DNA of 64,000 bases from Candidatus Liminaster caballi. GTDB lineage: Bacteria; Bacteroidota; Bacteroidia; Bacteroidales; UBA3663. Every line of letters begins with the position of its first letter. Position 1 is the stretch's first letter. The DNA lies in contig JAGHUA010000013.1 of NCBI GenBank assembly GCA_018065085.1, forward strand, positions 1 to 64,000, written 5' to 3'. The notes beneath the pieces are model-generated. The model was not told the origin of the DNA and searched no databases. It saw nothing but the letters and a program-made list of their open reading frames with translations. Shown one piece after another: positions 1 to 64,000 of the stretch. The translations under genes and the position numbers were made by a program.

Positions 1-24
1 TTATATAATATTAATATTATATAA
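1..24. repeat. 24-bp perfect AT palindrome
   Basis: The first 24 bases are all A/T and read the same on both strands. The element lies in an intergenic gap. It could be a weak hairpin at the end of a gene to the left of the window, or chance in AT-rich DNA. Confidence 0.5.
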
Positions 25-51
25 AATTCTGTTCGGATATTTTTTCAATTA

Positions 52-83
52 CTGTTTATCTGTTATCTGTGATTCTGTGACTG
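52..83. repeat. Weak octad array (CTGT word)
   Basis: CTG recurs at 52, 60, 67, 75 and 81, so the spacing is 8, 7, 8 and 6. This is the weakest of the 8-bp periodic arrays in the window and would not be called alone. It directly precedes the long hairpin at 91-195. Confidence 0.35.
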
Positions 84-90
84 GCGATCG

Positions 91-195
91 CGCATCCTCA
101 CACAGTCAAGGTCAGCGACCTGCGTGCTGCGACACTTTGCACATGTGACAAAGCTCGGGCAGCAATACCGGAGCTGACCTTGACCGGGTGATGCG
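91..195. other. Long nested hairpin downstream of GH127
   Basis: Four nested arm pairs share one axis. CGCATC at 91-96 pairs with GATGCG at 190-195. GTCAAGGTCAGC at 105-116 pairs perfectly with 173-184. TGCTGC at 125-130 pairs with GCAGCA at 159-164. CTTTG at 135-139 pairs with CAAAG at 149-153, enclosing the palindrome CACATGTG. The element starts 25 bp after the end of the GH127 gene, so it is probably transcribed as its 3' UTR and may act as terminator or stabiliser. No T-run follows, so it is not a standard intrinsic terminator. The core GACACTTTGCACATGTG nearly matches the 42-bp array at 43.9-44.1 kb. Confidence 0.6.
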
Positions 196-219
196 GACAG
201 AAAACGAGACGTGGAGAGG

Positions 220-2640
220 TCACTTCACGAGGCGAACCTCATAGATCTCACCCACCTGGCGATGAGGCTTAGCGACAAAACGTACGCGCACCTGCTGCTT
301 GCCTTCGAGCACCGATGCAGGAATCTCGTAAGTCTCATATTTCCACTGCGATGAGCGCCATTTCCTTGAGTTGTTGACCTCACGCACAAGGTTGTCGTCA
401 ATATAAAGATCATACTCGCACGTACGCCATTCGTCCTGACCCCAATAGCGCACACGGAGCGAGAGATTACGCTCGCCGCCCGTCTGCATCAGATAGCTGA
501 ACGAACCGCCGTCGCGTGCATCGCGGAAAGCCACGCTGTTGGTGACGCCTGTGTTCGACTTGCCGGTGATCTCCATGAAGTGGTCGCTCTCCGGCTGCTG
601 TTCGCCCGGCTGCACCTTATCGGTGGTGCGGGCATCGAGAGCCAGACGCTCCTTCTCCTCGGCAGCGAGTTTGTCAAGGTACTCCTTATAGCCGTCAGCA
701 CTGAGCGCCAGCCAATAGAGCATGTAGCGGCTGTCATGCAGTTCGAAGAAAGGAATAAGTTCACCCGTAACATCCTGCGAAGCATCGAGTTGAGGCGCAT
801 TTTCCATGCGTGTACGGAGTGTGAAATGCAGAGGCTTGCCAGGCACAGGAACGAGGTCGTTGGCAATATCCTCGACGTTGTTTGCCACGAGGTAGGGAGC
901 CTGATCGACAGGCAGCTTCCTGCCCGAAGCCATCTGACCGAAACGGCTGTCGTCGGCCAGAAGTCCGCGAAGGTCTTCGTTGCCCGTCTTCATGGCGAGG
1001 GTCACAGGGCCGTAGAGAATGGCGACGTACTGAGGCACGTTAGGCATGTGTTCGATAGAGGCATGCATCGGGAACTCAACGTCGATGACGTCGCCCTTCT
1101 TCCATTTGCGCTGGATGGTGACAAAATCCGCCTTATCCGACTGGCTCTCAACGTCGAGCTTGCCGTTGACGCTGACCTTAAAGTGGCTGCACCATGCCGG
1201 TTTGCGCAGTCGCACGGCAAACTCGCCCTTGCCGCTGGCGATGGTGAGGCGCGACGTCTCGCCATAAGGGAACTGCGTCTGCTGGCTCACCACGATGCCA
1301 CGCTCCTTCCAGCGGAGCTCAGAGGCAGCGTAAAGGATGACCGAAAGGGTATCGACACTGCCCTTTTCGCCAGTGCGAAGGCTCTTCGTATAGATAAACT
1401 GTCCGTATTTGCCGTGGTTCTCCATGCCCGTACCGACACAGCACCACATAGCCTCGTTTGGCACCGAATAGTTGCGATAGTGACGCGGACGAGCCGAGGT
1501 GAAATAGACGTAGCCGCCGTGCTCAGGATGCTGTGTGGAGAGGATGTGGTTGAACGTAGCACGCTCGTAGTAGTCGGCCATCGATGCGTTGTCGGGATCC
1601 ATGCGGAAGAGGTCTTCGGTGAGCTTGAGCATGTTGTTGGTGTTGCACGACTCAAGGCCGTCAATGTCCTGCGTCCAGTCGATGCACGACTCCTTGCTCG
1701 GGAAATGCTCACGACGGCTGTTGCCACCCAGCGAGAGCGAACGGCGATTGACCACCTCATCCCAGAAGAAACGGCTTGCCTCCAGATAGTCGGCATCGCC
1801 CGAAAGCTCAGCTACACGTGCGAAGCCTACCACCTTGGGCACCTGCGTGTTAGCGTGGATATTGTCGAGGTGCTGACCATTGTGTTCCTTCATCGGACGA
1901 AGCAGCCACTTGTGCGAGTAGCGCTTGGCAGCATCGAGATATTTCCGGTCGCCCGTCATCTGATAGGCATCGGCCAGCACCTCGTTGATGCCGCCGTGCT
2001 CCATGCCGAGCATCTTCTCGACCTGCTCGTCGGTGAGGTTTGACGAGATTGAGATCATCCAGTCGCATGTGCCGATAAACAGCTCGCGGGCATCCTCGTT
2101 GCCGCAATAGAGCCACGCATCGCGCAGGCCTGCCTGAATCTTGTGGGTGTTATAGAACGGCACCCAAAGGCCCATGAAGGGACCTACGTTGCCCTTCTTA
2201 TACTCGCTGAACACGCGGTCGCTGCCCGGCACACCGCCGATGTAGCCCTTTGCCCAATCGGGATAGTTGCGGGCGGCTGCGTCGGCACATTCCTTGAGCT
2301 GGGCGATCATGTAGAGCATTCTGTCCTCACACTCCTTGTTGCCCAACGCCGCATACATGGCCATGGCCGAGAGATAATGTCCGCCCACATGTCCGTCAAG
2401 GCCTGCCCAGTTGGGGAAGAGCGGTGCGACCTCCTTGAGGCCTGCCTCCTTGCGGAACGGGGCAAGCAGACGATCAACGTCGTAGCGGAGAAGGGTGTGT
2501 ACGTTGACGTCCTGCGCGTGCTTTAACGGGCCATCGAGCAGGGTTACGTCGCTTAACGGGAACTCATTGGGATAGAGCTGCTCCTGGGCGTACGATCCAA
2601 CGGCCAGGCAAGCCAAGAGGGAAGCGATTAGGTATTTCAT
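220..2640 (-). CDS. Secreted GH127 beta-L-arabinofuranosidase
   Basis: An 806-residue protein with a signal peptide (about residues 1-19) of glycoside hydrolase family 127 (formerly DUF1680). These enzymes remove non-reducing beta-L-arabinofuranosyl groups from plant glycans or glycoproteins. The family's metal/catalytic signature is visible: Glu330-x-Cys332 in DGLESCNTNN and Cys400-Cys401 in WCCVGTGMENHG, matching the Glu/Cys and Cys-Cys zinc ligands, one of which is the nucleophile. The alpha/alpha-barrel occupies about residues 25-430, beta-sandwich domains follow, and the last 110 residues look like an extra carbohydrate-binding-type beta domain. It lies 38 bp downstream of the CotH-like gene and probably shares its promoter. 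The released arabinose would feed the operon at 30-39 kb. Exact linkage specificity cannot be read from sequence. Confidence 0.9.
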   Translation of the reverse strand: MKYLIASLLACLAVGSYAQEQLYPNEFPLSDVTLLDGPLKHAQDVNVHTLLRYDVDRLLAPFRKEAGLKEVAPLFPNWAGLDGHVGGHYLSAMAMYAALGNKECEDRMLYMIAQLKECADAAARNYPDWAKGYIGGVPGSDRVFSEYKKGNVGPFMGLWVPFYNTHKIQAGLRDAWLYCGNEDARELFIGTCDWMISISSNLTDEQVEKMLGMEHGGINEVLADAYQMTGDRKYLDAAKRYSHKWLLRPMKEHNGQHLDNIHANTQVPKVVGFARVAELSGDADYLEASRFFWDEVVNRRSLSLGGNSRREHFPSKESCIDWTQDIDGLESCNTNNMLKLTEDLFRMDPDNASMADYYERATFNHILSTQHPEHGGYVYFTSARPRHYRNYSVPNEAMWCCVGTGMENHGKYGQFIYTKSLRTGEKGSVDTLSVILYAASELRWKERGIVVSQQTQFPYGETSRLTIASGKGEFAVRLRKPAWCSHFKVSVNGKLDVESQSDKADFVTIQRKWKKGDVIDVEFPMHASIEHMPNVPQYVAILYGPVTLAMKTGNEDLRGLLADDSRFGQMASGRKLPVDQAPYLVANNVEDIANDLVPVPGKPLHFTLRTRMENAPQLDASQDVTGELIPFFELHDSRYMLYWLALSADGYKEYLDKLAAEEKERLALDARTTDKVQPGEQQPESDHFMEITGKSNTGVTNSVAFRDARDGGSFSYLMQTGGERNLSLRVRYWGQDEWRTCEYDLYIDDNLVREVNNSRKWRSSQWKYETYEIPASVLEGKQQVRVRFVAKPHRQVGEIYEVRLVK

Positions 2641-2678
2641 GTTCTTTTGTTATTTTTGGTTCTTTTGTTGTAATGCTG

Positions 2679-4658
2679 TCATTGACGGACAATCTTTCGT
2701 CCGCCCACTACGTAGATGCCCGACGGCAGATGTTCAGGCAGGCGGCCATCAGGCGAGAGCAAACCGCAGCGGCGACCCTGAAGGTCGAACACAGGCGTCA
2801 CGGCAACCGATGGAATATCATCGGCAACCGACTCAATGCCAACGGTATTCGACCACCAACCGCGATTGCGCAGCTGATTGATAACGATGTCTGTGCGACG
2901 AGGGAAATAGGTATTGACCAGGCGGTTGCGCTCGTTCTTGAAGAACGTATCGACCGTATAGCGGTTGCCACGCGACATGTATGGCTGGAAGTCACGGCGA
3001 TAGACGCCCCAGCGCGCCGACTCGTCATAGACGGCATTCTGCACCACATGATAGAGGCTGTCCCAGACCTGCACGGCCTTGCCCGGGGTGAGGAGGCCAT
3101 CGTCAGCGAGGAGCAGGTGGGCACGCCAGTTGAAGCGCGCCTTGAACTTAGGATTCTTCATCAGCTGGTGGAAGAAGCCCGACGGCTTGCCGGCATTCTT
3201 TGTCGAGGTCACATCGTCATATTCGCTGCCCAGGATCAGCTCGGTGTCCCAGCAGATGAAGCGAAAGCCGCAGATGTGCTTGTCGAAACGGCGGAAGGCA
3301 AACCAGTTGTGATGATCCCAGTCGTTGTTGCCGGCATAGAAGTTGATGAGCATGTAGTCGATGAAATCGTCCATATCGAGCAGCGGTGTGCGTTCGGGAT
3401 CAGGTTCGCCCTGAGGGTCAAGGCCGAGCAGGGCATAGTAGGCATCGCTGTTGGTGGCCGACACCTGGCTGATGAGCTCGGTCATCTCGTTCCATGCGTC
3501 GAGCGTGCCGTCAGCAGCCTCGATCATCTCGCCCGACAGTTCATCGACCTTGATGACGTCATAGTCCTTCTTCTTGCCGCCGTAGTGATAGGCACAGTGT
3601 TCCGCCGTGATGCGCTCCGACAGATTATACATGCCCCAATACAGGCCGTTGAGGAAGAGGTGGACGGGCTGACCCTGGCTGTGAGGCCATCCGAGGCGCT
3701 CCTGAATGCTGCGCGCCCAGAGCTCACGGGTGTACTGTGCACGCTGGCGGTTCGACTCGTCCCAATGGAGCCATGAGTTGCTGTGATGTGTGCGCAGGAT
3801 GAGATCCTCATACTTGTCGGCACCAGCATCGCCATAGACGGCGTGCTCCAGTTTCTTCGGGCCGTACTTTCCCTTGAACATCAGACGGAAGGCGTGCTTG
3901 GCGTTCTTCTCGGGCACACGGCTGTGACCGCCGTGGATCTTGATGCCGCAATCGAGCGTGACGTCATGATGCAGTTTGCCGCCAATGATCTCAAGGCTGA
4001 TGTGGCGCTCCCAGTCGCGACCTGCATGATCGCCGATCGGAGCTCCCGTATAGACATAGATGCCGCCGTTGACCGAGTCGAGTTCCTCGCCGAAGAGGAA
4101 GTGCGGATCGGTGCTTACAGAGACGATAGGCAGATCCTTGAGGCCCTGGATGATCTGATCCTTCGACTCGTTGACGATGCTGCGATCCATTGAGTAGTAA
4201 GCCGGCGCACGTCCGGAAATATCGATGTTCCATCCCCAGTTCTTCGGATAGCCTTCGGGAATGAGCGGCGTGCCGTCGGTGGATGTTGCCTGGCGCGTGA
4301 CGTTGTCGGGAATGACGTATGTGGCCGATGTGACAGCCGAGAGAAGGGTGTCATTGATCGCCTCGGCAGCACGCAGCACGCATGTCTTGCCGATGCTCAC
4401 CTTGCCGTTGGTCACGACCTTGCTCTTCATCGTCGGCCAGCTGCCATCGTTGGTGTAATAGACGGTTCTTCCCTCCACATAAGGCTTGACCGTGACGGGC
4501 ATCGCACTGGCATAGATGCCGTGCTTGCGACCAAAGACTGGCTTCTCGACAACCTCCACGCTGTCGGTCTCGACGTCCTGTGCCATGAGCGGCTGACACA
4601 GGGCAGCACCGAGCACGAAGGCCGATGCAAGAATCTGTCTGATTCGAGTAGATTTCAT
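2679..4658 (-). CDS. Secreted CotH-kinase-family protein
   Basis: A 659-residue exported protein (signal peptide about 1-27). Residues about 40-115 resemble a chitobiase/beta-hexosaminidase C-terminal-like beta domain (YYTNDGSWPTMKS). The rest is a CotH-type kinase-like domain, with AGNNDWDHHNWFAFR and FRFICWDTELIL matching its conserved Asp/Asn and WDxE positions. The C-terminus (VFDLQGRRCG...GIYVVGGRKIV) is a short module common on Prevotella secreted proteins. Spore CotH is a protein kinase; the role of the many exported bacterial homologues beside glycoside hydrolases is unsettled. Here it is the first gene of an operon with GH127 and has a clear promoter. I would not assign kinase activity without testing. 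Confidence 0.85.
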   Translation of the reverse strand: MKSTRIRQILASAFVLGAALCQPLMAQDVETDSVEVVEKPVFGRKHGIYASAMPVTVKPYVEGRTVYYTNDGSWPTMKSKVVTNGKVSIGKTCVLRAAEAINDTLLSAVTSATYVIPDNVTRQATSTDGTPLIPEGYPKNWGWNIDISGRAPAYYSMDRSIVNESKDQIIQGLKDLPIVSVSTDPHFLFGEELDSVNGGIYVYTGAPIGDHAGRDWERHISLEIIGGKLHHDVTLDCGIKIHGGHSRVPEKNAKHAFRLMFKGKYGPKKLEHAVYGDAGADKYEDLILRTHHSNSWLHWDESNRQRAQYTRELWARSIQERLGWPHSQGQPVHLFLNGLYWGMYNLSERITAEHCAYHYGGKKKDYDVIKVDELSGEMIEAADGTLDAWNEMTELISQVSATNSDAYYALLGLDPQGEPDPERTPLLDMDDFIDYMLINFYAGNNDWDHHNWFAFRRFDKHICGFRFICWDTELILGSEYDDVTSTKNAGKPSGFFHQLMKNPKFKARFNWRAHLLLADDGLLTPGKAVQVWDSLYHVVQNAVYDESARWGVYRRDFQPYMSRGNRYTVDTFFKNERNRLVNTYFPRRTDIVINQLRNRGWWSNTVGIESVADDIPSVAVTPVFDLQGRRCGLLSPDGRLPEHLPSGIYVVGGRKIVRQ

Positions 4659-4659
4659 G

Positions 4660-4692
4660 TGATGTATGCAGTTTGTGTATTGATGTATGCAG
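4660..4692. repeat. Direct repeat TGATGTATGCAG in CotH leader
   Basis: The 12-mer occurs at 4660-4671 and 4681-4692, 21 bp apart, which is two helical turns. It lies between the predicted start of transcription and the start codon of the CotH gene. It could be an operator or a duplication; no regulator is known. Confidence 0.45.
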
Positions 4693-4717
4693 GGTGTTGT
4701 TCAATCATTATTTGCCG

Positions 4718-4749
4718 CAAATGTACGTAATTATTTCATTCGGCGCAAA
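4718..4749 (-). promoter_or_regulatory. Promoter of the CotH-GH127 operon
   Basis: On the minus strand TTTG (4746-4749) is followed after exactly 20 bp by TACATTTG (4718-4725). This is the Bacteroidetes -33/-7 arrangement. It gives a leader of about 50 nt. Confidence 0.7.
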
Positions 4750-4904
4750 CACGCTGCGGAACAATGTGGGCCAATGGGTCAAATTTTATAACTTTTGTCT
4801 CAAAATTAACATGGTTTTGACAGTTTCATAAAGCAGAAAATGACATTTCCACGCGTCGGCGATAAAAATCTCATGCAGGTATGCGCGCATTCATTCTTTT
4901 TTAT

Positions 4905-4912
4905 TATCTTTG
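4905..4912 (+). promoter_or_regulatory. -7 element of pfp promoter
   Basis: TATCTTTG lies 43 bp before the pfp start codon. A -33 TTTG at the right distance is not obvious. The element rules out the upstream in-frame ATG at 4881, which would lie ahead of the transcription start. Confidence 0.6.
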
Positions 4913-4955
4913 CACACGAATAATCATAACAAACATCATAAATCAAATTTATCCT

Positions 4956-6599
4956 ATGGAAAAAAGTGCACTTCAGATTGCCCGTGCTGCCTATCAGCCA
5001 AAGCTTCCTAAGGCTTTGCGTGGCGCACTCAAGGCCGTAGAGGGCGAGCCAACACAGTCGGTAGCCGATCAGGAGGAGGTAAAGAAGCTCTTCCCTAACA
5101 CCTACGGAATGCCTTACCTCAAGTTCGAACCAACAGACGGTCAGATGACCACCGCCCAGATGAACGTAGGCGTGATCCTCTCCGGCGGTCAGGCTCCTGG
5201 CGGTCACAACGTAATCTCAGGCCTCTTCGACGGCATCAAGAAGCTCAACCCAAACAATAAGCTCTATGGCTTCATCCTCGGTCCTGGCGGCCTTGTTGAC
5301 CACAACTACATGGAGCTCACTCCAGAGATCATCGACGAGTATCGTAACACCGGCGGCTTCGACATCATCGGTTCTGGCCGTACAAAGCTCGAGAAGAAGG
5401 AGCAGTTCGACAAGGGTCTTGAGATCCTCAAGGAACTCGGCATCAAGGCTCTCGTAATCATCGGCGGCGACGACTCGAACACCAACGCCTGCGTGCTCGC
5501 TGAGTACTACAAGGCTATCAATGCCGGCGTTCAGGTAATCGGCTGTCCTAAGACCATCGACGGCGACCTCAAGAACAGCGAGATCGAGGCTTCATTCGGC
5601 TTCGACACCGCTACCAAGGTTTACTCTGAGGTTATCGGCAACATCATGCGCGACTGCAACTCGGCCAAGAAGTACTGGCACTTCATCAAGCTCATGGGCC
5701 GTTCGGCTTCGCACGTAACCCTTGAGTGCGCCCTTCAGACACACCCTAACGTATGTCTCATCGGCGAGGAGGTAGAGGCTAAGAACCTCACTCTCGACGA
5801 CGTTGTGACAAGTATCGCTGAGGTAGTTGCCGACCGTGCTTCACGCGGCATGAACTACGGCGTGGCTCTCGTTCCAGAAGGCCTCATCGAGTTCATCCCT
5901 GCCATCAAGAAGCTCATCGCCGAGCTCAACGACCTCATCGCTGCCAACCAGGCAGAGTTCGACAAGATCACAGCCGACGAGAAGATCGCATTCATCGCAG
6001 CTCACCTCTCTGAGACCAACGCTGCCATCTTCAAGTCACTCCCAACAGGCGTCAGCCGCCAGCTCGCCCTTGAGCGCGACCCACACGGCAACGTACAGGT
6101 TTCACTCATCGAGACAGAGCAGCTCCTCGCTGACATGGTTGCCGTGAAGCTCGCCGAGTGGAAGAAGGAAGGCAAGTTCTGCGGTAAGTTCTCTACACAG
6201 CACCACTTCTTCGGCTATGAGGGACGCTGCGCTGCTCCTTCTAACTGGGATGCCGACTACTGCTACTCGCTCGGTTTCAACGCTTCGATGCTCATGGCCG
6301 CAGGCAAGACAGGCTACATGTCGTCAATCAAGAACACCTACCGTCCTGCTGACGAGTGGATTGCCGGTGGTATTCCAATCACCATGATGATGAACATGGA
6401 GAAGCGCAACGGCGAGATGAAGCCAGTTATCAAGAAGGCTCTCGTCGAGCTCGACGGCAAGCCATTCAACTTCTTCGCCTCTAAGCGCGACGAGTGGGCA
6501 AAGGACACCTGCTTCGTTTACCCTGGCCCTATCCAGTACTTCGGCCCTGCCGAGGTTGCTGACCAGCCAACCATCACCCTCAAGCTCGAACAGGCATAA
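4956..6599 (+). CDS. pfp: Pyrophosphate-dependent 6-phosphofructokinase
   Basis: A 547-residue cytoplasmic enzyme that phosphorylates fructose-6-phosphate with pyrophosphate in a reversible glycolytic/gluconeogenic step. The PPi-type signature is direct: GGDDSNTNA, where ATP enzymes have GGDGS, and PKTIDGDLKN with the lysine typical of PPi use. SGGQAPGGHN marks the N-terminal nucleotide/PPi site and LMGRSASH the sugar-phosphate site. The length fits the long clade (about 550 residues) shared by plants and Bacteroidetes. The start at 4956 gives MEKSALQIARAAY and lies downstream of the -7 element. Strongly biased codons suggest high expression. A hairpin follows the stop. Confidence 0.95.
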   Translation: MEKSALQIARAAYQPKLPKALRGALKAVEGEPTQSVADQEEVKKLFPNTYGMPYLKFEPTDGQMTTAQMNVGVILSGGQAPGGHNVISGLFDGIKKLNPNNKLYGFILGPGGLVDHNYMELTPEIIDEYRNTGGFDIIGSGRTKLEKKEQFDKGLEILKELGIKALVIIGGDDSNTNACVLAEYYKAINAGVQVIGCPKTIDGDLKNSEIEASFGFDTATKVYSEVIGNIMRDCNSAKKYWHFIKLMGRSASHVTLECALQTHPNVCLIGEEVEAKNLTLDDVVTSIAEVVADRASRGMNYGVALVPEGLIEFIPAIKKLIAELNDLIAANQAEFDKITADEKIAFIAAHLSETNAAIFKSLPTGVSRQLALERDPHGNVQVSLIETEQLLADMVAVKLAEWKKEGKFCGKFSTQHHFFGYEGRCAAPSNWDADYCYSLGFNASMLMAAGKTGYMSSIKNTYRPADEWIAGGIPITMMMNMEKRNGEMKPVIKKALVELDGKPFNFFASKRDEWAKDTCFVYPGPIQYFGPAEVADQPTITLKLEQA

Positions 6600-6622
6600 G
6601 ACTATTGCGACAATACACAAAA

Positions 6623-6649
6623 GGGGCAAAGACGCACAATCTTTGCCCC
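6623..6649 (+). terminator. Hairpin after pfp
   Basis: GGGGCAAAGA (6623-6632) and TCTTTGCCCC (6640-6649) form a perfect 10-bp stem with a 7-nt loop. No T-run follows, so termination may be partial and the next gene may be read through. The right arm also contains ATCTTTGC, close to a -7 box, so it could double as a promoter element. Confidence 0.6.
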
Positions 6650-6677
6650 ATATTAATCTCCATAACTCCTTTTGCAG

Positions 6678-8546
6678 ATGAAGAAACTGTCAATACTCTT
6701 CATGGCGCTTGTCTGCAGCATCGCTCTGAGCAATGTTGCAAACGCCCAGATACATAAATGGGGCGACACGTCACGCCTGCGCGTCGAGGGCAACCATCTC
6801 GTCGATCAGGAAGGCAACCAGGTGATGCTCCATGGCGTCATGGACACCCCAAGCCCATATTTCAGCGGCTTCAGATGGGGTTACAACTGCGGCTACGGCT
6901 ATGAGTCAGAGTGCCTCAAGTACTTCGAGAAACTCTTCTCCGCCGTGACCGACACGGCACAGGGTTCGTGGTGCAATGTGTTCCGCCTTCACCTCGACCC
7001 ATGCTGGACAAACGATCCGTCGATCCCAAGCTCAGGCAGCGACACGGGCGAAGCCAACATCAGCCAGTTCTCAAAGAAGCGCCTGACCGACTTCCTCCAG
7101 TCGCTCTACCTCCCATTGGCCAGAAAAGCCAAGAACCACGGCATGTACGTCATCATGCGTCCGCCGGGAGTGTGTCCGCAAACCATCCAGGTGGGCGGTG
7201 CCTATCAGCAGTACCTGCTCACGGTGTGGGACGTGGTGTCGAAGATGCCTGGCACAAAAAGCTCGTCCGACTGGCTGAGCCTTGAGCTTGCCAACGAACC
7301 TGTGCGCATCGTCGATGCCAACGGCAACGAGACGAACGCTGCCATGCACGATTTCTTCCAGCCAATCGTTGAGAAAATCCGCGCCAACGGCTTCAAGGGC
7401 ATCATCTGGATCCCTGGCGGCACATGGCAGCAGAACTATCGCCCGTATGCAGAATTTCCTATCACAGACCCAATGACCGACGCCGACGGCAATCCTGACT
7501 GTCAGATCGGCTATGCGGTGCACTTCTACCCTGGCTGGTTCAGCACTTCCGACTCGCAGACAGACACCATCGCCTCGATACGCTCGTTCCTTGGCAGCGT
7601 GCCTGTGGTCAAGACTTCGCCTATCATGATCACCGAGGTTGACTGGAGCCCTCAGAACCCTAACGGTCAGGGCCACTACAACGAATCGGGTCAGTGGGTG
7701 CTGCCTAACTACGGCACATGGGCAACCGGCTCGACATCGAAGTTTGGCAAGGGTTTCAAGGCCGTCGTTGACTATTTCGGCAACATCGGCTGGACATTGA
7801 CCCACACTCACGACTACATCGACATCGACCGCTATCTGGCCGACAAGACCGTGGTTCCGGCGTTCACAGGCGCGATGAACGGCGATGCCTACGAGGCTTG
7901 TTCGGGTGCGTGCTTCAAGTGGTATCCGCAGTATGCTCACACCGAACACAAGGCCCGCGTATGGAACACCGACGAGTCGTCAGAGATGTTCCCTCTCAAC
8001 GAGTTTGAGTTCAATCCTTCGATCTGGGAAAACGGCACATTCGACCCTGCCACAGGCAAACTCGTGACCGGTCAGTACGGCTTCGGCGGCTGGCAATACG
8101 CTTCGCCACTCGACCTTAGCGACTATCAGTATGTGGTGGTCAAACTGAAGCGCAATGCTCCCGGAAGCGCATCGTTCCGCATGTTCTCAAAGAGCAGCAG
8201 CTACTGGTCATCGCCTTACATGACAGGCCTTGGCGGTCGCAGCACCATTGCCATCCCTCTCCACAACCGCAAGAATGACGACGGTTCGGCTTTCGATCCT
8301 TCGCACATCTATATTGCCGGTTTCTGGACGAACGGCGGCAACAGCGAGGCGATTTACATCGACCAGGTGTTTGTCAGCAACGACGGCTCAAACCCTGTCG
8401 GCATCGAGTGTCCGTCAATTTCCGACCTCTCCCCTGCCGCCGTCGAGACATTCAACCTCAACGGTCAGCGCACCTCCGACGATGCACGCGGTTTCGTCAT
8501 CCGACGCCTGGGCGACGGTCGCGTGGTGAAGGCCTTCGTGAAGTGA
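6678..8546 (+). CDS. Secreted GH5 endoglucanase/mannanase-like hydrolase
   Basis: A 622-residue exported enzyme with a signal peptide ending near NVANAQ. The first about 400 residues form a GH5-type (beta/alpha)8 barrel. The acid/base glutamate is in SLELANEPVRI and the nucleophile glutamate in IMITEVDWSPQ, with conserved histidines in FRLHLDP and VHFYPGW. Residues about 430-570 form a beta-sandwich, probably carbohydrate-binding. The end (VETFNLNGQRTS...GFVIRRLGDGRVVKAF) is the short C-terminal module of this lineage's secreted proteins. GH5 enzymes cut beta-1,4-glucan, mannan or related polymers; which one is not decidable here. An ATG at 6678 is preferred over the upstream in-frame TTG at 6672. 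Confidence 0.88.
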   Translation: MKKLSILFMALVCSIALSNVANAQIHKWGDTSRLRVEGNHLVDQEGNQVMLHGVMDTPSPYFSGFRWGYNCGYGYESECLKYFEKLFSAVTDTAQGSWCNVFRLHLDPCWTNDPSIPSSGSDTGEANISQFSKKRLTDFLQSLYLPLARKAKNHGMYVIMRPPGVCPQTIQVGGAYQQYLLTVWDVVSKMPGTKSSSDWLSLELANEPVRIVDANGNETNAAMHDFFQPIVEKIRANGFKGIIWIPGGTWQQNYRPYAEFPITDPMTDADGNPDCQIGYAVHFYPGWFSTSDSQTDTIASIRSFLGSVPVVKTSPIMITEVDWSPQNPNGQGHYNESGQWVLPNYGTWATGSTSKFGKGFKAVVDYFGNIGWTLTHTHDYIDIDRYLADKTVVPAFTGAMNGDAYEACSGACFKWYPQYAHTEHKARVWNTDESSEMFPLNEFEFNPSIWENGTFDPATGKLVTGQYGFGGWQYASPLDLSDYQYVVVKLKRNAPGSASFRMFSKSSSYWSSPYMTGLGGRSTIAIPLHNRKNDDGSAFDPSHIYIAGFWTNGGNSEAIYIDQVFVSNDGSNPVGIECPSISDLSPAAVETFNLNGQRTSDDARGFVIRRLGDGRVVKAFVK

Positions 8547-8570
8547 CGCTAAAAATCGAACAGAAATACA

Positions 8571-8600
8571 AAAGACCGACATTTAGATGCCGGTCTTTTT
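8571..8600. terminator. Bidirectional terminator between GH5 and PIN genes
   Basis: AAAGACCG (8571-8578) pairs with CGGTCTTT, followed by T-rich sequence on the plus strand and preceded by A-rich sequence. It can stop both convergent genes. Confidence 0.75.
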
Positions 8601-8624
8601 TATTATGTGTGTGTGTTATTCGAA

Positions 8625-10337
8625 TCAATTCTCAGCCTTCTTGCTTCCGCCGCGACGACGACCGCCACGGTGGGTGCGCTTCTTTGGCGCAGGATTGCTA
8701 AGCAACTCCTTGTCTTCAGGCGAGAATGCAGGGAGATCAACGGTTGTTGCCTGCGACTCGCCTTCCGAAGCGTCGGCTGGTTCCTGAACAGGGGCAACCA
8801 CTACAGGCGTTTCAGTTGCTACAGGCGTTTCAGCTGCAGCTGCTACAGTTGCCACAGCATCATTTGACGCTGATGAAGGCGCCTGGGCAGGTGCTGATGG
8901 CTGTGCGGAAGATTGAACTGGCACTTGTGCAGGTGATTGAGCAGCTGGTTCTAAAGGTTCAGACTTGCGCTGACGCTCCTGATGCTGACGCTGTTCCTTC
9001 TGCTGTTCCTGACGCTGGCGTTGCTGCTCCTGCTGCAGTTTCTGTTGTTCCTGCTGCAGTTTCTGCTGCTCCTGCTTCATCTGGTTGCGCTGCTGGTCGA
9101 GCTTCTGTTTCTCTTCCTTGAGCTGCTGGCGCTGCTGGTCGAGCTTCTGAAGTTCCTGCTGACGCTGCTCCTTCTGCTGCTCCTGCTTGAGACGATCCTC
9201 ACGGTCGCTGCGACGCTCGTGTTTGTCACCCGGACGGAAAGCATTCTCGTCGAGCTTCAGATGTGGCACCTCGTCGCGCTTCGGCTGTGTGGTCAGATCC
9301 TGCATCCATGCGGCTCCGGCAGCACTCTGCAGGAAATGATACTGGCGTGTGTAGCTGTCGAGCTGCTTGAGGTCGTCCATCGTGCATGCCATCGGACGGA
9401 TCGGAGCATAGAGTTTGTCCCATGTCTCATCGTCGATGCTGTTGACACGCTGCAGGTCATCGCACATGCCAAGGCTTCGGATGGCAACCGACGCATCATT
9501 GGTGAGCAGAAGGATCTTCTTGCCCTCGGCAAACAGCTCGACCATGCGGCGGATAATGGCAGGATCAGCAAACGATGCGTGGTGCGACTCGCTTGTGATG
9601 CCCTCAATGCGCAGACGGTTCTCGCGCTGCTGACTCAGGATGAGACGCTTGGCAAGACGCGCTGCCACATTACGGCAGAGCGCAGGGTCGGTGAAATCGG
9701 CTTGCTGATAGTTGGTGGGTTCCTGCTGACATGCGAAGCGGTCAATCTCCTCGTATGTCTCAGACATAATCATGAAGCGTCCGCCTCTCTTCTTCATCAT
9801 CTTCGAGATGAACTCAAGCTGTCGCTCAAACATCAGACGCGCATTCACACGCGGATCACTGTGACTCGATGTGTGGCCCACGAGCAGTTCGAGCCACATG
9901 TTCGTATCGCTCAACACAATGTCATAGTCAAGCACCTGAGCGAGGATTGCCTCGAAGAAAAGGTGACGATCCTGGGCTTCCTTGAGGGTCAGCTGCTGCA
10001 CCTGCTGATCATTGAGCAACGGGATGCGGGCATTCCAAAGATCCACAATATCGCGAACGATGGCGTTGCGAGGTATTGGCGGAAGCTGTGTCTGTGTGTT
10101 CTTTACTCTTTTTTCACTCTCATGTTCGGTCGTAGGGGCCTCTGCTGCGGGCGCCTCCTGAACGGCTTTCTCAGCCTTGTTGACTTCAGGGGCAGCAACT
10201 TCGCCGGCAACATCCTCGACCGCTGTTTCTTCGGCAACTGGGGCAACTACCTTCTTGCGACGTGAGGTCTTCTTCACCTCCTTCTTCTCGTCTGCTACAG
10301 GGGCCTCCACATTGCTTGCGGTTGTGGATTTTCTCAT
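8625..10337 (-). CDS. PIN-domain protein with coiled coil and RGG-like basic tail
   Basis: A 570-residue cytoplasmic protein I cannot assign to a named family. Residues 1-80 are a charged Ala/Glu/Lys-rich linker. Residues about 135-295 read as a PIN nuclease fold of the PhoH2/YacL type: VLSDTNMWLELL (Asp144), MIMSETYEEIDRF (Glu193), SFADPAIIRRM (Asp258) and ILLLTNDASVAIRS (Asp281), i.e. all four acidic positions. Residues about 378-460 are a Gln/Glu/Lys/Arg coiled coil with near-identical heptads (QQEQQKL), followed by a Pro/Ala/Ser linker. The last 19 residues are basic (KKRTHRGGRRRGGSKK), like RNA-binding tails. The layout suggests an oligomeric, RNA-tethered endoribonuclease; this is inference. 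It is monocistronic with its own strong promoter, and no antitoxin partner is visible. Confidence 0.75.
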   Translation of the reverse strand: MRKSTTASNVEAPVADEKKEVKKTSRRKKVVAPVAEETAVEDVAGEVAAPEVNKAEKAVQEAPAAEAPTTEHESEKRVKNTQTQLPPIPRNAIVRDIVDLWNARIPLLNDQQVQQLTLKEAQDRHLFFEAILAQVLDYDIVLSDTNMWLELLVGHTSSHSDPRVNARLMFERQLEFISKMMKKRGGRFMIMSETYEEIDRFACQQEPTNYQQADFTDPALCRNVAARLAKRLILSQQRENRLRIEGITSESHHASFADPAIIRRMVELFAEGKKILLLTNDASVAIRSLGMCDDLQRVNSIDDETWDKLYAPIRPMACTMDDLKQLDSYTRQYHFLQSAAGAAWMQDLTTQPKRDEVPHLKLDENAFRPGDKHERRSDREDRLKQEQQKEQRQQELQKLDQQRQQLKEEKQKLDQQRNQMKQEQQKLQQEQQKLQQEQQRQRQEQQKEQRQHQERQRKSEPLEPAAQSPAQVPVQSSAQPSAPAQAPSSASNDAVATVAAAAETPVATETPVVVAPVQEPADASEGESQATTVDLPAFSPEDKELLSNPAPKKRTHRGGRRRGGSKKAEN

Positions 10338-10379
10338 ATTTAATATTTAAAGAGCAACTATTTTCGATAAATTGCGGCG

Positions 10380-10411
10380 CAAAGATAGTCGTTTTCGTCC
10401 GAAAAAACAAA
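10380..10411 (-). promoter_or_regulatory. Promoter of the PIN-domain gene
   Basis: On the minus strand TTTG (10408-10411), a 20-bp spacer, then TATCTTTG (10380-10387). This is a perfect match to the Bacteroidetes consensus and leaves a leader of about 40 nt. Confidence 0.8.
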
Positions 10412-10450
10412 TTTTCCGCATTATAATTTCAGCATTTCACATTATTTGAC

Positions 10451-10458
10451 TAACTTTG
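10451..10458 (+). promoter_or_regulatory. -7 element of the TPR-gene promoter
   Basis: TAACTTTG lies 30 bp before the ATG at 10489, divergent from the PIN promoter. It excludes the in-frame TTG at 10456, which is part of the promoter itself. Confidence 0.6.
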
Positions 10459-10488
10459 CGCGCAGTTTTACGCTATAAGACTCACATT

Positions 10489-12228
10489 ATGACCCTCAAT
10501 AACCTCACACACGCCACCCTCACGCCATTGATGCCCGCCTTCAAACGCAACTTCATGCGCGACTTCATGCGCATCGTGATCGCTGCGTTGCTGATACTTC
10601 CAGGCGCTTCGGCAATGGCGCAGGCAGTGCAGCACGGCATCGTGCTCGAATATCGCAACGGTGAGAAGACGCCGCTCGAAGGCGTATCGATAGCCGTGGC
10701 CAACGCCGTCACGGTGATGAGTGCTGCCGACGGTACGTTTACGCTCAATTTCCGCACCCTTCACTATGGAGACAACATCCAGTTCCGCCGCATCGAGAAG
10801 GCTGGTTATGAGGTGTTCAACAAGGAAGCCATCGAGGTGATGCGCATCGGTCGCTCGGCCGACGATCAGCCGATTCAGATCATAATGTGTTCGGTCGCTG
10901 CCCTGTCAGAACTGCGCGACAGCTATCGCAATGCAGCCACAGGCAACTACCAGCGCCAATATGAGGAGGAACACGCACGACTCGAAGCCGAACGCCGCGC
11001 CAACCGCCTGAAGGAAGAGGATTACCAGACACAGATCAACCAGCTGGAGGAACTCTACGAACAGCAGCTCGACAACATTGAGTCATACATCGACCATTTC
11101 TCGCGCATCGACCTCGGTTCGGTGTCAGGTCAGGAACGCCACATAGTACAGCTCGTGCAGATGGGACGCTTCGATGAGGCAGTGGCCAAATATGAGTCAA
11201 TGCACTGTGAGGAACAGTTCGAGAACGCCAGCGCCAACCGCCTGAAAGCAGCCGCCGCCCTCCATCAGCTGCAGCAGGCACTCGCTCAGGCCACACTTTC
11301 CGAGGACAGTCTCTACAGCATCATCTGCCGCAAGAACGACGCCCTGCGCATGGCTGGCGGTCAGAAGAACCTTCGACGTGTGGGCGAAAGCCTCCGCCGC
11401 ATGGCCGATGCCGACACCACAAGCCACACGCTCGCCAAGGAGTACGCCAACTACCTCAAGCGACAGAACCGACCTTCCGAAGCCATCAAATACTACCGCC
11501 GGGGCATCCGTCACAGCAAGATGCAACAGGATTGGAGCGAGGCGGCACAATGCAGCCACGGCCTCTTCTCCGTGCTCTTTGCCCTGCGACAGTATGACGC
11601 TGCCATCGAGTGTGAAGCCAATGCCATACAGATCCTCTTCGACCATCCATACGAGAATGCCGACCAGCAGAACGAACAGCTCGCCACTCTCCACGCAAGC
11701 CTTTGCATGCTCTACAGCCAGACGAAGCGCTACGACGAGGCCCTGCAGCAGCTCAATGCACAGGACGCCTGTCTCAACAGCATCACCGAGCCGTCCGACC
11801 CTCTGCGCCTTGTCTATAACCGCAGCATCAGCCACTACAACCGCGCCTACATCTACTACGGCCAGCAGAAGATGCAGAAAGCCTTGGACGAAGCCGTGGA
11901 GAGCGCTGACATGATCGAAGAATGCAGCACAGAAGATCCTCAATCCTACGCATCGGATTACCTAAAAGTGCTGTCGCTCATCGGCAACATCCACACTACT
12001 ATGGGCAATAAGAAGGAAGCCCTGTCGCTCTACATCAAGCTCCACACCAAGACGCAGGAGGCCTACGATCGCAACCCTGACGCCATGCTCCCTTTCTTCA
12101 GCCGCGTCAGCCACCGTCTCGCCATGACCTACATCTCGCTCGGCGATAAGGATCGCGCCCAGGATGTTGTCAAGGCAGCCCTCAAGCTCGACCCAAACAA
12201 CCCGGCGCTTCGCCAATTATCCTATTAG
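10489..12228 (+). CDS. Secreted TPR protein with N-terminal CNA/carboxypeptidase-like beta domain
   Basis: A 579-residue exported protein. A hydrophobic signal (IVIAALLILPGASAMAQA) is followed by a beta domain of the carboxypeptidase-regulatory kind (LEYRNGEKTPLEGVSIAVAN...SAADGTFTLNF, about residues 50-110). Next come a charged coiled coil (EEEHARLEAERRANRLKEED) and at least six TPR-like helical hairpins to the C-terminus, ending GDKDRAQDVVKAALKLDPNNPAL. Such proteins act as periplasmic scaffolds; no specific role is known. The n-region is long, so internal ATGs at 10531 or 10555 may be the true start. gluQ follows after 42 bp and may be co-transcribed. Confidence 0.75.
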   Translation: MTLNNLTHATLTPLMPAFKRNFMRDFMRIVIAALLILPGASAMAQAVQHGIVLEYRNGEKTPLEGVSIAVANAVTVMSAADGTFTLNFRTLHYGDNIQFRRIEKAGYEVFNKEAIEVMRIGRSADDQPIQIIMCSVAALSELRDSYRNAATGNYQRQYEEEHARLEAERRANRLKEEDYQTQINQLEELYEQQLDNIESYIDHFSRIDLGSVSGQERHIVQLVQMGRFDEAVAKYESMHCEEQFENASANRLKAAAALHQLQQALAQATLSEDSLYSIICRKNDALRMAGGQKNLRRVGESLRRMADADTTSHTLAKEYANYLKRQNRPSEAIKYYRRGIRHSKMQQDWSEAAQCSHGLFSVLFALRQYDAAIECEANAIQILFDHPYENADQQNEQLATLHASLCMLYSQTKRYDEALQQLNAQDACLNSITEPSDPLRLVYNRSISHYNRAYIYYGQQKMQKALDEAVESADMIEECSTEDPQSYASDYLKVLSLIGNIHTTMGNKKEALSLYIKLHTKTQEAYDRNPDAMLPFFSRVSHRLAMTYISLGDKDRAQDVVKAALKLDPNNPALRQLSY

Positions 12229-12270
12229 GCCAAGGCCAATAATCCCCAATTACCCCCAATCCCACCACCA

Positions 12271-13233
12271 ATGCTCACCGGACGATTCGCTCCCTCTCCC
12301 ACCGGACGCATGCACCTCGGCAACGTCTATAGCGCCCTGCTCTCATGGCTTTCGGCCAAGAGTAAAGGCGGCGAATGGATATTGCGCATCGAGGACATTG
12401 ACCCACAGCGGTCGAAGGAGGTGTTTGCCCGTCAGATCGAGGACGATCTCAGATGGCTGGGGCTTGACTGGGATCGCGGAGGCGTGGACGATCCGCTGTA
12501 CGTGCAGAGCAGGCGCGGACACATCTATGAGCAATACCTCGGCCGCCTCGCAGAACTGGGGATGACCTATCCATGCTATTGCAGCCGCGCCGACATCCTC
12601 GCCACACAGGCGCCTCACGAAAGCGACGGACGTGTGGTGTATAAAGGCACCTGCCGACCCGACGGCACTCCCGAAAAGAATGAATGGCTGAACCTCCGCA
12701 GAGCCGAATGGCTAAGCCTCCGCAAGACAGAGATGGGCAAGACTCCTGCCATACGCATCATGGTGCCCGACCGCGACATCACGTTCACCGACCTGCATTA
12801 CGGCACACAGACAGTCAACCTCGCTCACGAGTGCGGAGATTTCATTCTGCGACGCTCCGACGGTGCGTGGGCCTATCAGCTTGCCGTGGTCGTGGATGAT
12901 GCCCTGATGGGAGTCACTGAGGTCGTAAGAGGGTGCGACCTGCTGCTCTCGTCGCCGCAACAGATCTTCATGCACGAACTACTTGGTTTCCGTGCGCCGC
13001 AGTTCTGTCACCTGCCGCTTCTTTGCAACGAGCAGCATCAGCGTCTCTGCAAGCGCGATAAGTCGCTCGACATGGGCGAACTCCGCAAACACCACACAGC
13101 TCCAGAGATCATCGGCCTTCTTGCCTATAAGACAGGAATAACCGACTGTCTCCAGCCGGTTACTCCTCAGGAATTGATCTCCGTCTTTGACTGGGACAAA
13201 GTCCCTAGCGAAAATCAGATATTAAGGATCTGA
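12271..13233 (+). CDS. gluQ: Glutamyl-queuosine tRNA(Asp) synthetase
   Basis: A 320-residue paralogue of the glutamyl-tRNA synthetase catalytic domain without the anticodon-binding part. It charges glutamate onto the queuine base of tRNA(Asp). The class I signature appears as RFAPSPTGRMHLGN, and the KMSKS-like loop as LCKRDKS. RIEDIDPQRS and the zinc-site CYCSR are also present. The length fits (about 300). The C-terminal end (ELISVFDWDKVPSENQILRI) is also typical. It starts 42 bp after the TPR gene and converges on ligA with only 36 bp between stop codons. Confidence 0.92.
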   Translation: MLTGRFAPSPTGRMHLGNVYSALLSWLSAKSKGGEWILRIEDIDPQRSKEVFARQIEDDLRWLGLDWDRGGVDDPLYVQSRRGHIYEQYLGRLAELGMTYPCYCSRADILATQAPHESDGRVVYKGTCRPDGTPEKNEWLNLRRAEWLSLRKTEMGKTPAIRIMVPDRDITFTDLHYGTQTVNLAHECGDFILRRSDGAWAYQLAVVVDDALMGVTEVVRGCDLLLSSPQQIFMHELLGFRAPQFCHLPLLCNEQHQRLCKRDKSLDMGELRKHHTAPEIIGLLAYKTGITDCLQPVTPQELISVFDWDKVPSENQILRI

Positions 13234-13275
13234 TACTCAATTTTGAATATCCAAAACTGAATATCCGGATCAGAT
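13214..13275. repeat. Competing hairpin arms at the gluQ/ligA junction
   Basis: ATCAGAT (13214-13220), ATCTGAT (13228-13234) and ATCAGAT (13269-13275) allow two exclusive hairpins. TGAATATCC is repeated at 13244 and 13258. Both stop codons lie in these arms. It is probably a converging terminator region. Confidence 0.5.
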
Positions 13276-15399
13276 ATTGAACATCTCATAGAACTCTCGC
13301 TCGGCAATGACCGTCACACCCAGCTGACGCGCCTTGTCGAGTTTATTCTGTCCCGGTGCATCGCCCGTCACCACATAATCGACCTTTCCAGATACAGAAC
13401 CGACGTACTTGGCGCCATGGCCGAGGAAGAACGTCTTTATCTCCTCGCGCTTGAAGCGGAAGCTGGTGCCCGTGAAGATCACCGTCTTGCCTTCAAGGGC
13501 GTTGCTGAGTTTCTCTGCTGCCTGATAGGTCAGGTTGAAAGGAAGGCCTGCGTCGGTGAGGCATGAATAGTCGTCGTAATCAGCCTCCATGATGTTGCGG
13601 GCCATGATCTCACCGATTGTGTCGATGGCAACAAGGTCTTCGACCGTTGCTGCACGCATTGCCTGATAGCTGCCGAAATGCTCGGCAAGGACGCGACCCG
13701 TGATCTTGCCCACGCCATCGATGCCAAGACCTCCGATGATGCGGTCGAGGGTCAGTGTCTGTACTGACTGAGCAATGCCGTCGAACATCATCCTCACCGA
13801 CTTCTCGGCATAGCCCTCGCCCAGCTGCTGGCAGATGCTAGTCATGTAGTCAGGGCAGAAGATGTCAGGTTCGAACGCATCCCTCTCGGTCACGAACACG
13901 CGATAGAGGTCATTGACCGATGCGATGCCGAGCTTGTCATAGAGATCGGAAAGCACGCTTGGGCCGAGGCCCTTGATGTTGGCACAATCCTTACCGCACC
14001 AGTACTCCAGGCGCTGCACGGCCTGCTCTTTGCAATGGTGGTTCGGACAGATCCAGTATTCACCCTTGCGCTGCAATTCCGTGCCGCAGCATGGACAGTG
14101 TGTCGGGAAACAGACAGGTTCACCCGGTTCGATGCCCTCGGCCTTCATGCGTTCAAGGTCAAGGCCTGTCACCTGCGGAATGACCTCGCCTGCTTTCTGC
14201 ACGAACACGTAACTGCCCACAGCAATGCCCAGCTGGCGGATGTAGTTCTCATTGTTCAATGTGGCACGCGACACCACCGAGCCGCTTATCGTCGTCGGGT
14301 CGAGCTCTGCCACCGGTGTGATGTGACCGGTCATTCCCACCTGGAACGTCACGCCGCGTACCGTCGTTGACTGTGCCTCCTGAGGGAACTTGCGAGCCTT
14401 GCACCAGTTCGGGAACGTCGTATTAAGGCCGAGGAACTCCTGATGACGGCGCTCATTGACCTTCACCACCACGCCGTCGCAGTCGTACGGCAGGGAGTGG
14501 GACGTCCTCACCTCATTGAATCGGGCGATGGCCGACGTCAGCTCTTCGATGTCCGAGAAGGCTGTGCTGCCCTCATAGTGGCTGAATCCGAGAGTGTCGA
14601 GCAATGCCAGGGTCTGTTCCTGCGACGACATAACATCGCGCTGGAAGTCCTCGTCGGTAGAATAGGCGGCATAGGCATTGACGATGAGGCCACGGCGGGC
14701 AGTCACTTTCGGATCGAGCTGCTTGAGGCTGCCCGACGCTGCGTTACGCTTGTTGGCAAACGGTTTGTCGCCTGTCGCCAGCTTCTCGGAATTCAAACGC
14801 TCGAACGCACCCTGAGGCATCAGCACCTCACCTCTCACCTCGAAGTAATGAGGCAACTGCGGGGCGAACAGATCGTCGCTCGCATTCACCAGACGCTGCG
14901 GCACGTTACGAATAGTGCGCACGTTCTCGATCACCGACTCGCCCTCCACCTGGTTGCCGCGCGTCACGGCATCGGTCAGCACTCCGTCCTCATAGATGAG
15001 CGACACCGACAGGCCGTCATACTTTGGCTCGAACGTATAGCTGACCGTCTCGCCAGGGAACGCAGCCAGCAGCTGTGCCCTTGTCGATGACAGCCAAGCC
15101 TGCAGTTCCTCGTCGGTATAGACGTTCTCGATACTCTGCATCGGGATGATGTGCCTGCGCTTGTGGAAACCGCCCTGGATGTCCGAACCCACACGCTGCG
15201 TCGGACTTCCCTCCATCACCACGCCGCTCTCAGCCTCAAGCCGCTGCAGCTGCTTGAACTCCATGTCGAACTCAAAGTCAGACATCGGAGGGTCATTCTC
15301 GACGTAGTATTTGTATGAAGCCCAAGACAGAGCCCTTGTGAGGCTCTGTTGGTCGTCAGTGTTACGCTGACGGAAGTCTTCTATGGTGTATTTGGCCAT
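13270..15399 (-). CDS. ligA: NAD-dependent DNA ligase
   Basis: A 709-residue DNA ligase that seals nicks in replication and repair using NAD+. The adenylated lysine is Lys126 in FEPKYDGLSVSL, preceded by the NAD-binding Ia domain (SDFEFDMEFKQL). Then come the OB fold (TFQVGMTGHITPVAEL) and a four-cysteine zinc finger (CPCCGTEL ... CPNHHCKEQ). Helix-hairpin-helix repeats (GGLGIDGVGKITGR, IDTIGEIMARNI) and a C-terminal BRCT domain (LEGKTVIFTGTSFRFKR) follow. It is slightly longer than the usual about 670 residues. It lies 37 bp after the YD-repeat lipoprotein gene and probably shares its promoter. Confidence 0.97.
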   Translation of the reverse strand: MAKYTIEDFRQRNTDDQQSLTRALSWASYKYYVENDPPMSDFEFDMEFKQLQRLEAESGVVMEGSPTQRVGSDIQGGFHKRRHIIPMQSIENVYTDEELQAWLSSTRAQLLAAFPGETVSYTFEPKYDGLSVSLIYEDGVLTDAVTRGNQVEGESVIENVRTIRNVPQRLVNASDDLFAPQLPHYFEVRGEVLMPQGAFERLNSEKLATGDKPFANKRNAASGSLKQLDPKVTARRGLIVNAYAAYSTDEDFQRDVMSSQEQTLALLDTLGFSHYEGSTAFSDIEELTSAIARFNEVRTSHSLPYDCDGVVVKVNERRHQEFLGLNTTFPNWCKARKFPQEAQSTTVRGVTFQVGMTGHITPVAELDPTTISGSVVSRATLNNENYIRQLGIAVGSYVFVQKAGEVIPQVTGLDLERMKAEGIEPGEPVCFPTHCPCCGTELQRKGEYWICPNHHCKEQAVQRLEYWCGKDCANIKGLGPSVLSDLYDKLGIASVNDLYRVFVTERDAFEPDIFCPDYMTSICQQLGEGYAEKSVRMMFDGIAQSVQTLTLDRIIGGLGIDGVGKITGRVLAEHFGSYQAMRAATVEDLVAIDTIGEIMARNIMEADYDDYSCLTDAGLPFNLTYQAAEKLSNALEGKTVIFTGTSFRFKREEIKTFFLGHGAKYVGSVSGKVDYVVTGDAPGQNKLDKARQLGVTVIAEREFYEMFNI

Positions 15400-15436
15400 A
15401 AATCTATGGTTTATCTTGCCATATTCAGGGGTTAGG

Positions 15437-16516
15437 TTATTCCTCGTCCTTGCTTGTTGCGTGCTTGTCGTCGAGGTTGATGACAGGCTTAACGACCAAA
15501 GCCTCGGCAGCAGGAGCCACGTTGAGCTGACCTGCAGGAGCGTTCAGAGTGTGAACCTGATTATAGACCTTCACGCCCTTGTTGGTGTTCTTGATGCTTG
15601 CATAGCGTGTGAGCTGACCTGCCTCGTCATACTCATAGTTTGAGCTTGCCACCTCATACCATGACGATGAGCCGTTGTTCCACTTCTGCTCGATGACGTT
15701 GAGGAGCTGACCGGCTGCATTGTAGCGGTTGGTGATGAGACGTGAGTTGATGTCGTCACGCTTCTGGTTGGCCTTGTGGCGGATCACGGTGGCAGTCTCT
15801 ACCTGACCGGCAGCGTTGTAGGTGTAGCGGGTCTTCGAGTCGTGCTTCAGCTTCTGCTGCTTGAGGTCGAAGGTGAAGTAGTCGAGCTGCTTGATCTTGT
15901 TCGAACCGTCCTCATAGCTCCAGCCATACTGGCATGACTGCTTGCGGTCCTTGCCGTCGCCTGTGTAGTCAGCACGACCTGTGAGGCGGCCCTGGGCATC
16001 GTAGGTGTAGGTCCACTCATACTCCGTAGCCCATCCGTTAGGCACAGCCTTCTGCTCCTTGATGCTTGTCACGTCGCCGTTAGCATCGTAGGCATAGACA
16101 AAGCGCTGGGCAGGAGCGATGCGCTTCAGACCCTCGCTATAGGTCTCCACAACCTCCTCAGTGAGCAGACCCTGCTCGTTGTATGTATAGAGATCACGGC
16201 CCTCAAGGCTTGCGTCCGCACGGAGAGCCTTGCCGAATGCCGGCTTGCCGTTCTGATAGATCACATGATCAGTCTGTACCATCTGCTTTGACTCCTTATC
16301 GACGGTGTATTTATCGACCGACACGATCTTGCCGTCCTGTCCGTAGTTTGTGACTTCCTTTCCGGTCTCATCGCCATTGGTGTCGAACACGTTGATGTCG
16401 CTCCACACTGTTGGCTCCTCGGCTGGTTCTACCGGTTCGTTCTTCTCACCTCCGCCGCAGCTGGTTGCAGCGATAAGAGTAGCGCACATAGCGCTCAATG
16501 CGAAAAATTTCTTCAT
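15437..16516 (-). CDS. YD-repeat-like lipoprotein
   Basis: A 359-residue predicted lipoprotein (lipobox ending at Cys20 in LIAATSC). After a Gly/Glu/Pro linker the chain is built of short strand repeats, each with a Tyr-Asp or Tyr-Asn-x-x-Gly turn (YTYDAQGRLT, YTYNAAGQVE, YEYDEAGQLT). These resemble RHS/YD repeats, and about seven to eight copies are visible. Such proteins form beta-coiled surface structures; no specific function can be assigned. It is the first gene ahead of ligA, separated by 37 bp, with a perfect-consensus promoter upstream. The link to ligase is probably positional only. Confidence 0.75.
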   Translation of the reverse strand: MKKFFALSAMCATLIAATSCGGGEKNEPVEPAEEPTVWSDINVFDTNGDETGKEVTNYGQDGKIVSVDKYTVDKESKQMVQTDHVIYQNGKPAFGKALRADASLEGRDLYTYNEQGLLTEEVVETYSEGLKRIAPAQRFVYAYDANGDVTSIKEQKAVPNGWATEYEWTYTYDAQGRLTGRADYTGDGKDRKQSCQYGWSYEDGSNKIKQLDYFTFDLKQQKLKHDSKTRYTYNAAGQVETATVIRHKANQKRDDINSRLITNRYNAAGQLLNVIEQKWNNGSSSWYEVASSNYEYDEAGQLTRYASIKNTNKGVKVYNQVHTLNAPAGQLNVAPAAEALVVKPVINLDDKHATSKDEE

Positions 16517-16597
16517 ATTACGTAAGATTTTTTGTGTTTAGATGCGTGTTAGATTATTGCATTCAGAGGTCAGCAGAGAATATCTGTAACCGTGCGC

Positions 16598-16629
16598 AAA
16601 GATAGCAAATATTTTTTGAATAATGCAAA
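16598..16629 (-). promoter_or_regulatory. Promoter of lipoprotein-ligA
   Basis: On the minus strand TTTG (16626-16629), 20-bp spacer, TATCTTTG (16598-16605). The leader to the lipoprotein start is about 75 nt. Confidence 0.8.
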
Positions 16630-16718
16630 TAAATCGGAAAAAAGTTTTTATCATCAACACATTTTGCACGGTTTTATCTTTATTTTAATATTGTTCGCGC
16701 GATTTTTCGTCGCTTTTC

Positions 16719-16749
16719 TTGCATTTTTGCCGATTTGCACCTATCTTTG
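16719..16749 (+). promoter_or_regulatory. Promoter of the OPT transporter
   Basis: TTG (16719-16721) and TATCTTTG (16742-16749) with a 20-bp spacer. This places the transcription start downstream of the in-frame codon at 16719, so the ATG at 16815 is the real start. Confidence 0.75.
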
Positions 16750-16814
16750 CCACCAGTAAAACGGCCGCAGCGCCGCTACATCACCGACAAACAACCAATA
16801 ATAAAAACATATCA

Positions 16815-18806
16815 ATGGAAGAAAACATCAAGCAAGGCGGACTGCCCGAAAATGCGATGCGTCCCCTGCAGCCAGGTGAGGAATACAAACCCCTCATGCC
16901 AGCTAAGGCCAACCCTAAGGAGGTGACCGCGTGGTCGCTCGTCCTGGGACTTCTGATGGCCGTCATCTTCAGCGCAGCCACAGCCTATCTTGGCCTCAAG
17001 GTAGGCCAGGTGTTCGAGGCTGCCATCCCTATCACCATCATCGCCGTGGGTCTTGCCAGCGCCACCAAGCGTAAGGATCCATTGGGCGAGAACGTCATCA
17101 TCCAGAGCATCGGTGCATGTTCGGGCATGATCGTGGCAGGCGCCATCTTCACGTTGCCTGCACTCTACATCCTCGATGCAAAATTCCCTGATGCCAATAT
17201 CTCGGTCAGCTTCCTTGAGGTGTTCCTTGCCTCATTGCTGGGCGGCGTCATCGGCATCCTTTTCCTCATTCCGTTCCGTAAGTATTTCGTCAAGGAGATG
17301 CACGGCAAATATCCTTTCCCTGAGGCCACGGCATCCACACAGGTGCTCATCTCTGGCGAGGGCGGCAGCAGTTCAGCCAAGTCGCTTATCGTAGCATCGG
17401 TCATCGGCGGTCTCTTCGACTTTGTCGTTGCCACATTCGGCGCGTGGGCAGAGAACTTCACATCGACGTTCTGCGCCTTCGGCACAACGTTCGCAGCCAA
17501 GACCAAGCTCTTCCTCAGCTGCAACACTTCGGCAGCGCTCCTCGGCATGGGCTACATCGTCGGACTCAAGTATGCCGCCATCATGTGTGCCGGTTCGGTG
17601 CTCATCTGGTGGGTCGTGGTGCCACTCATCGCCCTCATTTGGCCTGACCTCGAAGTGAGTGCAGGACTCACCGCAGCCGACGCCATGCCACAGCAGATCT
17701 TCCAGTATGCCAAGAGCATCGGCATCGGCGGCATTGCCATGGCAGGCATCATTGGCGTGTGGAACAGCCGCAAAGTCATCATGAGTTCGTTCGGCCTTAT
17801 CAAGGCTGCCTTTGGCAACAAGGGCGCAGCCGGCACCTCCGACAATCTGCGCACCGACCGCGACCTGTCGATGAAAATCATCGTTCTCGGCCTTGCCATC
17901 GCCCTGATGGTCACCGCGCTCTTCTTCTATCTTGACGTTATGCACGGCTCGCTTCTCTTCACCGTCGTCGCCCTGCTCATCGTCTTCATCATCGCGTTCC
18001 TCTTCACCACAGTGGCAGCCAATGCCATTGCCATCGTAGGCTCCAACCCTGTGTCGGGCATGACTCTCATGACCCTCATCCTCGCCTCGCTCGTGATGGC
18101 CACCGTAGGCCTTAGCGGCAAGGAAGGCATGGTTGCAGCCCTCATCATGGGCGGCGTAGTGTGCACAGCCCTCTCCAGCGCCGGTGCGTTCGTCACCGAC
18201 CTCAAGATCGGTTACTGGCTCGGTTCCACCCCATCGAAGCAGCAGGGCTATAAGTTCCTCGGCATCCTGGTGAGCGCCGCCACAGCTGCAGGCGTCATCA
18301 TGATCCTCAACGAGGCTTACGGCTTCACTCCCGACAACAGCGACGTGATGGCAGCTCCTCAGGCACGCGCCATGGCCGGTGTGATCGAACCACTCATGAA
18401 CGGCGGCATGACCACCGAGACCTGGATCATGTATGGCATCGGCGTCGTCATCTCACTCGTTCTCAACTGGTTCGGTATCTCAGCCCTCGCCTTTGCCCTG
18501 GGCATGTTCATCCCTCTGCAGCTCAACCTCCCATTGCTCGTGGGCGGAGCCATTCAGCGCTACGTCACCACACGCAGCTCTGACGCCAAGGTCAACGCCG
18601 AGCGTGGCGAGAAGGGCACTCTCCTTTCTTCTGGCTTCATTGCCGGCGGTGCGCTGATGGGCGTAGTCAGTGCCGGTCTCACCTTCGGCGGCATCGACTG
18701 GGTCATCGACGGTGGCAACTGGGCTGTCAGCACCTGGGGCCAGCTCCTGAGCCTCGCTGCCTACATCGGCCTTATCGTCTATCTGGTCAAGGCCTGCAGG
18801 AAGTAA
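16815..18806 (+). CDS. OPT-family oligopeptide transporter
   Basis: A 663-residue inner-membrane protein with about 14-16 hydrophobic segments, of the oligopeptide transporter (OPT) superfamily. Recognisable parts are the N-terminal ELTAW-like motif (KEVTAWSLVLGLLMAVIFSA), GLASATKRKDPLGENVIIQSIG and GSNPVSGMTLMTLILAS. Bacterial members are thought to import short peptides or metal chelates with protons; the substrate here is unknown. The gene is monocistronic, with its own promoter and a strong terminator. Confidence 0.9.
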   Translation: MEENIKQGGLPENAMRPLQPGEEYKPLMPAKANPKEVTAWSLVLGLLMAVIFSAATAYLGLKVGQVFEAAIPITIIAVGLASATKRKDPLGENVIIQSIGACSGMIVAGAIFTLPALYILDAKFPDANISVSFLEVFLASLLGGVIGILFLIPFRKYFVKEMHGKYPFPEATASTQVLISGEGGSSSAKSLIVASVIGGLFDFVVATFGAWAENFTSTFCAFGTTFAAKTKLFLSCNTSAALLGMGYIVGLKYAAIMCAGSVLIWWVVVPLIALIWPDLEVSAGLTAADAMPQQIFQYAKSIGIGGIAMAGIIGVWNSRKVIMSSFGLIKAAFGNKGAAGTSDNLRTDRDLSMKIIVLGLAIALMVTALFFYLDVMHGSLLFTVVALLIVFIIAFLFTTVAANAIAIVGSNPVSGMTLMTLILASLVMATVGLSGKEGMVAALIMGGVVCTALSSAGAFVTDLKIGYWLGSTPSKQQGYKFLGILVSAATAAGVIMILNEAYGFTPDNSDVMAAPQARAMAGVIEPLMNGGMTTETWIMYGIGVVISLVLNWFGISALAFALGMFIPLQLNLPLLVGGAIQRYVTTRSSDAKVNAERGEKGTLLSSGFIAGGALMGVVSAGLTFGGIDWVIDGGNWAVSTWGQLLSLAAYIGLIVYLVKACRK

Positions 18807-18839
18807 GCGCATTTGGCCGTACACAATAACAAGATCATG

Positions 18840-18885
18840 CCCACTGACATTCAGCTTCTCTGCTGAAAGTCAGTGGGTCTTTATT
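18840..18885 (+). terminator. Intrinsic terminator after OPT gene
   Basis: A 16-bp stem with one mismatch (18840-18855 with 18862-18877), a 6-nt loop, then TCTTTATTATT. It also serves the converging AlkD-like gene poorly, as no A-rich side is present. Confidence 0.85.
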
Positions 18886-18901
18886 ATTCGCTTGTCAAGA
18901 T

Positions 18902-19651
18902 TCAATAGTGGGAGCTTATCCTTAAATTCATCCAATACTCTCGCTCATCCTTATCAATCTTCTCTATGGCATATCGCAGGGCGGTACGTGGCATTGTGGA
19001 TGCATGCTCTGAAAGGAAGGCACGCAGTTCGTCCATTCCACATCGTTTACCCATTTCCCTCAAAAGCCATCCTACCGCCTTGTGCATCAGATCATGGTTA
19101 TGACTTAGATGATGACGAGCATAGCGCAGAGTGTAGGATGTGTCTTTGGCTTTCAGCGTTGCCATAGTCGATACTATTGAGATACGCTGTTCCCAGAGAT
19201 TATCACTATTGGCGAGTCTATCCATCAGCAGCAGTTTATCATCCTGGGGTGCTTCCGATTCTACGAGCCATTTGCCGAGTATCTTGTAGCAACTAAGGTC
19301 AACCAAATCCCAGTTGTTGGCTCTTTGGGTATTTGCGAGATACATATTGAGGACAGCATCCTTCTCGTCTTTTGTTGCACTCCTGTTATTATATTGCTCC
19401 ACCAGGATAAGGAATCCACAAAGTCTTACCTCATGCCATTTACTCTCAAGCAGTTTCTGGACCTCATGCAACGGCAAACCACGGTATTCTTTGACGAAAG
19501 CTCGCGTTTTCGGGACTTTCAATCCCAGGAACTCGTCGCCTTCACCATATTGTCCTTTGCCCGTCTTGAAGAATCCCATCAGCACCTTCCGCTGCTCTGG
19601 GTTCTCAAGCATCTGCATAGCAGAGATCACTTCGTTTGCCGTTTTTACCAT
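18902..19651 (-). CDS. DNA alkylation repair protein, AlkD-like HEAT-repeat fold
   Basis: A 249-residue all-helical protein matching the AlkD/DUF1061 family of alkylpurine DNA glycosylases: FLGLKVPKTRAFVKEY, KWHEVRLCGFLILVEQY, NNWDLVDLSCYKILGKWL, LWEQRISIVST, LMHKAVGWLLREMGKR. The Trp/Asp-rich NNWDLVD and KAVGW motifs are those that line the DNA-binding concave face. It would remove N3/N7-alkylated bases. Codon use is clearly more AT-rich than in the neighbours, suggesting later acquisition. It lies 118 bp downstream of the DUF2400 gene on the same strand, probably as a separate or weakly linked unit. Confidence 0.9.
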   Translation of the reverse strand: MVKTANEVISAMQMLENPEQRKVLMGFFKTGKGQYGEGDEFLGLKVPKTRAFVKEYRGLPLHEVQKLLESKWHEVRLCGFLILVEQYNNRSATKDEKDAVLNMYLANTQRANNWDLVDLSCYKILGKWLVESEAPQDDKLLLMDRLANSDNLWEQRISIVSTMATLKAKDTSYTLRYARHHLSHNHDLMHKAVGWLLREMGKRCGMDELRAFLSEHASTMPRTALRYAIEKIDKDEREYWMNLRISSHY

Positions 19652-19769
19652 GTTTTTCCATTTACCCGGACACTAGTACAGCGTCCGTCCATAATAAGAC
19701 ATCGCAATATTTCCCAACTCTTTGAAAATGCCCTCGAACGTTTTTTGCATGAAAGAAATTATTGATCAA

Positions 19770-20564
19770 TCATTCATCCTCTGGGTGATCTGCCAGGGTC
19801 ATGAGGGCAATATCGTATTTGAGGGGATCGACAGGATCCCACTGGCGGAAGACGGAAGTGAGCTCCTCACACGCAGCCCACGAAGCCTGGCGGCGAGTCA
19901 TGAGTGGGGCCGCAAGGGTGCAGACATGGACATCGAGGACGGCATAGAGTTCGGAAGCCGAACGTGACTTCCAGAGACCGAAGTCGGGAGCCTGCTGACG
20001 CACCATCCAACGCATGAACATGCAGACACGCTTGCAGGCCGAACGGTCCATCGTACCGATACGTGCAGGAGAAAGCAACTCTGTGACGCGACGTATGGCT
20101 TCCTTCATGCTCAGGCCGGAGAAACAACGTTCGATGGTAAGGTCGGAAGACGGAAGACCGAATGGAGTCAACCCTGCATCATGGGACGCGGAAGAGGCTC
20201 CGACAAGAGCATCGTGAAGGTTCCGGCATACGGCGATGAAGGTCTCGCGATTAAGGGTGCGATAGACACAGCAGTTGCCATCACGGCCATCGCCATAGCT
20301 ATGGACGAAACGACCCGAGAGGATGAAGTCAGCAGGATGCCACTGCATCTCGTCGGCAAGCATGCGGCGCGCAGCACGACGTATGCACTTGCGATTGCCC
20401 CACGAGATCATGGCAGTCAGGAGCGCACCGAGCTCAATGTCGAGCTGTCGCTGGGTATGTTCTGTCAGTTCATAGACAAGACCGCAGGGATCAACCTGCC
20501 TGAAACCGGCAACATCGAACACCTCGCGACTGATGCGGTCAAGACTTTCTTTACAGACTTTCAT
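19770..20564 (-). CDS. TIGR02757/DUF2400 family protein
   Basis: A 264-residue protein of the uncharacterised TIGR02757 (DUF2400) family. Visible family traits are DPCGLVYELTEHTQRQLDIELGALLTAMISWGNRKCI near the N-terminus, the region SACKRVCMFMRWMVRQQAPDFGLW, and DVHVCTLA. The pattern of helices and the conserved RxCMFLRWMVR stretch recall helix-hairpin-helix DNA glycosylases, so a DNA-related role is plausible but unproven. Its neighbour on the same strand is an alkylation-repair glycosylase, which fits. No promoter of consensus type was found in the 20565-20640 gap. Confidence 0.8.
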   Translation of the reverse strand: MKVCKESLDRISREVFDVAGFRQVDPCGLVYELTEHTQRQLDIELGALLTAMISWGNRKCIRRAARRMLADEMQWHPADFILSGRFVHSYGDGRDGNCCVYRTLNRETFIAVCRNLHDALVGASSASHDAGLTPFGLPSSDLTIERCFSGLSMKEAIRRVTELLSPARIGTMDRSACKRVCMFMRWMVRQQAPDFGLWKSRSASELYAVLDVHVCTLAAPLMTRRQASWAACEELTSVFRQWDPVDPLKYDIALMTLADHPEDE

Positions 20565-20645
20565 CGAAAATGGAAAATATAGGCACTGTCAATCAGCATG
20601 TTACAAAATGTTTTCACAGTTCACGCACGGTATTGCGAAAACCCA

Positions 20646-20756
20646 TACCTTTGCAGCAGAAAAACACACCATATAGACAGATGATGATTAATGATTATTA
20701 AATGGTTCGTTTGCTGGGCGTTGACAGCCGTGAGGTTGGCGGCGCCCTTTTTATGT
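20646..20756 (+). ncRNA. Candidate small RNA or small-peptide transcript between convergently placed promoters
   Basis: TACCTTTG at 20646-20653 is a good -7 element on the plus strand. About 75 bp later, GGGCG pairs with CGCCC around an inner GCC/GGC stem and is followed by TTTTT (20716-20753), like an intrinsic terminator. Between them there is no conventional gene. A 39-codon frame from an ATG at 20691 to 20810 encodes a peptide starting MIIKWFVCWALTAVRLAAP, but it crosses the terminator and overlaps the 3' end of the HTH gene on the other strand. A non-coding RNA of about 95 nt, partly antisense to nothing known, is the simpler reading. Confidence 0.4.
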
Positions 20757-20787
20757 GACGCCATCAAAGCAGAGGGCTCACAAGAGG

Positions 20788-21192
20788 TCATTTCCACTTA
20801 TAGTTGGTAAGCAGATCCTGGAGGCGGGCATCGATATGGCGGATATCCGACTCTCGAACGTAGCCACGAGCCACGAGTTGACGATCGACCTCATGCAGTT
20901 CGTGACTGATCCAGTAGTCTCGGTTGTCTCCGCTGTCATGCTTCTTGCCGCGAGGCACGACACCGTCGCGAATCCAGTTGCGGATGGTGCGGTCAGTGAC
21001 GCCATAGCGCATGGCAAGGTCTCCGATATACAGCACGTGTGTCTGAGGACTGGACGCAACCTTGAGAAGGCGCAGACAGGCCTCCAGCTGTTCGTTACTC
21101 AGCGTGAAGCTGTTGTAAAGACGCGACTCCGGATCACACAGCTGCTCGCCGATGTGCATCAGGATCTTACCTATTATATATCTGTTATCCAT
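20788..21192 (-). CDS. Small excisionase/MerR-type HTH protein
   Basis: A 134-residue protein with a winged-helix HTH of the HTH_17/MerR kind at residues about 57-90 (YIGDLAMRYGVTDRTIRNWIRDGVVPRGKK). A helical N-terminal part and a charged C-terminal part follow no family I know. It starts 40 bp after the stop of the TolC gene on the same strand, so it is probably the last gene of the efflux operon and may regulate it. Alternatively it is a leftover of a mobile element; no integrase is present. Confidence 0.7.
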   Translation of the reverse strand: MDNRYIIGKILMHIGEQLCDPESRLYNSFTLSNEQLEACLRLLKVASSPQTHVLYIGDLAMRYGVTDRTIRNWIRDGVVPRGKKHDSGDNRDYWISHELHEVDRQLVARGYVRESDIRHIDARLQDLLTNYKWK

Positions 21193-21232
21193 AAGCCCAA
21201 TCAGAGTGTATGCCCGATGGCGTTAATTCGAT

Positions 21233-22648
21233 TCAGAGTCTGCCGGCTGCCTTCTGATACTTGACGGAAGCCACGAAGAGACTGGTACGCGATGTGGCGA
21301 GCTTGGCGCTGGCCTGCTGCCAAAGGGTCTGAGCCTCGAACACATCAGAAAGCGACTCGGTGCCGACAGCGAAGCCCTTGCGCACGCTGCGCAGGTTCTC
21401 CTCAGCCTGGGCAAGTGACTTCTGAGCGAGTACGAGTTCATAACCTGCCTCATCGAGAGTATTGGCAGCCTGAGCCACTTCGAGCATCATCTTCCCGACA
21501 AGCTCCTCCTGTTCAAGACGTGTGCGCTCGGCCTCAAGACGGGCAGACCTGACCTTGTGGACGCCCTCTCCGCCATGGAAGATAGGCACAGACACGGACA
21601 GCATCACGCCGAGCGACGGCTTGCGGAACATTTTCGTGTTGAGCACCTCAAGACCGTCGGTATAGCCGTATGACGCACCGAGTACGACCTGCGGGAGGAA
21701 GTCGCTGCGATCGACCTGCACCTGACGTTCGGCCAACTGGCTCTTCAGTTCGAGTATCTCATATTCAGGACGCGACGAAACAGCTTCAGCCGAGGCATCG
21801 GACACGGCAGGAAACAGGTCTGGCATCTGCTCCATAGCATCGATCTGGGACGAAAGCGGAAGGCCAATATGGTGGCAGAGATTCATGCGCGAGAGCTGCC
21901 GGGCGTTCTCGGCCTGACGCATCTGCAATTCGGATTCAGCCAGTTTGACCTGCACCTTGAGCACGTCATTGTGGGTACGAAGCCCACGGCGTTCGGCATT
22001 ACGCACATCGGTCATGAGAGTCTGGAGCAGCGAGTCGTACTCCACTGCCACACGATACATGGCATCAGACTTGACCACGAGCGAATATGCCTCGCTCACT
22101 GCCACGACCACCTGATCACGGCTGAGACGCACGCCAAGGTCAGCCATCTCACGTCCGAGCTTTGACATGCGATAGGCTGCTAAGATCTTGCCGCCCATAT
22201 AGAGTGGCTGCTCGATAAGGACGCCGGCATTGAAGATATTGCCCACCTTATAGTCGATGTTGAGACCTGGGAAATAGGCATACTGATTGAACACAGGCAC
22301 ATCGCCGTTCATCACCGGAGTGCCTGTACCCGGATTGATCATCACATTTGGCTTGAGCGAACCCGACACGGGGTCAAAATTGTAGGTTGGCAGATAGCCT
22401 CCGTCAACACCGAAGTTACCGTCGGAGGAACTCCAGAGATCCTGGGCGGAAAGCTTGACATTGGGGAAGAAATTGGCGCGATAGGCCTTGACATCGTGGC
22501 TGAGCTTCTCGGCCTGGACCAGAGAAGCCTGTATGGTGCGGTTATGCGCGAGGGCAAGGCTTATGCACGAGTCGAGGCTCAGAGTCTGGGCCTGAAGCGA
22601 CAGGGCGGCACAAAGGACAACGGATATGATTGCAAAAGGCTTCTTCAT
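21233..22648 (-). CDS. TolC-family outer-membrane efflux channel
   Basis: A 471-residue outer-membrane factor of RND pumps. A signal peptide (MKKPFAIISVVLCAALSLQA) precedes two long coiled-coil repeats of the OEP fold, e.g. TLSLDSCISLALAHNRTIQASL and YEILELKSQLAERQVQVDRSDFLPQVVLGASYGY. VAQAANTLDEAGYELVLAQKSLAQAEENL lies in the second repeat. The open frame extends 128 codons upstream into the RND gene, but those codons are a shadow. The ATG at 22648 gives the signal peptide and lies 8 bp after the RND stop codon. It acts with the two proteins encoded upstream. Confidence 0.92.
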   Translation of the reverse strand: MKKPFAIISVVLCAALSLQAQTLSLDSCISLALAHNRTIQASLVQAEKLSHDVKAYRANFFPNVKLSAQDLWSSSDGNFGVDGGYLPTYNFDPVSGSLKPNVMINPGTGTPVMNGDVPVFNQYAYFPGLNIDYKVGNIFNAGVLIEQPLYMGGKILAAYRMSKLGREMADLGVRLSRDQVVVAVSEAYSLVVKSDAMYRVAVEYDSLLQTLMTDVRNAERRGLRTHNDVLKVQVKLAESELQMRQAENARQLSRMNLCHHIGLPLSSQIDAMEQMPDLFPAVSDASAEAVSSRPEYEILELKSQLAERQVQVDRSDFLPQVVLGASYGYTDGLEVLNTKMFRKPSLGVMLSVSVPIFHGGEGVHKVRSARLEAERTRLEQEELVGKMMLEVAQAANTLDEAGYELVLAQKSLAQAEENLRSVRKGFAVGTESLSDVFEAQTLWQQASAKLATSRTSLFVASVKYQKAAGRL

Positions 22649-22656
22649 AGGGAGGA

Positions 22657-25600
22657 TTACTTTATGCGATAGAACAAAGAATAAAGCACCGGAATGATGA
22701 CCAGGCAGATGAACGTGGCCATGACAAGACCACCCATGATGGTGGCAGCCATGGCACCGAACATGGCATCGGGCAGGAGTGGAATCATGCCCAAGACCGT
22801 GGTCATGCTGGCCATAAGCACCGGACGCAGACGCGAGAGCGATGAATCGATCAGCGCCTGACGACGATCCTTGCCAGAACTGATCTGCAGGTTGATTTCG
22901 TCCATGAGCACGATGCCGTTCTTGATCATCATGCCCGCCAGACCGAGCACACCGACAATGGCTACAAAGCCGAAGCTCTTGCCCGAGATGAGCACAGCCG
23001 GAATGACGCCGATGAGAATCAGAGGAATGCACGAGAAAAGCAGTACTGGCACCTTATAGTCCTTGAACAGAAGGATAAGGATGATGATCATGAGAATGAC
23101 GGCAAGCGGATAGTTCTTGAACAGATACATCATGCTCTGTGTCGATGCTGCCTTCTCGCCTATCCAGCTGAGCTCGTAGCCCTCAGGAATGTCAAGCTGG
23201 GCAAGCAGGGCATCCTCGACCAGCTGACGCGCTGCCTCGGTGCCAAGGCCGGCTATAGGCGAACACTGTATGCGCTGGGCACGCTCGCCATTGTAGCGGA
23301 TGACGACGGGATCCTCCCAATCGACCGTCACACTGTCACACACCTGACGCAATGGCGTAGGACTGATGACAGACGAAACAAGACGCGTCAGATCGACATC
23401 GCCCGACATGAGACGGTTGACATTCTCCTGAGTGAGAAGCGCCTGGAAGTTGGGCAACATGCCGAAAACCGAAACGTCGTTCAAGTCCTCCAGCGGATTG
23501 CCATCGCTGCCGACACAATGGACGTAGATGTTCTGCGGATGAATGCCATCGTAGAACTTGCCGACCGGGATGCCGCCTGTGGACGTAAGCAGCGATGTGC
23601 CGACTTCCTTGCGCGACAGGGAAAGGCTGCGAGCCTTGGTCTGGGCATAATGGACATTGAGCACAGGAACTTTCGGTTCCCAATCGGTGGTGATCAGCCG
23701 CACAGCACCCGTACGCATCATGATGGCACGGCAGCTGTCGCTCAACTGATGGAGCACGGCAGGATCGGAACCCGAGAACTGGGCCTCAATCGGGTATTTC
23801 TTATACATCAGGTTATAGCGCTTAAACTTGACATAGGCATCAGGGAACATCGAGCCCACACGGGCCTGAATGTCCTCAAGATTGTCAACAAGCGACGCTG
23901 GCGATGTGAAGTCGATGATCAGCTCACCGTAGGCAAGCGACGGAGAGGCAATGCTGCGCACGAGATTGTAGCGCGACGGAGTTCCGCCCGTTGAGGCCAC
24001 AATGTGGGTCACCTCTGGACGAGTGTTAAGATAGTCCTGTATCTGCTGCAGGTCATGCTCCACCTGCGTGTAGTTCGAGCCTTCGGGCAATTTATACTCC
24101 ATGTAGAGCTGATCGTACTCCATATCAGGGAAGAACGCCTGTGGCAGATACTTGTAGCACATGCCCGACACAGCCAAGAGCATCAGCATGAACACCATGG
24201 TGATGACACGGTGACGCAACACGACATCGAGCAGACGTGAGAGCAGTCGGTAACTGAGACCGTTATACTGAGGTGCGTCTGGCTGTGATGATTCAGCCTT
24301 CTCTTTGGTCTTCCAGTAGAACATCAGACGGCGGCAGAGCAGCGGAGCATGGACAAGGGCCAGAATCCACGAGAGGAGAAGCGACACGGACATGACAATG
24401 AACAGGTCGCGCACATAAAGACCCGTGGTGTCAGGACTGAGGAAGATAGGAAGGAATGCAAGGATGGCAATGAGCGTGGCGCCAAGCAGAGGTATGGCGG
24501 TCTTCTTGCCCGTCTGGGTCAAAGCATCGTACATCGGCAGTCCGGCTTTCTTATCGACCAGCACGCCATCGACAATGACTATGGCATTATCAACGAGCAT
24601 GCCCATGGCAAGGATGAACGACGCAAGAGAGACACGCTGCAGGGTGCCGTCAAGCGCATAAAGCACAAGGATGGAACCCATGACGATGACCACAAGGCTG
24701 AAGCCGATGATGATGCCCGAACGGAAACCCATGAAGAGCATCAGCACCACCACAACGAGCAGCACGGACTCAAGAAGGTTGATGAGAAACGTGCTCAGGG
24801 CATTATTCACACGCTCGGGCTGGAAAAACACCTTGTGACACTCCACTCCAACTGGCAACCGGCTGCTGATGCCCGAAATGGTGGCATCGACCTCCTTGCC
24901 AAGCTTTGTGATGTCTGTGCCCGAAAGTGCCGACACGGAGATGCCCAACGCACGCTCGCCGTCATACTGCAGCGAATTGCGCACAGGCTGGTCATAATAT
25001 TTCTCGATGGTGGCAATGTCAGAGAGGCGGAGCTGATCGCGCTCATGACCCTGTATGATAAGATTGGAAATGTCGCTGACCGATGTGCTGCGGTCGCCCA
25101 CGGTGACACGCACGCGGTTGGTGCCGTTATTGAAATAGCCGCCATAGACGGTCTCGGTCTGACCGTTGAGCGTCTGAATGACCTCGACAGGCGAAACGCC
25201 AAGGTTGGACATCTTGTCCTGACGGAGCGTGACGTCGATGCACTCAGAACGCTTGCCATAAATATCGACACGCGAGATGCCGTCGATGTTCGAGATCTCA
25301 CGCTTCAAATACTCGGCATAGTCAGAGAGCTGCTTGTCGGACAGTCCGTCGCCAGTGAGGGCATAGAACATACCAAACACGTCGCCAAAGTCGTCCTTGA
25401 CCTGAACGGCCTGCACACCACTCGGCAACGGCGCACTCGACACCTTGCGGCGAAGGATGTCCCAATGCTGCTCAAGCTGATTGTCAGGCACGGTAGATTC
25501 AAGTTCGACCGTGATGAGACCCATGTCGGCATAGCTGTAGGACTGGACCGAATAGACATCGGCCATCTGGCGGATGGATTTCTCAAGCGGATCGACCATC

Positions 25601-25785
25601 TCAAGCTCGACCTCATGTGCTGACGCACCCGGATAGACGCCGACGACCAATGCCTGACGAACCTTCAGCTCGGGATCTTCGAGCTTGCTCATATCATAAT
25701 ATGCGTAAAGGCCGCCGAATATCAACACAACAATAAGGAAATGCACCAACTTATTGTTATCAAATGCCCATCTTCCGTAATCCAT
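22657..25785 (-). CDS. RND efflux pump inner-membrane permease
   Basis: A 1042-residue proton-driven RND transporter. It has a TM helix at about residues 13-30, two large periplasmic loops (after TM1 and TM7), and twelve hydrophobic segments in total. The proton-relay acidic pair is in ILAMGMLVDNAIVIVDGVL (TM4). IKNGIVLMDEINLQI lies in TM10. KLEDPELKVRQALVVGVYPGASAHEVE is the typical N-terminal periplasmic start. Sequence features are of the hydrophobe/amphiphile type rather than heavy-metal CusA type, since the Met-rich metal motif is missing. The operon order (adaptor, permease, channel) is standard. Confidence 0.93.
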   Translation of the reverse strand: MDYGRWAFDNNKLVHFLIVVLIFGGLYAYYDMSKLEDPELKVRQALVVGVYPGASAHEVELEMVDPLEKSIRQMADVYSVQSYSYADMGLITVELESTVPDNQLEQHWDILRRKVSSAPLPSGVQAVQVKDDFGDVFGMFYALTGDGLSDKQLSDYAEYLKREISNIDGISRVDIYGKRSECIDVTLRQDKMSNLGVSPVEVIQTLNGQTETVYGGYFNNGTNRVRVTVGDRSTSVSDISNLIIQGHERDQLRLSDIATIEKYYDQPVRNSLQYDGERALGISVSALSGTDITKLGKEVDATISGISSRLPVGVECHKVFFQPERVNNALSTFLINLLESVLLVVVVLMLFMGFRSGIIIGFSLVVIVMGSILVLYALDGTLQRVSLASFILAMGMLVDNAIVIVDGVLVDKKAGLPMYDALTQTGKKTAIPLLGATLIAILAFLPIFLSPDTTGLYVRDLFIVMSVSLLLSWILALVHAPLLCRRLMFYWKTKEKAESSQPDAPQYNGLSYRLLSRLLDVVLRHRVITMVFMLMLLAVSGMCYKYLPQAFFPDMEYDQLYMEYKLPEGSNYTQVEHDLQQIQDYLNTRPEVTHIVASTGGTPSRYNLVRSIASPSLAYGELIIDFTSPASLVDNLEDIQARVGSMFPDAYVKFKRYNLMYKKYPIEAQFSGSDPAVLHQLSDSCRAIMMRTGAVRLITTDWEPKVPVLNVHYAQTKARSLSLSRKEVGTSLLTSTGGIPVGKFYDGIHPQNIYVHCVGSDGNPLEDLNDVSVFGMLPNFQALLTQENVNRLMSGDVDLTRLVSSVISPTPLRQVCDSVTVDWEDPVVIRYNGERAQRIQCSPIAGLGTEAARQLVEDALLAQLDIPEGYELSWIGEKAASTQSMMYLFKNYPLAVILMIIILILLFKDYKVPVLLFSCIPLILIGVIPAVLISGKSFGFVAIVGVLGLAGMMIKNGIVLMDEINLQISSGKDRRQALIDSSLSRLRPVLMASMTTVLGMIPLLPDAMFGAMAATIMGGLVMATFICLVIIPVLYSLFYRIK

Positions 25786-25841
25786 TTCTCATTTATATAT
25801 ATTTATTGAAAGGTAAAAGGAAAATAACAACACGTGGAGGC

Positions 25842-26918
25842 TCAGAGCAATCCGCCTACATTCGAAGGAGCTGGCTCAGGGTTGGGACGTACCACCTGAC
25901 CATCGGTAAGATGATGCACACCGCTCTCGGCAACCTGCTGACCCTCATGGAGCCCGCTGCCGATGATGACCGAACCGTCAAGACGCAAAGCCGACACATC
26001 GACACGGGTCATCACAAGACGACCACTGCCCTCGGACTGAGGTTCATATACATAGACCCACGAACCGCCGTCCTTGCTGAACACGGCTCCAGAAGGAATG
26101 ACAACAGGAACGGTCTCTGATGCCTTGTAAGCAACATTGACCAGAGCTGTCATGCCCGGTGTGATCTTGCCTGACAACGGACTGGCATCGAGCAGCAGAC
26201 GCACCTCGTAGAGCTGATTGGCATTGGCTCGCTGTGAAATGGTGGCAAGCGAAAGCGGGAAGGTTACACCCGGCAACACATCGAACGTGGCTGTATAGGA
26301 CTGGAAATCGTCGGAACGCAAATATTCCGATGCCGGGATATTGATGATTACCTCTATGCCGGCAGAGGTGAACATGCTCACCACCGGCATACCGGCCGAG
26401 ACGGTCTCGTGTGACTTGTGAAATACTGTCTGGACATAGCCGTCAAACGGAGCACGGACTTCACAATCGGAAAGTTGGTCTTGAGCATGACGGTACTTCA
26501 TGGTTATCTGTTCAAGGCCATAGCGAGCCTTGTCATAGTTCTGGGCTGTGGTGCTGCCGTCTTCATACAGGCCAATGATGCGCTCGCACTCAGCCTTTGT
26601 GCTCTCATACTCGGCCTTGACAGCATTGAACTGCACCTCATAGTCGCGCTTGTCCATCCTGGCAATGACCTGCCCCTTACGGACGTGTGCGCCCTCCTTG
26701 ACGAGAACCTGATCGAGCGTGCCACTCACACGGAATGAAACATTGGAGGTCTGCGAGGCCTCCGTGCGTCCGGGATAGACTCCATGAACGGTCTGCGATG
26801 CCGCACCGACGGTCACGAGGCGGACAAGCGGTGCCTCCTGTGCCTTCTGGGCAGGTTCGCTGCACGAAGCGAACATTGCCACTGACACGATGCCTAAATA
26901 TAAAAATATCCTATTCAT
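25842..26918 (-). CDS. RND efflux adaptor (membrane fusion protein), lipoprotein
   Basis: A 358-residue periplasmic adaptor anchored by lipid at Cys19 (SVAMFASC). The lipoyl/biotinyl-like halves are visible: RVSGTLDQVLVKEGAHVRKGQVIARMDKRDYE and CEVRAPFDGYVQTVFHKSHETVSAGMPVVSM. An alpha-helical hairpin lies between them, followed by a beta-barrel domain (YTATFDVLPGVTFPLSLATIS) and a membrane-proximal domain (VPVVIPSGAVFSKDGGSWVYVYE). It connects the permease to the TolC-type channel. It starts 59 bp after the S9 peptidase gene. Confidence 0.93.
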   Translation of the reverse strand: MNRIFLYLGIVSVAMFASCSEPAQKAQEAPLVRLVTVGAASQTVHGVYPGRTEASQTSNVSFRVSGTLDQVLVKEGAHVRKGQVIARMDKRDYEVQFNAVKAEYESTKAECERIIGLYEDGSTTAQNYDKARYGLEQITMKYRHAQDQLSDCEVRAPFDGYVQTVFHKSHETVSAGMPVVSMFTSAGIEVIINIPASEYLRSDDFQSYTATFDVLPGVTFPLSLATISQRANANQLYEVRLLLDASPLSGKITPGMTALVNVAYKASETVPVVIPSGAVFSKDGGSWVYVYEPQSEGSGRLVMTRVDVSALRLDGSVIIGSGLHEGQQVAESGVHHLTDGQVVRPNPEPAPSNVGGLL

Positions 26919-26977
26919 ATTATAAAGTGAACATTAATAGCCAAATTCTGACAGAATTCCAAACTATGAATTCTGAA

Positions 26978-29248
26978 TCAGAGATTCTTCTTGAGATACT
27001 TGAAGAGCTGATTGTAGATGTATGACGATGTGTTGCCACCACGGATGAAATGATCGCGGTTAGTATAGACATGCATGTCAAAATCGATGTCGTTCTGAAC
27101 CCACACCTCGGTCAGCTCGTATGTGTTCTGAGGATGCACGTTGTCGTCGGCAGTACCGCAGATAACCAGCACCTGGCCCTTGAGGTTCCTGGCTCGCTCC
27201 AGAACACTTGCCTTGTTATAGCCCTCGGCATTCTCCTGAGGTGTGCGCATGTATCGCTCGGTATAGACGGTGTCATAGAACTTAAAGTCTGTGACAGGAG
27301 CCACTGCCATGCCAATCTTATAGACGTCGTTGCCGCCACACATGGCCATAAGCGTGTTGTAGCCGCCGAAACTCCATCCCCAGATGGCCATACGGGCAGG
27401 ATCGGTGTATGAGAGCGAAGCGACATACTGGCCGGCATAGAGCTGATCCTGCGACTCGCGTACGCCAAGCTCGCAATAGGTCTGTCGCTCCCACTCGGCA
27501 CCACGTGCACCCGTGCCACGTCCATCGACACAAGCCACAACATAGCCCTCTTGATTGAGGAACTGCTCCCATGAATACTTCCAGTTGTCGAGCACCTGTT
27601 GACTGCCAGGTCCGCCATACTGCTCCATCAGGACCGGATATTTCTTGTTGGAATCGAAGTTGTGAGGCTTGGTGAGATAGCCGTTGAGCACATGCCCCTC
27701 GGGTGTGGTGAACTGGAAGAACTCACGCTTGGACATGCCAAGGCTGCTGATGCGTGAACGGTAGTCGGCATTGTCCTCCATAACCTTGATGACCTTCAAG
27801 TCGCGGACGGTCTCAAGGGTCACACGGGTCGGGGTCTCGGCGTCGCTGTAGAAATGCTGCATGTAGATAAAACCCTGGCTGAAGGCTGCGCTGTGGGTGC
27901 CTCGGCAGCCCTGTCCGTCCTTGCCGCCATTGAACAGCGGTATCATCTGCCCCTTGGCATCGATCTTATAGATGCCTCGTGTAAGCTCAGCCGGCATCGA
28001 TGCGCCCTCGCCGAGATATGCCACCTGAACGTATGCCGTCTTAGTCTTTGGGTCATAGCCATATACATTGGTCACATCGAAGTTGCCCTTGGTGATCTGA
28101 CGCAGCTGTGTGCCGCCCATACTATAATAATAGAGATGACGGAAGCCAGACTTCTCGCTCACAAATGTAAAACCGTCGTCATAGAAGCGGATCATGTCCA
28201 TGTTGCCGTCATTGACATACTTGGCATTGGTGTCCTGAACGGCCTGATGGCTCACGCCTGACGATGGACTGACAAAATACATGCGGAAGTCGGACTGATG
28301 ACGGTTGAAGGTCATCACGGCAAGTTTGGACGGATCGTTGGTGAACGAGAGACGCATCATGTAGCCGTCAGGATCGCATGGCACGTCGAGTTGCTTGTTC
28401 TTGCGATTGAAGATATCATAGCTCCATGCCGTGACCGTGCTGTTGACCTCGCCTGCCACCGGATACTTGTAACTGTACCAACCCGGATAGAGTTCATACT
28501 CCGAACGCTCGGGATATGCACCCTTATACAATGGCAACGGGTATTCCTTAACCTGGCTCTCATCGAACTTGAGATAGCACAGATATTTTGAGTCGGGACT
28601 CCAGCAATAAGCCTGATTCATCGAGAACTCCTCCTCATAGACCCAGTCGGGCGTGCCGTTGATGACTTTACCCCACTCGCCATCTTCGGTGACCTGACGC
28701 TCCACCTTCTCAATCGAAGCGCTCATGATCTTGACAAGGAAAAGGTTATTGCCACGGACAAACGCAGCCTGACGTCCATCAGGACCGAGCGTGGCTGCCT
28801 GAACCTTGCCTTCGGTCAGACGTCGGATGTTGTTGCGGCGCACTCCACCACTGGAAATGACAAAGTAGAAATAGTCGGCCTTGAACGAACGGCGATAGAT
28901 ATATTCAGGATTGGCATAGATAAGCATTCGCTCCTCCTCTGGATTGATCTCATAGCCTGAGATGCGTATCTTCGAGAGGTCAAGCTTATCTGGATTGTTG
29001 AGGTTGTCAAGGTTCAGCAGTGTATCAACAGCGGCACCGTTGCTATACTGGTATTTGACCACGGCGCGTCCGTCGGGAGTGATTGCCGTATAGTGCTTGC
29101 CATCGGCAGTAGAACGGAATGTGCTGGCGCTACGGGCAGAATATTCGCCCGAACGGAAAGACTTGATCGTCAGCTTCTCGGCTGCCGAAATATTAATAAC
29201 CACCGACAGGATAGCTGCCAGTGCAATGAGGGTTTTAATCAATTTCAC
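26978..29248 (-). CDS. Dipeptidyl-peptidase IV-type S9 peptidase, exported
   Basis: A 756-residue periplasmic serine peptidase of family S9B. An N-terminal eight-bladed propeller (DPPIV_N) covers about residues 85-480, followed by the alpha/beta-hydrolase domain. The catalytic serine is in GWSFGGYNTLM, the aspartate in GTADDNVHPQN and the histidine in TNRDHFIRGG. EQYGGPGSQQV is the oxyanion strand, and the double-glutamate motif DWVYEEEF, typical of DPPIV, is present. It removes Xaa-Pro dipeptides from peptides. I favour the GTG start at 29248 (MKLIKTLIALAAILS, a clean signal peptide). An ATG at 29296 overlapping the phosphatase gene by 14 bp is possible. Confidence 0.9.
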   Translation of the reverse strand: MKLIKTLIALAAILSVVINISAAEKLTIKSFRSGEYSARSASTFRSTADGKHYTAITPDGRAVVKYQYSNGAAVDTLLNLDNLNNPDKLDLSKIRISGYEINPEEERMLIYANPEYIYRRSFKADYFYFVISSGGVRRNNIRRLTEGKVQAATLGPDGRQAAFVRGNNLFLVKIMSASIEKVERQVTEDGEWGKVINGTPDWVYEEEFSMNQAYCWSPDSKYLCYLKFDESQVKEYPLPLYKGAYPERSEYELYPGWYSYKYPVAGEVNSTVTAWSYDIFNRKNKQLDVPCDPDGYMMRLSFTNDPSKLAVMTFNRHQSDFRMYFVSPSSGVSHQAVQDTNAKYVNDGNMDMIRFYDDGFTFVSEKSGFRHLYYYSMGGTQLRQITKGNFDVTNVYGYDPKTKTAYVQVAYLGEGASMPAELTRGIYKIDAKGQMIPLFNGGKDGQGCRGTHSAAFSQGFIYMQHFYSDAETPTRVTLETVRDLKVIKVMEDNADYRSRISSLGMSKREFFQFTTPEGHVLNGYLTKPHNFDSNKKYPVLMEQYGGPGSQQVLDNWKYSWEQFLNQEGYVVACVDGRGTGARGAEWERQTYCELGVRESQDQLYAGQYVASLSYTDPARMAIWGWSFGGYNTLMAMCGGNDVYKIGMAVAPVTDFKFYDTVYTERYMRTPQENAEGYNKASVLERARNLKGQVLVICGTADDNVHPQNTYELTEVWVQNDIDFDMHVYTNRDHFIRGGNTSSYIYNQLFKYLKKNL

Positions 29249-29282
29249 AACGAATAGAGTATTTTTTAACGAATAGAATTGC

Positions 29283-30044
29283 TTAGATCTGGTCATTGCC
29301 ATTGCACTCACACAGCTGGTCATAGATTGCTGCATAGTCCTTTGAACGCAGGAAATCCTCAATCAGATAGGTGTGATGATAAGTGTGCAAGTCGCTTCCA
29401 AGGAAGTTCACATAGCCATTCTCAAGCATCCAGTAGGCCATCTTCTTCGACACGTCGCCATAATATCCCGAGAACGACAGGATATTGACCTGAAATTCGA
29501 CCTGCAGCTCCTGCAGATGATGATACATGTGTCCGTGGTGTCCGGCATAGTACATGTATCGCTCAGGATGTGCCAGCACAAGGTAATAGCCGTCGGAGAG
29601 AAGGCGCTGAATGACGTCATCGAACGCTGGAATAGGATGAGAGAAGCTATTCTCGATGAGCAGATAGCGGCCATGAAGCGGACGGATCAGACAACCAGGT
29701 TCGCCGAACTTGGCAGCCTTCTCCATCTCAAGGAATGTGTCATCAAGACGGTACTCAAAACTATAATCCTCTGCCTCGATGCTGAAGCCACGGTTCTGCA
29801 TCTCTGACTTCAGTTCGTCAAACAACGGCTGGACAATCTCAGGTGTGTTCATGAACCGAGGCGAGGTATGATGAGGTGTAAATATCACTTTCTTGACTCC
29901 GAATCGCTGAAGTGAACGCATATAATCCAACGAATCCTCCATCTGACGCGAACCATCGTCCACACCAGGAATGATGTGGCAATGCAGCTCGCGAGTGTAT
30001 GGAAGCGGGAGCATTTCTCGTTTTTTGAACAAAAAATCGAACAT
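29283..30044 (-). CDS. PHP-type tyrosine-protein phosphatase (CpsB/YwqE-like)
   Basis: A 253-residue cytoplasmic phosphoesterase of the PHP superfamily. Metal-binding motifs are visible: ELHCHIIPGVDDGS (N-terminal HxH), FTPHHTSPRF, LIENSF, VLAHPERYMYY and LGSDLHTYHH. This set is that of manganese-dependent tyrosine phosphatases that dephosphorylate capsule-biosynthesis kinases. No kinase or polysaccharide gene lies nearby, so the partner is elsewhere. It is the first gene after a perfect promoter and may head a long transcript running through the peptidase and efflux genes. Confidence 0.9.
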   Translation of the reverse strand: MFDFLFKKREMLPLPYTRELHCHIIPGVDDGSRQMEDSLDYMRSLQRFGVKKVIFTPHHTSPRFMNTPEIVQPLFDELKSEMQNRGFSIEAEDYSFEYRLDDTFLEMEKAAKFGEPGCLIRPLHGRYLLIENSFSHPIPAFDDVIQRLLSDGYYLVLAHPERYMYYAGHHGHMYHHLQELQVEFQVNILSFSGYYGDVSKKMAYWMLENGYVNFLGSDLHTYHHTYLIEDFLRSKDYAAIYDQLCECNGNDQI

Positions 30045-30079
30045 AAATAATTAATTCTGGTTTCGTGTTATTCGGCACG

Positions 30080-30111
30080 CAAAGATAGGCAAAGCGCTCG
30101 ACTTTTCCAAA
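30080..30111 (-). promoter_or_regulatory. Promoter upstream of the phosphatase gene
   Basis: On the minus strand TTTG (30108-30111), a 20-bp spacer and TATCTTTG (30080-30087). It is one of the best consensus matches in the window. It may drive the genes down to 20788. Confidence 0.82.
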
Positions 30112-30223
30112 TTAAAAAATACAAAACACAAGTTTTTTTCAATAAATTTCCGTTTTCAATCAAAAAAAATGCTCAAAAATACAATTTTTCACACATTAAC
30201 GCGCGTTTTTGAAAACTTATTCG

Positions 30224-30231
30224 TATATTTG
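30224..30231 (+). promoter_or_regulatory. -7 element of the arabinose operon promoter
   Basis: TATATTTG lies 89 bp before the galM start. The -33 region does not match well, as expected for a regulated promoter needing an activator. The leader of about 80 nt has no hairpin I can see. Confidence 0.55.
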
Positions 30232-30320
30232 CACGTGAAAAAAAAGTAACCCTTCTGAAAAGTAGGCTCTACCGACAGTGATCTCAAAAAATATATTTAT
30301 CAAATACACAAATCAAAATC

Positions 30321-31511
30321 ATGAAGACTTACTCAAAGTTTTTAGCAATGGCCGCTATGGCCCTTCCAATTCTTTCGAGCTGTTCTGAGAAGCAGCCAGT
30401 GGAATTGACTAAGTCAGGTCTCAACCCAGAGAACTTCGTTTCGACAGTTCGTGGCAAGCAGACCGCTCTCTACACCCTTACCAACGAAAACGGCATGGAG
30501 GTGTGCATCACAAACCTTGGAGGCCGTATCGTCAGCATCATGGCTCCAGACCGAAACGGTGAGCTGCGCGACGTGGTTCTCGGTTTTGACAACGTTAAGT
30601 CGTATGCCAACGAAGATGGCAAGACTGCATCTGACTTCGGCGCTTGCATCGGTCGTTTTGCCAACCGTATCGCCGGTGGCAAGTTCACTCTCGACGGCGT
30701 TGAGTACACACTCCCTTGCAATGACAAGGGTCTCACCTGTCTGCACGGCGGTCCTATGGGTTGGCAGTATCAGGTCTATGACGCTGAGATGAGCGAGGAC
30801 GGTTCATCTGTCACAATGACCATCGTAAGCCCAGACGGAGACAACAGTTTCCCTGGCACAGTTACCGCAAGCTGTACCTACATCCTCAATGACGACAATT
30901 CACTTGTTCTCGACTATCAGGCTACAACCGACGCTCCTACAGTCATCAATATGACCAACCACAGCTACTTCAACCTCAGCGGTGATCCTACAAAGACCGT
31001 TCTGGCGGACTCGCTCCTTCTCGTTTCGAACACTATGACACCTACCGACGCCGCCCTCATCCCAACTGGCGAGCTGGCCGAGATCGGCGAGAATACTCCA
31101 TTCGACTTCCTCCATGGCTTCAAGACCATCGGTCAGGACATCGAGGCTGACGACGAGAACCTCAAGTTGGCTGGCGGTTACGATCACAACTGGGTTATCC
31201 TCCCACAGCCTAAGGCTAACGACTTCCCTGTTCACGCTGCCCTCATGAGCCCAGAAAGCGGAATCATCCTCGTTGTGAAGAGCGACCAGCCTGGCATTCA
31301 GTGCTACACTGGCAACTTCCTCGATGGCACACTCACAGGCAAGAACGGCATCGTATATCAGAAGCGTACAGGCATCTGCCTTGAGACTCAGCGCTACCCA
31401 GACTCTCCAAACAAGCCAGAGTGGCCAACTACCGTGCTCCGTCCAGGCGAGCAGTATCACACCACAACAATCTTCGAGTTCCGCACTCCAGCAGATTTCC
31501 AGAGAAACTAA
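30321..31511 (+). CDS. galM: Aldose 1-epimerase (galactose mutarotase), lipoprotein
   Basis: A 396-residue mutarotase interconverting alpha and beta anomers of aldoses such as galactose or arabinose. A lipobox ends at Cys21 (ALPILSSC), so it works in the periplasm or at the membrane. Family motifs are ITNLGGRIVSIMAPD, GRFANRIAGGKF, CLHGGPMGWQYQ, NMTNHSYFNLSG (active-site His) and GICLETQRYPDSPN (active-site Glu). It is the first gene of the arabinose operon and would prepare the anomer for uptake. The transporter starts 36 bp later. Confidence 0.93.
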   Translation: MKTYSKFLAMAAMALPILSSCSEKQPVELTKSGLNPENFVSTVRGKQTALYTLTNENGMEVCITNLGGRIVSIMAPDRNGELRDVVLGFDNVKSYANEDGKTASDFGACIGRFANRIAGGKFTLDGVEYTLPCNDKGLTCLHGGPMGWQYQVYDAEMSEDGSSVTMTIVSPDGDNSFPGTVTASCTYILNDDNSLVLDYQATTDAPTVINMTNHSYFNLSGDPTKTVLADSLLLVSNTMTPTDAALIPTGELAEIGENTPFDFLHGFKTIGQDIEADDENLKLAGGYDHNWVILPQPKANDFPVHAALMSPESGIILVVKSDQPGIQCYTGNFLDGTLTGKNGIVYQKRTGICLETQRYPDSPNKPEWPTTVLRPGEQYHTTTIFEFRTPADFQRN

Positions 31512-31547
31512 TCCAAAAACCTTAACTAATAACAACAGACAATCACT

Positions 31548-32798
31548 ATGGCACAACAAAAACGCAACTGGGTAGCCATCATTACGATGTTCTTCATCTT
31601 CGGCATGATTTCATTCGTGACCAACATGGCTGCACCATTCGGCAACATCTGGGGAATGTCATACGAGTGGGCTGGCTTTGCCGGCAACCTCATGAACTTC
31701 ACCGCATACCTTATCATGGGCATTCCAGCCGGTAACATGCTCATCAAGTATGGCTACAAGAAGACCGCTCTCATCGCCCTCATCGTAGGTGCAATCGGCC
31801 TCGGTGTTCAACTCCTCTCGGGCGTAGTCAGCAACATTTATGTCTATCTGCTCGGTGCTCTCATCTGCGGTTTCTGCGTATGTATGCTCAACACCGTAGT
31901 TAACCCAATGCTCAACCTTCTCGGTGGCGGCGGCAACACTGGCAACCAGCTCATCCAGGCAGGTGGTTCAATCAACTCACTCGCCGGTACAGCTACTCCA
32001 ATCCTTGCAGGTTTCCTCGTAGGCACCCTAACCAAGGAGAGCTTCCCTGATGTTGCTCCACTCATCATCACAGGTATCGTTATTTTCCTTGCTGCATTCT
32101 TCATCATCTCGTTCATAAAGATCGAGGAGCCACAGGGCGACCTCAAGAACGTAACATACGAGAAGTCTCCATTGGCATTCCGTCACTGCCTCCTCGGCAT
32201 CATCGCCATCTTCTTCTATGTAGGCATCGAGATTGCTACTCCTAACATGATGAACGCATGGGTAAGCCGCATGGACTTCGCCGGCGCTGCAGCCGTTGCC
32301 GGTTCACTGGCTGGTATCTACTGGTTCCTTATGCTTATCGGACGTCTTGCCTCTACAGCTATCTCTGGCAAGGTATCTACACGCGCTCAGATGATCACTG
32401 TATCTACTGCCGGCATCATCCTCACCATTGCTGCCATCTTCACAGGCGATGTTACCACAACCCTTAACATCAACCTCGGCTTCATCACAATCGAGAATGC
32501 TACCGTGCCTCTGTCATGCGTATTCATCTTCCTCGTAGGTCTCTGCACATCTGTTATGTGGGGTGGTATCTTCAACCTTTCTACCGAGGGTCTCGGCAAA
32601 TACACAGCCAAGGCTTCCGGCCTCTTCATGGTAATGGTATTCGGCGGCGGCATGATGCCATTCTTCCAGGATCTCGTGGTTCGTCCTTTCACAGGCTACC
32701 TCGGTTCTTACTGGCTCATCGTTGCCATGCTTGCTTACATCCTCTACTATAGCGTTTGGGGCTGCAAGAATGTCAACAAGGACATCAAAGTTGACTAA
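31548..32798 (+). CDS. MFS sugar:H+ symporter (FucP/FHS-like)
   Basis: A 416-residue major-facilitator protein with twelve hydrophobic segments. The amino-terminal half has the FHS-like pattern (GMISFVTNMAAPFGNIWGMSYEWAGF, NLMNFTAYLIMGIPAGNMLIKYGYKKT) found in fucose and glucose/galactose permeases. It sits between galM and a sodium symporter in the arabinose operon, so arabinose or a related pentose is the likely substrate; that is inference from context. Spacing to its neighbours is 36 and 34 bp. Confidence 0.82.
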   Translation: MAQQKRNWVAIITMFFIFGMISFVTNMAAPFGNIWGMSYEWAGFAGNLMNFTAYLIMGIPAGNMLIKYGYKKTALIALIVGAIGLGVQLLSGVVSNIYVYLLGALICGFCVCMLNTVVNPMLNLLGGGGNTGNQLIQAGGSINSLAGTATPILAGFLVGTLTKESFPDVAPLIITGIVIFLAAFFIISFIKIEEPQGDLKNVTYEKSPLAFRHCLLGIIAIFFYVGIEIATPNMMNAWVSRMDFAGAAAVAGSLAGIYWFLMLIGRLASTAISGKVSTRAQMITVSTAGIILTIAAIFTGDVTTTLNINLGFITIENATVPLSCVFIFLVGLCTSVMWGGIFNLSTEGLGKYTAKASGLFMVMVFGGGMMPFFQDLVVRPFTGYLGSYWLIVAMLAYILYYSVWGCKNVNKDIKVD

Positions 32799-32832
32799 TA
32801 CCTATTTATATATAATATAATACGAAAAACCA

Positions 32833-34770
32833 ATGGATATTCTATCAGCTCTTCAGAGCAGCGGTTTCAAGACCGTCGATTTCATAATCCTTGTGGCATA
32901 CATTATTCTGCTCGTATGCCTCGGATTGTTCCTCAGCCGTTCGAAAGACGGCAAAGAAAAGAGCGCCAATGACTACTTCCTTGCAGGCAACACCCTGACA
33001 TGGTGGGCAGTCGGTGCATCTTTGATTGCTGCCAACATTTCTGCCGAGCAGTTCATCGGCATGTCTGGTACAGGCTTTGCCGATGGTATCGCTATCTCGG
33101 CATACGAGGTTATGGCTGCCATCACTCTCGTAGTAATCGGCAAGTTCCTCCTTCCTGTGATGCTTGAACGTAAGATCTTCACCATTCCTCAGTTCCTCCG
33201 TGAACGTTACAACGACGGCGTAGGTCTTGCATTCTCTGTGCTCTGGCTCTTCCTCTATGTATTCGTCAACCTCACATCCGTAGCTTGGCTCGGCGCATTG
33301 GCTATCGAGCAGATCCTCGGTCTTCAGGGTCTCGCCGTTGAGTTCATGGGCATGACTGTCAGCATCCGTATGATCATCGTATTCATGCTCTTCGTTATTG
33401 CTGGTATCTACTCAATCTATGGAGGTCTTGCTTCTGTGGCTTGGACAGATGTTATGCAGGTTACCTTCCTCGTAGGCGGTGGTCTTATCACAGCATACGT
33501 TGCATTGAAGGAAATGGGCGTCGTGTTCGGCACTGACGCTATGGGTGCTCTCGGCAAGATCTATACTGACCTCACCACCGGCAACTACAGCCACGACACT
33601 CACTTCCACCTCGTTATCCAGCAGTCAAGCTCGGCAGATGCATTCGCCAACGTTCCTGGTATCGCTGCCGTTGTTGGCGGTGTATGGTTGACCAACCTCG
33701 GTTACTGGGGCTTCAACCAGTATATCATCCAGAAGGGTCTTGCTGCCAAGAGCATCGACGAGGCTAAGAAGGGTCTTATCTTCGCAGGCTTCCTGAAGAT
33801 CGTCATCCCATTCATCGTTGTATTGCCAGGTATCTGCGCTTTCTATATTGCCCAGAATCCTGATGCATTCACAAGCATGAACCTCCAGGGTAAGATCAAC
33901 ATCCCAGATGACGCTTATCCTTGGCTCATCCGCAACTTCACTCCTACCGGCATCAAGGGTCTCAGCTTCGCAGCTCTCACTGCAGCCATCATTTCTTCTT
34001 TGGCTTCAATGTTCAACTCGACCTCGACCCTCTTCACAATGGATATCTACAAGAAGTACATCAACCCAAGCGCAGCCGACAAGAAGCTCGTTAACGTGGG
34101 TCGTCTGACTTCTATTGTTGCCCTGTTCGTTGCCCTCATCACCGTTAAGCCTCTTCTCGGTGGCATCCCACAGGCATTCCAGTACATCCAGGAGTATAGC
34201 GGTTTCATCTATCCAGGCATAATCACCGTATTCGGCCTTGGTCTTCTTTGGAAGCGTGCTTCTTCAAAGGCTGCCGTTTGGACCGCTATCATCACCATCC
34301 CACTGGGCGTAATCTTCAAGCTCTGTTTCGGCGATGTTCCATTCCAGTTCCGTGCCGGCTACATCTTCATCATCGTTGTCAGCTTCTTCATCCTGGTTTC
34401 TCTCCTCGACAAGAAGTTTGTCAGCGCTCCTGAGCTGTCAGAGAAGGACAAATGCCAGATGCTCAAGTGGGCTAAGATTCTCGGCGGTGTGGGTGTTGCT
34501 ATGATCATCTTCGCCATCGTTGTTATCTGCCTTGGCGATAGCACCGGCTGGTCAGCTTATCTCAATGACATCGGCTGCCAGGCATTCATCTTCTTCGGCG
34601 TACTCGTTGGCTGCAACGGTATCTGGCTTTGGAGTGATGCCAAGCACAAGGTTCAGGATGCCAAGGCTCTACCTGTCGATCTCAAGCTCTTCGCCACTAC
34701 TCGCGGCTACACTTGGGGCACTATCGGCATCGCCGTCATCACCATGATCCTTTACGCACTTTTGTGGTAA
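32833..34770 (+). CDS. Sodium:solute symporter (SSS, SglT-like)
   Basis: A 645-residue sodium-coupled sugar transporter with about 14-15 hydrophobic segments. Family features include [34 protein letters not shown] near the N-terminus, [21 protein letters not shown] (sodium-binding Ser/Thr of TM8-9) and a final hydrophobic helix. Homologues sit in Bacteroides arabinose loci. Together with the MFS gene just upstream, it gives the operon two uptake systems with different coupling ions. The hairpin at 34781 follows. Confidence 0.9.
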
Positions 34771-34780
34771 TAATCAAATA

Positions 34781-34815
34781 ACCTCCGGCTATAACTATTG
34801 GCTATGGCCGGAGGT
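34781..34815 (+). other. Intercistronic hairpin between SSS and araD genes
   Basis: ACCTCCGGC (34781-34789) pairs with GCCGGAGGT (34807-34815). The 17-nt interior repeats GGCTAT. No T-run follows, so it likely protects or cuts the mRNA rather than terminating it, and could set different levels of transporter and enzyme. Confidence 0.65.
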
Positions 34816-34849
34816 AATAATAACAAAACAATCTAATACAAAGTTAGAC

Positions 34850-35560
34850 ATGTTAGAAGAACTCAAAGAAAAAGTATTCAAGGCTAACCTTGATCTCGTA
34901 AAACAGGGCCTTGTAATCTTTACCTGGGGCAATGTCTCTGGCATCGACCGCGAAAAAGGTCTTGTAGTGATCAAGCCATCAGGCGTCAGCTATGACGACA
35001 TGAAAGCATCAGACATGGTAGTCGTTGACCTCAACACCGGCGAGGTAGTTGAAGGCGATCTCAATCCATCGAGCGACACACCTACGCACCTTGTGCTCTA
35101 TCGCGCATTCCCTAATATTCAAGGTGTCGTTCACACTCACTCCACCTATGCCACAGCATTCGCTCAGGCAGGTCAGGACATCCCGAATATCGGCACCACA
35201 CACGCCGACTATTTCTACAAAGCAATCCCTTGCACACGCGATATGACAAAGGAGGAAGTGGAAGGTCAGTACGAACTTGAAACAGGCAACGTCATCGTTG
35301 ATGAGATCTTGAACATCCGCAAGATCAATCCTGATCACACTCCGGCTGTTCTTGTCAAGAATCACGGTCCTTTCTCTTGGGGCACATCTCCAGACAATGC
35401 CGTTTACAATGCAAAGGTCATGGAGCAGGTGGCAAAGATGGCCTTCATCTCGTTCAGCGTCAATCCGCTGACCACAATGAACCCTCTTCTCGTCGAGAAG
35501 CATTACAACCGCAAGCACGGACCTAATGCTTACTATGGACAGAAAGGTCAGAAGCACTAA
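34850..35560 (+). CDS. araD: L-ribulose-5-phosphate 4-epimerase
   Basis: A 236-residue class II aldolase-fold enzyme converting L-ribulose-5-phosphate to D-xylulose-5-phosphate. Zinc ligands are the histidines in [15 protein letters not shown] and the C-terminal part of the site ([19 protein letters not shown]). [23 protein letters not shown] is the phosphate-binding start. The length matches E. coli AraD (231). It is followed after 92 bp by araA. Confidence 0.95.
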
Positions 35561-35652
35561 AAAAAGGCCCGTACTCTGCCCCCACCACAAGAGAGGGGAA
35601 AGGTTCGCTCTGACAATTCCGAATTATTAATTTGAATTAAATTCCTAAAAAT

Positions 35653-37185
35653 ATGTTTGAAAATTTAGAACTTTGGTGGATCACCGGAGCACAGTTGCTC
35701 TATGGTGGCGAAACTGTAAAAATAGTTGACGGACACTCACAGGAGATGGTTGCAGGCCTCAATGCAGGCGGCATCATCCCAATCAAGGTCGTATATAAGG
35801 GCACAGCCAACTCATCGAAGGAAGTAGAGCAGATCATGCTCGAAGCCAACAATGCACCACAGTGTGCTGGTGTCATCACATGGATGCACACCTTCTCACC
35901 TGCCAAGATGTGGATCAAGGGCCTGCAGCGCCTCAAGAAACCATTACTCCACTTCCACACACAATATAACGCCGAGATTCCTTGGGACACCATGGACATG
36001 GACTTCATGAACCTCAACCAGTCGGCTCACGGTGATATCGAGTATGGTCACATCTGCACCCGTATGCGCATCCAGCGTAAGGTTGTCGTTGGCTACTGGA
36101 AGAGCGAAGAGGCACAGAAGAAGATTGCAGTTTGGGCACGCGTTGCAGCAGCTGTTGCTGATGCTCATGACGTTCGTTGCCTTATGTTCGGCATGAACAT
36201 GAACAACGTTGCCGTTACTGATGGCGACCGCGTTGAGTTCGAGCAGCGTCTCGGTTACCATGTTGACTACTATCCAGTGTCTTCGTTGATGGATTACTTC
36301 AAGAAGGTTACCGATGCAGAGGTTGACGCTCTTGTTGAAACCTACAAGCAGGAATACACCATCAAGATCGACGAGTGCGGCGAGCAGGTTTACTGGGAGA
36401 AGGTACGCAATGCTGCCAAGGCAGAACTTGCCATCCGTGCCGTGCTGAAAGCAGAGGGCGCAACAGCCTTCACCACCAACTTCGACGACCTTGGCGATGC
36501 TGACATCACCTCTCCTACCTTCTGCGGCTTCGACCAGATTCCAGGTCTTGCTTCTCAGCGCCTGATGGCCGAGGGTATCGGTTTCGGTGCAGAGGGCGAC
36601 TGGAAGACCGCATGTCTCTATCGTTCACTCTGGGTGATGAACCAGGGGCTCAGCAAGGGTTGCTCATTCCTTGAGGACTATACACTCAACTTCGATGCCA
36701 ACCAGACATCTTCACTCCAGAGCCACATGCTCGAGGTTACTCCACTCATCGCAACAGACAAGCCTAAGCTTGAGGTTCACCACCTCGGCATCGGTATCCG
36801 CAAGCAGCAAACAGCCCGTCTCGTGTTCACATCGAAGACCGGTGCCGGCTGCAAGGCTACAATCGTTGACCTTGGCAACCGTTTCCGTCTCATCACAAGC
36901 GACGTAGAGTGCATCGAACCTAAGCCAATGCCTAAGCTCCCTGTAGCCTCTGCCCTTTGGGTTCCACAGCCGACATTCGAGATCGGTGCAGGCGCATGGA
37001 TCCTTGCTGGCGGTACTCACCACAGCGCTTTCTCATACGACATCACTGCCGAATACTGGGAGGATTTCGCTGAGATGTGTGATATTGAGTTCATCGGCAT
37101 CAACAAGGACACCACCATCAGCGGTTTCAAGCAGCAGCTCCGCAACAATGAGGTTTACTACATGCTGAACAAAGCGCTGAGATAA
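35653..37185 (+). CDS. araA: L-arabinose isomerase
   Basis: A 510-residue enzyme converting L-arabinose to L-ribulose. Motifs include LWWITGAQLLYGGE, VITWMHTFSPAKMWI, LHFHTQYNAEIPW, FGMNMNNVAVTDGDRVEF, GFGAEGDWKTACL (metal-site Glu) and LEVTPLIATDKPKLEVHHLGIG (metal-site His). The length matches the family (about 500). A kinase gene follows after 34 bp. Codon bias suggests strong expression. Confidence 0.96.
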   Translation: MFENLELWWITGAQLLYGGETVKIVDGHSQEMVAGLNAGGIIPIKVVYKGTANSSKEVEQIMLEANNAPQCAGVITWMHTFSPAKMWIKGLQRLKKPLLHFHTQYNAEIPWDTMDMDFMNLNQSAHGDIEYGHICTRMRIQRKVVVGYWKSEEAQKKIAVWARVAAAVADAHDVRCLMFGMNMNNVAVTDGDRVEFEQRLGYHVDYYPVSSLMDYFKKVTDAEVDALVETYKQEYTIKIDECGEQVYWEKVRNAAKAELAIRAVLKAEGATAFTTNFDDLGDADITSPTFCGFDQIPGLASQRLMAEGIGFGAEGDWKTACLYRSLWVMNQGLSKGCSFLEDYTLNFDANQTSSLQSHMLEVTPLIATDKPKLEVHHLGIGIRKQQTARLVFTSKTGAGCKATIVDLGNRFRLITSDVECIEPKPMPKLPVASALWVPQPTFEIGAGAWILAGGTHHSAFSYDITAEYWEDFAEMCDIEFIGINKDTTISGFKQQLRNNEVYYMLNKALR

Positions 37186-37219
37186 TTGACAAATCAGAAT
37201 TCATAATTCATAATTGATA

Positions 37220-38818
37220 ATGAATATGACAGCAAAAGAAACTATTGCCGCTGGCAAAGCTATATTAGGCATCGAGTTCGGCTCGACCCGTATCAAGGCA
37301 GTGCTCATCGATCAGGACAACAAGCCTATCGCACAGGGTTCACACGAGTGGGAGAACCAGCTCGTTGACGGCCTTTGGACCTACAGCATCGACCGCATCT
37401 GGTACGGCTTACAGGATTGTTATGCCGACCTCCGCAAGAATGTCAATGCCGAGTACGACGTTGAGATCGAAAACCTTGCTGCCATCGGCATCTCAGCCAT
37501 GATGCACGGATACATGGCATTTGGTCATGACGATAAGATCCTCGTGCCATTCCGCACATGGCGCAACACCAACACTGGAGCTGCAGCTGCCGAACTCTCG
37601 AAACTGTTCAACTACAACATCCCACTGCGCTGGAGCATCTCCCACCTCTATCAGTGCATCCTCAATGGCGATGAGCATGTCAAAGACATCACCTACTTCA
37701 CCACACTGGCGGGTTACATCCACTGGCGTCTCACTGGCAAGAAAGTGCTTGGCGTAGGCGATGCTTCAGGCATGATTCCTGTTGACCCAGAGACAAAGCA
37801 GTACAACGCCGAAATGGTACGCAAGTTCGACGAGCTCGTTGCACCAAAGGGCTATGACTGGAAGCTTGGTGACATCCTTCCTGAGATTCTCCTGGCAGGC
37901 GATAACGCAGGCGTACTGACTGAGCATGGCGCTGAGCGTCTCGACATCTCAGGTCACCTCAAGTCTGGCTGTCCACTCTGTCCTCCTGAGGGCGATGCAG
38001 GCACCGGCATGGTAGCCACCAACGCCGTAAAACAGCGTACCGGCAACGTATCGGCAGGCACTTCTTCATTCTCAATGATAGTGCTTGAGAAGGATCTAAG
38101 CAAGCCAAACGAGATGATCGACATGGTGACAACACCTGACGGAAGCCTCGTAGCCATGGTTCACTGCAACAACTGCACATCCGATATCAATGCCTGGGTA
38201 AAGCTCTTCAAGGAGTATCAGGAGTTGCTCGGTATCCCTGTAGATATGAATGAGGTTTATGGCAAGCTCTACAACAATGCCCTCAACGGTGACCCTGACT
38301 GCGGCGGTGTGTTGGCATACAACTACATCTCCGGCGAGCCTGTCACTGGTCTTCAGGAAGGCCGTCCACTCGTTGTACGTTCGGCCAACAGCAAGTTCAA
38401 CCTTGCCAACTTCATCCGTACAAACCTCTATGCCACCGTTGCCGTGCTCAAGCTTGGCAATGACGTACTCTTCAAAGAGGAGAAGGTCAAGGTGGATCGC
38501 ATCACAGGTCACGGAGGTCTGTTCAAGACTCCTGGCGTAGGTCAGCGCGTACTGGCTGCTGCCCTCAACTCGCCAATCTCTGTCATGGAAACAGCGGGCG
38601 AAGGCGGCGCATGGGGTATTGCCCTCCTTGCCGGATATGTGATCAACAATCCTAAGGGCCTCGACCTCGCCGACTATCTCGACAAGGTTGTCTTCGCTGG
38701 CAACACAGGTGTCGAGATCAATCCTACACCAGAGGACGTTGATGGCTTCAACAAGTACATCGAGATGTATAAGGCTGGTCTTGCCATCGAGCAGGCTGCT
38801 GTTGCCAACAAGGCATAA
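37220..38818 (+). CDS. FGGY carbohydrate kinase, probable L-ribulokinase
   Basis: A 532-residue FGGY-family kinase. The N-terminal phosphate-binding loop is LGIEFGSTRIKAVLID; GDAGTGMVATNAVKQRTGNVSAGTSSFSMIV is the central ATP/sugar region; ITGHGGLFKTPGVGQRVLAAAL is the second ATP-binding motif. Place in the operon after araD and araA points to ribulose as substrate, although the sequence is nearer the xylulokinase-like type used by Bacteroides than to E. coli AraB. Start at ATG 37220 or 37226; the TTG at 37214 is unlikely. Upstream, AATTCAT repeats with a 7-bp period. Confidence 0.88.
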   Translation: MNMTAKETIAAGKAILGIEFGSTRIKAVLIDQDNKPIAQGSHEWENQLVDGLWTYSIDRIWYGLQDCYADLRKNVNAEYDVEIENLAAIGISAMMHGYMAFGHDDKILVPFRTWRNTNTGAAAAELSKLFNYNIPLRWSISHLYQCILNGDEHVKDITYFTTLAGYIHWRLTGKKVLGVGDASGMIPVDPETKQYNAEMVRKFDELVAPKGYDWKLGDILPEILLAGDNAGVLTEHGAERLDISGHLKSGCPLCPPEGDAGTGMVATNAVKQRTGNVSAGTSSFSMIVLEKDLSKPNEMIDMVTTPDGSLVAMVHCNNCTSDINAWVKLFKEYQELLGIPVDMNEVYGKLYNNALNGDPDCGGVLAYNYISGEPVTGLQEGRPLVVRSANSKFNLANFIRTNLYATVAVLKLGNDVLFKEEKVKVDRITGHGGLFKTPGVGQRVLAAALNSPISVMETAGEGGAWGIALLAGYVINNPKGLDLADYLDKVVFAGNTGVEINPTPEDVDGFNKYIEMYKAGLAIEQAAVANKA

Positions 38819-38842
38819 AAAAACATCTGACACAGATAGCAG

Positions 38843-38880
38843 GAAGACCTGGGGCAAAGCTCCGGGTCTTCTTATTTTTT
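38843..38880 (+). terminator. Terminator of the arabinose operon
   Basis: GAAGACCTGG (38843-38852) pairs with CCGGGTCTTC (38862-38871) with one G-T pair, followed by TTATTTTTT. Confidence 0.88.
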
Positions 38881-38953
38881 GCCTTATTCACCTATACAAT
38901 ATCAAGCAACGACAGCCAATTTACGCCCTGTTGATTACTTTTATCATCAAAAA

Positions 38954-38985
38954 TTTGGTAGAAGATAAAACTTTGATTATCTTTG
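38954..38985 (+). promoter_or_regulatory. Promoter of carB
   Basis: TTTG (38954-38957), 20-bp spacer, TATCTTTG (38978-38985). This is a perfect consensus match. The leader to the start codon is about 75 nt. Confidence 0.85.
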
Positions 38986-39010
38986 CGCGCATCAGTTTAC
39001 ACACACGAAA

Positions 39011-39058
39011 CGACAAGCAGAAATAACGAAAATACAAAATAACGAAAAATCAAATCCG
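39011..39058 (+). repeat. Octad array in carB leader (TAACGAAA word)
   Basis: C of CGA or CAA falls at 39011, 39027, 39035, 39043 and 39051, with AGA at 39019. So six successive units are exactly 8 bp apart, with TAACGAAA twice. The array fills most of the carB 5' leader. Confidence 0.6.
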
Positions 39059-39064
39059 AAAACA

Positions 39065-42000
39065 ATGAAAACCAATCTCAAGAAAGTTCTCATGCTCGGT
39101 TCCGGTGCCCTGAAGATCGGACAGGCAGGCGAGTTTGACTACAGTGGATCACAGGCGCTCAAAGCCTTGCGCGAAGAGGGTATCAGTTCTGTACTGGTCA
39201 ATCCGAACATTGCCACCATCCAGACATCCGAGGGCATTGCCGACAAGGTTTATTTCCAACCAATCACCCCTCATTTCATCACTGAGATCATCAAGAAGGA
39301 GCGTCCTGACGGCATCATGCTGGCATGGGGCGGACAGACAGGTCTCAACGTGGGCACAGCCCTTTATCAGAGCGGTGTGCTGGCACAGTATGGCGTTAAG
39401 GTTCTTGGCACAAGTGTCGAGGCCATCATGAACACCGAGGATCGTGATCTTTTTGTCAAGGAGCTGAACAAAGCCGAGCTCAAGACCCCTGTTTCGCAGG
39501 CTTGCGAGAATATGGAGGATGCCCTTGCCGCTGCCCGTCGCATCGGATTCCCTATCATGATCCGTTCGGCATATGCCCTTGGCGGACTTGGTTCGGGCGT
39601 TTGTCCTGACGAGAAAACCTTCTGTGAGATTGCCGAATCAGCCTTCACCTTTGCTCCTCAGGTTCTCGTCGAAGAGTCGCTCAAGGGTTGGAAGGAGATT
39701 GAGTTTGAGGTAATCCGCGACGCCAACGATCACTGCTTCACCGTTGCTTCGATGGAGAACTTCGACCCTCTGGGCATCCATACTGGCGAGTCGATTGTAG
39801 TGGCTCCAACCTGCTCATTGACCAAGGAACAGGTCGAATATCTCCAGGATATCAGCCGCCGCTGCGTACGTCACCTCAACATCGTAGGCGAGTGTAACAT
39901 CCAGTTTGCCTACAACGCCCAGACAAACGACTACCGCATCATCGAGGTCAACGCACGCCTCTCACGTTCGTCTGCCCTCGCCTCTAAGGCCACCGGCTAT
40001 CCTCTCGCATTCGTTGCTGCCAAGATTGCTCTTGGCTACACACTCGACCAGATTGGCGAGATGGGCACACCTAACTCGGCATACGTTGCTCCTTCGCTCG
40101 ACTATATGATCTGCAAGATCCCACGCTGGGACCTCACCAAGTTTGCCGGTGTCAGCCGTCTCATCGGTTCGTCAATGAAGTCTGTGGGCGAAATCATGTC
40201 CATCGGCCGTTCGTTCGAGGAGATGATTCAGAAGGGCCTGCGTATGATCGGACAGGGAATGCACGGCTTCGTGGGCAATGACCACACCCGCTTCACCGAC
40301 CTCGACAAGGAACTTGCCAACCCTACAGACCTCCGTATCTTCGCCATTGCTCAGGCATTGGACGAAGGTTACACCATCGAGCGCATTGAGGAGCTGACTA
40401 AGATTGACAAGTGGTTCCTTTCGCGCATGAAGCACATCGTCGATCTCAAGAACGAACTTCTCGCCTTCAACTCACTTGAGGAGATCAGCGACGAGAAGAT
40501 GCGCGAGGTTAAGGCCTGCGGCTTCTCTGACTTCCAGATTGCACGCTTCGTGCTCAAGCCAGAGGGCAACATGGAGAAAGCCAACCTTGAGGTGCGCCGC
40601 GACCGTAAGCAGCGTGGCATTCTACCAACCGTACGCCGCATCGAAACCGTGGGTGGTGAACATCCAGAGCTGACCAACTATCTATATTTCACATACCTTG
40701 GCGAGGTAGAGCCAACAAACGCAGACAAGCTCACCACCGACGAGTGGAAAGCCCGCTGCCTGAAGCCTCAGCCGCACAGCATTGAGTGGTATAAAAACGA
40801 GAAGTCAGTCATCGTGCTCGGCTCGGGCGCATACCGAATCGGTTCGTCAGTTGAGTTCGACTGGTGTTCGGTCAACGCCATCAACACCGCACGCAAGCAG
40901 GGCTACAAGTCAATCATGATTAACTATAACCCAGAGACCGTATCGACCGACTACGACATGTGCGACCGCCTCTACTTCGACGAACTTTCCATGGAGCGCG
41001 TCCTCGATGTCATCGACCTTGAGTCGCCACGCGGTGTGATCGTCTCTGTGGGCGGACAGATTCCAAACAACCTCGCCATGAAGCTCCATCGTCAGGGAGT
41101 GCCTGTACTCGGCACATCGCCAGTCGATATTGACCGTGCCGAGAACCGCGACAAGTTCTCTGCCATGCTCGATAAGCTTGGCATCGACCAGCCGGCATGG
41201 CGCGCCCTCACCTCGATGGACGACATCAAGGGCTTCGTTGCGCAGGTGGGTTATCCAGTACTCGTACGTCCGTCATACGTGCTCTCAGGCGCTGCCATGA
41301 ACGTATGCTACGACGATGAGCAGCTCGAACGCTTCCTTGGCATGGCCACCGAGGTATCGAAGGACTTCCCTGTCGTTGTCTCACAGTTCATGCAGGAGAC
41401 CAAGGAGATCGAGTTCGATGCCGTAGCCGACAAGGGTGAGATTGTGGAGTATGCAATCTCTGAGCACGTTGAGTATGCAGGCGTTCACTCAGGCGATGCC
41501 ACTATGGTATTCCCTGCCCAGAATATCTACTTCTCGACCGTACGTCAGATCAAGAAGATTGCACGTCGCATTGCTGCCGAGCTCAACATCTCTGGTCCTT
41601 TCAACATCCAGTTCCTCGCCAAGAATCGCGAGGTCAAGGTCATCGAGTGCAACCTCCGTGCGTCACGCTCATTCCCATTCGTCAGCAAGATCCTGAAGCG
41701 CAACTTCATCGAGACAGCCACCAAGATCATGCTCGATGTGCCATATTCGCGTCCTGACAAGTCAGAGTTCGACATCGACCGCATTGGTGTCAAGGCTTCG
41801 CAGTTCTCATTCAACCGTCTTTCGAATGCCGACCCAGTGCTCGGCGTTGACATGAGCTCGACGGGCGAGGTTGGCTGCCTTGGCGACGACCTCAACGAGG
41901 CAATGCTCAATTCGCTCATTGCCACCGGCTATTCCATTCCAAAGAAGGGTGGTGCCATCCTCCTCTCTTCTGGCGGTGCCAAGGGCAAGGTACAGCTGCT

Positions 42001-42352
42001 CGAACCAGCCCAGAACCTTGTCAAGAACGGATACTGCATCTATGCCACCGCAGGCACAGCCAAGTTCCTCAAGGAGAACGGCGTGGAGTGCACTCAGGTG
42101 TCATGGCCGGATGAGAATGGCGAGAACAACGTCCTCGACATGATTGCTGAGCATAAGTTCGACCTCATTGTCAACGTTCCAAAGAACCAGACAAAGCGCG
42201 AGCTGACCAACGGATACCATATCCGTCGCAATGCCATCGACCATAACATTCCGCTCCTCACCAACCCTCGTCTGGCAAAGGCCTTCATCGAAGCCTTCTG
42301 TGCCCTCAGCCTTGAGGACATCGCCATCAAGGCTTGGGATGAGTATAAATAA
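39065..42352 (+). CDS. carB: Carbamoyl-phosphate synthase large subunit, eukaryote-like type
   Basis: A 1095-residue enzyme with two ATP-grasp halves (about residues 1-400 and 555-930), an oligomerisation domain between, and a C-terminal MGS-like allosteric domain (GGAILLSSGGAKGKVQLLEPAQNL). It makes carbamoyl phosphate for pyrimidines and arginine. The first half reads KIGQAGEFDYSGSQALKALR, IATIQTSEGIADKVYFQPIT, FALGGLGSG-like YALGGLGSGVCPD and ESLKGWKEIEFEVIRDA. These match animal and fungal CPSases better than E. coli CarB (IGQACEFDYSGTQACKAL). carA is not in the window. Own promoter. The nitroreductase gene follows after 33 bp. Confidence 0.95.
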   Translation: MKTNLKKVLMLGSGALKIGQAGEFDYSGSQALKALREEGISSVLVNPNIATIQTSEGIADKVYFQPITPHFITEIIKKERPDGIMLAWGGQTGLNVGTALYQSGVLAQYGVKVLGTSVEAIMNTEDRDLFVKELNKAELKTPVSQACENMEDALAAARRIGFPIMIRSAYALGGLGSGVCPDEKTFCEIAESAFTFAPQVLVEESLKGWKEIEFEVIRDANDHCFTVASMENFDPLGIHTGESIVVAPTCSLTKEQVEYLQDISRRCVRHLNIVGECNIQFAYNAQTNDYRIIEVNARLSRSSALASKATGYPLAFVAAKIALGYTLDQIGEMGTPNSAYVAPSLDYMICKIPRWDLTKFAGVSRLIGSSMKSVGEIMSIGRSFEEMIQKGLRMIGQGMHGFVGNDHTRFTDLDKELANPTDLRIFAIAQALDEGYTIERIEELTKIDKWFLSRMKHIVDLKNELLAFNSLEEISDEKMREVKACGFSDFQIARFVLKPEGNMEKANLEVRRDRKQRGILPTVRRIETVGGEHPELTNYLYFTYLGEVEPTNADKLTTDEWKARCLKPQPHSIEWYKNEKSVIVLGSGAYRIGSSVEFDWCSVNAINTARKQGYKSIMINYNPETVSTDYDMCDRLYFDELSMERVLDVIDLESPRGVIVSVGGQIPNNLAMKLHRQGVPVLGTSPVDIDRAENRDKFSAMLDKLGIDQPAWRALTSMDDIKGFVAQVGYPVLVRPSYVLSGAAMNVCYDDEQLERFLGMATEVSKDFPVVVSQFMQETKEIEFDAVADKGEIVEYAISEHVEYAGVHSGDATMVFPAQNIYFSTVRQIKKIARRIAAELNISGPFNIQFLAKNREVKVIECNLRASRSFPFVSKILKRNFIETATKIMLDVPYSRPDKSEFDIDRIGVKASQFSFNRLSNADPVLGVDMSSTGEVGCLGDDLNEAMLNSLIATGYSIPKKGGAILLSSGGAKGKVQLLEPAQNLVKNGYCIYATAGTAKFLKENGVECTQVSWPDENGENNVLDMIAEHKFDLIVNVPKNQTKRELTNGYHIRRNAIDHNIPLLTNPRLAKAFIEAFCALSLEDIAIKAWDEYK

Positions 42353-42385
42353 GAATGAGACAAGTAAAAGCCGTGTACTTAAACT

Positions 42386-42934
42386 ATGAATCAGACAATT
42401 GAAAACATTATTTCACGACGCAGCGTGAAGAAATACACCGATCAGCAGGTTCCTACGGAACTCGTTGAGGAGGTTGTGAAGGCTGGCATGTACGCACCAT
42501 CGGGCATGAACAAGCAGTCGGCCAAAATCATCGCCGTAACAAACAAGGCGATGCGCGACCGCTTGAGCCGCATCAACCTCGAGATCATCATGGGCAAGAA
42601 CCTGACCACCTCGTCAGGACACGAAGATCCGTTCTACGGCGCGCCAGTTGTGCTCGTGGTGCTGGCAAAGAAGGAAGTAGGCACCAACATCTACGACGGC
42701 ACCCTCGTCATGGAGAACATGATGATTGCCGCACAGAGCCTCGGCCTTGGCTCATGCTGGATCCATCGTGCCAAGGAGACATTCGAGACAGAGGAAGGCA
42801 AGCAGATACTCGCCGAACTCGGCATTGCCGACGAATACGTGGGCATTGGCAACTGCATCCTCGGCTACGCTGCGCCAAATGCCTTGAAGCCTCAGGCACC
42901 GCGCAAAGATGATTTCGTTGTTTGGGTAAAATAA
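42386..42934 (+). CDS. Nitroreductase-family flavoprotein
   Basis: A 182-residue FMN-dependent oxidoreductase. FMN-binding motifs are SRRSVKKYTDQQV at the N-terminus, MYAPSGMNKQSAKIIAV, and GLGSCWIHRAKETF. Small nitroreductases reduce nitro compounds, quinones or flavins with NAD(P)H; the natural substrate is unknown. It starts 33 bp after carB and precedes a paralogous lipoprotein nitroreductase by 16 bp. Confidence 0.9.
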   Translation: MNQTIENIISRRSVKKYTDQQVPTELVEEVVKAGMYAPSGMNKQSAKIIAVTNKAMRDRLSRINLEIIMGKNLTTSSGHEDPFYGAPVVLVVLAKKEVGTNIYDGTLVMENMMIAAQSLGLGSCWIHRAKETFETEEGKQILAELGIADEYVGIGNCILGYAAPNALKPQAPRKDDFVVWVK

Positions 42935-42950
42935 TGACAGGATTATGGCA

Positions 42951-43577
42951 ATGAAAAAGATTCTCAGCATGGCCGCAGCAGCACTCATATTGGCAAGTTG
43001 CAGCCAGACAACCGAACAGAATGCATCTTCACAGACACCCGACGAAGCCGTGACAGAGCTCATGATGAGCCGCAGGAGCATACGTCAATATAAGGACTCG
43101 GCCATCAGCCGAGAGACACTCGACGAGATCTTGAAATGCGGTGTGAATGCCCCAAACGGCAGAAATCTCCAGGCATACGAGATCCGCGTACTCTCCCCTG
43201 CCCTCATCGACAGCATCACGGCTGCCGTTGTAAAGGACAACCCGAAGATTGGCGAGCGTAATGGATTCAAAAACATCTTCGTCAATGCTCCGTGCGTCAT
43301 CTGCATCGCCAACGACAAGAACTATGACATGAGTCAGGTGGATTGCGGCCTTCTCGGCGAGAACATCATCCTCTCGGCGTGGGCAAAGGGCATCGGGTCA
43401 TGCTGTCTTGGCAGTTCTGCCCGTTGGATCAATGACTCGCCATCAGCCAAGCCTTATCTCGACCGCATGGCTTTCCCTGAGGGTTACGAACTTCTCTATT
43501 GCATCGCTCTCGGCTATCCCGACGAGACGCCAAATGCAAAGCCACGCACCATGAGCAAGATCATCTACATGGAGTAA
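42951..43577 (+). CDS. Lipoprotein nitroreductase-family protein
   Basis: A 208-residue nitroreductase-fold protein with a lipoprotein signal ending at Cys17 (AALILASC) and a Gln/Thr/Ser linker. MSRRSIRQYKDSAI, VNAPNGRNLQAYEIRVLS and GIGSCCLGSSARWIND are the flavin-site motifs. Membrane-anchored exported forms are unusual, because FMN must be acquired outside the cytoplasm. It may take electrons from a membrane carrier. The upstream ATG at 42945 is an alternative start. It probably arose by tandem duplication with the previous gene or serves as a partner. Confidence 0.85.
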   Translation: MKKILSMAAAALILASCSQTTEQNASSQTPDEAVTELMMSRRSIRQYKDSAISRETLDEILKCGVNAPNGRNLQAYEIRVLSPALIDSITAAVVKDNPKIGERNGFKNIFVNAPCVICIANDKNYDMSQVDCGLLGENIILSAWAKGIGSCCLGSSARWINDSPSAKPYLDRMAFPEGYELLYCIALGYPDETPNAKPRTMSKIIYME

Positions 43578-43589
43578 CCTAAAAACAAA

Positions 43590-43649
43590 AATGACAAGCA
43601 TGACAATGACAAGCATGACAACAGGTGTTAAGCCATCATGCTTGTCATT
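43590..43649 (+). terminator. Hairpin with duplicated left arm after nitroreductase
   Basis: AATGACAAGCATGA occurs at 43590-43603 and again at 43605-43618; its complement lies at 43636-43649. Either left copy can pair with the single right arm (14 bp). Only a short TTT follows, so termination is uncertain. The rest of the gap to about 43848 shows no gene. Confidence 0.55.
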
Positions 43650-43848
43650 TGTCGTTATACACAATCAACAGTTGAGCATCCTCGTAGTTAGTGGATATTT
43701 TAGGAATCTTCATGAGCATTGGAATCATGTCCCGAGCTTTAATGTTAATAGTATCTTCATTGTTCTTTCTAATATTGTTAGACTTATCTTTTAACTATTT
43801 TCGTGAGCATCAACAATGTGCGGAGTGTCAAAACGATTTGCTGCGACA

Positions 43849-44085
43849 GCATGCATGACGTGCGATGTGAGCATGCAGTTTTTTCCAAGAGAGAGCACAT
43901 GTGCCGAGGTGTCCGTGCAAATCATTCTGAGAGCTGGCACAAGTGCCGACCTGACCTAATAAACCATGTCCGACACATTGCACATGTGCCATGCTATTCA
44001 TGCAGATTATTCTGACACATTGCACATGTGCCATGCTATCCATGCAGATTATTCTGACACATTGCACGTGTGCCATGCTCTCAAA
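43849..44085. repeat. 42-bp tandem array, degenerate at its left end
   Basis: Copies start at 43972 and 44014, differing at only one base; a partial copy starts at 44056. Older, weaker copies lie at about 43891 (38 bp), 43929 (43 bp) and possibly 43849. Each unit begins GACACATTGCACATGTG and holds the palindrome GCACATGTGC and the block CATGCAGATTATTCT. Because 42 is a multiple of three, several frames remain open, giving a false minus-strand ORF with a 14-residue repeat. The array ends at the stop codon of the DUF4465-like gene and fills its 3' UTR. Confidence 0.85.
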
Positions 44086-44961
44086 TCATTTGTGGACTTT
44101 ACGTACCGAGCCGTCGGACATCCTGACGAGATTGACGCCGGGAGAGAGAGAAGGGCGGAGGGTGCCGTCGAGGGCGCGGATCTCAGCGACAGAGCGTGAT
44201 GGGGTGAGGCGATGGACCGGTGAGGCAATGGCCGAACCTGAGCCTGGGAGAGCCGTGAAATTGTCGATGCAGAAATAGGCAGGGGTATTCATCGAGATGC
44301 CCATGCCATAGTCAGACAGGTCGATGACATCGGTGCTCGAAAGTGAGAACTGAACCTCGTCACACTCGCCAAGAGTGGTCAGATCGACAGGTATCCACTG
44401 GAATACGGCAGCTCCCTGGGCAGCAAGGCACACCTCGACAGAACCAGTCACCTCCTCTCCACGGATGCCGGTGATGGTCAGCACGAACTCATCGTCGAAG
44501 AGGAACTGACGCGCGTAGGCATCGCCCTGAGTGATGCTGCTGAATGCGTAGGCGTTGTTGGTGACAAAGCACGTCTGAGGAAGGAACGAGGCGTCGGCGG
44601 TAAGGCTGTATGTGCCAGTGCCGTAGCATACGCCGAAACCTTCAGACTGAGAGGCACCAGAGCCGGTGAGTGTGTTGAACTGATCGACGGCATAGGTGGC
44701 GCTGCTGTATGTACGGGCCTTGCTGCGCGAGTAGCAGAATCCTTCCATCATGAAATACGAGCCCCATTCTGACTCGACCGTCTGTGACATGTTGATGAAA
44801 TAGAACGGGCCGCTCTGGAAGAAGCCCTCAAGGTTAGTGCCGTCTTCGCCAACAGTGGTCTCGCTGGCGAATGGGAGGTTCTCGAAATCGGCCACGAGCA
44901 GGTCCTGAGCCGTTGCGCTCAGCGATGTGGCAAGAATGACTGAAAAAAATAGGTGTTTCAT
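44086..44961 (-). CDS. Secreted DUF4465-like protein of the B12 locus
   Basis: A 291-residue exported protein with signal peptide MKHLFFSVILATSLSATAQ. The body is a single beta-rich domain (VADFENLPFASETTVG, ...SGPFYFINMSQ, WGSYFMMEGFCYSRS, AYARQFLFDDEFVLTITG) of the DUF4465 kind, often encoded beside B12 receptors in Bacteroidetes. The end (EIRALDGTLRPSLSPGVNLVRMSDGSVRKV) is a short C-terminal module. A role in surface B12 capture, like the BtuG/BtuH lipoproteins, is inferred from location; no lipobox is seen. It lies 69 bp after the BtuG-like gene. Confidence 0.8.
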   Translation of the reverse strand: MKHLFFSVILATSLSATAQDLLVADFENLPFASETTVGEDGTNLEGFFQSGPFYFINMSQTVESEWGSYFMMEGFCYSRSKARTYSSATYAVDQFNTLTGSGASQSEGFGVCYGTGTYSLTADASFLPQTCFVTNNAYAFSSITQGDAYARQFLFDDEFVLTITGIRGEEVTGSVEVCLAAQGAAVFQWIPVDLTTLGECDEVQFSLSSTDVIDLSDYGMGISMNTPAYFCIDNFTALPGSGSAIASPVHRLTPSRSVAEIRALDGTLRPSLSPGVNLVRMSDGSVRKVHK

Positions 44962-45047
44962 TTTGTTGTTTTGTTATTTTGTTGTTTATTCGTTTTTCGT
45001 TATTTCGTCCTTTCGTGACGCAGTCTTTCGTTATTTCGTCCTTCGTC
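44961..45047. repeat. Octad-like array (TTTTGTTG / TTTCGT words)
   Basis: G of GTT occurs at 44965, 44973 and 44981, and G of CGT at 44992, 44999, 45007, 45015, (45023), 45030, 45038 and 45045. The spacing is mostly 8 with slips to 7. The array spans the gap between two genes and enters the last codons of the BtuG-like gene. Confidence 0.55.
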
Positions 45048-47013
45048 CAATATTCAACGAGGCTCCTGTCACCTCTGTGCTGGTCTCGCCGAGCCAGCCG
45101 CAGACCTGGTTCTGGGCGGAATAGACACGGATGAAGTCGGCATGAGAGAGACGGACGGGCTGACGGGTGACGGGCGACACTGCCCAGTCGAGGTCGAAGC
45201 GCTGGGCATCGGTGTCGGTGTTCGGACGGTTATCGACGTAACCGTAGCGCAAATGAGAGAGCACCCAGCTGCTGCCGTTATGGCTGAGGTCCGAGCCGTT
45301 GGGGGGCAGAAGAGTGCCGCCCAGACGGAGTGGCGAGTCGAGCCATTGAGGGAAGTATTCCTGATTGTGCCACGGATTGCGAGCTATGATGCCTGAGCGA
45401 CCGAGATTGTCGGTCCACGGCACAGCGGCCATATCGCCCTGTCGCTCGTACGTCACCTCATAGCCGTAGGTCACACGTCCGAGACTGTCGGTGTCGGCAC
45501 TGCCCGAGAGTTCGTACCACTCGTCGTCGGGCACACCGTTATGATTGGTGTCGATGCTCACCATGACGATGCCCGGTTCGCTGGCTCCGTCATGGGCATT
45601 GCCAAAGACGGCAAAGTCAGGGGCATCGGCTACGTTCGTCACGCTGCGGTCGAAATGGAAGGTCACGTAGCCACCAAAGCCGCCCAGCGAGACCACTCCC
45701 CCACCGTTGAGCGCCGATGTGCATTTCTCAGCCATCGCAAGCGCGTCATCGCCCTCGTCCCAACGTGGCATCATGTTGACAAACTGTCCGGGCGCAGGCA
45801 CATACTCATCGACCGTGAGCAGATCGGATGGCTGGGGAAGATCGTCGGTTTCAGCATCATGGAGACAGGCTCCGACCAGCACACCACACGAAGGGATGTC
45901 GCCCGTGCGCATACGCCAGTCGAGGCGTCCGTCGGGCAGGAAGTGGAGCAGTTCGCCGTTCGACACATAGTTCTTGGCGTCCATCAGATAGAAGTCGCGC
46001 GTATGACGATCGACGAGGATGCCATAGGGCATGGCAATGCGGGCAGAGAGCACCCCGTCGAAAAGATGTGTATCGATGGCGCGGTGTGTGCGCACGTCGA
46101 TGATGCCGTATGAGGGTCCGGCAGAGGACGAAGGCTTGCCGAAATACCAGAGCGTATCGCCAGTCACCTGCATATCGCTGACGCTGAGCTCCAGGCTATC
46201 GACCACGGCATACTCATGACGGGCTGTCATCGCCAGACAATAGAGACGCGGAGGGATGTCGGCATAGTTGCCACGCGACGACACCCAGAGCTGACCGTAG
46301 CGGTCGCTCTCCACGCGATGAAGATTGACTCCGACCCTTATGCGACACTCCTCAGCAAAAGACGACAAACGGACGACACTCAGCGTGTTATCATAGACAG
46401 GCAATCGGTAGCCGCCGCTGTTGGCAACATAAAGCCGGTCGCCAACCACCGCCATCTGTTCGGGCTGATAGCCCACGGTGACCGAGTCAACCTTCTGGAG
46501 CGTGAGCGTATCGACCTTATAGACGCGTCCCAGCTGCACATCGCCACCCAGAGCCACAGGGCCGACATAGGACGAGATGTAGGCATAGCCGCCGGCAAAC
46601 GCCACGTAGCGGCAGTTGGGCACATCGACCTGACCGAGCCGCACGGCATCGCTGACACGCGCCACTTCCACCTTGTTCGAGCAGTTGATGACCATCCAGA
46701 GACGACTGCCATAGACCTGGATGTCGTTGCCCACATCGCCCAGTTCGCGCACCACGCTGGGATTGCGCTGGGCATAGATGTTGCGATGATAGGTGCCGGT
46801 GAGGAGGTCAAGATAGTCGAGCGTCGAATGGTTGCTGCCCATATTGCCCTCGTTGAGAAGATAGAGGCCCGAGCACATCGCATCTGAGGCAGGCTCGCCA
46901 CCCACCCGCTCGACCTCTTCATAAATCACGAACTCATCATGACGACACGAGGCGAGAAACAGCACGAGCATGGGCAGGGCAAGGCATAGCGGGGAAATTC
47001 GGGTGAGGATCAT
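45031..47013 (-). CDS. BtuG-like surface propeller lipoprotein fused to a second beta domain
   Basis: A 660-residue lipoprotein (Cys23 in FLASC, followed by RHDE, acidic residues typical of surface lipoproteins). Residues about 45-390 form a YncE/DUF5074-like beta-propeller (LYLLNEGNMGSNHSTLDYLDL, VGYQPEQMAVVGDRLYVANSGG). Bacteroides BtuG, which caps BtuB and binds B12 very tightly, has this fold. Residues about 440-655 add a domain found in other cobalamin-associated surface proteins (GGVVSLGGFGGYVTFHFDRSV, FAVFGNAHDGASEPGIVMVSID, DEWYELSGS). The start overlaps the receptor's stop by 4 bp, so the two are translationally coupled. Riboswitch-controlled through the operon. Confidence 0.85.
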   Translation of the reverse strand: MILTRISPLCLALPMLVLFLASCRHDEFVIYEEVERVGGEPASDAMCSGLYLLNEGNMGSNHSTLDYLDLLTGTYHRNIYAQRNPSVVRELGDVGNDIQVYGSRLWMVINCSNKVEVARVSDAVRLGQVDVPNCRYVAFAGGYAYISSYVGPVALGGDVQLGRVYKVDTLTLQKVDSVTVGYQPEQMAVVGDRLYVANSGGYRLPVYDNTLSVVRLSSFAEECRIRVGVNLHRVESDRYGQLWVSSRGNYADIPPRLYCLAMTARHEYAVVDSLELSVSDMQVTGDTLWYFGKPSSSAGPSYGIIDVRTHRAIDTHLFDGVLSARIAMPYGILVDRHTRDFYLMDAKNYVSNGELLHFLPDGRLDWRMRTGDIPSCGVLVGACLHDAETDDLPQPSDLLTVDEYVPAPGQFVNMMPRWDEGDDALAMAEKCTSALNGGGVVSLGGFGGYVTFHFDRSVTNVADAPDFAVFGNAHDGASEPGIVMVSIDTNHNGVPDDEWYELSGSADTDSLGRVTYGYEVTYERQGDMAAVPWTDNLGRSGIIARNPWHNQEYFPQWLDSPLRLGGTLLPPNGSDLSHNGSSWVLSHLRYGYVDNRPNTDTDAQRFDLDWAVSPVTRQPVRLSHADFIRVYSAQNQVCGWLGETSTEVTGASLNIGRRTK

Positions 47014-48914
47014 AGGCTATAGCTGATTGAGAATCGGAAACTGCGGCCAGGCATCGGATAGTTGACAATGACGTCATACTGCTGGTCGAGGAGATTGAGC
47101 ACGTCAGCGGACAGGCGCCATGACGGGGTCTGATACTGAAGATGCAGGTCGCTGGTGTACCACGGCTGCAGGTGGTTGTAGGCTATGTTCTGCTGCTGGC
47201 TCCAGCGTTCGCCCGTGTAGGTAAAGGCATAGAGCAACGACACGCCACGATATGCCAGCGACGCACGCAGCGAACCGCTGTGATGCGGCACGTAGGGAAT
47301 CTGATGGCGATAGTAGCTGTCGGCGGGCGATGTGACGTCGATGGCCCGCTGCCAGGTGTATTGAGGTGAGAGCTGGAGGTGCCATTGACCAAGATTCACA
47401 CCGGACTCGGCATTGAGATCGACGCCAGTCACACGGACCTCACCGAGGTTGAGCATTGTCCAACGGAACTGCTGACCCTGGGGATAGGCAATGATCTTGT
47501 GGCTGACGCGGTTGCGATAGACATCGGCTGTCAACGACAAGCGCCATGGAGAGGACTGGGAGGAGGTGCGGAACTGCAGGCCGGCATCGAGCTGACGCGC
47601 CGTCTCTGGTCGCAGGCGGCTGTTGCCAATGGTGGTGTAATAGAGTTCGTTGAACGTAGGCAGGCGGTAGCTCTGCTTGGCAAAGGCATGGAGCGAGAGC
47701 CAGCGCGATGCGTCCCAACAGACGAACGCAGAGGGCGAGAGATGGGAGAAATCGGTGCTCATAAGACTGACCTGCGCCCTCACATCCGACACGTGAAGGG
47801 CAGATGCCAGAGCCAGCAGGCAGGTGGTGCGGCGAGCTGTATGGAACAGCGGCATGTCGGACCATAGCACATTGTGGCGCACATCGCACGCCGCTGACAG
47901 CGACCACGAGGGCGTGAGTTCGACGGCATGGCTGGTGGATGCGTAGAGTTCCATCTGACGATAGCGGTTGTCGGCCATGAACTGCGTGGAGTCGCGGCAG
48001 ACATAGTGGGTGCTGTAGTATGCAGCTTTGCCGAGAACGCGCATGGAATACCGCGGCGTGAGATCGCCCTGCCATTGGCCCTGGACGAATGTGTTGCCAT
48101 CAGACTGCCGTTCGCCACGCCTCCACACGTTGTTGACAATAGCGCCGGGTATGCCTCGGTCGCTCTGATAGTGATAGGCCTTGGCATGCCAGTTGCTGCG
48201 GTCCATGCGACCAAACAGATTCAGTTCGGCATGGAACGAAGTAACGTCTCCGTTGTGGCGATGGGCTGTGGTGTCATACGCCACGGTGCGGTCATAGTTG
48301 AGACGGCGGTAGCGGAACGGATACTGACCGTCGGACCTCGTGCCATTGACCAGAAGCGACGAACTGACACGCTCAGACAGGCGACGCTCACACAGGAAGG
48401 AACCTCGCATCAGGCCGAACGACCCACCCTGCCCCATGACGCGCAGATGATTATTAATAGGTATGCGCGTGCGTAGATAGACGGTGCCCGAATGACCGAA
48501 ATCGCTGGCGGTCTGGAACAGGGCGCTGCGCTGTCCGTGATAGACGCGCACGGACTCGACATTCTCCATCGACAGCTGACCGAGATCGACCTGTCCGTTC
48601 TGGGCATTGCCAAGCTCCACGCCATCGTAGAATATTCCGGTATGCTGGCTGCCCATGCTACGCACATTGATGGTCTTCAAGCCGCCTATGCCGCCATAGT
48701 CTTTGACCTGGACGCCCGAGAAATGATGAAGCGCATCGGCCACCGACAAAGCACCGAGACGACGCACGCCTTCGCCATCGAGCTGCTGTCCGGACACAAC
48801 CTCCCGGCTGCGTACGCTCTGGACGACCTCCACCTCGGAGATGGAAAGCACATCGCACGTATCAGCGACAGAGCTGCACAATGGCAGCACGGACAAAATC
48901 AGTTTTAACAACAT
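47010..48914 (-). CDS. btuB: TonB-dependent cobalamin receptor, BtuB-like
   Basis: A 634-residue outer-membrane receptor. A signal peptide is followed by a plug domain (GVRRLGALSVADALHHFSGVQVKDYGGIGGLKTINVRSMGSQHTGIFYDGVELGNAQNG) and a 22-strand-type barrel ending in an aromatic strand (GRSFRFSISYSL, slightly past the usual terminal Phe). No carboxypeptidase-like N-terminal extension is present, as in BtuB rather than SusC. A cobalamin riboswitch 30-130 nt upstream of its start identifies the substrate as B12 or another corrinoid. It is the first gene of a three-gene operon; btuFCD are not in the window. Confidence 0.9.
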   Translation of the reverse strand: MLLKLILSVLPLCSSVADTCDVLSISEVEVVQSVRSREVVSGQQLDGEGVRRLGALSVADALHHFSGVQVKDYGGIGGLKTINVRSMGSQHTGIFYDGVELGNAQNGQVDLGQLSMENVESVRVYHGQRSALFQTASDFGHSGTVYLRTRIPINNHLRVMGQGGSFGLMRGSFLCERRLSERVSSSLLVNGTRSDGQYPFRYRRLNYDRTVAYDTTAHRHNGDVTSFHAELNLFGRMDRSNWHAKAYHYQSDRGIPGAIVNNVWRRGERQSDGNTFVQGQWQGDLTPRYSMRVLGKAAYYSTHYVCRDSTQFMADNRYRQMELYASTSHAVELTPSWSLSAACDVRHNVLWSDMPLFHTARRTTCLLALASALHVSDVRAQVSLMSTDFSHLSPSAFVCWDASRWLSLHAFAKQSYRLPTFNELYYTTIGNSRLRPETARQLDAGLQFRTSSQSSPWRLSLTADVYRNRVSHKIIAYPQGQQFRWTMLNLGEVRVTGVDLNAESGVNLGQWHLQLSPQYTWQRAIDVTSPADSYYRHQIPYVPHHSGSLRASLAYRGVSLLYAFTYTGERWSQQQNIAYNHLQPWYTSDLHLQYQTPSWRLSADVLNLLDQQYDVIVNYPMPGRSFRFSISYSL

Positions 48915-48943
48915 AGGCGCGTTTCCGTCGATCGCGGAGTTAG

Positions 48944-49042
48944 CACATTATCACCGACTGGCAGGCATTCTGACTCATGACCCCGAAGGCCACTCACAGC
49001 TGCGGGACAGCTGCGGATTCTCACCGCATTTCCCTGCCACCC
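48944..49042 (-). promoter_or_regulatory. Cobalamin riboswitch
   Basis: Read on the minus strand, the region contains the conserved blocks in the right order: GGCAGGGAA, GCGGTGAGAATCCGC with CAGCTGTCCCGCAGCTGT, GTGGCC, GAGTCAGAATGCCTGCC (B12 box) and the closing CAGTCGG. These are the core of the adenosyl/methyl-cobalamin aptamer. The aptamer ends about 30 nt before the btuB start, so B12 binding probably hides the ribosome entry site. Confidence 0.93.
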
Positions 49043-49055
49043 TTTTAATTTAACA

Positions 49056-49131
49056 TCATAACCTTACACCCTCATAACCTCGTAGCCTCAAAACATCTCA
49101 ACCTCAAAACATCTCAACCTCATAGACTCAC
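49056..49131. repeat. Octad array TCnnAACC between riboswitch and LysE gene
   Basis: TC occurs at 49056, 49072, 49080, 49088, 49096, 49104, 49112, 49120 and 49128, with TT at 49064. That is ten units exactly 8 bp apart. Words include TCATAACC, TCAAAACA and TCTCAACC (the last two alternate twice). The last unit contains the stop codon of the LysE gene. Confidence 0.8.
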
Positions 49132-49823
49132 ACAAGCATCATCACTCCATTGGCCACACCGCAGACGGCAATGATAATCATTATCACGGCAATCACACGG
49201 TTGATAACCTTGAGCGTACGTATCTTGAAATGATTGCGGACCTTATTGATCGCCCACGTGATCAGAACCCACCATCCGAAAGCACCCATCATGATGGCTG
49301 CAAAGAACAGGAGGTAGAAGCCCCACTGGTCGTCGGCCGCCACAAAGATGAAGCCGGCACGCGAGAACAAAACAAGATAGAAGAACACAATGGCTGGATT
49401 GCTGACCGTGAGGCCAAAGCCCGAGAAGAAGAACTTGAGCAGACCCGTGACCCTCAACGACCGAAGCGAGCGCATCTCACTGGCTGACACCTTGTCCTTG
49501 CCGGTGAGCGCCGTGGCCGGATTACTGGTCCACAGATAAACACCATAGACGGCTATGAGCACACCGCCTGCAAGCAAGAGGACGGGCTGGTTCTTCTCAA
49601 TCCAATCGACCACCAAGCTCACAGCAAACGTGGAGAGGACGGCATAGAAGAGGTCGCTCAACACGGCTCCGACACCAGTGGCAAGGCCGGGAAGCCACCC
49701 TTTGTTGAGCGTACGCTGAATGACGAGAATGCCCGTCGGCCCCATTGGCGCCGAGACAAGCACACCGAACATCAGGCCCCACAAAGTTGTAAGAATGGCC
49801 GTTGCAATGATATCTTCAAGCAT
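49128..49823 (-). CDS. LysE/RhtB-family amino-acid exporter
   Basis: A 231-residue inner-membrane protein with six hydrophobic segments. The N-terminal family motif is FGVLVSAPMGPTGILVIQRTLNKGWLPGLATGVGAVLSD, followed by the loop and FFFSGFGLTVSNPAIVFFYLVLFSR, another LysE-type signature. Members export lysine, homoserine, threonine or leucine; the substrate is unknown. Its promoter is divergent from purL. The stop codon lies in the octad array. Confidence 0.9.
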   Translation of the reverse strand: MLEDIIATAILTTLWGLMFGVLVSAPMGPTGILVIQRTLNKGWLPGLATGVGAVLSDLFYAVLSTFAVSLVVDWIEKNQPVLLLAGGVLIAVYGVYLWTSNPATALTGKDKVSASEMRSLRSLRVTGLLKFFFSGFGLTVSNPAIVFFYLVLFSRAGFIFVAADDQWGFYLLFFAAIMMGAFGWWVLITWAINKVRNHFKIRTLKVINRVIAVIMIIIAVCGVANGVMMLV

Positions 49824-49853
49824 TAATTGATGGTATTATCAATAAATTTTGCG

Positions 49854-49861
49854 CAAAGATA
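49854..49861 (-). promoter_or_regulatory. -7 element of the LysE gene
   Basis: TATCTTTG on the minus strand, 31 bp before the start codon. The matching -33 is weak. Confidence 0.6.
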
Positions 49862-49905
49862 ACAACTTTTTTCATTATTTGTGCAATTATATGAACTTTT
49901 TTTTG

Positions 49906-49913
49906 TATTTTTG
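49906..49913 (+). promoter_or_regulatory. -7 element of purL
   Basis: TATTTTTG, with a TTTG at 49878-49881 that is 24 bp away, slightly too far. The leader is about 90 nt. Confidence 0.5.
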
Positions 49914-50008
49914 CCGCGCAAATAAAGAATTCGGGGTATTTACACCTCGTGAACTGACATTTATCAGCAAAAAAACGCAGACAAACAATATTCAAAAACT
50001 ATAAACAA

Positions 50009-53000
50009 ATGGTCTTTTTCTTCAAACAACCATCGAATACCGTTCTTGCCGTGGATGTGAACCACACCCTGTCGGCAGACGAGACAGACCGCCTTTGCTG
50101 GCTCTTCAGCAACGCCACACTCCTTCCCGAGCAGCAGCTCAAGGGATGGTATGTGGGTCCACGTCGCGAAATGATCACTCCTTGGAGTACGAATGCAGTT
50201 GAAATTACCCAGAACATGGGTCTTTCGGGCATCGCTCGCATCGAGGAGTACTTCCCTGTAAGCGGACCGGAGTCTACATTCGACCCTATGCTCCAGCGTA
50301 TGTATGAGGGTGTAGGTCAGGACTGCTTCAACATCGACAAGCAGCCAGATCCGATCGTCTATATCGAGAACCTCGAAGAATATAACAAAAAGGAGGGCCT
50401 GGCCCTGTCGCCAGAGGAAATCAAGTACCTGAACGAAGTGAGTGAACGCGTTGGTCGCCCATTGACCGACTCAGAGGTGTTCGGCTTCAGCCAGGTGAAC
50501 TCTGAGCATTGCCGCCATAAAATCTTCGGCGGTACGTTCATCATCGATGGTGAGGAGAAGGAGTCTTCACTCTTCGCGATGATCAAGCTGACCTCAAAGG
50601 AACATCCAGGTGCTCTTGTCAGCGCATACAAGGATAACGTCGCATTCAATCGCGGTCCTGTAGTCGAGCAGTTTGCACCTGCCGACCCAACCACAGCATC
50701 AGAGTTCGAGGTGAAGGAATTTGAGTCGGTAATCTCGCTCAAGGCCGAGACCCACAACTTCCCTACAACAGTCGAGCCGTTCAACGGTGCTGCCACAGGC
50801 ACTGGCGGCGAGATCCGTGACCGTATGGGTGGTGGTAAGGCCTCAATGCCAATCGCTGGCACAGCCGTCTATATCACCTCTTATCCTCGCAACGATGCCA
50901 AGAAGCAGTGGGAGGACGGCATGGAGGCTCGTCCATGGCTCTACCAGACACCGGAGCAAGTGCTGATCAAGGCATCGAACGGCGCTTCGGACTTCGGCAA
51001 CAAGTTCGGTCAGCCACTGATCTGCGGTTCGCTGCTCACCTTCGAGTTTGAATCTGACGAGAAGCAACAGAACCTCAAAACCCCAGAACCTCAAAACCTC
51101 AAATACGGCTTCGACAAGGTCATCATGCTGGCTGGCGGTGTGGGCTACGGCAAGCTCCGCGACGCTCTCAAGGGCGAACCTGAGCCAGGCGAGAAGGTCA
51201 TCCTCATCGGCGGTGACAACTACCGCATCGGCATGGGCGGCGGTGCAGTATCGTCGGTAAACACAGGCAAGTATGCAAGCGGCATCGAGCTGAACGCCGT
51301 ACAGCGTGCCAACCCTGAGATGCAGAAGCGTGCATACAATGTGGTTCGCGCTCTCGGCGAATCGGACAACAACCCAATCATCTCAATCCACGACCACGGC
51401 GCAGGCGGTCACATCAACTGTCTCTCGGAGCTTATCGATGCCACCGGCGGCAAGATTTGGATGGACAAGCTTCCTATCGGCGACCCAACATTGAGTGCCA
51501 AGGAGATTGCCGGCAACGAGAGCCAGGAGCGTATGGGCTTCCTCGTGAAGGATGAGGCCATCGACTACTGCCGCAAGATTGCCGAGCGTGAACGTTCTCC
51601 GTTCTACGTGATCGGCGAGGCTACCAACGACATGCGCTTTGCCTTCGAGCAGGCCGACGGTGTGAAACCTATCGACCTCTCGCTCGCCGACATGTTCGGC
51701 CACGCTCCTAAGACCTACATGAACGATACGACCGTCGAGCATAACTATCAGCCTGTCGTGGCTGAGGCTTCGCAGATTCAGACTTATATCCAGAACGTGC
51801 TGCGCCTTGAGGCCGTTGCCTGCAAGGACTGGCTGACCAATAAGGTCGATCGTTCGGTGACAGGCAAGATTGCCCGTCAGCAGTGTCAGGGTGTGCTTCA
51901 GCTGCCTCTCTCCGACTGCGGCGTCGTTGCTCTCGACTACCGCGGAAAGGCTGGTATAGCAACGTCTATCGGACACGCACCTGCAGTGGCTCTCGTCGAT
52001 GCTCCTGCCGGTTCGGTAATGGCCGTTGCCGAGGCATTGACCAACATCGTGTTCGCTCCGCTCAAGGGCGGCCTGCAGGGCGTATCGCTCTCTGCCAACT
52101 GGATGTGGCCATGCCGCAATGCCGGCGAGGATGCACGTCTCTACAGCGCCGTTAAGGCTTGCTCTGACTTCGCCATCGACCTCAACATCAACGTTCCTAC
52201 TGGCAAGGACTCGCTGTCAATGACCCAGCAGTATAATAAGCCAGACGGCACAAGCGAGAAGGTGATCAGCCCAGGCTGTGTCATCATCTCAGGCGGCGCC
52301 GAGGTTACGGATGTCCGCAAGGTGGTTTCGCCTGTCGTTCACCTCGACAACAGCACTGCCCTCTATTGCGTTGACTTCTCGTTCTGTGAGCACCGTCTTG
52401 GCGGTTCGGCTCTGGCTCAGACCCTCAACAAGGTCGGTGACTCGGTTCCTACCGTGGTCAACCCTGACTACTTCGCTGATGCATTCGACGCTGTTCAGGA
52501 CGCCATCAACAAGGGTCTTATCCTCGCCGGACACGATATCTCAGCCGGCGGTATGCTCACCACTCTCCTTGAGATGTGCTTCGCCAACACCGAGGGCGGC
52601 CTGCGCATCAACCTCAGCGAACTGGCAGAGGACGATATCGTCAAGATCCTCTTTGCCGAGAATCCAGGCGTCGTGCTCCAGGTGAAGGACACCAAGGCAT
52701 TCGAGAAGCTCATGGAGAAGGCTGGCGTGGCCGTTGCCAAGATCGGCTACCCATGCCAGGAACGCACCGTAAGCATACGCAAGGGCGACTACACCGAGGA
52801 CTTTGACATCGACGCTCTGCGCGACGTATGGTATGAGTCGTCACACCTCCTCGACCGCAAGCAGAGCACCGTGGCTAAGGCCGACGAGCGCTTTGAGAAC
52901 TACAAGAAGCAGCCTCTCTACTACCAGTGGCCTAAGGGCTTCACAGGCAAGCTCGCACAGTATGGCATCAGCGCTGACCGTCGCACCAAGTCGGGCATCA

Positions 53001-53806
53001 AGGCAGCCATCATCCGCGAGAAGGGCGTCAACTCTGAGCGTGAGATGGCCTACTCAATGTATCTGGCAGGCTTCGACGTCAAGGATGTGCACATCACCGA
53101 CCTCATCTCTGGTCGCGAGGATCTGAGCGGCGTGAACCTCATCGTGTTCTGCGGTGGCTTCTCTAACTCCGACGTTCTCGGTTCGGCCAAGGGCTGGGCT
53201 GCAGGCTTCCTCTACAATGAGAAGGCTCGCAAGGCCCTCCAGGACTTCTACTCTCGTCCTGACACCATGTCGCTCGGTATCTGCAACGGCTGTCAGCTCA
53301 TGATCGAGCTTGGCCTCGTAGGTTCAAACCTCGACGAACAGCTTGCTGCCGGCAGCCTCGACATACTCAAGGCTGCACAGAATCCTAACCGCGTACACAT
53401 GCTCCACAACGACAGCCATAAGTTCGAGTCGAACTTCGTCAACGTGCGCATTCCTAAAAACAACAGCATCATGATGGGCTCGCTCAGCGGCAGCCGCATC
53501 GGCATCTGGGCTGCTCACGGCGAGGGCAAGTTCGGTCTGCCAGAAGGCAAGACCATCGAGGACTACAACGTCGTTGCCAAGTACGGATACAACGCATACC
53601 CAGCCAATCCTAACGGTTCGCCAGAGGGTCTGGCAGGCATCTGTTCTGCCGACGGCCGTCACCTCGCAATGATGCCACACCCAGAGCGCGCTATGTTCCC
53701 ATGGCAGTGCGGCTACTATCCTCACGACCACCAGCAGGACGATGTTACCCCATGGATTGAGATTTTCGTAAACGCACGCAAGTGGGTTGAACAGAACAAG
53801 AAGTAA
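50009..53806 (+). CDS. purL: Phosphoribosylformylglycinamidine synthase, large single-chain type
   Basis: A 1265-residue enzyme of purine synthesis, turning FGAR, glutamine and ATP into FGAM. An N-terminal PurS-like part, two AIRS-type ATP-binding halves ([67 protein letters not shown]) and a C-terminal glutamine amidotransferase are visible. In the last, the nucleophile Cys is in [14 protein letters not shown] and the His-Glu pair is in [12 protein letters not shown]. Near residue 355-365 a stretch [13 protein letters not shown] is coded by an 8-bp repeat array and looks like an insertion into an exposed loop before the GYDKVIML-like strand. Confidence 0.97.
   Translation: [1265 protein letters not shown]
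51069..51106 (+). repeat. Octad array inside purL
   Basis: AACC falls at 51071, 51079, 51087 and 51095, exactly 8 bp apart, with words TCAAAACC (twice), CCAGAACC and TCAAATAC. It uses the same word family as the intergenic array at 49056-49131. It codes for Gln-Asn-Leu-Lys repeats and keeps the frame. Confidence 0.75.
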
Positions 53807-53812
53807 TCGCTC

Positions 53813-54118
53813 ATGGTTAAGCATATCATCCTCTGGAAACTTCGCGAAGACCTCAGCGAGACAGAGAAGCAACAGGTCAAACTGGGCATCAAGCAGGGCC
53901 TTGAGTCTCTCATTGGCAAAGTGCCCGGACTGATTGACATCAAGGTCAATGTGGATGGCAGGCTCGACTCATCAAACGCCGACGTAATGCTCGACAGCAC
54001 CCTGGAAAGTCCAGAGGCGCTGCGAGGTTACGCCGTACATCCAGAACATGTGGCGGTGGCCGACTCGAAGGTTCGTCCTTACACCAGCCTCCGCACATGT
54101 CTAGATTTCGAGATTTAA
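53813..54118 (+). CDS. Dabb-family stress-responsive alpha/beta-barrel protein
   Basis: A 101-residue small protein of the Dabb (dimeric alpha/beta barrel) family: MVKHIILWKLREDLS at the N-terminus, LIGKVPGLIDIKVNVD, DVMLDSTLESPEALRGYAVHPEHVAVAD. The function of these ferredoxin-like dimers in bacteria is mostly unknown; relatives include polyketide cyclases and stress proteins. It starts only 6 bp after the purL stop and should be translated from the same mRNA. Confidence 0.9.
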   Translation: MVKHIILWKLREDLSETEKQQVKLGIKQGLESLIGKVPGLIDIKVNVDGRLDSSNADVMLDSTLESPEALRGYAVHPEHVAVADSKVRPYTSLRTCLDFEI

Positions 54119-54154
54119 CTGTACGAGGCTGGCTAACCGCGCTCCCCACCACTG

Positions 54155-54994
54155 ATGATTGACCGCTGCTATCTGGAGATTACCAACGTCTGCAACCTTG
54201 ATTGCATATTCTGTCCAAAGACTAAGAGGCAGAAGCGACTGATGTCGCCCGATGAATTTGAGGCTATCACAGACCGCATTCAAGGACAGGTCAGGTTCCT
54301 ATATTTCCACCTGATGGGCGAACCGATGCTACATCCCCATCTCGACGACTTCATTCGCTCAGCACGCGACAAAGGGTTCATCCCCGTACTGACCACCAAC
54401 GGCACTCTCATCAGTAAGGGACTAAAAAATCTGCCTCATAAGATACAAATCTCTCTACACTCTCACGAAGGTAATCAGACGGGCAACAGCCTGTCTGATT
54501 ACCTTCGTTGCATCATGACGTTTGCTGTCGATGCTGCGGCGCATGGCACAATCGTCGTATTGCGTCTTTGGAACCAAGGCGGCTACGATAGGCAGAACGA
54601 CGAGATTCTCAATATTCTTTCCGACTTCGTACCAAGCGAGTCATGGATCCAGCGATATGACGGATGGAAACTTGCAGACCACCTCTACCTCGAATACGAC
54701 CAGATGTTCGAATGGCCAGACGAGGCTCATGCCCTCACAGGTGAAGACGAGGTGTTCTGCTATGCCCTGCGCAATCAGATTGGCATCCTTGCCGACGGTA
54801 CTGTGGTGCCTTGCTGCCTCGACCATGACGGCAGCATTCCGCTCGGCAATATTTTCTCACAGACACTTGACGGGATTCTGTCAGGACAAATGGCACGGCA
54901 GCTCTATGACGGTTTTTCTCGCCATACCGCAGTCGCCCCGCTTTGCCAGCGATGCGACTATGCTGCCGTAACGAAACGCTTCAGGAAGAAATAA
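54155..54994 (+). CDS. Radical SAM protein with SPASM-like C-terminal cluster motif
   Basis: A 279-residue radical S-adenosylmethionine protein. The [4Fe-4S] motif is CNLDCIFC near residue 12, HLMGEPMLHPHLDDFI and VLTTNGTLIS form the next barrel strands, and the C-terminus has Cys residues (CYALRNQIGILADGTVVPCCLDHDG ... LCQRCDY) like SPASM domains, which bind extra clusters. SPASM proteins often modify peptides; no precursor peptide is visible here. It starts 36 bp after the Dabb gene. A 19-bp-stem hairpin lies within the coding sequence (54466-54507). Its cellular role is unknown. Confidence 0.88.
   Translation: MIDRCYLEITNVCNLDCIFCPKTKRQKRLMSPDEFEAITDRIQGQVRFLYFHLMGEPMLHPHLDDFIRSARDKGFIPVLTTNGTLISKGLKNLPHKIQISLHSHEGNQTGNSLSDYLRCIMTFAVDAAAHGTIVVLRLWNQGGYDRQNDEILNILSDFVPSESWIQRYDGWKLADHLYLEYDQMFEWPDEAHALTGEDEVFCYALRNQIGILADGTVVPCCLDHDGSIPLGNIFSQTLDGILSGQMARQLYDGFSRHTAVAPLCQRCDYAAVTKRFRKK
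54466..54507 (+). other. 19-bp hairpin inside the radical SAM gene
   Basis: Arms 54466-54484 and 54489-54507 pair over 19 bp with a single wobble and the loop AACA. It codes for HEGNQTGNSLSDYLR. Such a stem is rarely found by chance in a reading frame. It resembles a terminator stem but has no T-run. Confidence 0.8.
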
Positions 54995-55129
54995 AGCGAA
55001 GTGTGAAGCGAGATTATGGAATTTTCAGGAAATTTTGAGTTATTTGGTGGAATAAGGCTCAAAAAATATGTTGTATAACATAAGATTTGGGAAAACACAC
55101 ATCGTGCAACCGATTTTCTTATTTATTTA

Positions 55130-55344
55130 TTTGGAAGGTTTGTAAAAAAAGCCCTATCTTTGCAGTGCCTTAAAAAACATAACCATAGCACAATACCTTA
55201 ATAACGCAACAAAGTTAAAAACCTTAAGTCTAATACCTGAAAACACACAGATAAGAGTTAAACAAAAATCAGCAGTGTCAACTCTTTGCAAACACATGAG
55301 TTGAACAAAAAACAGGCTTGACGTGTTGTCAAAGCCTGTTTTTT
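55130..55344 (+). ncRNA. Orphan promoter-to-terminator unit, candidate small RNA
   Basis: TTTG (55130-55133) and TATCTTTG (55155-55162), 21 bp apart, form a consensus promoter on the plus strand. No reading frame follows. About 145 nt later a strong terminator closes the unit at 55307-55344. The predicted RNA (about 55170-55340) is AT-rich, with a GAGTT/AACTC stem near its 3' end. It does not look like 6S, SRP or tmRNA. The stretch 54995-55129 shows nothing I can name. Confidence 0.5.
55307..55344. terminator. Bidirectional terminator between orphan RNA and cca
   Basis: A-rich left arm 55307-55322 and right arm 55328-55344 around GTGTT, with one bulge, flanked by A-run and T-run. It can stop transcription from both sides. 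The stop codon of the cca gene lies at its right edge. Confidence 0.88.
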
Positions 55345-56617
55345 ATGCTGTAGCTGAAGCACGGCGTCTCTGACGCTTGCGCTGTTCGCGACGCTTGATG
55401 TTACGGCGGTTGTTGCGTGCCCGCTTGATCTGCTCCTGCGACATCTGCTGCTGTGACGGTTTGTCATAGAGCAGCTGATATGGCAACTGGTATTCCGGAG
55501 CAAGACCATGATTGAGCGCCCTAACCATACGGCGAAAATCATCCTTACGGCCTGCCAGAGCGATGATGAAATGAGGAAGCACACGCGGACGTTCCACATA
55601 ACTGCCATTCTCAAAGAACGAACAGAAACGGCGATACATCCTCAGCAAGTTGACTATGGTCGAGATCTTCTCACGGCCGATCTGTGATGCCACAAGTATG
55701 CGGGTAACCATTTCCTGACCGTAGCGGTCGTAGATATCCGACATAAGTACGGTGAGACGCATCACCGCATCGGTGTGTGGATGCTCGCGGCATTGAACAG
55801 CCAGAGCCGTACGTGTATGCTGCCAGATTGTGGTCCTTCCGTCGCCCTTAGCGATTGGTTCACGATCATGGAGGCAATGGTCAAGACCTGGCATCACGTA
55901 AGCAAGCAGACCGCATGACAGCATATCATGTATGCCCTCGCCAAATGTACGAGCCTTTAGAAGTTTGTTCAACTCGTCACGAAGTCGCTTAGGTGCCGAC
56001 ACCCGCATCTCATCGTTCTGCGCCAGGATGGCATCCCATGCAGACTGGTCGATGCGGAATCCCTTCTGATGCTTGAATCTTATGCCTCGCAGCATACGCA
56101 CCGGATCCTGACGGAATATCATGTTAGGCTCAGAAGGCGTACGCAACAGTCCGTTGCGCAGATCCTCCACGCCATGTCCTGTAGGATCGAGTACCTCGCC
56201 TGTCGATAGATTCTTGTAAAGGGCGTTGCAAGTATAGTCACGTCGTGTGGCATCTTCTTCGAGCGAACAGAAACGGGTCTCAAGCAGGGTTACACCATCT
56301 TCGGCATAGGCTTCGACATGAGGTTCGACACACTCCACGAGAGTGAGACTGCCATCGATGATGACGTCCATGGCAGTAGTGCCGTATCGCTGATAATAGA
56401 AAGGACCCTTGCACGTTTCCGGGTACTCGGCGCACATGTGCTCTACAAAAGCCTTCTGTCCGTTTGGCATATCGACAAGCAGGTCAAGGTCGGTGTAGCG
56501 TTCGCCAAGAAGTTCGTCCCTCACACAGCCTCCGACAAGATAGATCCTGCCGTAGAACGGTGAGTCAGGCGTGATTTTGTCACTTATAAAACGAAGGGTT
56601 TTCTCGAATTTGTTCAT
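55343..56617 (-). CDS. cca: CCA-adding tRNA nucleotidyltransferase/poly(A) polymerase-type, with HD domain
   Basis: A 424-residue class II nucleotidyltransferase that adds or repairs the CCA end of tRNA. The catalytic motif is LVGGCVRDELLGERYTDLDLLV (Gly-Gly and the Asp-x-Asp pair), followed by TRRDYTCNALYKNL and RMLRGIRFKHQKGF. The HD-like part (QHTRTALAVQCREHPHTDAVMRLTVLMSDIYDRYG) has lost the exact HD doublets. The last about 30 residues are strongly basic (IKRARNNRRNIKRREQRKRQRRRASATA), like an RNA-binding tail. ATG at 56617 is the start; the upstream extension crosses the promoter. Confidence 0.9.
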   Translation of the reverse strand: MNKFEKTLRFISDKITPDSPFYGRIYLVGGCVRDELLGERYTDLDLLVDMPNGQKAFVEHMCAEYPETCKGPFYYQRYGTTAMDVIIDGSLTLVECVEPHVEAYAEDGVTLLETRFCSLEEDATRRDYTCNALYKNLSTGEVLDPTGHGVEDLRNGLLRTPSEPNMIFRQDPVRMLRGIRFKHQKGFRIDQSAWDAILAQNDEMRVSAPKRLRDELNKLLKARTFGEGIHDMLSCGLLAYVMPGLDHCLHDREPIAKGDGRTTIWQHTRTALAVQCREHPHTDAVMRLTVLMSDIYDRYGQEMVTRILVASQIGREKISTIVNLLRMYRRFCSFFENGSYVERPRVLPHFIIALAGRKDDFRRMVRALNHGLAPEYQLPYQLLYDKPSQQQMSQEQIKRARNNRRNIKRREQRKRQRRRASATA

Positions 56618-56636
56618 CTGTTTTATTTTGCGGGCG

Positions 56637-56644
56637 CAAAGGTA
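56637..56644 (-). promoter_or_regulatory. -7 element of cca
   Basis: TACCTTTG on the minus strand, 20 bp before the start codon at 56617. This gives a very short leader. Confidence 0.65.
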
Positions 56645-56674
56645 ATAATTTTTTTGCAAAAAAACAAATAAAAC

Positions 56675-56705
56675 TTGCAAATTCTATTTTTTCTTCATAT
56701 CTTTG
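56675..56705 (+). promoter_or_regulatory. Promoter of dnaE
   Basis: TTG (56675-56677), 20-bp spacer, TATCTTTG (56698-56705). The leader is about 48 nt. Confidence 0.75.
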
Positions 56706-56760
56706 CGGCATCATTCAAATTTAATACTCATCAAACCTTTCATATTTATATATACACTAT

Positions 56761-59700
56761 ATGCAACCTTTTGCACACCTGCATGTACACACCGAATATT
56801 CGCTGCTCGACGGGCAGTGCAAGATCGGACGTCTGTTCAAGAAAGCGGCAGACGACGGAATGCCAGGCTTTGCCATCACTGACCACGGCAATATGTATGG
56901 CATCAAAGAGTTCTTTGACATCGCAGGCAAGGAGAACAAAAACCGCGAGAAAGAGGGACTGCCGCGAGTAAAGCCGGTCTTCGGTTGCGAGGTATATGTG
57001 GCCCATCGTTCGCTCGACAAGAAAGAGGGAAAGGCAGATATGAGAGGATGGCACCTTATCCTTCTTGCCAAGAATAAGAACGGCTACCAGAATCTGATTA
57101 AGGCTGTGTCAATAGGATGGGTCGAGGGCCTGTATGGAGCCCCGCGCATCGACCATGCCGTGCTCGAGAAATATCATGAAGATCTGATCTGCTGTTCGGC
57201 ATGTCTCGGCAGCGAGGTGGCCAAGAAATTCGAGTCGGGCGATCTGCAATCTGCCGAAGATGCAATCCTTTGGCACAAGGAACTTTTCGGCGATGATTAC
57301 TACCTCGAGCTCCAGCGCCACAAGACACGCGATCCGCTCTACAATCCAGAGTGCTACGAGAAACAGAAACCCTACAACGAGTTCCTCATCGAGATGTCGA
57401 AAAAGCATGGCATAAAGCTAATCTGTACGAATGACGTGCATTTCGTAGACGAAGAGAACGGCGAGGCCCATGACCACCTTATCTGCATGAATACGGGCAA
57501 GGATCTTGACGACCCGACACGTATGCGCTACACCAAGGAGGAATGGTTCAAGACCACTGCCGAGATGAATGAACTCTTTGCCGATGTTCCTGAGGCTCTT
57601 GCCAATACGGTCGAAATCATAGACAAATGCGTGGAATATGACATTGAGAACGGTCCTATCATGCCGAACTTCGAGATTCCTGCCGAGTTCGGACGTGAAG
57701 AGGATTATCGCAAGCGATACACAGAGGAGATGCTCTTCGAAGAGATGACACGCGATGAGAACGGCAATGTCTTTCTTTCAGAAGAAGACGCCCGCAAGAA
57801 ATTCAAGAAACTGGGCAATGGCGATTTGAACAAGGTTGTGCGCATCAAGTTCGAGGCAGACTATCTCAAGCATCTGACCCTTCAAGGCGCACGCGACAAT
57901 CATTATTTAACAAAGGACTATGGTTACGAAGGCGACCCGATGGCTCAGCCAATGACCGACGACGAGATCATTGCTGCTCTCGCGCCAAATGTATGGGACC
58001 GAATCAAGTTCGAGCTCCACATCATGAAGACGATGGGTTTCCCTGGCTACTTCCTCATCGTGTCAGATTTCATCCGTGCCTGTCGCGAAGAACTTGGTGT
58101 TAGCGTTGGTCCAGGACGTGGTTCGGCTGCAGGCTCAGCCGTAGCATACTGTCTCGGCATCACAAAGATCGACCCTATCAAGTACGACCTGCTGTTCGAA
58201 CGTTTCCTAAACCCAGACCGTATCTCTCTCCCTGATATCGATACTGATTTCGACGATGATGGACGCTCAAAGGTAATCGAATGGGTACAGCAAAAATACG
58301 GCGCCGACCGCGTGTCGCATATCATCACCTATGGCACAATGGCCACAAAGATGGTACTCAAGGATATGGCCCGCGTTGAGAAGGTGCCGATCCCAGAGGC
58401 AAACCGCCTGGCAGGCCTCGTACCGGACCGTATGCCAGAGGAAAACGGAAAGGCTCTCAAGTGTAACTTAAAAAACTGTATCAAGGTTGTGCCAGAACTG
58501 CGTGACGCATGCGAGAGCGAGGATCCTGCCATCCGCAATGTGATGCGCCTCGGCCAGATGCTCGAAGGTAACGTGCGCGGTACAGGTGTCCATGCCTGCG
58601 GTATGATCATCGGTCGCGACCCAATCGACACGGTGGTTCCAGTCTCTGTGGTCGATGACCATGGCACCAAACTGCTCGTGACCCAATATGACGGTCACGT
58701 CATCGAGTCAACGGGACTTATCAAGATGGACTTCCTCGGTCTGAAGACCCTTGGTATCATCAACGAGGCTTTGGACAACATACGTGAAACCTGTGGAGTG
58801 GAGATTGACATCGACCACATCCCCATCGACGATAAAAAGACATACGACCTATTTGCCTCGGGCAAGACCATAGGCACGTTCCAGTTCGAGAGTCCTGGCA
58901 TGCAGAAATACCTCAAAGAATTGCATCCAGACTGTATTGGAGACATTGTGGCCATGAATGCTCTCTATCGTCCTGGGCCTATGGACTACATTCCTGCGTT
59001 CATCGCCCGCAAGAACGGACGCGAACCTATAACCTATGACCTCGAGGCTTGTGAGGAATATCTGAAGGACACCTATGGCATTACAGTATATCAAGAACAG
59101 GTGATGCTCCTCTCGCGCAAGCTAGCAGACTTCACACGAGGCGAGTCGGATGCCCTGCGTAAGGCCATGGGCAAAAAAAAGAAGGACATCGTCGATGCCA
59201 TGAAGCCAAAGTTTATCGAGGGTGGCAAAAAGAACGGACACGACCCGAAGATTCTCGAAAAGATTTGGGCCGACTGGGAAAAGTTTGCATCATACGCCTT
59301 CAACAAGAGTCATGCTGTGTGCTATGCCTGGGTTGCCTACCAGACTGCCTATCTCAAAGCACATTACCCAGCCGAATATATGGCTGCCGTTCTGTCGCGT
59401 TCGCTCAACGATATCAACGAACTGGCTAAGCAGATGAACGAATGCCGCAACATGGATCTGACGGTCAAGGGGCCTGATGTCAACATGTCACGCCAGCGTT
59501 ATTCGGTCGATACAGAAGGTGCTGTACGCTATGGTCTGGCCGGTATCAAGAGCGTAGGCGAAGGTGCTGCCGATGCCATTGTTAACGAACGTAAGGCCAA
59601 CGGCCCGTATAAGGACATCTTTGACTTTATCGAACGAGTGGAACTCGGCGCTGTAAACCGCAAATGCGTCGAAGCCCTTGTCTATAGTGGCGCGTTCGAC

Positions 59701-60744
59701 GGTCTTGGTTACAAACGAGAGCAGTACCTCGGCAAAGTTAATGCCACAGATACGTTTCTCGATGTCCTGGTGCGCTACGGACAGAAATACCGAGCCGAAA
59801 AGCAGAGCAACGAGGCTTCGCTGTTCGATGACCTCGAAGATGCTGCCATCGCCATTGCCCATCCTGCCGTTCCAGAGGGCGAACCGATGAGCACACTCCA
59901 ACGACTCAACCTTGAGAAGGAATATGTCGGTATGTATCTCTCGGGGCATCCGCTCGATGACTATAAGTTCCAGCTCAAGTATGCCTGCAACACCACTATG
60001 GCAGAACTTGACTCGATACCAAACCCACGCAGTCGCGACGAGTATGGCACCATTCTCCAGGGGCTCACCAAAGAGAAGTCTGAGGAATATGCACGCATCA
60101 TGAATAAGGAGATTGTTTGCGGCGGCCTGGTCACTGGATGGCGTGAGGCTCTGAGCAAAAAAACAAATTCTCCATACGGCATCCTAACACTCGAAGACTA
60201 TTCGGGCAAGCATGAGTTTGCCTTCTTCGGACAGGCCTACCCTCAGTGGCGAGGCTATGGATGCGAAGGCATGTACCTTTTGATTCGAGCCAAATTCCAG
60301 CCAAAGAAGTTCCTACGCACACCGCCGCAGTCTTTCCTTGACTACGAACTCAACATCGGCAGCATCTCACAGCTCAATGACGTTTCCGACCAGCTTATTG
60401 AGAACTTCACGGTTGTCATTGACAGCATGAAGCTCAACGACCAAGCAGTGCGCATGCTTCAGAGCGAGCTTATCTCGTCAAAACCGACAGAAGATAGCGA
60501 CAAAAGACCACCATCATCACTGCTATTCTTTGAGGTTCAGGACGCAATACGCAACTTCAACGTACGTCTATTCTCGCGCAAGCACAAGATTCGCATCAGT
60601 ACAGAACTGGTTGATTACGTACGCAGCCTTGACGGTGTCGAGTGTAAGATCAACAACCGTCTCGTGGTTACAGAAGAAGCTGTAGAACAGACTCAAGATG
60701 TCGAAGCTGAGTTCGAAGACGATATACCGCCGATTGACGACTGA
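56761..60744 (+). CDS. dnaE: DNA polymerase III alpha subunit
   Basis: A 1327-residue replicative polymerase of the DnaE type. The N-terminal PHP domain reads HLHVHTEYSLLDG and ITDHGNMYG. The polymerase core holds SVGPGRGSAAGSAVAYCLGIT and the catalytic aspartates in LPDIDTDFDDDGR. RPGPMDYIPAFIARKNGREPI, the YQEQVMLLSRKLADFTRGESDALRKAMGKKK fingers region and YAFNKSHAVCYAW follow. HhH (GLAGIKSVGEGAADAI) and OB (CGGLVTGWREALSKKTNSPYGILTLEDYSG) domains end it. It is longer than E. coli DnaE (1160) because of inserts around residues 270-400, typical of Bacteroidetes. Confidence 0.97.
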   Translation: MQPFAHLHVHTEYSLLDGQCKIGRLFKKAADDGMPGFAITDHGNMYGIKEFFDIAGKENKNREKEGLPRVKPVFGCEVYVAHRSLDKKEGKADMRGWHLILLAKNKNGYQNLIKAVSIGWVEGLYGAPRIDHAVLEKYHEDLICCSACLGSEVAKKFESGDLQSAEDAILWHKELFGDDYYLELQRHKTRDPLYNPECYEKQKPYNEFLIEMSKKHGIKLICTNDVHFVDEENGEAHDHLICMNTGKDLDDPTRMRYTKEEWFKTTAEMNELFADVPEALANTVEIIDKCVEYDIENGPIMPNFEIPAEFGREEDYRKRYTEEMLFEEMTRDENGNVFLSEEDARKKFKKLGNGDLNKVVRIKFEADYLKHLTLQGARDNHYLTKDYGYEGDPMAQPMTDDEIIAALAPNVWDRIKFELHIMKTMGFPGYFLIVSDFIRACREELGVSVGPGRGSAAGSAVAYCLGITKIDPIKYDLLFERFLNPDRISLPDIDTDFDDDGRSKVIEWVQQKYGADRVSHIITYGTMATKMVLKDMARVEKVPIPEANRLAGLVPDRMPEENGKALKCNLKNCIKVVPELRDACESEDPAIRNVMRLGQMLEGNVRGTGVHACGMIIGRDPIDTVVPVSVVDDHGTKLLVTQYDGHVIESTGLIKMDFLGLKTLGIINEALDNIRETCGVEIDIDHIPIDDKKTYDLFASGKTIGTFQFESPGMQKYLKELHPDCIGDIVAMNALYRPGPMDYIPAFIARKNGREPITYDLEACEEYLKDTYGITVYQEQVMLLSRKLADFTRGESDALRKAMGKKKKDIVDAMKPKFIEGGKKNGHDPKILEKIWADWEKFASYAFNKSHAVCYAWVAYQTAYLKAHYPAEYMAAVLSRSLNDINELAKQMNECRNMDLTVKGPDVNMSRQRYSVDTEGAVRYGLAGIKSVGEGAADAIVNERKANGPYKDIFDFIERVELGAVNRKCVEALVYSGAFDGLGYKREQYLGKVNATDTFLDVLVRYGQKYRAEKQSNEASLFDDLEDAAIAIAHPAVPEGEPMSTLQRLNLEKEYVGMYLSGHPLDDYKFQLKYACNTTMAELDSIPNPRSRDEYGTILQGLTKEKSEEYARIMNKEIVCGGLVTGWREALSKKTNSPYGILTLEDYSGKHEFAFFGQAYPQWRGYGCEGMYLLIRAKFQPKKFLRTPPQSFLDYELNIGSISQLNDVSDQLIENFTVVIDSMKLNDQAVRMLQSELISSKPTEDSDKRPPSSLLFFEVQDAIRNFNVRLFSRKHKIRISTELVDYVRSLDGVECKINNRLVVTEEAVEQTQDVEAEFEDDIPPIDD

Positions 60745-60745
60745 G

Positions 60746-60791
60746 AAAACCATGACATTAACAGAAAACCATAAACTAATATGAAAACCAT
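60746..60791 (+). repeat. AAAACCAT three times at 19-bp spacing
   Basis: The 8-mer lies at 60746, 60765 and 60784, the last copy inside codons 2-4 of the GH3 gene. It covers the dnaE-GH3 gap, in which no promoter is visible. Confidence 0.6.
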
Positions 60792-63048
60792 TCTTACTAC
60801 CACTGCTGCCATGTTACTTGCAGGCACATGTTTTGCCCAGGCTCCACAGCTCACTCAGGGCAATATTGATGGAGTTATCAAGGCGATGACCCTTGAAGAA
60901 AAAGTCACCCTCGTTGTGGGTGCAAACCGCTATGCCGAGATTGAGAGCGGTCCAGATCATGCTCCTGGCATGCCTGAACGCAAGGCACAGCACGTTGCCA
61001 AACCGAAATCAGAGCCACAGGAGGAAGTCGTAACTGCGTTCTCTAGTGGACGCGTCAAGGGTGCAGCCGGCGATGTTGTGCCAGTCAAGCGAGTAGGCAT
61101 CACTACAATGGTTCTCGCCGACGGTCCTGCAGGTCTCCGCATCGATCCTACACGCAAGGATGACGATCAGACATATTACTGCACAGCTTTCCCTATCGGT
61201 TCGCTGCTCTCTGCATCTTGGGATCCTGCCCTGACTCAGCGTGTTACGACAGCCATGGGCGAGGAAGTGCACGAATATGGTGCAGACGTACTCCTTGCTC
61301 CTGCTATCAACATCCACCGCAATCCGCTCTGCGGACGTAACTTTGAGTACTATAGCGAGGATCCGCTCCTTGCAGGTCTCACTGCTGCCGCATATATCCG
61401 TGGCATCCAGAGCCAGGGTGTCGGCACTTCGCTCAAGCACTTCGCGGCTAACAACCAGGAGACTATGCGTAATGGTCAGAACTCTTCAATCACCGAGCGT
61501 GCCCTTCGCGAGATCTATCTCAAGGGTTTTGAGATTGCTGTCAAGGATGCTCAGCCTTGGACAATCATGACCTCATATAATAAGGTAAACGGTGTACTGT
61601 CGAGCGAGAACCGCTGGCTCATCACCGACGTGCTCCGCAACGAATGGGGCTTCAAGGGATTTGTCATGACCGACTGGTGGGCTGAGGAAAACGGCGCCCG
61701 TCAGATCGAGGCTGGCAATGACATGCTCATGCCAGGCACTCCTCATCAGTTCGATGAAATCATCAAGGCTGCACAAAGCGGACGTCTCGATATGCGCTAT
61801 CTTGACGATTGCGTTCGTCGCATCCTTCAGGTGATGGTTCAGTCGCCAACCTTCCTTCGCTACAACTACAGCAACAAACCAGATCTCAAGGCACACGCTC
61901 AGGTTGTTCGTGACGCAGCCCCAGAAGGCATGGTATTGCTCAAGAACGAGTCTGTTCTCCCTCTCAAGGCTGGCCGCAAGGTTGCACTCTTCGGTGTTCC
62001 TTCATACGACATCATGGTTGGCGGCTCTGGCTCTGGCTATGTTAATCGTGCCTACAAGGTTTCTCTGGACGAGGGTCTCTCAGCTGCCGGTTTTAAGCTT
62101 GACAAACAGATTACAGCCCAGTATCAGGATTATGTAAAGGGCGTTAAGGCCAATCAGAATGAGAACTTCTGGGTAGTACCTGTTGTACCTGAGACAGCCA
62201 TCTCAGCAGAGGATGCCGCTGCTGCAGCCAAGCGTAATGACGTTGCTATCTACTCTATCGGTCGTATGGCTGGCGAGGGCGGCGACCGCAAGCTCGTTCC
62301 TGGCGACTGGTATCTCTCTGATCTCGAACAGAAAAACATCGACGCTCTCTGCGACGCTTTCCACAAGGTGGGCAAGAAGGTCATCGTCCTGCTCAACATG
62401 GGCAATATCATCGACATGAACTGGAGCACTCAGCCTGATGCTGTCCTGCACACATGGATGGGTGGACAGGAAGCTGGTCACAGCATTGCTGATGTCCTCG
62501 CCGGTAAGGTTTCACCTTCGGGCAAGTTGCCAATGACCATCGCTACCAAATACGAAACATATCCATCGGCCAACGATTTCCCAATGTCTAACAACAACCC
62601 TGGTGATGTCAACTATGACGAGGACATCTTTGTAGGCTATCGCCATTTCGACCGTCAGCCAGCAGATATCCTCTTCCCATTCGGCTTTGGTCTGAGCTAC
62701 ACCCAGTTTGAGTACTCTGACCTCAAGGTGTCAAAGCAGGGCTCTGACATCACCGTAAGCGTCAAGGTCACAAATACAGGCAAGGTGGCAGCCAAGGAGG
62801 TCGTACAGCTCTATGTATCGGCACCAAAGGGTCAGATTGTAAAGCCAGTCAAGGAACTTCGTGCATACGCCAAGACCGGTTTGCTCAAGGCTAAGGAGTC
62901 TGAGGTTGTTACCATGACTGTCAAGGTAGATGACCTTCGTTCGTTCGACAACTACCTGCGTCAGTGGGTTCTCGACCGCGGCACATATCAGTTCCATGTC
63001 GCTGCCTCATCACAGGACATCCGCCTCACTGCCACACAGGATCTCTAA
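60781..63048 (+). CDS. Exported GH3 beta-glucosidase/xylosidase-type hydrolase
   Basis: A 755-residue glycoside hydrolase of family 3 with signal peptide MKTILTTTAAMLLAGTCFAQ. The TIM-barrel domain carries ADGPAGLRIDPTR, SLKHFAANNQETMRNGQNS and the nucleophile aspartate in GFVMTDWWAEENGARQIEAGNDM. The alpha/beta sandwich (VALFGVPSYDIMVGGSGSGYVN; GQEAGHSIADVLAGKVSPSGKLPMT) contributes the acid/base region. A C-terminal FnIII-like domain (VSVKVTNTGKVAAKEVVQLYVS) follows. It would release glucose from oligosaccharides in the periplasm. It starts 36 bp after dnaE with no promoter seen, so co-transcription is possible. Confidence 0.94.
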   Translation: MKTILTTTAAMLLAGTCFAQAPQLTQGNIDGVIKAMTLEEKVTLVVGANRYAEIESGPDHAPGMPERKAQHVAKPKSEPQEEVVTAFSSGRVKGAAGDVVPVKRVGITTMVLADGPAGLRIDPTRKDDDQTYYCTAFPIGSLLSASWDPALTQRVTTAMGEEVHEYGADVLLAPAINIHRNPLCGRNFEYYSEDPLLAGLTAAAYIRGIQSQGVGTSLKHFAANNQETMRNGQNSSITERALREIYLKGFEIAVKDAQPWTIMTSYNKVNGVLSSENRWLITDVLRNEWGFKGFVMTDWWAEENGARQIEAGNDMLMPGTPHQFDEIIKAAQSGRLDMRYLDDCVRRILQVMVQSPTFLRYNYSNKPDLKAHAQVVRDAAPEGMVLLKNESVLPLKAGRKVALFGVPSYDIMVGGSGSGYVNRAYKVSLDEGLSAAGFKLDKQITAQYQDYVKGVKANQNENFWVVPVVPETAISAEDAAAAAKRNDVAIYSIGRMAGEGGDRKLVPGDWYLSDLEQKNIDALCDAFHKVGKKVIVLLNMGNIIDMNWSTQPDAVLHTWMGGQEAGHSIADVLAGKVSPSGKLPMTIATKYETYPSANDFPMSNNNPGDVNYDEDIFVGYRHFDRQPADILFPFGFGLSYTQFEYSDLKVSKQGSDITVSVKVTNTGKVAAKEVVQLYVSAPKGQIVKPVKELRAYAKTGLLKAKESEVVTMTVKVDDLRSFDNYLRQWVLDRGTYQFHVAASSQDIRLTATQDL

Positions 63049-63062
63049 GAGGTTGAGTGTTT

Positions 63063-63126
63063 ATTCGGATAACCGAGCTATCGAAGCATCGAGACATCGA
63101 AGTATCAAAAAAATGGAATGATCGAA
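63063..63126. repeat. Octad array (nATCGA word) before the SIMPL gene
   Basis: CG(A/G) occurs at 63066, 63074, 63082, 63090 and 63098 with CAA at 63106, all exactly 8 bp apart; words include CATCGAGA and CATCGAAG. One more CGA at 63123 is out of phase by one base. Confidence 0.75.
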
Positions 63127-63145
63127 AAAAAATAAGAACCAAACT

Positions 63146-63823
63146 ATGAAAAATTCTATAGTTCTCGCCATAGGCATTGCTCTTGCCGGATTTTTCATCT
63201 ATTGCGGCATTGACAATTTCGCATCTAAGGATCGCTATGTTACCGTACGCGGACTCTCCGAGTGTGAGGTCATGGCCGATCAGGTCACTTGGGATATCTC
63301 ATTCAATGTGACGGGCAACCAACTTGAAGCCCTCTACCCTCGCCTTCAGCCCAAGCAGGATCAGCTTCTGAGCTTCCTCAAAGACAACGGAGTCACCGAC
63401 GATGAGATCTTTTTCTCTGCACCTACATGCTACGACCGTTCTGACTGGTATAACTGGAACGAAAAGAAGGCATACACTGACCAGTTTGTGGTGACAGGTT
63501 CGCTGACCATCGTTTCTGAAGATGTCGAGAAGATCCGAAACATCCACATGCAGCAGCTTGAGCTTATGAAGCGTGGTGTGGTCATTGATGGCTCTCGTCC
63601 AAGTTACAATTATATGGGCCTCAACGAGCTCAAACCCGTCATGGTCGAAGAAGCCACTCGCAATGCACGCATTGTAGCAAATAAGTTTGCCGAAGATGCC
63701 GACTGCAGTATTGGCAGCATACGCAATGCTCGCCAAGGCCAATTTGAGGTATATAGCGATGAGATCAGACCATATATGCGACACGTTCGCGTGGTCACCA
63801 CCATTGATTATTTCCTGAAATAA
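63146..63823 (+). CDS. SIMPL-domain periplasmic protein
   Basis: A 225-residue protein with an N-terminal membrane/signal segment (MKNSIVLAIGIALAGFFIYCGI) followed by a SIMPL (DUF541) domain: YVTVRGLSECEVMADQVTWDISFNVTG, LQPKQDQLLSFLKDNGVTDDEIFFS, DQFVVTGSLTIVSEDVEKI, EATRNARIVANKFAEDADCSIGSIRNARQGQFEV. The family includes outer-membrane-associated and oxidative-stress proteins of unknown mechanism. It is flanked on both sides by 8-bp periodic arrays of the same CGA word. A good terminator follows. Confidence 0.88.
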   Translation: MKNSIVLAIGIALAGFFIYCGIDNFASKDRYVTVRGLSECEVMADQVTWDISFNVTGNQLEALYPRLQPKQDQLLSFLKDNGVTDDEIFFSAPTCYDRSDWYNWNEKKAYTDQFVVTGSLTIVSEDVEKIRNIHMQQLELMKRGVVIDGSRPSYNYMGLNELKPVMVEEATRNARIVANKFAEDADCSIGSIRNARQGQFEVYSDEIRPYMRHVRVVTTIDYFLK

Positions 63824-63831
63824 GTTACATC

Positions 63832-63860
63832 AAGGGGAGTGAGGGTCACTCCCCTTTCTT
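63832..63860 (+). terminator. Terminator after SIMPL gene
   Basis: AAGGGGAGTGA (63832-63842) pairs perfectly with TCACTCCCCTT (63846-63856), loop GGG, followed by TCTTTCC. Confidence 0.88.
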
Positions 63861-63882
63861 TCCTCATTACCATTATTATAAT

Positions 63883-63946
63883 TTTCGAATTATCGATTTT
63901 TCGAGTTATCGGACTATTGTGCTATCGAATTTTCGATCTTTTGATA
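63883..63946. repeat. Octad array (TTTTCGAn/TTATCGAn word) after the SIMPL gene
   Basis: The second base of the word's CG falls at a fixed 8-bp step: CG at 63886, 63894, 63902, 63910, 63926 and 63934, with TG variants at 63918 and 63942. This gives eight uninterrupted units. Words include TTTTCGAA, TTATCGAT and TTTTCGAG. Confidence 0.82.
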
Positions 63947-63957
63947 AGGCTATTTAT

Positions 63958-64000
63958 ATGAAAACATTTCTTTCTTCTATCTCCCTATTGTCACTCTTGC
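63958..64000 (+). CDS. Start of an exported protein, cut by the window end
   Basis: An ATG at 63958 opens MKTFLSSISLLSLL and runs off the window. The basic-hydrophobic start is a signal peptide. It follows the octad array by 12 bp. No function can be given. Confidence 0.55.
   Translation, partial: MKTFLSSISLLSLL

Follow-up and report, generated by a model that had tools for sequence, protein, structure and literature searches.

The PhoH2 proteins of Bacteroidales feature a PIN_4 domain together with a PhoH ATPase/helicase domain, and 86 of 119 sampled Bacteroidales have a PhoH2-type PIN_4. SMG6/EST1A of the eukaryotic NMD system combines a PIN domain with a 14-3-3/TPR region; the canonical acids of the former are D1251, E1282, D1353, and D1392 (PMC12923823). 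The Rae1/YacP proteins are bacterial, have a PIN-like fold, and occur without an antitoxin; they are small single-domain proteins of 159 to 174 residues in PDB entries. Rho of Bacteroides, an unrelated enzyme acting on RNA, carries a Lys/Glu-rich disordered region, and this charged region drives RNA-dependent condensation (PMC13269538).

The gene described here lies in a window of 64,000 nucleotides from Candidatus Liminaster caballi (Table 1). As judged by structure prediction, its product almost certainly has the PIN fold of RNA-cutting enzymes together with their metal-binding acids. The protein is probably a lineage-specific, single-copy, metal-dependent PIN endoribonuclease that is tethered to RNA by disordered arms. 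Homologues sharing its layout are present in many genomes. The complete ones span 514 to 645 aa and consist of a low-complexity N-terminal arm bearing a basic patch, followed by the core, a conserved F-R-x-G motif, a spacer, and a basic Gly/Arg tail of the pattern KK-x-R-[ST]-x-RGG. Literature searches returned no description of this architecture of a PIN core with disordered arms.

Table 1. Positions in the window of the PIN gene, its transcription signals, and the parts of its product.
Feature	Position	Strand	Evidence
Whole gene, PIN protein with disordered arms	8625..10337	(-)	570-aa ORF, ATG start; homologues of like layout
Bacteroidetes-type promoter TTTG-N20-TATCTTTG	10380..10411	(-)	pattern enriched in the window
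Intrinsic terminator-like hairpin, 13 pairs and T run	8570..8599	(-)	just downstream of the stop
N-terminal arm, residues 1-88: low-complexity Ala/Glu/Lys/Pro and basic patch	10074..10337	(-)	full-length comparison
PIN-like nuclease core, residues 89-345	9303..10073	(-)	AF2 models, structural neighbors, mean pairwise identity 0.79, dN/dS 0.014-0.073
Asp144, first PIN acid (SDTN)	9906..9908	(-)	invariant
Glu193, residue of the original prediction	9759..9761	(-)	invariant; probably one helix turn off the catalytic Glu
Glu197 (EEID), likely canonical PIN glutamate	9747..9749	(-)	invariant; aligned to EELD of PhoH2 PIN domains
Asp258, third PIN acid (ADPAIIR)	9564..9566	(-)	invariant; stretch aligned to PDHRIL of PhoH2 PIN
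Asp281, fourth PIN acid (LTNDASV)	9495..9497	(-)	invariant; stretch aligned to VTKDINL of PhoH2 PIN
Conserved NAFRPGD motif after the core, residues 365-371	9225..9245	(-)	F, R, and G invariant in homologue alignment A2
Gln/Lys/Glu/Arg-rich helix, residues 377-462	8952..9209	(-)	Leu/Met every 7 residues (399-434); DNA tandem repeats
Low-complexity linker, residues 463-545	8703..8951	(-)	fast-evolving, mean pairwise identity 0.31
Basic Gly/Arg tail PKKRTHRGGRRRGGSKKAEN, residues 551-570	8628..8687	(-)	KK.R[ST].RGG-like pattern in all complete homologues

The fold of the core was predicted in two AlphaFold2 models. Model 1 is based on a 19-sequence alignment and reaches a pLDDT of 77.6 and a pTM of 0.78 in the core; model 2 has as query L027, a 69%-identical relative, and reaches 74.9 and 0.74. 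The two models are less certain (about 40 to 67) near the second acid and the middle insert. Both show, at the level of prediction, the PIN fold with its central parallel sheet flanked by helices. After realignment of the best 1000 Foldseek chains, ranks 1 to 9 of model 1 are all PIN domains. Its neighbors include SMG6/EST1A (Z 8.4, 3.1 Å over 132 residues), Nmd4, SMG5, AF0591, and one domain each of Thermus and M. jannaschii—the last two being PIN domains although the titles of their entries do not say so. The top rows of model 2, again among the best 1000 chains, are nearly all PIN/FEN nucleases: PLEXO, SMG6 (Z 9.4, 3.4 Å over 135 residues), T4 RNase H, ExoIX, and Rae1, with the Taq 5' nuclease near SMG6. 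The Foldseek E-values of 0.02 to 0.05 are weak by themselves, and the region of the second acid is of low confidence; hence, the assignment rests on the consistency of the neighbors together with the motifs. A sequence search of solved structures yielded nothing but a chance match to a xylanase. The original prediction of a PIN nuclease is borne out at the level of the fold in that models from different queries both match PIN and PIN/FEN nucleases best.

The same prediction had named Asp144, Glu193, Asp258, and Asp281 as the four PIN acids. All of them are invariant in 20 of 20 homologues, as are E196, E197, and D199. The three aspartates stand, whereas the canonical glutamate is most likely Glu197 rather than Glu193, because the EEID motif (Glu196-Glu197) aligns with EELD of PhoH2. 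D144, E197, D258, and D281 are thus the conserved candidate metal ligands in these 20 sequences. The alignment stems from a profile comparison of the core with 21 PhoH2 PIN domains from other Bacteroidales, spans 98 columns at 22% identity, and pairs, in order, EEIDRF with EELDKF, the ADPAIIR region with PDHRILA, and LTNDASV with VTKDINL; since 5 of 200 column shuffles reach its score, it is by itself merely suggestive. In the SMG6 rows, the first aligned residues are 53 in model 1 and 45 in model 2, both paired with SMG6 residue 1244, which is consistent with the first Asp of the core falling on D1251.

Compared with the described systems, the protein shares with the PIN_4 domain of PhoH2 the motifs EEID/EELD, D-x-x-I(L), and T(N/K)D in identical order. 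It differs by lacking the PhoH ATPase/helicase domain—no match to PhoH is found in the protein at E up to 1—and by having the disordered arms and an extra insert between the first two acids. The Pfam PIN_4 model scores 13.7 bits over the full length and 17.1 bits over the core against a cut-off of 21.9, and a spurious FtsJ match in that scan is at least as strong as the match of the core. Pfam, NCBIfam, PADLOC, and PHROGs give no match above cut-off. SMG6/EST1A is among the best structural neighbors of both models and shares the four acids, yet the bacterial protein has no 14-3-3/TPR region and no detectable sequence similarity to it. Rae1/YacP has a similar fold (Z 6.1-8.2) and likewise no antitoxin but lacks the long arms. 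Three further candidates were rejected: RNase Y, an enzyme with KH and HD domains, the NCBIfam match of which scores 17.2 bits against a cut-off of 454 and is confined to the helix and linker; RNase E, the NCBIfam match of which is confined to the same parts; and a defence gene, as the PADLOC matches (JetC, LmuB, PbeC) are confined to the charged helix or its surroundings.

Outside of the core, the ends of the protein are retained while the linkers drift: all complete homologues possess both the basic patch of the N-terminal arm and the basic Gly/Arg tail. The patch, KKTSRRKK in the window and RSRKK in relatives, is kept in an arm of mean pairwise identity 0.42. The tail reads PKKRTHRGGRRRGGSKK, a short Gly/Arg patch of basic character with a mean pairwise identity of 0.52, and the PIN gene is the only long ORF of the genome that encodes an in-frame C-terminal RGGRRR. 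The RGG-like tail of the original prediction holds as such a patch, not as an RGG box of several repeats, since there are two adjacent Gly/Arg patches only (HRGGRRRGG). Likewise, the long coiled coil proposed there is a fair guess for the protein of the window but not a trait of the family, because the spacer differs between clades. One Leu/Met per heptad (L399...L434) is confined to the subclade of the window, where the helix is encoded by 21-bp and 42-bp tandem repeats. The L020 and L027 groups feature a charged helix with few or no hydrophobic residues—near zero in L027 to L034. The mean pairwise identity of the helix is 0.46, and as judged from these alignments, the spacer is the least fixed part of the protein. 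At L032:6844-6960, an in-frame array of 7-bp repeats (GGAGCAA/GGGGCAA) takes the place of the charged helix and still encodes a polar segment.

The PIN gene lies between a GH5 cellulase gene and a divergent TPR gene. The gaps of approximately 80 and 150 bp contain no plausible antitoxin ORF, in agreement with the original prediction, and the protein is much larger than a small single-domain VapC; the gene stands alone and is not that of a typical VapC toxin. The promoter is located about 50 to 74 bp upstream of the ATG and is one of 10 sites of its pattern in the window (0.64 expected); its -7 element is retained in other members of the genus. At the loci L027, L032, L033, and L034 of a second lineage, a CotH-like or glycoside-hydrolase-type gene ends about 40 bp before the PIN gene, which lacks the Bacteroidetes promoter elements; hence, it may be cotranscribed there. 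Across the loci compared, the neighbors vary from clade to clade, with no conserved operon partner and no shared neighborhood that would hint at an RNA-decay complex, and no structured RNA families were found in the region of the PIN gene. The neighborhood at positions 220-8546 of the window carries genes for plant polysaccharides (GH127 beta-L-arabinofuranosidase, CotH-like protein, GH5 cellulase), and positions 15437-16516 encode a 359-aa protein with an RHS-repeat match and a weak DUF3836 match that adjoins a ligase-like gene.

The PIN gene is single-copy and strongly conserved but confined to two narrow lineages. It occurs in 13 of 15 genomes of the window's genus, the two genomes without it being 63% and 75% complete. 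Two samples of the order (294 and 393 genomes) and one of the phylum (395 genomes) gave significant matches solely in this genus. Scanning a single genome for each species of GTDB 220 gave 19 loci, all from Bacteroidales, and the hosts named in the record titles are herbivores in every case. The second lineage, L027 to L034, is at least partly another genus, where 3 of 61 sampled genomes carry the gene. Together with the order and phylum surveys, this makes it a lineage-restricted and patchy gene rather than a core gene of Bacteroidales. Homologues of the same layout are therefore not universal in the order, and the proposed role in Bacteroidetes RNA decay is not supported as that of a phylum-wide factor, with 0 of about 390 order-level and 395 phylum-level genomes outside of the genus. 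Strong purifying selection acts on the core (dN/dS 0.01-0.07), with medians of 0.063, 0.014, and 0.073 in three clades. In one MAG (G004; L024 and L025), two near-identical copies lie on different contigs, probably because of a strain mixture. An origin from phages, plasmids, or viruses was rejected: phages and viral contigs hold no relatives of the gene, and the sole plasmid match (Kovacikia) sits in an unrelated long hydrolase-like ORF and is a chance match.

Catalysis, RNA as the substrate, RNA binding by the tails, and a role in decay are what we infer from these features. The core, here taken as residues 139 to 345 or thereabouts, would hold two divalent metals via Asp144, Glu197, Asp258, and Asp281 and would cleave single-stranded RNA. 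The N-terminal basic patch and the Gly/Arg tail would extend on the low-complexity and helical spacers and bind RNA or ribosomes with little sequence specificity. Such binding may raise the local amount of enzyme at its substrate, perhaps within condensates. A precedent for such arms in Bacteroides is Rho (PMC13269538). The enzyme would then serve housekeeping or regulatory RNA processing or decay and not act as the toxin of a toxin–antitoxin pair.

Alternatively, the PIN nuclease may, like Rae1 or Utp24, be targeted to the ribosome or rRNA; its basic arms would keep it on ribosomes, where it would cut rRNA precursors or stalled mRNAs. This is unlikely: the PIN folds of Rae1 and Utp24 are among the structural neighbors and the basic arms and the strong constraint would fit, but neither fold is closer than SMG6 or the FEN-type folds, the distribution is narrow, and ribosomal genes are absent among the neighbors. 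The FEN-type DNA nucleases among the structural neighbors also mean that the substrate could be DNA. A nuclease of replication or repair with DNA-binding basic tails would match the proximity of PLEXO, T4 RNase H, ExoIX, and the Taq 5' nuclease to SMG6 in model 2; as the top rows of model 1 are RNA-type PIN domains, the chance of this is slim. Equally doubtful is an exchange in which a PIN nuclease swapped its PhoH-type motor for RNA-sticky arms, replaced a missing PhoH2, and forms its own RNA-processing condensate. A PhoH2-type PIN_4 was not found in the genome of the window or in G013 of the same genus, a weak lead given the relatedness of the two genomes and their completeness of about 90%.

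A PIN domain with little or no catalytic activity that serves as an RNA-binding scaffold would agree with the long spacers and sticky ends and with the weak activity of the isolated SMG6 PIN domain (PMC12923823). It is nonetheless very unlikely, as three diverged clades all retain the four acids and the adjoining motif residues without change, unlike pseudo-nucleases. The smallest chance is given to descent from a VapC-like PIN domain, with the protein acting as an orphan toxin or an anti-phage effector. PIN nucleases are common toxins, and the presence in the second lineage is patchy; against this stand the lack of an antitoxin, the single copy, the near-universal presence in its own genus, the strong purifying selection, the restriction of the PADLOC matches to the low-complexity helix, and the absence of recognized mobile or defence neighbors in the loci examined. 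An RNA-tethered PIN endoribonuclease remains the probable reading.

Knowledge of bacterial RNA decay comes mostly from organisms with RNase E or RNase Y. The narrow and patchy distribution of the PIN gene does not suggest a core RNA-decay machine, and the idea of a Bacteroidetes RNA-decay complex narrows to a lineage-specific predicted nuclease. This adds a family in which a PIN nuclease carries charged disordered arms and which no model of the databases searched matches above cut-off. Being lineage-restricted and having conserved sticky ends, such a PIN enzyme would illustrate how gut Bacteroidales can evolve RNA-processing factors of their own.
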